The notes beneath the pieces were generated by a model. It saw nothing but the letters and a program-made list of their open reading frames with translations, made no database searches and had not been told where the DNA came from. From a bacterium (GTDB lineage Bacteria; Patescibacteriota; Doudnabacteria; UBA920), in the NCBI GenBank assembly GCA_021825655.1, contig JAKAGU010000009.1, forward strand, positions 670-34,324: a DNA stretch of 33,655 bases, given 5' to 3'. Of the stretch, positions 1 through 33,655 are shown in pieces. A program made the position numbers and the translations under genes. Every line of letters starts with the position of its first letter. Positions within the stretch are counted from its first letter, which is position 1.

Positions 1-351
1 CTGAGGGTCGCGGCCGGTGGCAAAGGCATTGGGCGCACTGTCGTTGATAATGTAAATTTTTGGGGTTGGCAGTCCTCCGGCAATGCAGAGGTTTTCCACC
101 AGGCGGTAAAGTTCGGGGTTGGCGCGCCGGTCCACTGCCTGCGCCTGTGAAATGGCCAGGGTAATGGAATCCGAAAAATAGTAGCTGATTAAGGAGGTGA
201 AAATACTGAAGCCTACGGCGAAGTAGAGGATGTTGGCATCGCCGAAGCGGATGGAAAACGCCCAGCCAATGAGGGTAATAATAACCAGGAAAACGGAAAT
301 CAGCACCCAGCTTTCCAGTTTATTTTTTGCAATGTGTTGGTAAGTGAGCAT
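1..351 (-). CDS. htpX: HtpX-like M48 family metalloprotease, N-terminal part (truncated by window edge)
   Basis: Reverse-strand reading from ATG at 351 gives MLTYQHIAKNKLESWVLISVFLVIITLIGWAFSIRFGDANILYFAVGFS...SDSITLAISQAQAVDRRANPELYRLVENLCIAGGLPTPKIYIINDSAPNAFATGRDPQ, the typical HtpX N-terminus. It sits next to lemA. Confidence 0.9.
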   Translation of the reverse strand, partial: MLTYQHIAKNKLESWVLISVFLVIITLIGWAFSIRFGDANILYFAVGFSIFTSLISYYFSDSITLAISQAQAVDRRANPELYRLVENLCIAGGLPTPKIYIINDSAPNAFATGRDPQ

Positions 352-460
352 GCTATTTTACGGGCAAGCCGCGTGAGTCCTGCCGGCTTTTCTGGCAGAT
401 GGCAGCCAAAAACGCCAATAGCCCGGATGCGGGCAGGTATTTTTTATGCCGCTGGGAGTT

Positions 461-1009
461 TTAGAACTGGACCTTAACCGGCTGGCCTTCCGGGCCTTTT
501 TCATCGATGTCAAAAAACTCCGATTTGGCAAAATTGAACATGGAGGCAATGACGTTGCCGGGGAAAGTCTGGATGCGGGTGTTGTAGTCGCGCACGTTGC
601 CGTTATAAAAGCGGCGCGCAGCCTGAATTTTGTCTTCCGTATCCGTAAGATCGCCCTGGAGCTGCATAAAGTTCTGGCTGGATTTGAGGTCCGGGTAAGA
701 TTCGCTGACCGCGAACAGGGATTTTAAGGCGCCGGAAAGCATATTCTCGTCTTTCAGGCGTTCCTGCATGGTGCCGGCGTTCATGGCCAGAGTGCGGGCC
801 TTGGTTACGTTTTCCAAAACACTCGACTCCTGTTTGGTGTAGCCTTTTACGGCTTCCACCAAGTTGGGAATAAGGTCGTAGCGGCGCTTAAGCTGGACTT
901 CAATGTCGCTCCAGGCTTCCTGTACGCGGTTGCGGGAAGAAACCAGGGAGTTAAAGAGGCCGACCAGAATCAGGGCAACCACCATGATAATAATAATGGC
1001 TGGTAACAT
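461..1009 (-). CDS. lemA: LemA family protein
   Basis: [72 protein letters not shown] is a classic LemA sequence. The internal ATG at 1009 is preferred over the longer track ORF. Confidence 0.93.
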
Positions 1010-1049
1010 AGAGTTTAGTTTTTTGTTAATAATAAACCCATTCAAGGGT

Positions 1050-1058
1050 ATTATAACA
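1050..1058 (-). promoter_or_regulatory. Extended -10 element (TGTTATAAT) for lemA-htpX
   Basis: Minus strand reads TG-T-TATAAT about 40 nt upstream of the lemA start. Confidence 0.55.
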
Positions 1059-1081
1059 TAATTCTTCAAAAGAGTTTTTTA

Positions 1082-1090
1082 TGGTATAAT
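1082..1090 (+). promoter_or_regulatory. Extended -10 element (TGGTATAAT) for secA
   Basis: TG-G-TATAAT 30 nt upstream of the secA ATG; divergent to the lemA element. Confidence 0.6.
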
Positions 1091-1120
1091 TAATCGGCAA
1101 AACAAGCTTTCTGAAACAAA

Positions 1121-3472
1121 ATGGGTTTTCTAGAAAAATTGAAGGATGAAGTCAATGCGTATTTGGACGCCAAAGCCTTGGCCAGCCTGGAATACCGGGT
1201 GAGGCTGATTAACCGCGAGCGGGAAGGCTTGAAGGACTGGACAGACCGGGAGCTGAAGCTGGCCACGTTAGCCATCAAAGACGAACTGAAAAAGGGCAAA
1301 ATTTTGGACAGCCAAGTCATCCCGGCTTTTTCCGTTGTCTGTGAAGCGGCCCGCCGGGTTTTGGGCAAGGTGCCTTATGATGTACAGATTCTGGCCGGTT
1401 TGGTTATCCACCAGGGCAAGGTTGCGGAGATGAAAGCTGGCGAAGGCAAAACTTTGACCGAAACTATGCCCGTATATTTGAACGCGCTGTCCGGCAAGGG
1501 CGTGCACCTGATTACCACCAACGACTACCTGGCAGAGCGTGACGCCAAGGAAATGGGCAGGCTGTACGAATTTTTAGGGCTTACTACGGGTTATGTTATT
1601 TCCAGCATGAAGAACGAGCAGCGCCGCCGGGCCTATGCCGCGGATATTACTTACGTTTCCAACCAGGAGGTAGGTTTTGATTTTTTGCGGGACAACTTGG
1701 TCTACACGCGCGCCGAGCGGGTGCTGCGCCCGCAGGATCCGCTGAACTTTGGCATTGTGGATGAGATAGACAGTATTCTGATTGACGAGTCGCGCACGCC
1801 GCTGATTATTGCCGAAGCGGTGAAGGAAGAACGGGGGCTGTACGACACCTTCATGAAGATTGTGGAAAAGCTGGAAGAGGACAAGCACTATAAGGTTGAT
1901 TACAAACAGAAGCAGGTGCAGATGACCGACGAAGGACTGAACCGCGTGGAAGAAATTTTGGGCCAGGCCGTTTTCTCCAAAGACAACCCCATGTATGTGT
2001 TTTATCTCGACGTCTGCCTGAAGGCAAAAATAATTTTTGAAAAGGACCGCGATTATATTATTACCCCAGACGGGGTGGAGATTGTGGATGAGTTTACCGG
2101 CCGCGTGCTGCCAGGACGGCGTTTTACGGACGGCGTGCATCAGGCGATTGAGGCCAAGGAAAAAGTTAAAGTCAAAGAATCGGACCGGACGACTGCAGCC
2201 ATTACTTTCCAGAATTTTTTCCCCATGTACAAGAAGCTTTCGGGCATGAGCGGCACGGTTATGCGCGCCCGGGACGAATTCAGCCAGGTCTACCGGCTGG
2301 ACGTGGTACAGATCCCGACCAATCGTCCGCTTGTCCGGGTTGACCATAACGACTTGTTTTTTAAAACCCACAAGGGCAAGTTTGCCGGACTGGTAAAAAA
2401 AGTCCACCAAATCCACGGCAAAAAACAGCCCTTGCTGATTGGCGCCCGCAATGTGGAAACCGCGCATTTGATTGCCGATATTTTGTCCGAACAAAATCTG
2501 CCCTTCCAGATGCTGACCGCGGCTGACCACAGGGCCGAGGCGGATAAAATTGCCAAGGCAGGGCAGGAAGGCATGATAACTTTGGCTACCAATATGGCCG
2601 GCCGCGGCACGGACATTTTGTTGGGTCCGGGCGTGCCGGAGCTTGGCGGCCTGTACGTTATGGGCACGGAGCGCCACGAGTCCCGGCGCATCGACGACCA
2701 GCTGGTCGGCCGTGCCGGCCGCCAGGGTGACCGGGGCGAATCGCAGTTTTTGATTTCCATGGAAGACGAAATAATGCAGCTTTTTGGCAGCGAGAAGATT
2801 ATCGATATTATGGAGGAGTTTGATATTCCGGAAGACGAGTACATTTCAGCCCCGACCCTGGATGAGGCTTTTAAAAAAGCCCAGGACTTTGTGGAGAGCA
2901 AAAATTACGACTCTCGCATTTATTTGTACAAGTACGACCGGGTGGCCAATTTCCAACGGAGCGAAGTTTACCGGCTGCGCGAAATGCTGCTGGAAAACGA
3001 GCCGGCTTTTGAAAAGTTTTTGTTGCAAAGCGTGGCCGATGTTTGCGGGGAGGTTTTCCGCCTCGCCGAACCCCAGCTGGTGGCTGAGCAGCTGGCTGCG
3101 GTTTTTTCTTTGGAAGTCACCGGCCGGAAATTGAAGGAGGAGGCGGCGGGCGCTGGCGACTGGGACAGCGTAAGGCAAAAATATACCAGCTATCTGACAG
3201 AAAAAGTTTTGGGATTGAAAACGGAAAAACAGGTGTGGGAGGCCAGCCAAAAGCTGGTTTTGCAGATCATTGATTCCAACTGGGGCAGTCATTTGGAACT
3301 GATGGATGTGCTGAAGGAAGAAGCAAACTTATTTTCTTACGCGTCGGAAGATCCCTTGATAGATTTTATCAAAGATAGCCGCCAGCTGTTTGCGGATTTA
3401 GGCAAGCGGATTCAAACGCAATTCGTAAATTCTCTGTTCATGCATTTGCAACAGCAGGGCAAACTGGATTAG
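1121..3472 (+). CDS. secA: Preprotein translocase ATPase SecA
   Basis: 783 aa with HQGKVAEMKAGEGKTLTETMPVYLNALSGKGVHLITTNDYLAERDAKEMG, FGIVDEIDSILIDESRTPLIIA, SGMSGT, TNMAGRGTDILLG and ESRRIDDQLVGRAGRQGDRGES. Confidence 0.97.
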   Translation: MGFLEKLKDEVNAYLDAKALASLEYRVRLINREREGLKDWTDRELKLATLAIKDELKKGKILDSQVIPAFSVVCEAARRVLGKVPYDVQILAGLVIHQGKVAEMKAGEGKTLTETMPVYLNALSGKGVHLITTNDYLAERDAKEMGRLYEFLGLTTGYVISSMKNEQRRRAYAADITYVSNQEVGFDFLRDNLVYTRAERVLRPQDPLNFGIVDEIDSILIDESRTPLIIAEAVKEERGLYDTFMKIVEKLEEDKHYKVDYKQKQVQMTDEGLNRVEEILGQAVFSKDNPMYVFYLDVCLKAKIIFEKDRDYIITPDGVEIVDEFTGRVLPGRRFTDGVHQAIEAKEKVKVKESDRTTAAITFQNFFPMYKKLSGMSGTVMRARDEFSQVYRLDVVQIPTNRPLVRVDHNDLFFKTHKGKFAGLVKKVHQIHGKKQPLLIGARNVETAHLIADILSEQNLPFQMLTAADHRAEADKIAKAGQEGMITLATNMAGRGTDILLGPGVPELGGLYVMGTERHESRRIDDQLVGRAGRQGDRGESQFLISMEDEIMQLFGSEKIIDIMEEFDIPEDEYISAPTLDEAFKKAQDFVESKNYDSRIYLYKYDRVANFQRSEVYRLREMLLENEPAFEKFLLQSVADVCGEVFRLAEPQLVAEQLAAVFSLEVTGRKLKEEAAGAGDWDSVRQKYTSYLTEKVLGLKTEKQVWEASQKLVLQIIDSNWGSHLELMDVLKEEANLFSYASEDPLIDFIKDSRQLFADLGKRIQTQFVNSLFMHLQQQGKLD

Positions 3473-3493
3473 TTTTTAAGAGCCGGCTTGGAT

Positions 3494-3523
3494 TTGTCAG
3501 CCGCCTGAGTTTTTTGGTATACT
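3494..3523 (+). promoter_or_regulatory. Promoter for gatC: TTGTCA-N18-TATACT with extended -10 TGG
   Basis: TTGTCA 3494-3499 and TATACT 3518-3523. The gatC ATG follows only 6 nt after the -10, implying a leaderless mRNA. Confidence 0.6.
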
Positions 3524-3529
3524 TCGGCT

Positions 3530-3811
3530 ATGCTTAGCAAAGAAGAAGTTTTGCGTATTGCTAAATTAGCGCGCATTGAATTGGGGGAAGCCGACGTGGA
3601 AAAATTTCAGAAAAATTTATCCACGGTTTTGGAATACGTGGAGGCTCTAAAAAGCGTGGATACTTCCGGTTTGGAAGAAGTCTCACAAGTCACCGGCTTA
3701 ATAAATGTCCAGCGCGAAGACCGCGCGATACTGGCCCAAAATCGCGAAGAAATTTTAGGTCAGGCGCCGGAAATCAAGGACGGATATTTTAAAGTTAAGG
3801 CCATACTCTAA
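3530..3811 (+). CDS. gatC: Asp-tRNA(Asn)/Glu-tRNA(Gln) amidotransferase subunit C
   Basis: MLSKEEVLRIAKLARIELGEADVEKFQKNLSTVLEYVEALKSVDTSG, with gatA directly downstream. Confidence 0.95.
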   Translation: MLSKEEVLRIAKLARIELGEADVEKFQKNLSTVLEYVEALKSVDTSGLEEVSQVTGLINVQREDRAILAQNREEILGQAPEIKDGYFKVKAIL

Positions 3812-3813
3812 AA

Positions 3814-5298
3814 ATGGAATTTTTACATCTGACGGAATTGCGGAAAAAGCTGGACAGCAGAGAAATATCTTCGTCCGAACTGGCGAAGTATTTTTTGGCG
3901 CGCATAAAAAAATTGGAGCCGCAGCTGAAAGCTTTTGTGACCGTTACAGAAGAAGCGGCGCTAAAGGACGCGCAGGAAGCCGATGAATTTATAGGTTCCC
4001 CCGGGGAGAACCCTTTTCTGTGCGGCATTCCTTATGTGTCCAAGGACCTTTTTGCAACGCGAGGCATCCGCACTACCGCTTCCTCGAAAATTTTGGATGA
4101 ATATAAACCGCCTTTCGACGCTACGGTTACCCGCAAATTGAAAGAGCAAAAGAGCGTGCTGTTGGGCAAGACGAATTTAGATGAGTTTGCCCACGGTTCG
4201 TCTACCGAAACCTCGGCCTACGGCCCGTCTCACAACCCCTGGGACACCAGCCGCATTCCGGGCGGTTCTTCCGGCGGCAGCGCGGCTGCCGTGGCGGGCG
4301 GCTTGTCCCCTTGGGCCACGGCCACGGAAACAGGCGGCAGCATCCGCCAGCCGTCTTCTTTGTGCGGCGTTTCCGGCTGGAAGCCAACCTATGGCAGGGT
4401 CAGCCGGTACGGCGTGATAGCCATGGCTTCGTCTCTGGACAGCCCTGGCGCGATTGCCCACAGCGTGGAAGATTTGGCCCATTTGGCGGAAATTATGGCT
4501 GGCCAGGATGAAAAGGATTCAACTACTGGCCACGTGCCTGTGCCGCAGTACAGCCGGAATCTGACAGCCGATATCAAGGGTTTGAAAATCGGCATACCCA
4601 AAGAATATTTTTTGGACGGCATGGAAGAGGGGATAAAGCAGCGGGTCATGGAAGCGGTAAAGGAACTGGAAAAAATGGGCGCGAAGACAGTAGAAGTGGC
4701 CTTGCCTAATACCAAATTCGGTTCTTTGGTTTATGCGATTGTCGCGCCCTCGGAGATCTCTTCCAATCTTATGCGTTACGACGGCATTCGCTACGGGCAT
4801 ACCGTACCGGCTGCAGCCGATCTGTTGGAAGTTTACGAAAAAAGCCGGGCCGAAGGTTTTGGCGACGAGGCCAAGCGGCGCATTATGACCGGTACGTATG
4901 TGCTGTCTGCCGGTTATTATGACGCCTACTATAAAAAAGCCCAGAAAGTCAGAAGGCTGATTGTCAACGAGTTTGCCGAAGCGTTCAAGCAGGTGGATTT
5001 GCTGGTCTGCCCTTCCAGTCCCAATGTAGCCATCAAGCTGGGCAGTGCCAAGGATAATCCGCTTTTCGGTTATATCGCCGACCAATTAAACATTCCGGGC
5101 AGCCTAGCCGGCTTACCCGCGCTGTCCGTACCCTGCGGGTATGCGCGCCCGGCCGACAACGATACGCCGTCCATGGACGGCTTGCCCGTGGGCCTGCAAA
5201 TTATCGGCCCCCAGTGGGGCGAGCAGCAAGTCTTTAATGCAGGTTTTGCCTACCAGCAGGCGACGGATTGGCATAAACAACATCCCAGCCTGGAATAA
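3814..5298 (+). CDS. gatA: Asp-tRNA(Asn)/Glu-tRNA(Gln) amidotransferase subunit A
   Basis: Amidase signature GKTNLDEFAHGSSTETSAYGPSHNPWDTSRIPGGSSGGSAAAVAGG. Confidence 0.97.
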   Translation: MEFLHLTELRKKLDSREISSSELAKYFLARIKKLEPQLKAFVTVTEEAALKDAQEADEFIGSPGENPFLCGIPYVSKDLFATRGIRTTASSKILDEYKPPFDATVTRKLKEQKSVLLGKTNLDEFAHGSSTETSAYGPSHNPWDTSRIPGGSSGGSAAAVAGGLSPWATATETGGSIRQPSSLCGVSGWKPTYGRVSRYGVIAMASSLDSPGAIAHSVEDLAHLAEIMAGQDEKDSTTGHVPVPQYSRNLTADIKGLKIGIPKEYFLDGMEEGIKQRVMEAVKELEKMGAKTVEVALPNTKFGSLVYAIVAPSEISSNLMRYDGIRYGHTVPAAADLLEVYEKSRAEGFGDEAKRRIMTGTYVLSAGYYDAYYKKAQKVRRLIVNEFAEAFKQVDLLVCPSSPNVAIKLGSAKDNPLFGYIADQLNIPGSLAGLPALSVPCGYARPADNDTPSMDGLPVGLQIIGPQWGEQQVFNAGFAYQQATDWHKQHPSLE

Positions 5299-5302
5299 TT
5301 TT

Positions 5303-6784
5303 ATGACGAATTCAGCCTACAAGCCCGTTATCGGTTTTGAAATCCATGTCCAGCTTGCAACGAAAGCTAAGATGTTTTCGCCTGCGCCCAATAATCCGGA
5401 TGAAACCGTACCCAACACTAATATAGACGAAATCGTCACCGGCCAGCCGGGCACTCTGCCCGTGGCCAACAAGGAAGCTATCAGGCTTGCAGCCATGGTT
5501 GGCTTGGCTTTGAATTGTACCATTGACGAGTTTTCCAAATTTGACCGCAAGCATTATTTTTACCCCGACCTGCCCAAGGGCTACCAAATTTCCCAATACG
5601 ACCAGCCTATTGCCAAGAAAGGCTACTTGGACATCGAAGTTAACGGCAAAACCAAGCGCATTGGAATTACCCGCGCACACCTGGAAGAGGATGCGGGGAA
5701 GAACGTGCATCCTGAAGGTTTGCCCTATTCTTTGGTGGACTATAACCGCGCGGGGGCGCCGCTTTTGGAGATTGTGACGGAGCCGGATATTGAAAGCGCG
5801 GAAGAGGGCCGGATATTTTTGCAGGAGCTGAGGAACATTATCCGCTATTTGGGCGCATCCTCGGCAGATATGGAAAAAGGGACTATGCGCTGCGAGCCGA
5901 ACATTTCGGTGAGAAAACCGGGCGAAACTACTCTGCCCAAATATAAAGTGGAAGTAAAAAACATCAACAGTTTTAAGTTTGCCGAAGCAGCCATAAATTT
6001 TGAAATCGCCCGGCATACGGAAATGCTGGAAAAAGGCGAGACGCCCAGGCAAGTGACCATGGGCTGGAATGAAAAGAATAATTGTACCGTGGAGCAGCGG
6101 AGCAAGGAGGACGCCCAGGATTACCGCTATATGCCGGATCCGGATTTGCCCGTGCTGCAGTTTCCTCAGGAGTATTTGGACGAGCTTAGGAACAGAATGC
6201 CCGAACTGCCTGCCCAAAAACGGATACGGTTCTTGGAAGAGTACAAGTTGCCCTTGGCCGATGTTGAGAACCTGATTAATTGGAAGGAGCTGGCCTTTTA
6301 TTTTGAAGACGTTGTCAGCGAGCTGGATGAGTGGAGAAGCCAGGAGAATGGCTTAAACCGCGAGCAGCTGATTAAAATGGCGGCTAATTGGTGTCTGCAG
6401 GATTTTTCAGCGCTGCTTAACCAGGATTTGAAAAACCCCCTGGACAGCCAGGTCGGCCCGGAAAATTTTGCGGAGCTGGTAAAGCTGATTGTTCAAGGAA
6501 AAATTTCAGGCAGCGCGGCCAAGACCGTATTTCGAACCATGTACGAAAAAGGCGGCGATCCCAGCGAGATTGTGGAAGATATGGGGCTAACGCAGGTGAG
6601 CGACGAAGGCGCGATTGCCGGAGCCATTGAGAAAGTGATTGCGGAAAACCCCAAGGCTGTGGCGGACTATAAAGCCGGACAGCAAAAATCTTTTGGGTTT
6701 TTGGTGGGCCAGTGCATGAAAGAGTTAAAAGGCAAGGGTAACCCTCAGGTCATAAACGATCTGCTTAGGAAAAAATTAAGTTAA
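5303..6784 (+). CDS. gatB: Asp-tRNA(Asn)/Glu-tRNA(Gln) amidotransferase subunit B
   Basis: MTNSAYKPVIGFEIHVQLATKAKMFSPAPN...; the ATG at 5303 is preferred over the 5141 start in the ORF track, which overlaps gatA. Confidence 0.97.
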   Translation: MTNSAYKPVIGFEIHVQLATKAKMFSPAPNNPDETVPNTNIDEIVTGQPGTLPVANKEAIRLAAMVGLALNCTIDEFSKFDRKHYFYPDLPKGYQISQYDQPIAKKGYLDIEVNGKTKRIGITRAHLEEDAGKNVHPEGLPYSLVDYNRAGAPLLEIVTEPDIESAEEGRIFLQELRNIIRYLGASSADMEKGTMRCEPNISVRKPGETTLPKYKVEVKNINSFKFAEAAINFEIARHTEMLEKGETPRQVTMGWNEKNNCTVEQRSKEDAQDYRYMPDPDLPVLQFPQEYLDELRNRMPELPAQKRIRFLEEYKLPLADVENLINWKELAFYFEDVVSELDEWRSQENGLNREQLIKMAANWCLQDFSALLNQDLKNPLDSQVGPENFAELVKLIVQGKISGSAAKTVFRTMYEKGGDPSEIVEDMGLTQVSDEGAIAGAIEKVIAENPKAVADYKAGQQKSFGFLVGQCMKELKGKGNPQVINDLLRKKLS

Positions 6785-6791
6785 AATAACC

Positions 6792-6836
6792 ACGCCGCCC
6801 TTTTTGCCTGAGGCTTGAAGGGCGGCGTTTTTTTTT
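6792..6836 (+). terminator. Rho-independent terminator of gatCAB
   Basis: acgccgccctt...aagggcggcgt stem (11 bp) followed by a run of T. Confidence 0.9.
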
Positions 6837-6853
6837 GCTGGCGCGGGACAACA

Positions 6854-7129
6854 TCATTCCCGCGGTCGGCGGATATGGTCTTCCGGCCCCCGTTCGGTCC
6901 GGGGTCGGGGGATGGCTTCGTCGTCGCGGAATCTTCTCCAGGGGCGAGCTGTTGCGGGTGGGCCTTTTTGTTCCAGGGGTTCCGTTGTCGAAGTGGGTGT
7001 TTTGCGCTTGGTTCTAAGGAACAGCTCCACTAGCTCGAGAATGCGCTTCTTCGGCGGGTGGCCGGCCGGTTGGTGGATGCCGTAGGTGTGGGTTTCTTCC
7101 GAAGTATGGATGTGGTCGGGATGTGACAC
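6854..7129 (-). CDS. Small uncharacterised ORF (GTG start, 91 aa)
   Basis: MSHPDHIHTSEETHTYGIHQPAGHPPKKRILELVELFLRTKRK...; AAAGGAAG lies a few nt upstream. It is nearly contiguous with ORF 7140..7379. The composition is low-complexity and charged. Confidence 0.4.
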   Translation of the reverse strand: MSHPDHIHTSEETHTYGIHQPAGHPPKKRILELVELFLRTKRKTPTSTTEPLEQKGPPATARPWRRFRDDEAIPRPRTERGPEDHIRRPRE

Positions 7130-7139
7130 AAGCTTCCTT

Positions 7140-7379
7140 TCATGCGCCGGTTAGGCTGTCGAGGAAATCCTTTCTCGTTTGAGGGCGCAGGCCTCTTCCT
7201 TCGTTGAATGTGGGTGCCGGGGGCTGGTCGGGAAGGTTGAATTTCCCTTCCAGAATTCCCTGCACGGTTTCGGTGAATGCCCGGTTGGCAGTACATCTGC
7301 CAGACGGGGTAAAGGCACCCCCGCTTAGGCGTTCAAATTCCGCAAGCGCAGCTTGCATGTTGATTTGCACGGATATCAT
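7140..7379 (-). CDS. Small uncharacterised protein (about 76-79 aa)
   Basis: (MIS)VQINMQAALAEFERLSGGAFTPSGRCTANRAFTETVQGILEGKFNLPDQPPAPTFNEGRGLRPQTRKDFLDSLTGA. SD AAGGAGG is only 1 nt before the ATG but 10 nt before the GTG at 7370, so the GTG may be the true start. Confidence 0.55.
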   Translation of the reverse strand: MISVQINMQAALAEFERLSGGAFTPSGRCTANRAFTETVQGILEGKFNLPDQPPAPTFNEGRGLRPQTRKDFLDSLTGA

Positions 7380-7398
7380 GCCTCCTTGTGGGAGGCAT
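7378..7398. repeat. Perfect inverted repeat ATGCCTCC-N5-GGAGGCAT overlapping the -10 and the SD
   Basis: 8-bp perfect arms at 7378-7385 and 7391-7398. Confidence 0.7.
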
Positions 7399-7425
7399 TG
7401 TAAAAAATTTTTTATGGGGCGTCAA
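7397..7425 (-). promoter_or_regulatory. Promoter for the 7140..7379 ORF: TTGACG-N17-TACAAT
   Basis: Minus-strand TTGACG at 7425-7420, 17-nt spacer, TACAAT at 7402-7397. Confidence 0.6.
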
Positions 7426-7477
7426 ATTGGAAAAGGTGTGGCGACAGCACAAAAAAACCATGTAGCCAGCACCGTTT

Positions 7478-8416
7478 TTATCTCAGGAACCTTTTTACTA
7501 ACAGTTCTGCTAGCAATCCCTTCTTAAGCCAGTGGATTTCCGGGTTTTTTTTCCACCAGGTCATTTGGCGTTTGGCGTAGTGCTTAATGGCGTAGCTAAG
7601 CTGCTCGGTCATTTCATCATAGGTGAGTTTTTTTTGCAGATACTGCCCAACATAGCGGTATTCGAGTCCAAAGTCAAAGAGCTTTTTCCAAGACAGGCCT
7701 TTTTTGTGCAGTTGGCTTATTTCTTTCGCCATGCCTTGTAAAAGCCTTTCTTTTAGCCTTAAGTCAATTCTTTTGTATAAAGTTTCTTGCGGCCACAGCA
7801 GGCCAAGCCAAAGACACTCGTAAGGCGAAGGCTTGGAATTTAACGCGGGGACTGGCTGGCCCGTGGATATAACAATCTCCAGAGCTCGAATCAGCCGACG
7901 CTTGTTGAAGCGGTCGATGTTTTTCGCCCTAGCAGGGTCCAGTTTTTGCAGGCGGATAAATAATTTTTCCGGCGAGAACTTTTCCAGCTTGCGCCTTAAG
8001 GCCGAATCGGGTTTTACCTCGGGCAGTTTTTGGCCAAAGACGACCGCATCAATCCAATGGCCGGTGCCGCCGCACAAGATTGGCAGCTTACCGCGCGCCA
8101 GAATATCATTAATTACATTTTTGGTCTCAGTTTGGAAGAGCCCGGCAGAAAATTGTTTTTTTGGAGACAAGAAATCTATGCAATAGTGGGGGACGCCTTT
8201 GTACACATAAATCTTCCGCCCGCGGATTTTTTTCCACGCGCCTTCCACCTTGCCCGTGCCAATGTCCATGCCCGCATAGATTTGCCGGCTGTCCGCAGAA
8301 ATAATTTCGCCGTTGAATTTTTTCGCCAGGCTGACAGCCAGCTCGGACTTGCCCGAAGCCGTCGGCCCAACGATGGCCAGAAGCTTATCTTTTTTTGGCA
8401 AGTTTTTCTCCCGCAT
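7478..8416 (-). CDS. miaA: tRNA dimethylallyltransferase
   Basis: MREKNLPKKDKLLAIVGPTASGKSELAVSLAKKFNGEIISADSRQIYAGMDIGTGK...PHYCIDFLSPKKQFSAGLFQ...LPILCGGTGHWIDAVV. Confidence 0.95.
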   Translation of the reverse strand: MREKNLPKKDKLLAIVGPTASGKSELAVSLAKKFNGEIISADSRQIYAGMDIGTGKVEGAWKKIRGRKIYVYKGVPHYCIDFLSPKKQFSAGLFQTETKNVINDILARGKLPILCGGTGHWIDAVVFGQKLPEVKPDSALRRKLEKFSPEKLFIRLQKLDPARAKNIDRFNKRRLIRALEIVISTGQPVPALNSKPSPYECLWLGLLWPQETLYKRIDLRLKERLLQGMAKEISQLHKKGLSWKKLFDFGLEYRYVGQYLQKKLTYDEMTEQLSYAIKHYAKRQMTWWKKNPEIHWLKKGLLAELLVKRFLR

Positions 8417-8586
8417 ATTTAATATTTTTAAGCAGGGATCGTCCGTGCATCTGCATGCGCGGGCGTCTTTTCTTTTCGCGTTTAACGGCCTTGGGCTCAA
8501 ATTCTTCCAAAGGGTTGTTTTTCATGGCTAAAGAGGTTGCTTTATGTTATAATTATAGCATTAAAATTGATTTTTTCTTCTTGTCT

Positions 8587-9150
8587 ATGAAAAATAAAAA
8601 AGTTTATTATTTTGTTATTGTGGTGCTGGTATTGGCTGCTATTGCCGCCTATTTTTATTGGCGCGCCAACCGTGCCGTAGCGCCCGCCAAAGACGTTTCG
8701 CCCGCCGCAGAAGGGGCATCGGGATTGTTGCCCGAAGCCTCGCCGCAGGCTTCGACCAGCCCAGCAACGGGCACCCCGGCCCAGGCCGCGCATAAAGCTA
8801 CTACTACGCCGGCTCCGCTGGACAAGGCAGTGTACAGCGACGGCAGCGAAATGGAGCCTTTTGGGCCCGATATTATGGTTAGCGAAGTTGTGTATAACGG
8901 CACAAAATTCAGCCCGGCCAGCCTGAGCATAAAAGTAGGCGATGTGGTGATTTTTAAAAACACGGGTACTACGGCTTTTTGGCCCGCTTCCAATCCGCAC
9001 CCCGCGCATACCGACTATCCGGAGTTTGATGCCAAGGCGGCAATTGCCCCGGGCGGGAGTTTTCAGTTTAAGTTTTTGAAAGCCGGCAGCTGGGGCTACC
9101 ATAACCATCTTAACCCCCAGGCGACCGGAGTAATTAACGTATCCAAATAA
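8587..9150 (+). CDS. Membrane-anchored cupredoxin-domain protein
   Basis: N-terminal TM segment, Ala/Pro/Thr linker, then FSPASLSIKVGDVVIFKNTGTTAFWPASNPHPAHTDYPEFD...GSWGYHNHLNPQATGVINV, a cupredoxin-like His-rich fold. Confidence 0.85.
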   Translation: MKNKKVYYFVIVVLVLAAIAAYFYWRANRAVAPAKDVSPAAEGASGLLPEASPQASTSPATGTPAQAAHKATTTPAPLDKAVYSDGSEMEPFGPDIMVSEVVYNGTKFSPASLSIKVGDVVIFKNTGTTAFWPASNPHPAHTDYPEFDAKAAIAPGGSFQFKFLKAGSWGYHNHLNPQATGVINVSK

Positions 9151-9983
9151 TGTCCTGGCAGACTTTCGGGCACCGCCACGTAAAAGCCGTTTTGGAAAAG
9201 CAGCTGGAAACCGGGCAGCTGGCCCAGGCGTATTTATTTTTGGGTCCGGAGGGTCTGGGCAAAAAGCTGCTGGCTCTGGAATTGGCGCAAAAAACCCTGG
9301 AAGTCAACCAGCTGGAAACCCACCCTGATTTTACTTTTTTCAGCAACGGGCAAAGCGATATTGCCGTGGAAGAGGTGAGACGGCTGATAAGCGAACTGAG
9401 CACGAAGCCTTTTTTCGGTAAGCGCAAGGTGGTGGTGATTGACAACGCGCAAAACCTGAACGCTTCCGGCAGCAATGCGCTGCTAAAGACTTTGGAAGAG
9501 CCGGGAGTTTCTACTGTGATTATTTTGGTTGCCGACCGCAAACCCTTGCCCACGATTGTTTCCCGCTGCCAGGTTTTCAGGTTTAACCCGCTGTCTGTAG
9601 CCGAACTGGCGGCATTTGCCAAAGAAAAAAAATTGGCCGCCGGCAAAGAGCTTTTGGATCTTAGTTTCGGTTCGCCGGCCCGGCTGGCGAAGCTGTCTGC
9701 TGACGCTGGCTTTCTTACCGCCGAGCACGAGGCTTTGGCCAAATTTTCAGAACTGATGGCTTTATCCAGGGGTGAGCGCCTGGTTAAAGTGGGCGAGTTT
9801 GCAGCTTATGAGCCGGAGGCCCTGGCCGGCTTGTTTTTTACCTGGATGATGCACGCCCTGTCCCGGCTGGGCGAAAACCCCGGCCTGGCACAAGCGGTAG
9901 CTGGCCTGCAGGAGGCGATGTGGCAGCTTAGAACCAACAAAAATAAAAAATTAATTTTACAGGGCGTATTTTTAAAAATATGA
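9150..9983 (+). CDS. holB: DNA polymerase III delta-prime-like clamp-loader subunit
   Basis: MSWQTFGHRHVKAVLEKQLETGQLAQAYLFLGPEGLGKKLLALELA...KVVVIDNAQNLNASGSNALLKTLEEP...TIVSRCQVFRF. Confidence 0.88.
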   Translation: MSWQTFGHRHVKAVLEKQLETGQLAQAYLFLGPEGLGKKLLALELAQKTLEVNQLETHPDFTFFSNGQSDIAVEEVRRLISELSTKPFFGKRKVVVIDNAQNLNASGSNALLKTLEEPGVSTVIILVADRKPLPTIVSRCQVFRFNPLSVAELAAFAKEKKLAAGKELLDLSFGSPARLAKLSADAGFLTAEHEALAKFSELMALSRGERLVKVGEFAAYEPEALAGLFFTWMMHALSRLGENPGLAQAVAGLQEAMWQLRTNKNKKLILQGVFLKI

Positions 9984-11041
9984 AAAAGTTTTTGTTTGCG
10001 GCTTTGCCGCTGGTGTTCTTGGCCGCTTCCTGCAATTTTTTCAGCAAGCCGCCGACCGCCGGGGTGGTGAAGACTACCAATGGCGGCGCTGACTGGCAGT
10101 TTGCCAATTTAATGAAGGATTCCAAAACCAACCTTTTGGCCGGCGCCAACGTTTCGCGCCTGGCTTTTGACCCCACAAATCGGGAGGTGCTTTATGCCGC
10201 CACTTTCACATCGGGGCTGTTTAAATCACAGGACTCTGCTGCCAGCTGGACACAGATTTTATCCAAGATTTCCGTCTACGATATGGCCGTGCATCCGACC
10301 GACCCGAATACTTTGTACGCGGTCGGGTTGTATGGGGGGTTTGGCAAAGTGCTTAAAACCCAGGACGGGGGCAAGACCTGGGAAGAAGTTTACAACGAAC
10401 AGGGCGAGAGCGACGCGGTGCGGGCCATTGCGGTTAATCCCCAGAACCCCAACCAGGTGGCCGCGGGTTCGGCTACCGGGAACGTGGTAATTAGCTCGGA
10501 CGGCGGTTTGTCCTGGAAACAGGCTTATAATTTTCAGGATCGCGTGCAGAGAATTGTCTGGCAAAACGGCAATATTTACGTGTTGCTCAAAAACAAAGGC
10601 CTGTCCAAGTCAGCGGATGGCGGGCAAACCTTCCTCAACCTGACTTCCGGCCTGAGCAAGGTGGTGGACTGGCAGCAAATGGAATATAATACCGATGCCG
10701 TCAGGGGGTTTAATCAGTTTTTTGTGGACGTATACACCGGCAACTTAATCTATATGACCACTGACCAGGGCTTGTATAAAACCCAGGACGGCGGCAGCAC
10801 CTGGCAGTATGTGCCTTTGCCGGTAAACAAAAGCGCCGCCCTTGCCCGTTCAATTGCCGTAGCGAGAAGCAGCAGCAACATTGTGTATACCAGCGTGGGT
10901 TCGACCGTGTACAAAACCGTGGACGGCGGCAGCACCTGGCAAACGCAGAATTTGGCCACGCCCGGCTCCGTTAACTATCTGGTGGTGGATCCTGACTTGC
11001 CGCAGATTGCGTATGCCGGCATCTTTTTACAGCAGCAGTAA
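9980..11041 (+). CDS. Lipoprotein with BNR/sortilin-type beta-propeller repeats
   Basis: Lipobox LAASC after a signal peptide; repeated KTxDGGxTWxxV motifs (KTTNGGADWQ, KTQDGGKTWEEV, KTQDGGSTWQYV, KTVDGGSTWQTQ). Confidence 0.85.
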   Translation: MKKFLFAALPLVFLAASCNFFSKPPTAGVVKTTNGGADWQFANLMKDSKTNLLAGANVSRLAFDPTNREVLYAATFTSGLFKSQDSAASWTQILSKISVYDMAVHPTDPNTLYAVGLYGGFGKVLKTQDGGKTWEEVYNEQGESDAVRAIAVNPQNPNQVAAGSATGNVVISSDGGLSWKQAYNFQDRVQRIVWQNGNIYVLLKNKGLSKSADGGQTFLNLTSGLSKVVDWQQMEYNTDAVRGFNQFFVDVYTGNLIYMTTDQGLYKTQDGGSTWQYVPLPVNKSAALARSIAVARSSSNIVYTSVGSTVYKTVDGGSTWQTQNLATPGSVNYLVVDPDLPQIAYAGIFLQQQ

Positions 11042-11063
11042 TCAAAATTAATTTAATATTCCC

Positions 11064-11621
11064 ATGATCGAACAAATACTTACAGCCCACAAGGCAAATT
11101 TTGAGAAAGCAATGGAACATTTTTTGCACGAACTGTCCGGGGTGCGGACGGGCAGGGCCAATCCCGCGCTGCTTAATACGGTTACCGTGGAAAGTTACGG
11201 CGCGCGCATGCCTATTGAGCATGTGGCCAGCGTGACCGTGTCGGATGCCAGGACGCTGGTGATTTCCCCTTGGGACAAAGGCCAATTGCAGTCTATTGAG
11301 AAGGCTATCCAGCAGGCTAATTTGGGTTTTAATCCATCCAATGATGGTACGGTAATTCGCATTATCCTGCCGCCGCTGAACGAAGAACGGCGCCGGGATA
11401 TGGTAAAATTGGTAGGGCAGATTGCCGAAAAGGGCCGGATTGGCCTGCGCAACGCCCGTGAAGGCGTAATTAAAGAAATGAAAAAGGCGGAAAGCGACGG
11501 CAAAATTTCCAAAGACGACCTGGCCCGCGGCCAAAAAAAATTGCAGGAACTCGTAGACAAATATAACGAAGAGATAAAACAGCACGGTGTGGCCAAAGAA
11601 GAAGAGGTTATGACCGTCTAG
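11064..11621 (+). CDS. frr: Ribosome recycling factor
   Basis: ...FLHELSGVRTGRANPALLNTVTVESYGARMPIEHVASVTVSDARTLVISPWDKGQLQSIEKAIQQANLGFNPSNDGTVIRIILPPLNEERRRDMVK. Confidence 0.97.
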   Translation: MIEQILTAHKANFEKAMEHFLHELSGVRTGRANPALLNTVTVESYGARMPIEHVASVTVSDARTLVISPWDKGQLQSIEKAIQQANLGFNPSNDGTVIRIILPPLNEERRRDMVKLVGQIAEKGRIGLRNAREGVIKEMKKAESDGKISKDDLARGQKKLQELVDKYNEEIKQHGVAKEEEVMTV

Positions 11622-11648
11622 CCCGTAAAAATTAATTTTAATACCAGA

Positions 11649-12770
11649 ATGCTGTTTACAGCCGTAATTTTTATTTTAGTTTTGGGGGTGCTGGTTTTAG
11701 CCCACGAGTCTGGGCATTTTTTTGCAGCCAAAAAAAGCGGCATGCAAGTCGAAGAATTTGGTTTTGGCTTTCCGCCCAGGCTGCTGGGTATGCAGAAAAT
11801 TGCCGGCAAGTGGAAAGTGGTGTGGGGGCACAAGGAGGTGGCAGATAAGGAAAATACGGTGTATTCCGTCAACTGGATTCCGTTCGGCGGTTTCGTCCGG
11901 ATTTTAGGCGAGAACAACGAGGAGAAAGAAAATCCTAAAAGTTTTATCAATCGGCCTTTTTTTGGCCGCTTGCTCACTTTGGTGGCCGGTGTGGGTATGA
12001 ATATAGTGCTGGCCTGGGTGCTGCTGTCCGCAGCCTTAATTATTGGCCTGCCGGCCGGGATTGATAATCCCAAGGATTTTTCCAAGTTCGCTAAGCTGGA
12101 AAATGTGCAGATCGGAGTGGATGGGCTAGTGAAGGATTACCCGGCGGAAAAAGCGGGGGTAATGCCGGGCGATATAATTTTATCCGTGGATGGACGGGAT
12201 TTTACCAACGCCTCAGAGCTGAGGGATTATATCCGGAGCCGCGCGGGGCAGCTGTTTGACTTGAAAATCAAACGGCTGAACCAGGAAGAGGATATCCGAG
12301 TTCAGTCCCTGGCCAGTCCTCCTGCTGACCAGGGCCCGACAGGCATGAGTCTGACCAGCTTCGGTAAGTTAACCGTGCCTTGGTACGTGGCACCCTATGT
12401 CGGCGCAAAGGCCACAGCTATCCAGACTGTAAATATTTTTGACGGCTTACAACGTTTGCTGCGGGGTAAGATAAGTCTAAATAGCGTGGGAGGGCCCGTT
12501 AAGATTGCCCAGTTGACCGGCGAAGTGGGGCGCATGGGCATAATCTATCTCATGCAGTTTACAGCCACGCTGAGCTTGAATCTGGCCATTTTAAATATTT
12601 TACCTTTTCCGGCGCTGGACGGCGGGCGTGTGGTTTTGCTGCTGGTGGAAAAAATGCGTGGCCGGCGCAATAACCAGCAAGTGGAACAGTGGATTAACAC
12701 AGTCGGTTTTGTCTTTTTGATCTTAGTAATGATTTTAGTAACCATTAAAGATGTGAAAGGCTTTTTATGA
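11649..12770 (+). CDS. rseP: RIP metalloprotease RseP / site-2 protease family
   Basis: VLAHESGHFFAAKKSGMQVEEFGFGFPPRLLG (HExxH), PDZ-like core, NILPFPALDGGR. Confidence 0.93.
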   Translation: MLFTAVIFILVLGVLVLAHESGHFFAAKKSGMQVEEFGFGFPPRLLGMQKIAGKWKVVWGHKEVADKENTVYSVNWIPFGGFVRILGENNEEKENPKSFINRPFFGRLLTLVAGVGMNIVLAWVLLSAALIIGLPAGIDNPKDFSKFAKLENVQIGVDGLVKDYPAEKAGVMPGDIILSVDGRDFTNASELRDYIRSRAGQLFDLKIKRLNQEEDIRVQSLASPPADQGPTGMSLTSFGKLTVPWYVAPYVGAKATAIQTVNIFDGLQRLLRGKISLNSVGGPVKIAQLTGEVGRMGIIYLMQFTATLSLNLAILNILPFPALDGGRVVLLLVEKMRGRRNNQQVEQWINTVGFVFLILVMILVTIKDVKGFL

Positions 12771-14005
12771 GACAAACGCGCTATTTTCTAAAAACTTCCA
12801 AAACCGCTCCTTCAGACGATGTGAGCGTGAATGCCCGCATCCTGGAGCAGGGCGGTTTTGTGCAAAAAGTCCTAGCCGGGGTATACGATTTTTTACCCTT
12901 GGGCCTTAGGGTGCTGTCCAAGATTGAAAATATTGTGCGCGAGGAAATGAACGCGATTAACGCTGCGGAAATGTTCATGCCCGTACTGCACCCGAAAGAG
13001 AACTGGCTGGCGACCGGCCGCTGGACCGGCCTGGATGTGCTGTTTAAGGTTAAGTCCCAGCACGGCAGCGAATACGCGCTCGGCCCCACGCATGAGGAAA
13101 TTGTTACGCCCGCGGCACAGAGCATAATCTCCAGCTATAAGGATTTACCCCTGGCTGTTTACCAGATTCAGACCAAATTCCGCGACGAGCCTCGGGCGAA
13201 ATCCGGGCTTTTGCGCGGGCGCGAGTTCCGGATGAAAGATTTATACAGCTTCCATGCGGATGCGGCGGATTTGGAAAATTATTATAACGGGCAAGTTATG
13301 CCCGCATATGAAAAAATTTACCAGCGCCTGGGCCTGGACGCGCTTTTGACCGAAGCCAGCGGCGGTACTTTTTCCAAATACTCGCACGAATACCAGGTAG
13401 AGATCGAAAGCGGCGAAGATACGATTTATGTTTGCAGCAAATGCCGGTTGGCCAAAAATAAAGAAATTTTTGAAGCGGGCGCGGAATGCACCAATTGCGG
13501 CAAGACCGAATGGCGCGAAACTCGAGCTTCGGAAGTTGGAAATATCTTCAAGCTTCAGGACAAGTATTCCTCAGCCTTTAATTTACAATACACTGCGGCG
13601 GACGGCACAAAAAAAACAGTGCTTATGGGTTGTTATGGTTTGGGTACCTCGCGGGTGATGGGTGTGCTGGCGGAAAAATTCCACGATGACAAAGGTATGC
13701 TCTGGCCGGAAAACGTGGCCCCGTTCCGTGTCCACCTTTTGGCCTTAAAAGGCGGGGAAGCGGCAGCGGAACAGCTGTATCAGGATTTACTTAAGGCCGG
13801 AATTGAGGTATTATATGATGACAGGGATGCGAGTCCCGGGGTCAAATTTGCAGACGCAGACCTGATTGGCCTGCCTTACCGCGCGGTGGTCTCCGGCAAG
13901 ACCGTGGAAAGCGGCAGCATTGAGGTAAAAAAGCGCAGCGAAGCCGAGGCCCGGCTCGTGTCCGCGGACAAATTTTTTGACTATATAAACAAAAACCAAA
14001 ATTAA
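12767..14005 (+). CDS. proS: Prolyl-tRNA synthetase, short form lacking the INS editing domain
   Basis: GPTHEEIVTPAAQ, TKFRDEPRAKSGLLRGREFRMKDLYSFH, GCYGLGTSRVMGVLAE; only 412 aa. Confidence 0.93.
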   Translation: MRQTRYFLKTSKTAPSDDVSVNARILEQGGFVQKVLAGVYDFLPLGLRVLSKIENIVREEMNAINAAEMFMPVLHPKENWLATGRWTGLDVLFKVKSQHGSEYALGPTHEEIVTPAAQSIISSYKDLPLAVYQIQTKFRDEPRAKSGLLRGREFRMKDLYSFHADAADLENYYNGQVMPAYEKIYQRLGLDALLTEASGGTFSKYSHEYQVEIESGEDTIYVCSKCRLAKNKEIFEAGAECTNCGKTEWRETRASEVGNIFKLQDKYSSAFNLQYTAADGTKKTVLMGCYGLGTSRVMGVLAEKFHDDKGMLWPENVAPFRVHLLALKGGEAAAEQLYQDLLKAGIEVLYDDRDASPGVKFADADLIGLPYRAVVSGKTVESGSIEVKKRSEAEARLVSADKFFDYINKNQN

Positions 14006-14039
14006 AAATCAAGGAGCAAAAATTGATTTTTAATTTTTC
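14001..14039 (+). terminator. AT-rich hairpin followed by a T-rich tract after proS
   Basis: ATTAAAAATCA / TGATTTTTAAT (11 bp), then TTTTC. Confidence 0.55.
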
Positions 14040-14045
14040 TTTTGC

Positions 14046-15098
14046 GTGTTAGATAGATTTTACCAACAATTTTCCAAAGATATCGGCATCGATTTGGGTA
14101 CGGCAAACACTCTTGTTTATGTAAAAAACAAGGGGATTGTTATTAATGAGCCAAGCGTGGTGGCGGTGAATCAGCGCACCAAGCAGATTTTGGCCATTGG
14201 CACCGAAGCTCAGCGCATGGTAGGCCGCACCCCGCCGCACATTGTGGCGACTCGGCCGCTGGTGGACGGGGTTATTTCCGATTTTGAAATTACCGAGCAG
14301 ATGCTCAGGTATTTCATCGACAAGGTCCATAACCAGACCTATTCGTTCTTGCGCCGGCCGCGGGTGGTAATTGGCATTCCTTCGGGCGTGACTGAAGTGG
14401 AAAAGCGCGCTGTGGTGGACGCGGCCATTAACGCCGGCGCCCGCCAGGCTTTTTTGATTGAAGAACCCATGGCTGCGGCCATTGGCAGCCGGCTGCCCGT
14501 GCAGGATGCGTCAGGCTCCATGATTGTAGATATCGGCGGCGGCACGGCGGAAATCGCGGTTATTTCCTTAGGCGGCATTGTAATTTCTAAAAGCATCCGC
14601 ATTGCGGGCGATGAAATGAACGGCAATATAATCCAGTTCGCCCGAGAAAATTTTAACTTGCTGATTGGCGAGCGTACCGCTGAGGACATTAAAATACGGA
14701 TTGGCAGCGGCTTTGCACTGGAGCGTCCTCTCACCGCGCCGGTGCGCGGCCGGGACTTGGTGACCGGCTTGCCCAAGGAAGTGATTATGACCGATGCCCA
14801 AGCCAGGGAGGCTTTAATGCACAGCCTGAAAATAATCGTGAACAACATTAAGGCGGTAATCGAAGAAATCCCGCCGGAGATTATTGCCGATATTATGCAC
14901 CGCGGCATTATCCTTGCGGGCGGCGGTGCGCTGTTGCGCGGCCTGGACAAGCTGATTCATGAAGCTACGGCGATGCCGATTACCATCGCCGAGGACCCTC
15001 TGACCTGCGTGGCCCGGGGCGCGGGCGTGGTAGTGGAGGATTTGGAAAGCTTGAAAGAAGTATTGGTACCTTTGGACTTCGGAAGAATTCCCCGGTAA
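14046..15098 (+). CDS. mreB: Rod shape-determining protein MreB (GTG start)
   Basis: DIGIDLGTANTLVYVKNKGIVINEPSVVAVN...GIPSGVTEVEKRAVVDAA...MIVDIGGGTAEIAVISLGGIV. Confidence 0.97.
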   Translation: MLDRFYQQFSKDIGIDLGTANTLVYVKNKGIVINEPSVVAVNQRTKQILAIGTEAQRMVGRTPPHIVATRPLVDGVISDFEITEQMLRYFIDKVHNQTYSFLRRPRVVIGIPSGVTEVEKRAVVDAAINAGARQAFLIEEPMAAAIGSRLPVQDASGSMIVDIGGGTAEIAVISLGGIVISKSIRIAGDEMNGNIIQFARENFNLLIGERTAEDIKIRIGSGFALERPLTAPVRGRDLVTGLPKEVIMTDAQAREALMHSLKIIVNNIKAVIEEIPPEIIADIMHRGIILAGGGALLRGLDKLIHEATAMPITIAEDPLTCVARGAGVVVEDLESLKEVLVPLDFGRIPR

Positions 15099-15113
15099 AG
15101 GACAGGGAGGCGT

Positions 15114-15911
15114 ATGCGTTTTATCTACACCAAAACCTTCATCTTGTTTTTTGCTTTTTTGGTTGTGCTAACCGGGGTGGTGTTTTTGGATTCCACCAAC
15201 CGGATTGAGCCGATTCGCCGGTTTTTCTTGGCTGCCCCGAAGCCTGTGGCAGCTTTGGCTCGTTCGGTTACGGTGCCGACCCGGAATTTTTTTGTAACGC
15301 TATATAACTTGCGAGGAATGGTCAATGAGAACCAGCAGCTTGCCGCAAAAGTCTCGGGTTTGGAGCAGCAGCTGGTAGAGCTGGAAAACCAGAAAAAAGA
15401 AAATGAGGCGCTGCGCCAGGAGTTGGGTTTTGTACGCAGTACTAAATTAGACTTGGCGCCTTGCGGAGTTTTGTCACGGAACGCTTTTGGCTTGATGGAT
15501 TCGGTTAATCTGGCCTGCGGCAGCCAGCAGGGCGTGGAGGAGGGCGACGCGATTATTTCCCAGGGCTTTTTGGTCGGCAAGGTTATCCGCGTCAGCCCTA
15601 CAACCAGCACGGCCTTGCTGGCCAAGGCGGCTAATTTTTTAACTGACGCCAAAATTATTAACGGCGGCGCCGAAGGGGTGTTAAAGGGCTCGTACGGCTT
15701 CGGCATGGCGTTGGAGCAACTGCCCCAGAATGCCCAGGCGGATAAAGGCTGGCTGGTGGCTACGGCCGGAATTGACCCGAAAATTCCTAAAAATTTGCCT
15801 ATCGGGGAAATTGGGGAGGTAACCTCCAGCTCCAACGATTTGCTTAAAAAAGCGACCGTAGTCAGTCCGGTGGATTTTAAAAATATCGATTTTGTGTTTG
15901 TGGTCAAATAA
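15114..15911 (+). CDS. mreC: Rod shape-determining protein MreC
   Basis: Single N-terminal TM, coiled coil, GVLSRNAFGLMDSVNLACGSQQGVEEGDAIISQGFLVGKVIRV; lies between mreB and mreD. Confidence 0.92.
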   Translation: MRFIYTKTFILFFAFLVVLTGVVFLDSTNRIEPIRRFFLAAPKPVAALARSVTVPTRNFFVTLYNLRGMVNENQQLAAKVSGLEQQLVELENQKKENEALRQELGFVRSTKLDLAPCGVLSRNAFGLMDSVNLACGSQQGVEEGDAIISQGFLVGKVIRVSPTTSTALLAKAANFLTDAKIINGGAEGVLKGSYGFGMALEQLPQNAQADKGWLVATAGIDPKIPKNLPIGEIGEVTSSSNDLLKKATVVSPVDFKNIDFVFVVK

Positions 15912-15917
15912 ATTTTT

Positions 15918-16448
15918 ATGAAATACTTGGCCTACATTTTATGGCTAGCCGTGCTTACCGGTTTAAACTTCGGCGTGTTCGGGAACCTGGCTTTTTTCGG
16001 CACGGTTCCCAATCTGCTGCTGCTGTTTGTAATATTCACTGGCAGCCTCAAGGCCGACTTGTTTGAGCGCCTGTTTGTAGCTTTCGTGGGCGGCCTGTTT
16101 GCCGATTACTGGAATGGCGGATTTTTCGGCGGCTTTACCCTGGCTTTTATATTGCTGATATTGCTGCTCCAGGCCGTAAGGTCGGCTTTTTCCCTGCGGG
16201 ATATGGATTGGAAATACTTTTATGCTGTTTTTTTTCTGGCGTATGTTTTTGTCGGCCTAACGCTCTGGGCGTACAATTTCGTCGCCTTGCGTTCAAATTG
16301 GACGGAATACTATATCAGCTTTCTCGGTTTTCTCCGCAAGTGGCCGGGCGAAATGCTGTACAATCTGGTTTTACTTTATCCCACAAAACGGTACTACGAC
16401 TTTGCCCAAAAGATTAACCGCCGCTATCTGGAAATCGGGCAGCCGTAA
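15918..16448 (+). CDS. mreD: MreD-like rod shape-determining membrane protein
   Basis: Multi-TM protein of 176 aa in mreB-mreC-x-PBP2 context. Confidence 0.75.
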   Translation: MKYLAYILWLAVLTGLNFGVFGNLAFFGTVPNLLLLFVIFTGSLKADLFERLFVAFVGGLFADYWNGGFFGGFTLAFILLILLLQAVRSAFSLRDMDWKYFYAVFFLAYVFVGLTLWAYNFVALRSNWTEYYISFLGFLRKWPGEMLYNLVLLYPTKRYYDFAQKINRRYLEIGQP

Positions 16449-16462
16449 TTTTAGGAGCAGGC

Positions 16463-18433
16463 ATGCGCAAAACAAACCCTTTTGAAAATAATTTTCAGTC
16501 AAGCATCAAGAGCCGGCCCGGTCTGGCCTGGGAAGAGTCGGCGGTGGACAAAATCAGCCAGGTCGGCGGCGGGGTTTTTGATGCGGACAGGGTGTCGCCG
16601 AAGATTTGGTGGCTGGGCCTGGTTTTGGTGTTGGTTTTTGGCCTGATTTTTTCCCGGCTATTTTTCTTACAGGTCATAAAAGGCGGGGGTTACCAGCAGC
16701 TCTCCGAAAACAACCGCATCCGCAGCCAGGTAATTTTGGCGCCGCGGGGGCTGATTTTAGACAAATACGGTACGGTTCTGGCTCAGAACACGGCCAGCTT
16801 TAACCTGGTGGCCGTGCCTTTGGATTTGCCCAAGGAAGGCTTGGCGGACGAGGTTAACAAGCTGGCAAGCTTACTGAATTTTGACGCAGCTGAGGCCAAT
16901 GCAAAGCTTAAAGGCGTGGATAAACGCTCCATGCAGCCGGTCCTGGTGAGGCAGGATATCAGCCAGCAACAGAGTATTTTGTTTGAAACCAAGGCATCGG
17001 AGTTTATCGGTTTTTCAGTGCAGAAAGTGCCGATCCGCCAATACCCTTACGCCTTAAGTTTTTCCCATTTGCTGGGTTTTACAGGGATTATCAGCCAGGA
17101 TGACTTAAAAACCGTGGACCAGAGCCTGTATGATGCCAATGATTTTGTGGGTAAGACCGGCCTGGAAGCCCAGTATGAAAAGTATTTGCACGGAGAAAAC
17201 GGTGAAAATTTGGTGGAAGTTGATGCAACCGGCAAGCTGGTCAATGTCTTGGGGGAAAAGAAAGCGGGTTCTGGCGAGACTTTGAGGCTGAATATTGATC
17301 AGGGGTTGCAGCAAACGCTGTATGACCTGTTGAGCAAAGATAATCCTAACCGGAAAGCCGCGGCCGTGGCTTTGGATCCGAAAAACGGCGAAGTTTTGGC
17401 GCTGGTCAGTCTCCCCGGTTACGACGACAACCTGTTCGCCCACGGCATTAAAAAGGAAGATTATCAGAAACTGATTGCGGATAAAAATTTGCCCATGTTT
17501 GACCGGGCCATAGCCGGCACTTACCCGCCCGGTTCTACGGTTAAACCCATGGTGGCCACAGCTGCTTTGCAACAAGGCACGATTTCAGAAAATACCGTCA
17601 TTACCGACCGCGGCGTGTTGGTGATTCCCAACCAGTATAACCCTTCAGTGGCCTATAACTTTTACGGTTGGAAGCGCAGCGGGCTGGGGCCGATGAATGT
17701 TAAATCCGCCATTGCCGAAAGCAGCGACATTTTCTTTTATGTAGTGGCCGGGGGGCACCCCAGCTCGCAGGTGCCGGGCTTGGGCGCGGAAAAACTGGCT
17801 GAGTATTACCGCAAGTTCAATTTGGGCAGAGTAACGGGAATTGACCTGCAAGGCGAGAAGCCCGGCCTGGTGCCGGATCCGGATTGGAAGGCTAAATATT
17901 TTCAAAACGACCCCATTATGAGCAAGTGGTATCTGGGTGACACTTACCACATCGGGATTGGCCAGGGCGATTTGTTGGTAACGCCTTTGCAGGTGGCTTT
18001 GTGGACCGCGACCATAGCCAATGACGGCGTGGGCTACAGGCCCAGGATACTGGATAAAGTTCTTGACCAAAACGGAAATACGGTTTTTCAGACTCAGCCG
18101 GAAGTAATTATCAATAATGTGGCTGATAAAAAAAATATAGAAATTGTCCAAGCAGGCATGCGGCAGACGATCGTGGCCGGAACCGGCCGGCAGCTGGCAA
18201 CTCTGCCCATTAGTTCCGCGGGCAAGACCGGCACTTCACAGTTCGACGGTTCCGATCCGAAGAAAACCCACGCTTGGTTTACCGCTTACGCGCCGTACGA
18301 AGATCCGCAGATTGCCATTACGGTATTGGTGGAGGCCGGCGGCGAAGGCAACGTGGTATCCGTGCCGGTGGTTAAGCAGGCTTTGCAATGGTGGGCGGAA
18401 AACCGCTACAATAAAGCTACCCCAGCACGATGA
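16463..18433 (+). CDS. mrdA: Penicillin-binding protein 2
   Basis: NRIRSQVILAPRGLILDKYGTVLAQN; active site STVKPMVA; SSD; SAGKTGTSQFDG. Confidence 0.95.
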   Translation: MRKTNPFENNFQSSIKSRPGLAWEESAVDKISQVGGGVFDADRVSPKIWWLGLVLVLVFGLIFSRLFFLQVIKGGGYQQLSENNRIRSQVILAPRGLILDKYGTVLAQNTASFNLVAVPLDLPKEGLADEVNKLASLLNFDAAEANAKLKGVDKRSMQPVLVRQDISQQQSILFETKASEFIGFSVQKVPIRQYPYALSFSHLLGFTGIISQDDLKTVDQSLYDANDFVGKTGLEAQYEKYLHGENGENLVEVDATGKLVNVLGEKKAGSGETLRLNIDQGLQQTLYDLLSKDNPNRKAAAVALDPKNGEVLALVSLPGYDDNLFAHGIKKEDYQKLIADKNLPMFDRAIAGTYPPGSTVKPMVATAALQQGTISENTVITDRGVLVIPNQYNPSVAYNFYGWKRSGLGPMNVKSAIAESSDIFFYVVAGGHPSSQVPGLGAEKLAEYYRKFNLGRVTGIDLQGEKPGLVPDPDWKAKYFQNDPIMSKWYLGDTYHIGIGQGDLLVTPLQVALWTATIANDGVGYRPRILDKVLDQNGNTVFQTQPEVIINNVADKKNIEIVQAGMRQTIVAGTGRQLATLPISSAGKTGTSQFDGSDPKKTHAWFTAYAPYEDPQIAITVLVEAGGEGNVVSVPVVKQALQWWAENRYNKATPAR

Positions 18434-19257
18434 TTATAAACGGCAAGCAAATTGCAAACACAATTTTATCGCAGATTAAGCAGGAGGTTGCGGCTATGCC
18501 GTTTCAGCCGGTGTTTTGCGATGTACTGGTGGGTAATGATTCGGTTTCCGCAAGCTACGTAAAAATTAAGGGTAAAAAGGCCGTGGAGGCGGGTATGAAG
18601 TTTTTACCCGTATTGTTGCCCGGAGATATCAGCCAAAAAGCTCTGGAAGAGAAAATCCGGGAACTAAACCTTTTGCCCGGCTTGTGCGGCTTGGTAGTGC
18701 AATTGCCTTTGCCTCAGGGGCTGGCCGAAAGGCCGGTTTTGGACACGGTACTGCCTGCGTGCGATGTGGACGGCATGGGCCGGCGCAACCAGGAATTATT
18801 TTATTCCGGCCAAGGGGTCATGGTTATGCCCACTGCTGCGGCTATTCGGGCAATTTTTGAGACTCTGCAAATTGATATCGGCAAACAGGTAGTGGTGGTG
18901 GGACAGGGCGAATTAGTTGGCCGCCCTACCGCTTTTTTGTTAAAAAAAATGGGATACAGCGTGAAGACCGCTGACAGGAGCGTGGGGGATATAAAAGCAT
19001 TGTGTCTGGAGGCGGACGTGCTGGTGTCGGCTACGGGTACGCCCAATTTAATCACCGGGGATATGGTCAAGGCGGGCAGCGTGGTGATTGACGCAGGCAC
19101 TTCGGAATCCGGGGGCAGCATTGTGGGCGATGTGGATGCGGGCAGCGTGGGGCCGGTGGCTGGTTTTTTGACGCCCGTACCCGGCGGCGTGGGGCCGGTC
19201 ACGGTGGCCATGCTGCTGTCCAATGTATTGGCTTGCGCAAAAGAAAAGCTAAAATAG
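18430..19257 (+). CDS. folD: Bifunctional methylenetetrahydrofolate dehydrogenase/cyclohydrolase
   Basis: ASYVKIKGKKAVEAGM, GLVVQLPLPQGL, DVDGMG, VVVVGQGELVGRPTAFLL, PVPGGVGPVTVAMLLSN. Confidence 0.96.
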   Translation: MIINGKQIANTILSQIKQEVAAMPFQPVFCDVLVGNDSVSASYVKIKGKKAVEAGMKFLPVLLPGDISQKALEEKIRELNLLPGLCGLVVQLPLPQGLAERPVLDTVLPACDVDGMGRRNQELFYSGQGVMVMPTAAAIRAIFETLQIDIGKQVVVVGQGELVGRPTAFLLKKMGYSVKTADRSVGDIKALCLEADVLVSATGTPNLITGDMVKAGSVVIDAGTSESGGSIVGDVDAGSVGPVAGFLTPVPGGVGPVTVAMLLSNVLACAKEKLK

Positions 19258-19261
19258 GCTT

Positions 19262-20179
19262 ATGGAAACCATTAGAGTAAGCAGAGCCCGGGAGTTTGTA
19301 AATCTTTTGACCCGAGTTTTTCATTTCATTTTTTTTGCCGTGGGCTTAAGGGGCAAAAAAAAGTTTTGGGGCGTGGTTTACGACAGTAAAAGCAAACAAC
19401 CACTGGATCCGGTAATCGTTAAGCTGATTACGACAGGGGAGGAGCCGGAGGTGCAGACCTGCATTACGGACATGAAAGGGCGGTACGGTTTTTTGGTGAC
19501 CCCCGGCAAATATAAAATTATCACCAAAAAAACCAACTACGTTTTTCCGTCCAGCAGGGTTACCGGCAGCGAAGACGGGGATTTTAAAGACCTGTACCAC
19601 GGTGAGTTTTTCGAGGTCAGCGGCGGTTCCGAAGTTGTTGCACCGAACATCCCCATGGACCAGATTACCGCGGATTGGAACCAGGAGGCCAAAGCAAAGG
19701 TATTAAAATACAAATCTTTTTCAAATTGGTTGCTGCGGCTAACGGCTACATTTCTTTTTTGGACCGGCTTTTCCCTGGTGCTGGTTTTCTTAGGCTTGGA
19801 TTTTTGGAAGAACTTGGCCATTACCCAACCGGGCTGGCTGATTGTTTTTTGCACTTACATTTTTGTTTTTATTTTAAACGGTATAATTCCCCAAACCCGG
19901 CTGTGGGGCGAGGTGCTGGATAAAAATACCCGGCAGCCTCTCTCCGGCTTGGTTTTGGAATTAAAAAATCCGATTTTGCCCGATTTGTTTATGGCAAGGA
20001 CCCTGACCACCGAAGAAGGGCGGTTTTTTCTCCGCGTGAACCCGGGCAGTTATGCTTTGGAAATTAAAACGCGGGATGCGGGAGGCCAGGATTTGGTTTT
20101 GGGCAGGGTGCGGATTAGCGTGGGCAGCGAAGCCCTGGTTAACCAGACTTTTTGGATTGATTGGCAAAAAGGTGTATAA
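19262..20179 (+). CDS. Membrane protein with two carboxypeptidase-regulatory-like (Ig-like) domains flanking TM helices
   Basis: WGVVYDSKSKQPLDPVIVKL...GRYGFLVTPGKYKI and WGEVLDKNTRQPLSGLVLEL...GRFFLRVNPGSYALEI, with two TM segments between. Confidence 0.7.
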   Translation: METIRVSRAREFVNLLTRVFHFIFFAVGLRGKKKFWGVVYDSKSKQPLDPVIVKLITTGEEPEVQTCITDMKGRYGFLVTPGKYKIITKKTNYVFPSSRVTGSEDGDFKDLYHGEFFEVSGGSEVVAPNIPMDQITADWNQEAKAKVLKYKSFSNWLLRLTATFLFWTGFSLVLVFLGLDFWKNLAITQPGWLIVFCTYIFVFILNGIIPQTRLWGEVLDKNTRQPLSGLVLELKNPILPDLFMARTLTTEEGRFFLRVNPGSYALEIKTRDAGGQDLVLGRVRISVGSEALVNQTFWIDWQKGV

Positions 20180-20221
20180 TTAAGCAAATAAAGCACCTGG
20201 GGGGTGCAAGAGGTAAAAGCA

Positions 20222-20602
20222 ATGAAGAAAAAAGCTTTGATTGTTGAAGATGATGGTCTGTTGCAGAATGTCTTGGCTAAAAAAATGGAATTTTTGGGTA
20301 TGGAGGTTTTGCGGGCCAACGACGGCCAGGCCGGTTATGACCTGATTCTTCGGGAACATCCGCATATTGTGCTGTTGGATTTGATGCTGCCCCAAATGGA
20401 CGGTTTTCAGGTGCTGGAGGCGATTCGGAAGTATCCGGACCAGGAAGTGGCCGCCACTAAGGTGATTGTCCTAAGCAATCTGTGGTCGGCCAAGGATATT
20501 TTGGGAGCCAAGGCCTTAAAAATTGAGGAGTATTACGTCAAAAACTCAGCTGATTTGGACGAGGTGTGCAGAAAAGCCCTTGCTTGCACTGTTCAGAACT
20601 GA
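20222..20602 (+). CDS. Stand-alone response regulator receiver (CheY-like) protein
   Basis: KKALIVEDDGLLQNVLAKKMEFLGMEVLRANDGQAGYDLILREHPHIVLLDLMLPQMDGFQVLEAIRK...VIVLSN...YYVKNS. No output domain. Start moved to the ATG at 20222. Confidence 0.92.
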   Translation: MKKKALIVEDDGLLQNVLAKKMEFLGMEVLRANDGQAGYDLILREHPHIVLLDLMLPQMDGFQVLEAIRKYPDQEVAATKVIVLSNLWSAKDILGAKALKIEEYYVKNSADLDEVCRKALACTVQN

Positions 20603-20603
20603 T

Positions 20604-20632
20604 TTGACAAAACTATTTAAAGTTTATATAAT
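20604..20632 (+). promoter_or_regulatory. Near-consensus promoter for secE-nusG: TTGACA-N17-TATAAT
   Basis: TTGACA 20604-20609, TATAAT 20627-20632, directly after the response regulator stop codon. Confidence 0.85.
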
Positions 20633-20644
20633 AACCCCACAATA

Positions 20645-20666
20645 AAGGCCCCTAAGAAGGCCTTTT
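20645..20666 (+). promoter_or_regulatory. Short hairpin with T-run in the secE 5' UTR
   Basis: AAGGCC-cctaagaa-GGCCTT plus TT; lies between the promoter and the secE ATG. Confidence 0.45.
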
Positions 20667-20680
20667 AAAAAAGGAAAAAA

Positions 20681-20863
20681 ATGAATATCATGGGATTTTT
20701 AGGCGAAGTTAAAGCCGAATTACAGAAGGTTATCTGGCCCACGCGGACAGAAACGATTAAATATACCGTAACAGTGATTTTATTTAGCATTGGGGTGGCA
20801 CTAATTTTAGGCGCCGCTGATTACGGCCTGTTTACGCTCTTTTCACGCATTATCCAAAAATAA
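20681..20863 (+). CDS. secE: Preprotein translocase subunit SecE
   Basis: MNIMGFLGEVKAELQKVIWPTRTETIKYTVTVILFSIGVALILGAADYGL. Confidence 0.94.
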   Translation: MNIMGFLGEVKAELQKVIWPTRTETIKYTVTVILFSIGVALILGAADYGLFTLFSRIIQK

Positions 20864-20869
20864 CAGCCC

Positions 20870-21412
20870 ATGCTTCCCCCGGGACACGTTGCTGCCGGCT
20901 ACTTGGTTGCCGAAGGCCTGCTCACAGCTTTAAAGCCGCAGTTGAGCGGCGCGGAATTGAATCAACTGGTGTGGTGGGGGATGTTTTTCAGCTTTGCGCC
21001 CGATTTGGATAATTTTTTAGCCTTCTTTAAAATCAGATCCTTTTATTACTACCGCAAGGACAATACCATTCACCGCCAGTTTTTAACTCACGTGCCCGTG
21101 CTTTGGTTGTTGGCCGGCCTGTCGCTCTATCTGTTTGGTCCGACCTTGTATGTAAGGTACGTAGGTATAATGCTTTGGGCGGGCAGTTGGAGCCACTTTA
21201 TTTTGGACAGCTTGGACTACGGCGTTATGTGGTTATGGCCTTTCAATCGGGAAGTCTGGGCGTTGCGGGGGAGCGGTGTGAAAAAACAGATTGACGTCCC
21301 CGGTTTTTTAAACTACTGGCTAAGTTTCCTGAAGCTTTACACCACGCGGCTGACTTTTTACGCCGAAATTGCAATACTTGTGGCTGCTGCGGTGTTTTAC
21401 AAACTACATTAA
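20870..21412 (+). CDS. YdjM/DUF457-like membrane-associated putative metal-dependent hydrolase
   Basis: LPPGHVAAGYLVAEG...FAPDLDNFLAFF...HRQFLTHVPVLW...WSHFILDSLDYGVMWLWPF. Confidence 0.75.
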   Translation: MLPPGHVAAGYLVAEGLLTALKPQLSGAELNQLVWWGMFFSFAPDLDNFLAFFKIRSFYYYRKDNTIHRQFLTHVPVLWLLAGLSLYLFGPTLYVRYVGIMLWAGSWSHFILDSLDYGVMWLWPFNREVWALRGSGVKKQIDVPGFLNYWLSFLKLYTTRLTFYAEIAILVAAAVFYKLH

Positions 21413-21442
21413 CCTTTAATTAAGTTTTCATTTAATAATCCT

Positions 21443-21988
21443 ATGGCAAGACAGCAAGTTACGGGCGAGCGTCATTGGTACGTGCTTCACACCTATAGCG
21501 GCTACGAAGACAGCGTGGCTTTCAATTTGAAACAGAGAATTGAAAGCATGGATATGCAAGACAAGATTTTTGACGCCATTGTACCCAAAGAGAAAAAGAT
21601 CAAGATTAAAGACGGCAAGCGGGTCACGGTGGAAGAAAAGATTTTTCCCGGCTACGTGCTGGTGGATATGATTGTAACGGACGACTCTTGGTATGTGGTA
21701 AGGAACACGCCTAACGTGACGGGTTTCGTTGGGTCAGGTACAATCCCGACTCCGATTGCCGAAGACGAGCTGAATTATTTGAAAAAGCGCATGGGCGCCG
21801 AAGAGCCGAAGTTTAAAGTGGATATCCATATTGGCGAACTGGTGCGCATTACCGACGGGCCGTTTAAGGATTACGAAGGCAAGGTAGGCGAATTGGACGA
21901 GGCCAAAGGCAAGGCCAAGGTTATGGTAACCATTTTCGGCCGCGAAACGCCCGTGGAATTGGATTTTTTGCAGGTTAAAAAGATTTAA
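21443..21988 (+). CDS. nusG: Transcription termination/antitermination protein NusG
   Basis: RHWYVLHTYSGYEDSVAFNLKQRIESM...FPGYVLVDMIVTDDSWYVVRNTPNVTGFVGSG...KVMVTIFGRETPVELDF. Confidence 0.97.
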   Translation: MARQQVTGERHWYVLHTYSGYEDSVAFNLKQRIESMDMQDKIFDAIVPKEKKIKIKDGKRVTVEEKIFPGYVLVDMIVTDDSWYVVRNTPNVTGFVGSGTIPTPIAEDELNYLKKRMGAEEPKFKVDIHIGELVRITDGPFKDYEGKVGELDEAKGKAKVMVTIFGRETPVELDFLQVKKI

Positions 21989-22004
21989 TTTATTTATATA
22001 AGGA

Positions 22005-22088
22005 ATGGTGGGTTTCCCGATACGTTGGGAGATCTCGGTCGCCCTAAAAAACCTTTTGCCAGTAATGGCAGGGGCAGCGGCCTACCAT
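22005..22088 (+). promoter_or_regulatory. Candidate structured ribosomal-protein leader upstream of rplK
   Basis: ATGGTGGG (22005-22012) can pair with CCTACCAT (22081-22088), enclosing further small helices such as TGCCA-gtaa-TGGCA. Confidence 0.45.
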
Positions 22089-22098
22089 CAAAAAGTGT

Positions 22099-22521
22099 AT
22101 GGCAAAGAAAATCAAGACAGTGCTTAAATTGCAGCTGCCGGCCGGCAAAGCCACTCCGGCCCCGCCAGTCGGTACCGCGCTTGGTCCCCATGGCGTGAAT
22201 ATTGCTGCCTTCGTTAAAGAATTTAACGACCGCACGGCGGGCGGCGACATGCTGACCCCCGTGGAAATGACGATTTTTGAGGACCGCTCATTCTCCTTCA
22301 TTCTCAAAACCCCGCCTGTGGCTAACCTGATTATGAAGGCTATTGGCCTGCAAAAAGGCTCGGCTAACCCGCTGACCAATAAAGTCGGCAAAATCACCAA
22401 CGCCCAGGTTAAGGAAATTGCGGAAAAAAAGATGCCCGACTTAAACTGCAGCACGCTGGAAGCGGCTATGCAGACCGTGCGCGGCACCGCCCGTTCTATG
22501 GGCGTGGAAGTGATTGATTAA
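22099..22521 (+). CDS. rplK: 50S ribosomal protein L11
   Basis: [43 protein letters not shown]. Confidence 0.97.
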
Positions 22522-22555
22522 ATTTTTAGTTTAATCATCATTAAACAATAAATAT

Positions 22556-23320
22556 ATGGAATTTGGGATTTTTACCCTCCTCTTGCTGGTCCTGGTTTTT
22601 GTAGTCCTGCCCGGGCTGCGCGTGGTCCAACAGTACGAGAAGGGCGTAGTCTTTGTCTTAGGCAAGATTACAGGCATAAAAGAGCCGGGCCTGTGCTGGG
22701 TTATCCCTTATATTTCCTGGATGCGCAAAGTTGACCTTAGAACTATTACTTTGCCCATTCCGCCGCAGAAGATTATTACCAAGGATAATGTTTCGGTAGA
22801 CGTTTCCGCTGTGGCCTACTACCAGGTGGTGGATGTGGTCAAAAGCATTGTGGCCATAGAAAATGTCATGTCCGCAATTAACCAGATTGCGCAGACAACC
22901 ATAAGGAATATTGTCGGCAAGTTCCAGCTGGATGAGATTCTCTCCGAGCGCACGACTATAAACCAGGAAATTCGCGCCGTGCTGGACCAGCACACCGAAC
23001 CCTGGGGCGTGGTAGTGTCTTTGGTGGAAATTAAGGACATTGAACTGCCGGAAAATATGCAGCGCGCCATGGCCAAGCAGGCCGAAGCCGAACGCGAAAA
23101 GCGCGCTAAGATTATTGCTGCTGAAGGCGAATTCCTTTCCGTACAGAAACTGGCCGACGCGGCGGATGTGATTAATACCCACCCGATTGCCCTGCAGCTC
23201 AGGAATTTACAGACCATGGCGGAAATCTCCGTGGAAAAAAACTCCACCATAATTTTCCCCGCCCAGTTTATGAGCACAGTCCAGGACATAAAGAATTTTG
23301 TTGATTTAGAGAAAAAATAA
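22556..23320 (+). CDS. SPFH/band 7 (slipin/stomatin-like) membrane protein
   Basis: LRVVQQYEKGVVFVLGKITGIKEPGLCWVIPYISWMRKVDLRTITLPIPPQKIITKDNVSVDVSAVAYYQVVD...MAKQAEAEREKRAKIIAAEGEF. Confidence 0.95.
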   Translation: MEFGIFTLLLLVLVFVVLPGLRVVQQYEKGVVFVLGKITGIKEPGLCWVIPYISWMRKVDLRTITLPIPPQKIITKDNVSVDVSAVAYYQVVDVVKSIVAIENVMSAINQIAQTTIRNIVGKFQLDEILSERTTINQEIRAVLDQHTEPWGVVVSLVEIKDIELPENMQRAMAKQAEAEREKRAKIIAAEGEFLSVQKLADAADVINTHPIALQLRNLQTMAEISVEKNSTIIFPAQFMSTVQDIKNFVDLEKK

Positions 23321-23334
23321 TCGTTAATTAATTT

Positions 23335-23370
23335 GTGGGACCCGAAAGTTAACAAAGGGGTTTGTACCAC
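23335..23370 (+). promoter_or_regulatory. Candidate L1-type autoregulatory hairpin in the rplA 5' UTR
   Basis: GTGG-g-ACCC ... GGGT-ttgta-CCAC: two short helices separated by an asymmetric internal loop, immediately upstream of the SD. Confidence 0.4.
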
Positions 23371-23383
23371 GAAAGGAAAACAT

Positions 23384-24067
23384 ATGCCAAAAGTGGCAAA
23401 GCGAGTCAAGGCCAACAACGAGTTGGTGGATGCTAATAAAATTTATACCCCCGAAGAGGCTGTGGAGCTGGCGAAAAAGACGGCTAACACCAAGTTTGTG
23501 GGCAGCATAGAGGTGCATATCCGCACCAAGATTGACGCCAAGAAGACGGACCAGTCCGTTCGCGGTACGGTCAGTCTGCCTCACGGCACGGGTAAAACCA
23601 AGCGCGTGGCGGCTTTTGTGACTGAGGCCAAGGAAAAAGACGCTAAAGAAGCGGGTGCGGCAGTAGTGGGCGGCGAGGAGCTGATTAAAAAGATTAAAGA
23701 GACCGAAAAGACGGATTTCGACGTGGCTGTGGCCGAACCTGCCATGATGCCGAAATTGGCCCAGATTGCCAAAATTTTGGGCACCCGGGGCCTGATGCCC
23801 AACCCGAAAACCGGTACGGTAGGAGCGAACATTGACCAGCTAATCAAAGAAATCGCCGGCGGCAAGGTCAACTACAAAAACGACGACAGCGGCAATATCC
23901 ACCAGATTATCGGCAAGTCGAATTTTGAAACCAAGCAACTGCTGGAAAACCTGAAAGCCTTTTACGACAGCGTGATTGCAGCCAAGCCCGCAGCGGTCAA
24001 GGGCCAGTATCTGGGCGCGATTTCCATCAACGTCACCATGGGCCCGGGTATCCGCGTAAAAATGTGA
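23384..24067 (+). CDS. rplA: 50S ribosomal protein L1
   Basis: MPKVAKRVKANNELVDANKIYTPEEAVELAKKTANTKFVGSIEVHIRTKIDAKKTDQSVRGTVSLPHGTGKTKRVAAF. Start placed at the ATG at 23384. Confidence 0.96.
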   Translation: MPKVAKRVKANNELVDANKIYTPEEAVELAKKTANTKFVGSIEVHIRTKIDAKKTDQSVRGTVSLPHGTGKTKRVAAFVTEAKEKDAKEAGAAVVGGEELIKKIKETEKTDFDVAVAEPAMMPKLAQIAKILGTRGLMPNPKTGTVGANIDQLIKEIAGGKVNYKNDDSGNIHQIIGKSNFETKQLLENLKAFYDSVIAAKPAAVKGQYLGAISINVTMGPGIRVKM

Positions 24068-24076
24068 ATAGTTTGT

Positions 24077-24114
24077 AAAAAGCGCCAGCTTGGTAAGCGG
24101 GCGCTTTTTGTTTT
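24077..24114 (+). terminator. Bidirectional-looking intrinsic terminator between rplA and the convergent gene A
   Basis: AAAAAGCGCC...GGCGCTTTTTG, with T/A tracts on both sides. Confidence 0.85.
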
Positions 24115-24132
24115 GGGGGTGCGGCCGGTAGG

Positions 24133-24354
24133 CTACACACCCCAAGCTTCACGGAAGAGCAAGTGGTCGCGCATAAAGCTCATGAGCGCGGGCTTGGATT
24201 TCGGGGCCATGACCCCGACGCCGTCATCCCTGACCAGGATATTCCACTTGCATCCATTGATGCTTTGTTCGAGGTGATAAACCCCGTCCATTTGCTGCCC
24301 CACGGTCTTAATGGCGCTAAGGGCCCCTTCCGACTTGATGAACAAGCGAAGCAT
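24133..24354 (-). CDS. Gene A: uncharacterised 73-aa protein
   Basis: MLRLFIKSEGALSAIKTVGQQMDGVYHLEQSINGCKWNILVRDDGVGVMAPKSKPALMSFMRDHLLFREAWGV; strong SD AGGAGG 10 nt upstream. Confidence 0.65.
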   Translation of the reverse strand: MLRLFIKSEGALSAIKTVGQQMDGVYHLEQSINGCKWNILVRDDGVGVMAPKSKPALMSFMRDHLLFREAWGV

Positions 24355-24420
24355 TTCTATTTTTCCTCCTGGGAACGTGATTTGCGAACTCAAGCAAATT
24401 TGTTAGCTTGCTTCAGGCCG

Positions 24421-24459
24421 CAAAAATAATAAAACCCCTTCTTGGGCAGAAGGGGTTTT
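24421..24459 (-). terminator. Attenuator terminator A (upstream of gene A)
   Basis: Minus strand: AAAACCCCTTCT-gccca-AGAAGGGGTTTT (12 bp) followed by ATTATTTTT. Confidence 0.85.
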
Positions 24460-24479
24460 ATGCTTTAAGGAAATTATAA

Positions 24480-24563
24480 TCAAATTCCAAAACCCCTTAT
24501 GCGAGTAAGGCTAAGGGTAAGGAGCAGGCTTTGGATTTTAATAATAATGTTTTTTGGGCTCAT
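24480..24563 (-). CDS. Putative leader peptide A (27 aa)
   Basis: ATG...TGA encodes MSPKNIIIKIQSLLLTLSLTRIRGFGI; last codons overlap antiterminator segment 2 (AAGGGGTTTT), 30 nt before the terminator hairpin. Confidence 0.5.
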   Translation of the reverse strand: MSPKNIIIKIQSLLLTLSLTRIRGFGI

Positions 24564-24599
24564 ATTTTTATAAAGGCGTAAATGCATTAATTGTTGGGG

Positions 24600-24628
24600 G
24601 GCAGCGGACCTTTTTCGGGTCTGCTGCC
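24600..24628. repeat. Inverted repeat (hairpin) downstream of gene B2
   Basis: GGCAGCGGACC-tttttcg-GGTCTGCTGCC, no strong U-tract. Confidence 0.5.
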
Positions 24629-24644
24629 TGGCTTGGCGGCATGG

Positions 24645-24917
24645 TTAGCCGCCTTGGATGGGGCCGGGCTCGAAGCAGAGCTGCTTCGTTCGGGGGTTGA
24701 CGAATACCGTCTCCCCGGGTTTGAGCGTGATGGGCTGCTTGTCGCTGCTGCCGTAGCAAAATTTCCCGCAAGCGACTTTGAGTTTGAGCAGTCCGTTGTT
24801 GGAGACCACTTCGCCTTCGATTTCGCCGGTATACAACTGGCCGGTGAGCTTTAGGGTTAGCTGTCCTGGGGCGGCGAAGTCGACGTCGTTTTCTACCGTG
24901 TAAACATGCACGGCCAT
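24645..24917 (-). CDS. Gene B2: uncharacterised 90-aa protein
   Basis: MAVHVYTVENDVDFAAPGQLTLKLTGQLYTGEIEGEVVSNNGLLKLKVACGKFCYGSSDKQPITLKPGETVFVNPRTKQLCFEPGPIQGG; SD AAGGAGG. Track start at 25157 is too long. Confidence 0.7.
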   Translation of the reverse strand: MAVHVYTVENDVDFAAPGQLTLKLTGQLYTGEIEGEVVSNNGLLKLKVACGKFCYGSSDKQPITLKPGETVFVNPRTKQLCFEPGPIQGG

Positions 24918-24934
24918 CTGTTTTTCCTCCTTGG

Positions 24935-25081
24935 TTAGACTCCCATCAGAAACGGGATGACCCTGGACGGGTCCTGGTGGGGGTCTTGGTTGTCGTTGCC
25001 GGCGTTCCAGTACGGAATAGCCGGAAAATTGGTGCGGTACTCCTGGGTGGGAGCGGGGCGTTCTGTGGATTTGGGGTTCAT
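24935..25081 (-). CDS. Gene B1: uncharacterised 48-aa Pro/Asn-rich peptide
   Basis: MNPKSTERPAPTQEYRTNFPAIPYWNAGNDNQDPHQDPSRVIPFLMGV; GGGAG 7 nt upstream of the ATG; gene B2 starts 17 nt after its stop. Confidence 0.5.
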   Translation of the reverse strand: MNPKSTERPAPTQEYRTNFPAIPYWNAGNDNQDPHQDPSRVIPFLMGV

Positions 25082-25115
25082 CTTTTTTCTCCCGCAATTT
25101 GTGTCCCTTGTGGGC

Positions 25116-25139
25116 ACAAGCCTGAGTTTTCAGGCTTGT
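25116..25139. repeat. Perfect 10-bp hairpin in the B1 5' UTR, downstream of terminator B
   Basis: ACAAGCCTGA-gttt-TCAGGCTTGT. Confidence 0.7.
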
Positions 25140-25154
25140 AACCGCAAAGATAAA

Positions 25155-25183
25155 CAAAAAATCCTCCCCGCCAGGGGGAGGAT
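25155..25183 (-). terminator. Attenuator terminator B (upstream of B1/B2)
   Basis: Minus strand: ATCCTCCCC-ctggc-GGGGAGGAT followed by TTTTTG. Confidence 0.85.
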
Positions 25184-25199
25184 TGAAAGTTTTGTTTGC

Positions 25200-25280
25200 T
25201 TAAACCAAACTCTCTCTACGCCCGGCAGGGGAAGGAATAATAAGGCTAATAATGCTAATGAGAGAGAAATTGGAATACAT
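25200..25280 (-). CDS. Putative leader peptide B (26 aa)
   Basis: MYSNFSLISIISLIIPSPAGRRESLV; ATG lies 9 nt after the -10 TAAAAT; stop codon 16 nt before the terminator hairpin. Confidence 0.5.
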   Translation of the reverse strand: MYSNFSLISIISLIIPSPAGRRESLV

Positions 25281-25289
25281 AGTATAAAT

Positions 25290-25317
25290 ATTTTAGCAGA
25301 CTATTTTATCTTGTCAA
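25290..25317 (-). promoter_or_regulatory. Promoter B: TTGACA-N16-TAAAAT with extended -10 TGC
   Basis: Minus-strand TTGACA at 25317-25312 and TGC-TAAAAT at 25298-25290. Confidence 0.75.
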
Positions 25318-25326
25318 ATCCACATA

Positions 25327-25369
25327 CGAAAACAGCTGGCCTGAGTGTGACTCTGCGGGCCAGCTGTTT
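25327..25369 (-). terminator. Hairpin terminator of gene C
   Basis: AAACAGCTGGCC/GGCCAGCTGTTT 12-bp perfect stem with a short TTTT tail on the minus strand. Confidence 0.65.
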
Positions 25370-25416
25370 ATTGCTTAGGTGGTTTTGGTGTACCCGCCTT
25401 TCTTTAGTTTTCCTCC

Positions 25417-25926
25417 TTAGAACATGGCCTTGGCCGCAAAGCCCTGGTGCGTGCCCAAACGGGACTCCGCTCGCCAGATTCCGGATTCGCAGGCGAACCA
25501 GAATTTGGACAAGCTGCCTTCGGGCGGCTCCAGGTGCCAGACCCTGATTTCGTGGACCCGCTCGCCGATAGCCACGGAATGTAGGTTGCCGATGCGGCTG
25601 ACGTAGTCCGCAACCGGGCCGGTTACCCTCAGGGGCTGCGGGTCTCCCAGCTTGCAGATTTGGGCCAGGGCGCGGGTTTTCGCATTTAGAAACTCATCCG
25701 TGTCGCAGAATGAGCCTTCAATGCACAGTACCGGATCTTCCGGCAAGCCTATTTCCCCGGTGTATTCCAGGCCCGGCTTCTCTTTGTCCACGAAGACGAT
25801 TAGGTTGTTTTTGTCGCCCCGGACAATGAGCTTAACCCGGATGGGTTTCTGGTTTCCTTCAACAATGGCGAATGAGTCGCCGTTGGTGAAAGCGGAATTG
25901 GACACAAGTTTGGCAAAAAGCGGCAT
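25417..25926 (-). CDS. Gene C: uncharacterised 169-aa protein
   Basis: MPLFAKLVSNSAFTNGDSFAIVEGNQKPIRVKLIVRGDKNNLIVFVDKEKPGLEYTGEIGLPEDPVLCIEGSFCDTDEFLNAKTRALAQICKL...; SD GGAGGT 6 nt upstream of the ATG at 25926. The track start at 26055 would run through the terminator. Confidence 0.75.
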   Translation of the reverse strand: MPLFAKLVSNSAFTNGDSFAIVEGNQKPIRVKLIVRGDKNNLIVFVDKEKPGLEYTGEIGLPEDPVLCIEGSFCDTDEFLNAKTRALAQICKLGDPQPLRVTGPVADYVSRIGNLHSVAIGERVHEIRVWHLEPPEGSLSKFWFACESGIWRAESRLGTHQGFAAKAMF

Positions 25927-25976
25927 TCGCCACCTCCGGCCCGGCTGTTTTCTTATAAACAGGCGAACCGCAAGCG

Positions 25977-26012
25977 GTAAAAGAAAAACCCTCCCAAGGG
26001 TTTGGGAGGGTT
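25977..26012 (-). terminator. Attenuator terminator C (upstream of gene C)
   Basis: Minus strand: AAACCCTCCCAA-accc-TTGGGAGGGTTT (12 bp) followed by TTCTTTT. Confidence 0.88.
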
Positions 26013-26035
26013 TAAAGATGCAAGTTTTTTCTATG

Positions 26036-26125
26036 CTATCTTTTTCCTGTCCCAAACCAAAGAGCCGGCTTCTTAGTGGAAGTCTTAGTCATGGCCTTAT
26101 TGGTTTGGGCAGCGAAGATATTCAT
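26036..26125 (-). CDS. Putative leader peptide C (29 aa)
   Basis: MNIFAAQTNKAMTKTSTKKPALWFGTGKR; ATG 9 nt after the -10 TATTAT; carries attenuator segments 1 and 2. Confidence 0.6.
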   Translation of the reverse strand: MNIFAAQTNKAMTKTSTKKPALWFGTGKR

Positions 26126-26134
26126 ATTGGGTTC

Positions 26135-26164
26135 ATAATAGGGCAAAATTAGGGGTTTTGTCAA
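26135..26164 (-). promoter_or_regulatory. Promoter C: TTGACA-N18-TATTAT (minus strand)
   Basis: TTGACA at 26164-26159 and TATTAT at 26140-26135. Confidence 0.75.
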
Positions 26165-26186
26165 TTGTGGAAAAGTCTGTTAGAAT
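26158..26186 (+). promoter_or_regulatory. dcd promoter: TTGTCA-N17-TAGAAT (plus strand)
   Basis: TTGTCA 26158-26163, TAGAAT 26181-26186. The -35 overlaps that of the divergent promoter C. Confidence 0.65.
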
Positions 26187-26211
26187 TTTGATGCCATTAA
26201 TTTTTGAATAA

Positions 26212-26823
26212 ATGATTCTTTCCGACCGCGACATAAAAAAAGCCCTGGCTTCGGGCAGGATAAAAATTACACCCAAACCGGACTATAAGACCCAGCTGGG
26301 CTCTTGTTCCATCGATTTGCACTTAGGCAGTCATTTCCGGGTTTTTAAACACAGCACCCACCCATTTATTGATCTTAGGGGCAACATAGATACCGACAGT
26401 ATTATGAAGGAAATTGTAGTTAAAAAAGACGAGCCGTTCATTATGCAGCCCGGGGATTTTGCTTTGGCAACGACAGTGGAAAACCTGGAATTGGCGGATG
26501 ACATTTTGGGCAAGATTGAAGGCCGCAGTTCTTTAGGCAGGTTGGGGATTATTGTCCATGGCACGGCCAGTATTTTTGATCCCGGCTGGGTGGGTAAGCC
26601 CACCATGGAGCTGGGGAATTTGGGCGTCATGCCCGTGGCTTTGTATCCGGACATGCGGATTTGCGCTTTTACTTTTGAAGAAGTCACCAGTCGCGTGGAA
26701 GTGCCGTATAGGAAGAAGAAGGGCAACAAGTATGCGGGCCAGACTTCGCCGCTTGCTTCCAAGCTCACCCGCGAAGTCAGCAAAGGCATAAAAATGAAGG
26801 GCATCGGCGCCAAGGATTATTAG
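26212..26823 (+). CDS. dcd: dCTP deaminase
   Basis: MILSDRDIKKALASGRIKITPKP...CSIDLHLGSHFRVF...EGRSSLGRLGIIVHGTASIFDPGWVGKPTMELGNLG. Confidence 0.94.
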   Translation: MILSDRDIKKALASGRIKITPKPDYKTQLGSCSIDLHLGSHFRVFKHSTHPFIDLRGNIDTDSIMKEIVVKKDEPFIMQPGDFALATTVENLELADDILGKIEGRSSLGRLGIIVHGTASIFDPGWVGKPTMELGNLGVMPVALYPDMRICAFTFEEVTSRVEVPYRKKKGNKYAGQTSPLASKLTREVSKGIKMKGIGAKDY

Positions 26824-26837
26824 TTAATTAAACACCA

Positions 26838-26872
26838 GGCTCTTTGCATATGACATGCAAAGAGCCTTTTTT
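26838..26872 (+). terminator. Terminator of dcd
   Basis: GGCTCTTTGCAT-atgac-ATGCAAAGAGCC then TTTTTT. Confidence 0.93.
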
Positions 26873-26877
26873 GCTGG

Positions 26878-27477
26878 TTAGAGCGTTTGAAGAATGATCC
26901 ACTTGATGTCATCGGAGGTTTCCACCTCTCTCGTGCTTGGAGTCTCCAGGGTTAGGGTGTCCGGCTTTTTGGCATATCTCCGGACCCCTCGAAAAGTATT
27001 ATTTGAAATAAAACTTTCCAGAGGGCTCTCCGTGATTCCAATCTTGCTGTTTGCCGCGTGAACCACCGAATCTTCGCCGGAAAAAATCCCCACATGCCCG
27101 ACTCCGTCACCCCGGTTAGTTTCATAGTAATTGATTCTGCCCGAGGTAAAAACCAAATCGCCGGCTTTTATGTTTTGTAATTCTGTCTTGTGGCCAAATT
27201 CTCTTTGCTGAATAGACCGCCTTGGCAGCCAGACTCCTTTTTGTGCGTAGAGCCATTTTGCCAAACCTGAGCAGTCAAAAACTTCAGGAGCCTCAGACAA
27301 TCTCGCCCCTCTGCGGTATTTAGCTTGGCCAACAAGTCCGCGGGCTGCTTTTACCAAATCAAACTCGACTATTCTAAAACCCAGACGAGTTAAAATATTC
27401 AGCGCCTCTCTTTCTTCCAGCGGGAGTGAAAGGCCGCCGATATCCACCGCACATCGATTTCCAACAGCGCGATACAT
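26878..27477 (-). CDS. Gene D: NlpC/P60-family cysteine peptidase-like protein, no evident signal peptide
   Basis: FDCSGLAKWLYAQKGVWLPRRSIQQ, AGDLVFTSG, GDGVGHVGIFSGEDSVVHAANSKIGI; SD AAGGAGG upstream of the ATG. Confidence 0.85.
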   Translation of the reverse strand: MYRAVGNRCAVDIGGLSLPLEEREALNILTRLGFRIVEFDLVKAARGLVGQAKYRRGARLSEAPEVFDCSGLAKWLYAQKGVWLPRRSIQQREFGHKTELQNIKAGDLVFTSGRINYYETNRGDGVGHVGIFSGEDSVVHAANSKIGITESPLESFISNNTFRGVRRYAKKPDTLTLETPSTREVETSDDIKWIILQTL

Positions 27478-27498
27478 GCTTCTTTGTCCTCCTTGAAC

Positions 27499-27533
27499 AA
27501 AAATAAAAACCTGCCCGAATAAGGCAGGTTTTT
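27499..27533 (-). terminator. Terminator D, between folA and the NlpC/P60 gene
   Basis: Minus strand: AAAAACCTGCC-ttattcg-GGCAGGTTTTT then ATTTTTG. Confidence 0.9.
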
Positions 27534-27547
27534 AAGCAGAGCAAATA

Positions 27548-27631
27548 CTAAAACACGCCTTTTCGGTTAGGTGTCAAAATTACAGCGTCTGCAAATCCGG
27601 ACCAGATTTTTTTATATTTATTCAGTAGCAT
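27548..27631 (-). CDS. Putative leader peptide D (27 aa)
   Basis: MLLNKYKKIWSGFADAVILTPNRKGVF; its ATG starts 3 nt after the folA stop; stop codon 14 nt before the terminator hairpin. Confidence 0.4.
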   Translation of the reverse strand: MLLNKYKKIWSGFADAVILTPNRKGVF

Positions 27632-27634
27632 AAT

Positions 27635-28129
27635 TTATTCTTTTTCGAGTTCATACCAGGTGAAGTCTATGCCCTCGTGCTGGCTTTTTTCTTCGCGCAC
27701 AATTTTGGTAAATTCCGGATACGCCGGGAAAAAGGCATCCGCGTCCTCGTGCACCCGGTCAATAACCGTGACGTAGAGCTTGTCGGCCTGCCCAATGGTT
27801 TGGGTATAAATGGAACCGCCGCCAATGATAAAAATTTCATCTTTTTCGGTTTCTTTTGCCTTGCTCAATGCCTCTTCCACAGAGTGGACAACCATGCAGC
27901 CTGGAGCCTGGAAAGCCGGATCCTTGGTGATGATAATATTGGTCCGGTTGGGTAAGGGTCTGGAGCCGATGGATTCAAAAGTTTTTTTACCCATAACAAT
28001 TACGTGCCCCGAGGTCAGTTTTTTAAAGCGCTTCAAATCCTCGGGGATGTAATACAACAGTTTGTTGTCTTTGCCGATGGCCAGGTTTTTGGCAATCGCA
28101 GCAATCAGGCTGATTTTAGGGGTGTTCAT
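27635..28129 (-). CDS. folA: Dihydrofolate reductase
   Basis: ISLIAAIAKNLAIGKDNKLLYYIPEDLKRFKKLTSGHVIVMGKKTFESIGSRPLPNRTNIIIT...IFIIGGGSIY. Confidence 0.96.
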   Translation of the reverse strand: MNTPKISLIAAIAKNLAIGKDNKLLYYIPEDLKRFKKLTSGHVIVMGKKTFESIGSRPLPNRTNIIITKDPAFQAPGCMVVHSVEEALSKAKETEKDEIFIIGGGSIYTQTIGQADKLYVTVIDRVHEDADAFFPAYPEFTKIVREEKSQHEGIDFTWYELEKE

Positions 28130-28781
28130 TACGTTCGGAAATAATTTTGGCAATTTGGAATAAATCGGCAATTAGATAATCGGGTTTTAACTTTCTTAGC
28201 CTTTGTGGCGAACAGTCGCCCGTAGTCAGGGCTGCGGAAATAAAATTGGCGTCTTTGGATATTTCGATTTCTTCTATGGTATCGCCGACACACAAGACTT
28301 CCCCGGGTTTTACCTTAATTGCCTGCAAATATTTTTGCAGGCGATGTTCCTTGCTTCTTTGGGTAATATGGGTATGGTCGCCTGGCGGCCTGCCCAGGGT
28401 TTTCTCAATTAGTGAAGTTATTTTTAGTCTGGCAAGGTCCTTTGTGATCCGTCTTGTCGGGTGGTTACTGAAGATAATTGAGCGTATTTTTCTTTTTTGC
28501 AACAGCCTCAGTATTTTTTTCGCGTGCTTTTTTAAGAGGATCTTGCCGGAATATTGGTTGTAGTGCTCAAAGTAGGCCTTGTTTTGTTCCTGCATCTCCG
28601 AGGCGTGCCCGCCGTTTAGTTCCCACATTCGGCTAAAAGGCACGTCGTAGGTCTGTCTGAACCGTGCCAGGCTGACCGGTTTCCTTTTGAAGTGCTTAAG
28701 GGCGCGGTTAAATGCGCGGAATTGCATCTGGGTATCGTCGAACAGGGTACCGTTCCAGTCAAAAGCAACCAGTTTAATCAT
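28116..28781 (-). CDS. HAD-superfamily hydrolase (phosphoglycolate phosphatase-like)
   Basis: MIKLVAFDWNGTLFDD motif I; IIFSNHP; GEVLCVGDTIEEIEISKDANF. Confidence 0.9.
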   Translation of the reverse strand: MIKLVAFDWNGTLFDDTQMQFRAFNRALKHFKRKPVSLARFRQTYDVPFSRMWELNGGHASEMQEQNKAYFEHYNQYSGKILLKKHAKKILRLLQKRKIRSIIFSNHPTRRITKDLARLKITSLIEKTLGRPPGDHTHITQRSKEHRLQKYLQAIKVKPGEVLCVGDTIEEIEISKDANFISAALTTGDCSPQRLRKLKPDYLIADLFQIAKIISERNEHP

Positions 28782-29154
28782 GGTGGAGGCGTTTAAAAAT
28801 TTCTTCGGGGTTTGCATACCGGGCAAATTGGAAGTTTGGATGCTCTATGCCCAGCACCAAGCGGCTGACTTTGGCTGTTTCTTTGGCCACGGCGAGAACT
28901 TTTTTGTTAAGCTGCAGTGCGGTGGCGATTTCAAACCCCAGTCCAATAGCCGGGTAGGAGACTTCGGCCAAAAGCAGGTCGCAATCATGTACGCATTTCA
29001 CATCGTGCCGGAAAACATCCTCAGCGGTTCCATTGACCAGGCCCATGTATTCCAGAACTTCGTACTTGGTTTTAAGCTTTTCCCGAAATCCCAGCATCTC
29101 GGTTTTAAAGTCTTCCGGAGCCTGGGTCAGAGAATGGGCGAGATAAATTTTCAT
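28774..29154 (-). CDS. Nucleoside 2-deoxyribosyltransferase-like protein
   Basis: MKIYLAHSLTQAPEDFKTEMLGFREKL...HDCDLLLAEVSYPAIGLGFEIATALQLNKKVLAV. Confidence 0.8.
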   Translation of the reverse strand: MKIYLAHSLTQAPEDFKTEMLGFREKLKTKYEVLEYMGLVNGTAEDVFRHDVKCVHDCDLLLAEVSYPAIGLGFEIATALQLNKKVLAVAKETAKVSRLVLGIEHPNFQFARYANPEEIFKRLHHD

Positions 29155-29573
29155 AAATCAATATTTTTGACAACTTCCTTAAGGCTGGGGTGGCCGACCA
29201 TAAATTTGTCTTCCAGAAATTCTGCTTTGGTAACCCATTTTCCGCCAACAATGTTGCCGTCAGTCTCGTCAAAGTTGTGAAAATGGGCTTCTGGATTTTC
29301 AGTAGTGCATTGGAAAACGCTGCAGACCACTTGTTCGCCCGGTTTTAGCTCTTTTAAAAACCAAAAAAAACCCAGGAACTTACCAATCTTGATTTCTAAG
29401 TCCACTTCTTCTTTGGCTTCGCGATGCAGGGTTTCAAAGGGGGTTTCGCCTGCATCAATCTGTCCGCCGGGCAAATCCCAAATTTCCTTGCCGTTCAGGT
29501 TGTGCTTGATGGCTAAGAATTTTGGTTCGCTCGGATGCAGGATAACAGCTTTGATTGCGGCTAGGGAAGGCAT
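29151..29573 (-). CDS. NUDIX hydrolase
   Basis: Nudix box GGQIDAGETPFETLHREAKEEVDLEI. Confidence 0.92.
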   Translation of the reverse strand: MPSLAAIKAVILHPSEPKFLAIKHNLNGKEIWDLPGGQIDAGETPFETLHREAKEEVDLEIKIGKFLGFFWFLKELKPGEQVVCSVFQCTTENPEAHFHNFDETDGNIVGGKWVTKAEFLEDKFMVGHPSLKEVVKNIDL

Positions 29574-29578
29574 GGGCT

Positions 29579-30568
29579 TTAAAAGCCTCCAATGTTGGCA
29601 ATCTCGGCTTTGATCGCCGGGTGGGCCTGGTAATTTTCTATTTTGATGTCGTCGAATTTAAAATCATCAATATTTTTTATGTCCGGGTTGAGTTTCAGGA
29701 TAGGGAAGGGGAAGGGTTCGCGGGAAAGCTGGGTGTTAACCGCATCAAAATGGTTGGAATAAATATGCACGTCCCCGAAGAAATGCACAAAATCGCCCGG
29801 TTCCAAATTGGTAACCTGAGCCACCATCATCAAAAGCAGGGCGTATGAGGTAATATTGAAAGGCACGCCCAAGAAGCTGTCCGCACTTCTTTGGTACAAG
29901 CCTAAGTTTAGTTTGCCATTTTGCACCGCGAATTGGTAAGTGGTGTGGCAGAAAGGCGGCACTTCATTGGAATTGTTTTTGCTGGCCATTGCGTAAATGA
30001 AGTCCGGGTTCCAGGCCGAGACCACGTAGGATTTGCGGTAAGGTTTGTCCCTGAGGCCCTGGATTACCCAGCCCAGCTGGTCGATTTCCCGGCCGTCGGA
30101 AGCAGGCCACCGGCGCCACATGCGGCCGTAAATGGTAACCAGGTCGCCCCATTTTTTGACAAATTCGCTGTCAGCATTTTCGGCTTTGATTTTGGCGATG
30201 AAGTCCGCCTGGCTCATGTCAGGATGTTCGCCTTTCAGCGCGGCTTTGTGGTAGCGCTTCCACGCCCATTCGTCCCAGATGTGCACATCGTTGTCCGCCA
30301 GGTATTTAATATTTGAGCTGCCTGACAAAAACCACAGCAGTTCGTGGATGATGCCGCGGGTAAAAACTTTTTTCGTGGTGAGGACCGGAAAACCCTCGTT
30401 CATTGAGAACCGCATTTGCCGGCCGAAAACCGAACGGATAACGGGCGGCTCTTCACCCTTGTCCTTGTATTGCTGAAGGATTTCCGGAGTGAAGAACAGC
30501 GGCTTGTCGCTGCCGTTTTCTTTGATGTCTTTGAGCAAGTCGAGGTATTGGTATTCCGGATGCTTCAT
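29579..30568 (-). CDS. thyA: Thymidylate synthase
   Basis: [46 protein letters not shown]...CHTTYQF...[22 protein letters not shown]...[11 protein letters not shown]. Confidence 0.95.
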
Positions 30569-30588
30569 AAAAGTGGGTTATTTTTTAT

Positions 30589-31269
30589 TTATTCAATATT
30601 GAAAATTTTATCCGTGCCATAGTAGTCCTGCCAATTTTTGTTGTAGTAGTCGAACATCCGGGCCAGGCGGTCTTGGGCCAGCTCCGCTACGCCCAGCTCG
30701 GCCATCAGCTGCCTGATCTCTTGCTTGAGTGACGGAGCCTGGGATTCCTCTGCGGTGATTTTTTCAAATTCCGCCAAATAGCCATAACCGGCATTCTTGT
30801 CGATGCTGACATTGGTGTTGTGATAGACGTACTCGCTTCTTTCGCGCGACCATTTGGCCTGGTAGGCAAAGCCTGATTTTAAGACCAGGTTGTCCAGTTC
30901 TTCAATGGAAGCGGGCACCTTGGCTTCCCACTCCAAGCGGGCAGTGCCGTTGGAGCTGGTCGTATCATCTACAGAAGCTTTGACTACCAGAATAACTTTG
31001 CCGTCGGCAGCACGCGTGCGTACGGAAAAGTCTTTGGCTTTGCCGGCCAAATCTTTCAGCTTTTCCAAATCTGCGGGTGAGACAACGGCGCTGACGTTCT
31101 CGTGGAGCTTTTGCAGGCTGCCCCCCACAAAGTAATGGTTAAGCTGCTTGTGGGAGCCCACGGTTTTGAGCGTTCCGTCTTTTGCCCGCATTTTGGCTAC
31201 CAGGGCGTCTGCGTTTTCTTTGCTGCCCAATAAGGACTTGATTTCGATCTCGTAAGAATGAGTTTGCAT
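30589..31269 (-). CDS. CYTH-domain protein (class IV adenylate cyclase / thiamine triphosphatase-like)
   Basis: SYEIEIKSLLG start (ExExK-type), HYFVGG, VRTRAADGKVILVVKAS, RLEWEAKV, YLAEFEKI. Confidence 0.8.
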   Translation of the reverse strand: MQTHSYEIEIKSLLGSKENADALVAKMRAKDGTLKTVGSHKQLNHYFVGGSLQKLHENVSAVVSPADLEKLKDLAGKAKDFSVRTRAADGKVILVVKASVDDTTSSNGTARLEWEAKVPASIEELDNLVLKSGFAYQAKWSRERSEYVYHNTNVSIDKNAGYGYLAEFEKITAEESQAPSLKQEIRQLMAELGVAELAQDRLARMFDYYNKNWQDYYGTDKIFNIE

Positions 31270-31271
31270 AA

Positions 31272-31892
31272 TTAGTATTTGTGGTTTTTTTTATCTATGG
31301 CCTGTTTGATGTCGCCTTCGACAAACCGGTTGCGCGCATGGCGGTACCAGTCGTGGGGTTTGGATTTTTGGATTTCTTTCCAGAGTTTTTTGGCGGACTG
31401 GGTAAAAAACAGCTTGGCAATCACAGTCCGGTTGTCGTCCCAGGCCTCCATGTGCACGCGGCCCATGGCTTTTTGTTCTTGAATTTCCAAATCCACATCC
31501 AGCCAGTCGGCATCTTTGACGATTTTAGCTTCCAGGCTTTTGCGCGCCTCGTATTCTTCCCAGGCGGCTTCCATTTCTCCGGCCAGCACTGTGTCTTTCA
31601 GCATGTCTTTAACCGCTTTTTCTTCGTCCCGTTTGGTATACTGCCGGGAGATATAGTGGACGTCGCCGGTGCGGCTTTCGGTAATATCGTGGACCAGGGC
31701 CATCATCATAATTTTTTGCATGTCAACTTTTTTGTTTTCCATTCTGGCCAAAACCATGGCCAGCCAGATAACCCGAAGATGGTGGTCGGCCAGGTTCGCA
31801 AAGCTGGGGCCCAAAAATTGCTTCCAGGCCCGGTCGATAAACCTTAAGCAGCCGATTTCGTATAAAAATTCCAGATTTCTTTTGGTGTTCAT
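31272..31892 (-). CDS. HD-domain phosphohydrolase (YfbR/HD_3-like)
   Basis: ADHHLRVIWLAMVLA...MMALVHDITESRTGDVHYISRQY...EAKIVKDADWLDVDLEIQE. Start at the ATG at 31892. Confidence 0.88.
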   Translation of the reverse strand: MNTKRNLEFLYEIGCLRFIDRAWKQFLGPSFANLADHHLRVIWLAMVLARMENKKVDMQKIMMMALVHDITESRTGDVHYISRQYTKRDEEKAVKDMLKDTVLAGEMEAAWEEYEARKSLEAKIVKDADWLDVDLEIQEQKAMGRVHMEAWDDNRTVIAKLFFTQSAKKLWKEIQKSKPHDWYRHARNRFVEGDIKQAIDKKNHKY

Positions 31893-31899
31893 ATTGGTA

Positions 31900-31928
31900 A
31901 GTTTAGCACAGTTTTTTCGGCCTTCCAA
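31900..31928 (-). promoter_or_regulatory. Promoter TTGGAA-N17-TAAACT (extended -10 TGC) for the HD...folA operon
   Basis: Minus-strand elements; ATG follows 7 nt after the -10. Confidence 0.6.
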
Positions 31929-31967
31929 AACGCTTAAAATGGCCCTATTTCCGGGTTTTTGGGTTAA

Positions 31968-31976
31968 TGGTATACT
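31968..31976 (+). promoter_or_regulatory. Extended -10 TGGTATACT for the divergent kinase gene
   Basis: TGG-TATACT; ATG at 31984 is 7 nt downstream. Confidence 0.55.
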
Positions 31977-31983
31977 TATGCAT

Positions 31984-32535
31984 ATGGACAAGCTGATTTT
32001 GGGCCTTGTAGGCGAAAAATTTGCGGGAAAAGACGCGGCTGCCAATTATCTGGCAAAAAAGCACCAGGCTGCCCACTTTAGGTTTAGCCACATTTTGGAC
32101 GACATTTTAAGGCTTTTGGATTTGCCGATTTCCCGGCGCAATGAAATCGATTTGGGCCTCGGCCTAAGGCAGATTTTCGGGCGCCAGGTTTTGGGCCCGG
32201 CCATTATCCAGCGGGTGAAAGCGTCAGCCAGTGCGCTGGTGGTAATTAACGGTATCCGGATGGATGAGGTGGAAAATGTGCGCCAGGTGGGGGGAAAAAT
32301 AATTTACATCACCGCGCCGGTAGAGGCCAGGTTCGCCCGCTACCAGCAGCGCCGCGAAAAAACCGACGACGGCAGCATGAGCCTGCAGGCGTTTGTGGAG
32401 CAGGAGCAGGAGCCGACGGAAGTCGGTATTCCCGAATTGGGCAAAAGCGCGGATTTTAGAATTGAAAACACCGGCAGCCTGGAAGAATTTTATGGCAAGC
32501 TCGAGGAGGTGCTGAGCCGTATCCGCCCCGCGTAA
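31984..32535 (+). CDS. P-loop deoxynucleotide/dephospho-CoA kinase-like protein
   Basis: MDKLILGLVGEKFAGKDAAANYLAKKH (Walker A), INGIRMDEVENVRQVGGKIIYITAPVEARFARYQQR. Confidence 0.78.
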   Translation: MDKLILGLVGEKFAGKDAAANYLAKKHQAAHFRFSHILDDILRLLDLPISRRNEIDLGLGLRQIFGRQVLGPAIIQRVKASASALVVINGIRMDEVENVRQVGGKIIYITAPVEARFARYQQRREKTDDGSMSLQAFVEQEQEPTEVGIPELGKSADFRIENTGSLEEFYGKLEEVLSRIRPA

Positions 32536-32546
32536 ATTTTTTAAAA

Positions 32547-33302
32547 ATGCCTTCGTTTATCAAAAAACTTGCTTTATCCAAGAAAGCCCCGCGCCAACCC
32601 CGCGGCCGGTTTATAGTCATTGACGGCATTGATGGCAGCGGCAAGGCCACCCAGACCCGGTTGCTCATTGAGGAGCTGAAGATAAACGGTTTTGAGGTGG
32701 AAGAAGCGGATTTTCCCCAGTACGGCACCAAGTCCGCCGGGATTATTGAAGAGTATTTAAACGGCAAATACGGCCAGCTCGACCCGCGCGCCGCTTCCAT
32801 TTTTTACGCCATTGACCGGTTTGATGCCAGTTTTAAAATCCGGCAGTGGCTTAACGAAGGCAAAGTGGTGGTTTCCAACCGTTATGTCACAGCCAATGCC
32901 GGCCACCAGGGAGGGAAGATAGCGGATGCTTCTGACCGGCTTAAGTTTTTCCGCTGGCTCAATGATTTGGAATACAGTATTTTTAACATTCCCAAGCCGG
33001 ACTTGAACATCATTCTCCACGTGCCTGCCAAACTGGCCCAAAAATTGGTGGATTCCAAGGCCAAGCACCAGCGCACGTATGCAAACCGCGCCAACAAGAA
33101 GCGGGATTTGCACGAATCAGACTTGGAACATTTAAAAAACGCGGAGCAGGTTTTTTTGGAAATCATCCAGCTGTTCCCCAATACCAAAATGGTGGAGTGC
33201 ACGGAAAATAACCGTTTGCTTTCGCCTGAAGAAATTCACAACAAGGTCTGGGAGTTGGCCAGGAGAATTGCGCTGATTAATTTTAAACCGGAGTATAAAT
33301 GA
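32547..33302 (+). CDS. tmk: Thymidylate kinase
   Basis: GRFIVIDGIDGSGKATQTRLLIEEL...YAIDRFDASFKIRQWLNEGKVVVSNRYVTANAGHQGGK. Confidence 0.93.
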   Translation: MPSFIKKLALSKKAPRQPRGRFIVIDGIDGSGKATQTRLLIEELKINGFEVEEADFPQYGTKSAGIIEEYLNGKYGQLDPRAASIFYAIDRFDASFKIRQWLNEGKVVVSNRYVTANAGHQGGKIADASDRLKFFRWLNDLEYSIFNIPKPDLNIILHVPAKLAQKLVDSKAKHQRTYANRANKKRDLHESDLEHLKNAEQVFLEIIQLFPNTKMVECTENNRLLSPEEIHNKVWELARRIALINFKPEYK

Positions 33303-33303
33303 C

Positions 33304-33655
33304 ATGCCTGAAGTTTTAACCTCCCCCGGGTTCGGGGCGGAAAAAAAAGATTCGGCAAAAAAAGAAATTGAACATGCCGTCAGTCTCTTAGTGGATTTAC
33401 TTGACCCGGAAGGCCCTTACCGATGGGACCTGCCTCCTAAGCCGCTTCAGGTAGGAGACGAAAATTACCAATATTTTGTCTGCAGAGACAGCGCGTATTT
33501 GGGGCAAGTGCTGGCTTTAACCAGTCTGGTAAGAAGCGAAGCCCTGCCCAGAGATCAGCAAAATCGGGTTGAGGACGCTTTGGCCAACATACGAGCAGTC
33601 AACCGGCAGTCCGGGCTTAGAACCCCGGAAGATATGGTGATTTTGAAAGATAGGA
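33304..33655 (+). CDS. Uncharacterised protein, truncated at window end
   Basis: ATG 2 nt after the tmk stop; open to the end of window: MPEVLTSPGFGAEKKDSAKKEIEHAVSLLVDLLDPEGPYRWDLPPKPLQVGDENYQYFVCRDSAYLGQVLALTSLV... Confidence 0.65.
   Translation, partial: MPEVLTSPGFGAEKKDSAKKEIEHAVSLLVDLLDPEGPYRWDLPPKPLQVGDENYQYFVCRDSAYLGQVLALTSLVRSEALPRDQQNRVEDALANIRAVNRQSGLRTPEDMVILKDR

Follow-up and report, generated by a model that had tools for sequence, protein, structure and literature searches.

A leucine-rich leader upstream of an orphan gene in a Doudnabacteria genome, a probable ribosome-mediated transcription attenuator

Introduction

In the stretch of DNA analyzed here (33,655 nt, hereafter the window), a short Leu-rich open reading frame (leader A) and a terminator hairpin lie directly upstream of a gene for a 73-aa orphan protein (24133..24354, minus strand), which raises the question of whether the leader senses leucine supply and, if so, what such a sensor controls. 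The leuL, ilvL, trpL, and pheA leaders of E. coli are ribosome-mediated attenuators of amino-acid operons, and a sequence-only reading of the window had seen an attenuator here as well. The comparative evidence strongly favors that reading, and we consider it highly probable that leader A attenuates transcription in the ribosome-mediated (trp/leu-type) manner and responds to leucyl-tRNA supply.

Results

Layout and folding of leader A

All elements of the putative switch are on the minus strand. Leader A, as read from the sequence, is an ORF of 27 aa at 24563-24480 encoding the peptide MSPKNIIIKIQSLLLTLSLTRIRGFGI, and an alternative in-frame ATG at 24587 would extend it to 35 aa. Codons 13-19 (24507..24527; CTG CTC CTT ACC CTT AGC CTT) hold the five Leu codons counted by the sequence-only reading, and they overlap segment 1 (24510..24548), which in the minimum-energy fold forms the 5' side of a 1:2 hairpin and has the core CCCTTA at 24517-24512. 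Segment 2, AAGGGGTTTT (24489..24498), has two alternative partners, segment 1 and the terminator 5' arm. This arm, segment 3 (24448..24461), includes AAAACCCCTT at 24459-24450, while segment 4, the 3' arm (24429..24442), includes a second AAGGGGTTTT at 24440-24431 and leads into a U-rich tail that extends to about 24421; the resulting terminator hairpin, 24461-24429, has 14 pairs.

The leader ORF and the first decamer (24498-24489) thus lie where the sequence-only reading had placed them. Its exact 10-nt repeat is real, but the second copy is at 24440-24431 and not at 24459-24450; the latter interval, taken for the 3' arm, is actually the complementary 5' arm, which matches the decamer on the plus strand. 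The logic that the first decamer can pair with the terminator 5' arm holds despite this mislabeled coordinate. CCCTTA and TAAGGG (24499-24494), named as the two sides of a 1:2 hairpin, are both present and the hairpin exists, although it is larger than these six pairs, with a minimum-energy fold covering about 24548-24473.

The leader A RNA folds at -43.2 kcal/mol into the 1:2 hairpin and the terminator (z = -5.7 relative to shuffles). Counting its two copies and the complementary arm, the window contains the decamer three times where 0.35 would be expected; none of 100 shuffles reached three. In order to locate the switch point, the RNA left free by a ribosome at each codon was folded for each leader up to the terminator loop, in an equilibrium calculation with a fixed ribosome footprint and no kinetics. 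For a ribosome placed on the Leu run, the calculated mean probability that upstream RNA pairs with the terminator 5' arm is 0.83, a value that was reached by 0/60 dinucleotide shuffles and is in line with the earlier proposal that stalling there would free segment 2. The corresponding value is 0.14 for the free RNA and 0 past codon 19, which is the switch position. Because the free-RNA value is only 0.14, an untranslated leader A should terminate by default, a behavior that is absent from many other leaders in the same calculation.

From this anatomy we infer actual termination, stalling upon starvation, and the nature of the signal as follows. With ample Leu-tRNA, the ribosome would pass the Leu codons and cover segment 2, allowing the 24461-24429 terminator to form, and without translation segments 1 and 2 would pair with each other so that the terminator would form too. 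A ribosome stalled in codons 13-19 would mask segment 1, leaving segment 2 to capture the 5' arm, and RNA polymerase would then continue into the 73-aa orphan gene, which is preceded by a plain ribosome-binding site (AGGAGG, 24370-24365).

Between the terminator and this ribosome-binding site, the fold contains a further hairpin (24381..24424) formed by the terminator U/GCGG tail and a downstream CGCAAA. Comparable hairpins between the tail and CACAAA/CGCAAA-like sequences precede the ribosome-binding site after several other leaders, for example at window 25150-25095, and also at locus L004, upstream of both controlled genes.

Recurrence and covariation in relatives

Leader A is the last of three switches in series on the minus strand, after C (Lys/Thr) and B (Ile), and this set recurs beside rplA across the family, in the regions downstream of rplA in relatives. 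Further leaders, one of them in another family of the order, were found with the class B covariance model, and Leu-run leaders occur at seven other places in relatives. A Leu run is present in 8/8 A-class leaders. The sample compared comprised 27 A/B/C leaders (8 A, 12 B, and 7 C) and 12 aromatic leaders (class D) from 16 genomes of the order. Candidates were chosen by a short ORF and a terminator, and the pairing and switch-point tests are independent of these criteria; the terminator found between leader ORF and gene in 27/27 A/B/C leaders was itself a search condition.

In 24 leaders, the cognate segment 2:3 duplexes summed to -480.9 kcal/mol, compared with -337 ± 16 kcal/mol when segments were permuted among leaders, and the cognate 1:2 duplexes to -485.1 kcal/mol, compared with -357 ± 17 kcal/mol (0/20,000 permutations in each case); both advantages also hold when permuting within class. 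A fixed rule (last 42 nt of the ORF) defined the segments in this test, to the disadvantage of the class B leader of genome G014 (G014_B): its cognate 2:3 duplex ranked last with these ORF-only segments because much of its segment 2 is past the stop codon. For class B, RNAalifold recovered the antiterminator from the alignment unprompted, with 86.6% of cells able to pair and 8/17 pairs changed on both sides. The covariation score was 0.426, compared with 0.152 ± 0.036 in shuffled alignments and at most 0.27 when slid. The longest repeat is 10 nt in leader A here, 11 nt in G029_B, and 3–7 nt in the others. The sequence-only reading had asked whether the duplicated decamer covaries in relatives. 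This check came out positive for complementarity, which is the conserved feature in the sequences compared, unlike the exact repeat.

Of 380 genomes sampled across the phylum, 9 had a match to the class B model at E<=1e-4 and 12 to the class D model, all but one of them within this order. The lone match outside the order (L120, G387:C4:102788-102896), in a more distant member of the phylum, contains a possible Tyr-run leader, MNKQIFVKIFNYYYSH, and a duplicated GGGAGG, and is only a lead. Away from rplA, a Leu leader, MNTFVSNNTLSLSLLLPRRCY, was seen upstream of a 125-aa orphan gene (L086, G007:C32:13672-13788). Matches to the class B model (R1) in G042 (L089, L091) contained no convincing leader, and an R1 match at G007:C22 (L090) proved to be an aromatic leader rather than one of class B.

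Amino-acid runs and the switch point

Leu makes up 60/219 residues of class A peptides vs. 36/463 outside class A (p=3e-11) and Ile 67/263 of class B vs. 25/419 (p=8e-13), and class C is enriched in Lys (p=4e-6) and Thr (p=7e-6); since the peptides themselves were read to assign the classes, these p-values characterize the classes but do not test them independently. In the folding calculation, the antiterminator remains available until roughly where the amino-acid run ends and is lost directly beyond that point, with an offset of 1.3 ± 2.2 codons over the 27 leaders, compared with a null standard deviation of 6.7 codons and a smallest value of 3.6 in 2000. The 12 aromatic leaders have the same match of run and switch point. 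Stalled-state pairing averages 0.78 over the 39 leaders vs. 0.47 in shuffles, although several single leaders, including leader B of this genome (G000_B), are not individually better than their shuffles. The anatomy, the covariation, the runs, and the coincidence of run and switch point can be seen in the sequences and their comparison.

Leaders B and C and the promoters

Leader C (26036..26125) encodes the Thr/Lys-rich peptide MNIFAAQTNKAMTKTSTKKPALWFGTGKR and is preceded by the promoter TTGACA-18-TATTAT (26135..26164) and followed by a terminator (25986..26013), which can pair through its 5' arm and loop with the leader sequence GGTTTGGGA, and by a gene for a 169-aa orphan (25417..25926). 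Leader B (25200..25280), MYSNFSLISIISLIIPSPAGRRESLV, has an Ile run and matches R1 with E=6e-19, a match that is not independent, as the genome itself (G000) is among the seven sequences of the model. Its promoter is TTGACA-16-TAAAAT (25290..25317) and its terminator lies at 25160..25184; the first gene after it (24935..25081) encodes 48 aa with the C-terminus FLMGV, and the second (24645..24917) a 90-aa orphan. The -10 box of leader B ends 9 nt before the ATG, as does that of leader C, and the leader B mRNA is therefore probably leaderless.

A near-consensus sigma-70-type promoter is present upstream of most A/B/C leaders, and the predicted 5' UTR is very short or absent in most of them. The promoter of G010_C scores poorly only when the first ATG is taken as the start, whereas the third ATG gives TTGACA-17-TATTAT. 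Exceptions are leader A here and in G016, in which a recognizable -35 box was not found (8/12 and 7/12 matches, respectively, compared with 10–12/12 for most leaders). A Shine-Dalgarno sequence is likewise absent from both, and these two gaps count against the attenuator reading. Leader A directly follows the B-operon genes and may be transcribed by read-through from that operon, in which case expression of its gene would require B as well as A to be open, a serial gate.

Controlled genes and genome setting

The source genome (838 kb in 23 contigs, estimated to be 100% complete) is small, as are those of its relatives (about 0.5–1.5 Mb). The leader A switch adjoins rplA, which is on the opposite strand. 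A gene of the Band-7/SPFH type lies between rplK and rplA (window 22556-23320), where it interrupts a cluster of ribosomal protein genes in an unusual way.

The 73-aa gene is common to only one other genome, G016, where a 45% identical homologue lies behind leader A, also beside rplA. A further apparent homologue, at an Acidovorax locus (L037), was rejected as spurious; it lies antisense to a proA-like gene. The 73-aa protein shows no link to leucine. It matched no Pfam family above cut-off and no NCBIfam family, and its AF2 model (pLDDT 84.7, fair confidence) matched no PDB fold at E<=0.001. For the 90-aa gene, homologues were sought in 191 genomes and found in none beyond its own. Downstream of A, B, and C, the ORFs are small (about 42–170 aa) and differ between genomes; comparing all controlled proteins with each other, clear kinship was found only between the two 73-aa proteins, and Pfam gave only sub-threshold zinc-ribbon hints. 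Several otherwise unrelated small proteins end in an aromatic/hydrophobic stretch followed by GV (FLMGV, FAFGV, FFGV, LWGV, EAWGV), namely that at window 25081-24935, the first genes after leader B in G016 and G013, the G014_B product, and the 73-aa protein.

We also considered whether the products contain less of the sensed residue, but clear support for this was lacking: Leu makes up 7.4% vs. 7.9% and Ile 5.2% vs. 7.1%, and the Lys and Thr contents are not lower. Ketol-acid reductoisomerase (KARI/IlvC) is needed for the synthesis of Ile, Val, and Leu. It was found in 0/22 family genomes, while 14/14 control genomes were positive, and leaders A and B therefore do not guard branched-chain amino acid (BCAA) synthesis.

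An aromatic leader upstream of DAHP synthase

DAHP synthase is a textbook target of attenuation. Searching the genome for leaderless near-consensus promoters returned 10 sites, compared with 2 for a reversed-pattern control; two of the 10 are those of leaders B and C, and a third belongs to an aromatic leader, MVKSTQNFWFFYFTEAQLRLEILS (G000:C16:8513-8656, within L102, G000:C16:7500-14500). This leader, with the run FWFFYF, lies directly upstream of a DAHP synthase gene (NCBIfam NF006421, 451.8 bits vs. a cut-off of 335). It has the same promoter layout, run, switch, and terminator logic as leader A but, unlike A, B, and C, controls a recognized biosynthetic enzyme.

An aromatic leader is present in 5/5 family genomes with DAHP synthase, and one genome of another family has an aromatic leader and DAHP synthase followed by a chorismate mutase-like gene (by eye), so that DAHP synthase is downstream of a class D leader in six genomes. 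Seven other family genomes keep the leader, and a DAHP synthase homologue was not found there; in most of these cases (L112, L113, L114, L115, L116, L117, and L090) the leader is followed by small orphan ORFs, and several of the ORFs have CxxC pairs. In the class D runs, F, W, and Y replace one another. The class D tail is partly conserved as nucleotides and is read in two frames, as LRLEILS or ETGNFEL, and it is therefore the RNA that is constrained there, not the peptide.

Another candidate (L099/L103, G000:C14:15235-15276, minus strand) combines a near-consensus promoter with a 29-codon ORF and a terminator upstream of a 125-aa ORF. As a candidate attenuator it was rejected, since it has a terminator but no clear antiterminator.

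Discussion

Alternative explanations

Leader A combines clustered Leu codons, a terminator, alternative pairing with covariation, and control codons placed at the switch. It could be argued that an ordinary intergenic terminator, a short ORF without meaning, and a coincidental repeat have come together by chance, and it is true that the 73-aa gene occurs in only one other genome and that a promoter for leader A was not found. However, the covariation and the family-wide recurrence contradict this, and the amino-acid enrichment, the switch-point match, the decamer count, and the stalled-state pairing are all against it, leaving coincidence with next to no plausibility. More plausible, though still quite improbable, is that the RNA switch is the same but that the nascent peptide itself stalls the ribosome on a small molecule, as in TnaC or the ErmC leader, rather than an uncharged tRNA. 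Hydrophobic Leu/Ile runs, the short and partly conserved class B peptides, and A–C targets with no apparent connection to amino-acid synthesis would fit such a sensor. Yet four amino-acid classes share one architecture, with runs that vary in length and position; F, W, and Y interchange in class D; the switch point moves with the run instead of keeping a constant distance from the start; and the same lineage has such a leader before DAHP synthase, all of which count against this alternative.

A different possibility, somewhat less remote than peptide-dependent stalling but unlikely, is that what has been conserved as a product is the attenuated leader RNA itself (about 130 nt) or the peptide, acting in trans, with the downstream ORFs being incidental. 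Conservation across genera is indeed seen for the leaders, whereas most of the downstream ORFs are unrelated, and rnTrpL/peTrpL of Sinorhizobium is a reported precedent for action in trans (PMC7298713). Against this, the downstream ORFs have ribosome-binding sites (these were required by the search script, although AGGAGG at 24370-24365 is plain), at least one downstream ORF is conserved (45% over 73 aa), and DAHP synthase is the downstream gene in the six class D cases; moreover, the leader is built for switching, which would be needless in a constitutive sRNA. Taken together, cis-acting attenuation in response to leucyl-tRNA remains the reading that we prefer for leader A.

What these attenuators might do is less certain. 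We hypothesize, giving the idea about even chances, that they have been decoupled from biosynthesis, such that conserved sensors of starvation, arranged as an array for Lys/Thr, Ile, Leu, and often aromatic amino acids, drive fast-replaced orphans, with B and A here perhaps forming an AND gate. A conserved sensor set would thus stand upstream of small orphans in a lineage with genomes of about 0.5–1.5 Mb that apparently lacks the branched-chain pathway. If this is right, it offers a way into amino-acid sensing in such bacteria and would mark otherwise uninterpretable orphan ORFs as probable starvation-induced genes.

Comparison with known systems

Searching the whole window against Rfam at the gathering score returned no match, including to leu-type leader, T-box, or riboswitch models, and a literature search of partial coverage returned no paper joining leader-peptide attenuation with the Candidate Phyla Radiation. 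Several described systems are nonetheless close. The BCAA synthesis operon of Staphylococcus aureus is described as having a Leu-rich attenuator peptide (PMC5794164); leader A shares the Leu-rich leader peptide and attenuation, whereas the S. aureus leader controls BCAA synthesis, for which the family studied here appears to lack ketol-acid reductoisomerase (0/22 genomes). Leader-peptide uORFs upstream of amino-acid genes have been recognized by comparative genomics in actinobacteria and corynebacteria (PMC1262725; PMC10272879), but those have biosynthetic targets and belong to another phylum, whereas A, B, and C precede orphans. Leaderless transcripts, as predicted for leader B, are common in mycobacteria (PMC4633059).

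With the attenuators of the E. coli leu/ilv/trp/phe type, leaders A, B, and C share a run of a single amino acid in the leader ORF, mutually exclusive 1:2, 2:3, and 3:4 hairpins, and an intrinsic terminator. They differ in controlling small orphan ORFs, in standing three in series, and in having a short or absent predicted 5' UTR; leader A, with its 73-aa orphan target, does not control the synthesis of the amino acid that it would sense, as leuL does. Therefore, the mechanism proposed here would be the textbook one, and what is unusual lies in the targets, the serial arrangement, and the lineage in which it is found.

Follow-up and report, generated by a model that had tools for sequence, protein, structure and literature searches.

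A probable ribosome-mediated transcription attenuator, one of three conserved leaders between rplA and dcd in a Doudnabacteria genome

The 33,655-nt stretch of DNA analysed here (the window) comes from a genome of 838 kb, and its rplA gene is 75-85% identical to the rplA of several MAGs, mostly named Candidatus Doudnabacteria, which places the genome in Patescibacteria of this type. The interval between rplA and dcd, both on the plus strand, holds three minus-strand units, each made up of a promoter, a short ORF, a terminator and a small gene; unit A adjoins rplA, unit B lies in the middle and unit C adjoins dcd (Table 1). Five genomes (that of the window, G000, and G001, G008, G009 and G010) share the arrangement rplA, A, B, C. 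The window has one further, fourth leader, MLLNKYKKIWSGFADAVILTPNRKGVF, at 27631-27504 on the minus strand; it has a 13-bp terminator and lies upstream of an NlpC/P60 gene (27477-26878), and MLITRNKQIWSSFA-like peptides are encoded near rplA in five other members of the order (L015, L027, L028, L090 and L091), several of them with a terminator. Since the peptide itself is conserved, this fourth leader may act through peptide arrest or as a Trp/Lys sensor.

Table 1. Features of the three leader units in the window.
Feature	Position	Strand	Evidence or remarks
Promoter C, TTGACA-18 nt-TATTAT	26135..26164	-	11/12 consensus matches; kept in G012
Leader C peptide ORF, 29 aa, MNIFAAQTNKAMTKTSTKKPALWFGTGKR	26036..26125	-	ATG at 26125, stop codon ends at 26036; kept in 8 other copies
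Segment 1, CCCAAACCAA	26100..26109	-	Inverted repeat; 1:2 pairing p = 0.005 vs shuffles
Segment 2, TTGGTTTGGG	26051..26060	-	Member of both the 1:2 and 2:3 repeats
Antiterminator hairpin 2:3, GGTTTGGG...AAAGAT / ATCTTT...CCCAAACC	25999..26058	-	Arms 26058-26038 and 26019-25999
Segment 3, CCCAAACC	25999..26006	-	In terminator 5' arm and loop; sequence, repeat search
Intrinsic terminator 3:4, AAACCCTCCCAA-ACCC-TTGGGAGGGTTT	25986..26013	-	12 bp, loop ACCC, then TTCTTTT; 100% identical in G012
Gene C, 169 aa	25417..25926	-	Downstream of leader C; GGAGG Shine-Dalgarno
Leader B peptide ORF (Ile leader), MYSNFSLISIISLIIPSPAGRRESLV	25200..25280	-	Promoter 25317-25290, terminator 25184-25160; 11 related leaders
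Genes behind leader B: 48-aa ORF (25081-24935), 90-aa ORF (24917-24645)	24645..25081	-	90-aa protein without a family match
Leader A peptide ORF (Leu leader), MSPKNIIIKIQSLLLTLSLTRIRGFGI	24480..24563	-	Terminator 24461-24429
Gene A, 73 aa	24133..24354	-	Behind leader A; 45% identical relative in G016

A promoter, a short ORF, three competing helices, a terminator and a gene with a Shine-Dalgarno (SD) sequence are directly visible in unit C. A preliminary description of this DNA had proposed a 29-codon leader ORF, a 10-bp helix between segment 1 (codons 6-9) and segment 2 (codons 22-25), a 12-bp terminator and a divergent dcd, and each of these was recovered, the helix as an inverted repeat; dcd is divergent from leader C because it starts at 26212 on the plus strand. 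The alternative 2:3 pairing that it put forward also exists, but segment 3 had been placed one nucleotide off, at 26005-25998, and the pairing is longer than described: it is an imperfect 21-nt repeat, in which an AAAGAT/ATCTTT top helix stands above the GGTTTGGG/CCCAAACC base and the hairpin extends around the stop codon. The 152-nt leader C RNA folds with -53.2 kcal/mol, compared to -30.5 ± 4.0 for shuffled sequences (z = -5.7). No promoter-like site was seen on the minus strand between the terminator and gene C. What the preliminary description had overlooked were the likely Lys/Thr/Ser control codons, the likely leaderless start and the fact that A, B and C form a conserved set.

A scan of the regions around rplA and dcd in members of the order yielded leader C nine times, in eight species (G000, G012, G001, G008, G009, G013, G014 and, twice, G010), and all of these copies keep the promoter, ORF, anti-antiterminator, antiterminator and terminator. 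The other copies are preceded by TTGACA-15..18-TANNNT or a near-match, and those adjoining dcd are divergent from it. The copy in G012, of the same genus as the window, has 85% DNA identity to it and keeps the 1:2 helix despite several amino-acid changes in the peptide. Another member of this genus, G011, was discarded as a source of leader C; the first 140 nt of its contig (L007 1-140) are an inverted copy of the start of dcd that breaks off exactly in promoter C, a fold-back assembly artefact at the contig end. Leader B has 12 members including that of the window, marked by Ile runs (e.g. SIIISIIIP); leader A has eight, marked by Leu runs (e.g. LLLSLGLLL).

Helix sequences vary by genus (e.g. 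GGTTTGGG/CCCAAACC vs TTTGCGG.TGG/CCA.CCGCAAA) and the helices slide between genera, so that alignments misalign the pairs; we therefore used shuffle tests on each sequence rather than column-wise covariation. For 2:3, we folded each leader without segment 4, starting 42 nt upstream of where the stop codon ends and finishing at the terminator loop; the controls were 200 sequences per leader in which the upstream portion had been dinucleotide-shuffled. Capture of the terminator arm averaged 0.74 for leader C vs 0.39 for shuffles (combined p = 5e-9; p <= 0.05 in 7 of the 9 copies), 0.67 vs 0.38 for leader B (combined p = 4e-7) and 0.58 vs 0.37 for leader A (combined p = 7e-4). The 1:2 pairing likewise exceeded shuffles in leader C (combined p = 1e-8) and leader B (7e-4), and the seven non-redundant copies of leader C gave combined values of 1.6e-7 for 2:3 and 3.4e-7 for 1:2. 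The window's antiterminator (-22.3 kcal/mol with segment 4 absent) reaches only p = 0.030 when tested by itself, as might be expected if the helices were chance complementarity in a low-complexity stretch. That explanation is already contradicted, and we give it practically no credence, given the z-score of the whole fold, the recurrence of the helices in eight further copies and a combined p near 1e-7.

In G010 the leader C module is duplicated (L033 1978-2330 and L037 173-320), with a nearly identical promoter-terminator block between unrelated flanks, and behind the dcd-side copy in L033 there is only an apparent decayed coding remnant and no intact gene. The leader thus behaves as a module. 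The lack of an intact gene behind this copy, together with the strong terminator and the leaderless ORF, would also suit a free-standing small gene, producing a terminated 150-nt regulatory RNA or a functional 29-aa basic peptide, with gene C merely lying downstream. This is improbable in our view, since the leader C peptides vary in both length and sequence, with mainly their composition and codon position being kept, and since a free-standing gene would have no need of a precise, conserved antiterminator; moreover, gene C has an SD sequence and no promoter of its own, and what lies behind the G010 copy is a decayed coding remnant. In the middle unit, the leaders B of the window and of G016, which belong to different genera (25317-25160 on the minus strand and L043 2487 on the minus strand), have a 32-nt stretch in common. 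The two agree there at every specified base, synonymous positions among them, and even with 3 mismatches allowed the stretch has no match elsewhere in the order; in a pattern scan of the order, these two were the only high-identity leaders B. This identity suggests either strong constraint or recent transfer.

The preliminary description proposed that an early ribosome stall leads to antitermination and that full translation, or none, leads to termination, a scheme it considered untenable if 2:3 never competed with segment 1 masked. In our folding with segment 1 masked, 2:3 does compete. Before segment 4 is synthesised, a ribosome positioned anywhere from about codon 2 to codon 19 leaves the terminator 5' arm in 2:3 with a predicted probability of about 0.6-0.66, as against 0.00-0.01 when the ribosome is on the stop codon or close to it and 0.00 without a ribosome; this default-off state, clear in the window, is less so in some relatives (up to 0.61). 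In a stall scan in which the leading edge of the ribosome was taken to reach 14 nt beyond the A-site codon's first base, the antiterminator was predicted only for A-site codons of about 2-19, and the terminator for a ribosome on the start codon or beyond about codon 20, the stop codon included. The masked folding and the homologous leaders thus bear out the proposed logic, and together support the competition between 1:2, 2:3 and 3:4 and its coupling to codon position. At equilibrium, with the ribosome stalled at K14, the terminator is more stable than the antiterminator (-29.5 vs -22.3 kcal/mol) despite the masking of segment 1, so that antitermination would have to rely on 2:3 forming first, through the order of synthesis. 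In classical attenuators, synthesis order likewise decides between hairpins.

The choice between hairpins could also be made by a ligand or a protein, for example ribosomal protein L1, the product of rplA, with no role for translation. All three leaders do adjoin rplA, but there is no Rfam match above threshold, and both the primary and the helix sequences are too little conserved for a single binding site; the way in which the control codons track the RNA boundary (see below) points in the same direction, and we judge this explanation very unlikely.

The codons in the RNA-defined switch window depart from background. In leader C, Lys, Thr and Ser make up 21, 17 and 18% of them, vs backgrounds of 7.3, 4.8 and 5.7%, and by composition the likely control codons of the window's leader are the Lys/Thr/Ser codons among codons 8-19. 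Leader A has 38% Leu (Leu run p = 1e-19) and leader B 35% Ile (Ile run p = 1e-36). In 25 of the 29 A, B and C leaders, no more than 3 codons separate the RNA boundary from the final control residue of the rich segment (median difference over all leaders 0), a much closer fit than random or swapped boundaries give (p <= 5e-5), and containment of the control codons is stable for ribosome footprints of 10-18 nt. The definition of a control region requires that its peptide-side and base-pairing boundaries agree (PMC1183508); here these two properties, computed from different things, do agree. As the enrichment is equal for Lys, Thr and Ser, the signal of leader C is not pinned to one amino acid. 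Lys is the most consistent single residue, every copy having it among the few codons that immediately precede the boundary, and leader C appears to sense a shortage of Lys and/or Thr; it may be a multivalent sensor, responding to Thr and Ser besides Lys.

The same RNA logic would operate if the ribosome were arrested by its nascent peptide or by a drug, as in leaders of the erm, msr and bmr type, rather than by a scarcity of charged tRNA, and the near-identical leader B peptide of two genera would fit such an arrest. What the peptides of relatives have in common, however, is runs of one residue class and not one sequence, and the codons are biased to rarer synonyms, as theory predicts for the sensing of tRNA charging (PMC1183508): in the switch window, CTT and CTC, which supply 12% of the Leu codons in the genes of the window, encode most Leu residues, ACT (18%) most Thr and AAG (43%) most Lys. 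We therefore consider arrest unlikely and a response to tRNA charging the better description of leader C.

The leader C ATG is located 9 nt after the -10 box, and in nearly all leaders this distance is 6-11 nt, mostly 7-9. The ATG is so near the -10 box that there is no room for an SD site before the leader ORF, and the leader peptides are probably started leaderless; gene C, like the majority of the other downstream genes, has a GGAGG-type SD site. No clear -35/-10 match was seen by eye for leader A of the window or of G016. The pattern TTGACA-16..18-TANNNT-4..9-ATG occurs several-fold above a reversed control in most of 22 family genomes, suggesting that these bacteria have many leaderless genes.

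Leader C thus has a short ORF, predicted to be translated, between a promoter and a terminator and upstream of a gene, an antiterminator that competes with the terminator 5' arm, a 1:2 helix giving default termination (more weakly in some relatives) and control codons situated where stalling frees segment 2. On the computational evidence from comparison and folding, we consider it very probable that leader C is a ribosome-mediated transcription attenuator. For its operation, we infer leaderless initiation, the identity of the sensed amino acid and the induction of gene C by starvation. RNA polymerase would start 0-4 nt before the AUG, which would allow a 70S ribosome to initiate on the 29-codon ORF directly at the transcript's 5' end, with no need of an SD sequence. 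Where charged tRNAs are plentiful (most likely Lys AAG, with Thr ACU and Ser UCC), the ribosome would be expected to reach the stop codon and cover segment 2, allowing the 3:4 terminator to form. A stall at about codons 2-19 would instead hide segment 1, and 2:3 would pair before segment 4 is made; polymerase would then read into gene C, which would be translated from its own strong SD sequence. Without a ribosome, 1:2 would form and termination would be the default.

The leaders are conserved, but the uncharacterised small genes that they control mostly show no relationship from one genus to another. Gene C has no relative in Pfam, PHROG, PADLOC or the PDB, nor in scans of GTDB and IMG/VR; the only one found is a truncated, 86% identical protein in G012, and an AlphaFold model made without an alignment has a pLDDT of 33. 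The proteins downstream of leader C in other genera (74-99 aa) show no BLASTP similarity to gene C or to one another, and one has a weak zinc-ribbon match below the cut-off. Genes A and B, including the 90-aa protein, have no family match in Pfam, PHROG or PADLOC; the G016 relative of gene A has its own Leu leader. The otherwise unrelated proteins behind leaders A and B often end in an aromatic residue-x-V, GV, CV or CC, e.g. AWGV, AWAV, FLMGV, FAFGV, NFFGV, LWGV, PWCV and ECV (window 24133 and 24935; L043, L030, L032, L031, L037 and L039), which is possibly a shared C-terminal signal.

Neither genes A, B and C nor ten other downstream genes have a Pfam match for making, charging or transporting the sensed amino acid, and leader C does not qualify as an attenuator of an amino-acid biosynthetic operon of the thr, leu, ilv or lys type. 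None of the 22 family genomes, of which 17 are near complete, has either of the marker enzymes IlvD (branched-chain amino acids) and DapB (lysine), which were detected in control genomes; the bacterium is probably unable to synthesise lysine or branched-chain amino acids itself. Given the absence of IlvD and DapB and the lack of family matches among the downstream genes, these attenuators are unlikely to serve the synthesis of the amino acids they sense. A more speculative reading, to which we give somewhat less than an even chance, is that the rplA-dcd interval is a starvation-response island, in which three leaderless attenuators (Leu, Ile and Lys/Thr), kept in a fixed order and moving as modules, switch on fast-changing orphan small proteins for a non-synthesis response to the loss of host-supplied amino acids, e.g. 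scavenging, host interaction or dormancy.

Little is known about gene regulation in Patescibacteria, and our search of the open-access literature found no paper on leader-peptide attenuation in this group. Amino-acid-specific attenuators in bacteria without the biosynthetic enzymes tested would mean sensors of externally supplied nutrients. The conserved leaders also offer a route to the starvation-induced genes of these bacteria, which are not findable by homology because their proteins are unrelated between genera.

Leader C resembles the trp, his, thr, leu and ilv attenuators of E. coli in its leader peptide with control codons, its 1:2, 2:3 and 3:4 helices and its U-tract terminator, and also in that the control codons end where the antiterminator is released and are among the less common synonyms. 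It differs from them in having no SD sequence before the leader ORF, predicted to be leaderless, in its lack of an Rfam family (none of Thr_leader, Leu_leader, Phe_leader and the other leader families reached the gathering threshold, with weak sub-threshold scores for Phe_leader and Thr_leader), in its regulated gene, which is not recognisably biosynthetic, and in the absence of the pathway marker enzymes from the family. A leaderless, amino-acid-responsive attenuator has a parallel in the polycysteine short ORFs of mycobacteria, as these are presented where two later articles cite them (Canestrari et al., 2020, cited in PMC9094748 and PMC13236596); these are Cys leaders of mycobacterial operons, and they differ from leader C in phylum and in amino acid. 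The mycobacterial cys leaders are without obvious terminators (PMC1262725), whereas leader C has an explicit terminator/antiterminator pair. The ilvB-II and ilvB-OMG uORF motifs, like leaders A and B, combine a uORF rich in branched-chain residues with a terminator and were found by comparison, but they control ilvB (PMC10272879), and no branched-chain synthesis gene lies behind leaders A and B. In the drug-sensing bmrCD, msrD and mef leaders, a ribosome stall prevents terminator formation (PMC4191407, PMC10314930, PMC4335068), as proposed for leader C; unlike in those systems, no recognisable resistance or transport gene follows leader C, and the composition of its peptide points to particular amino acids.
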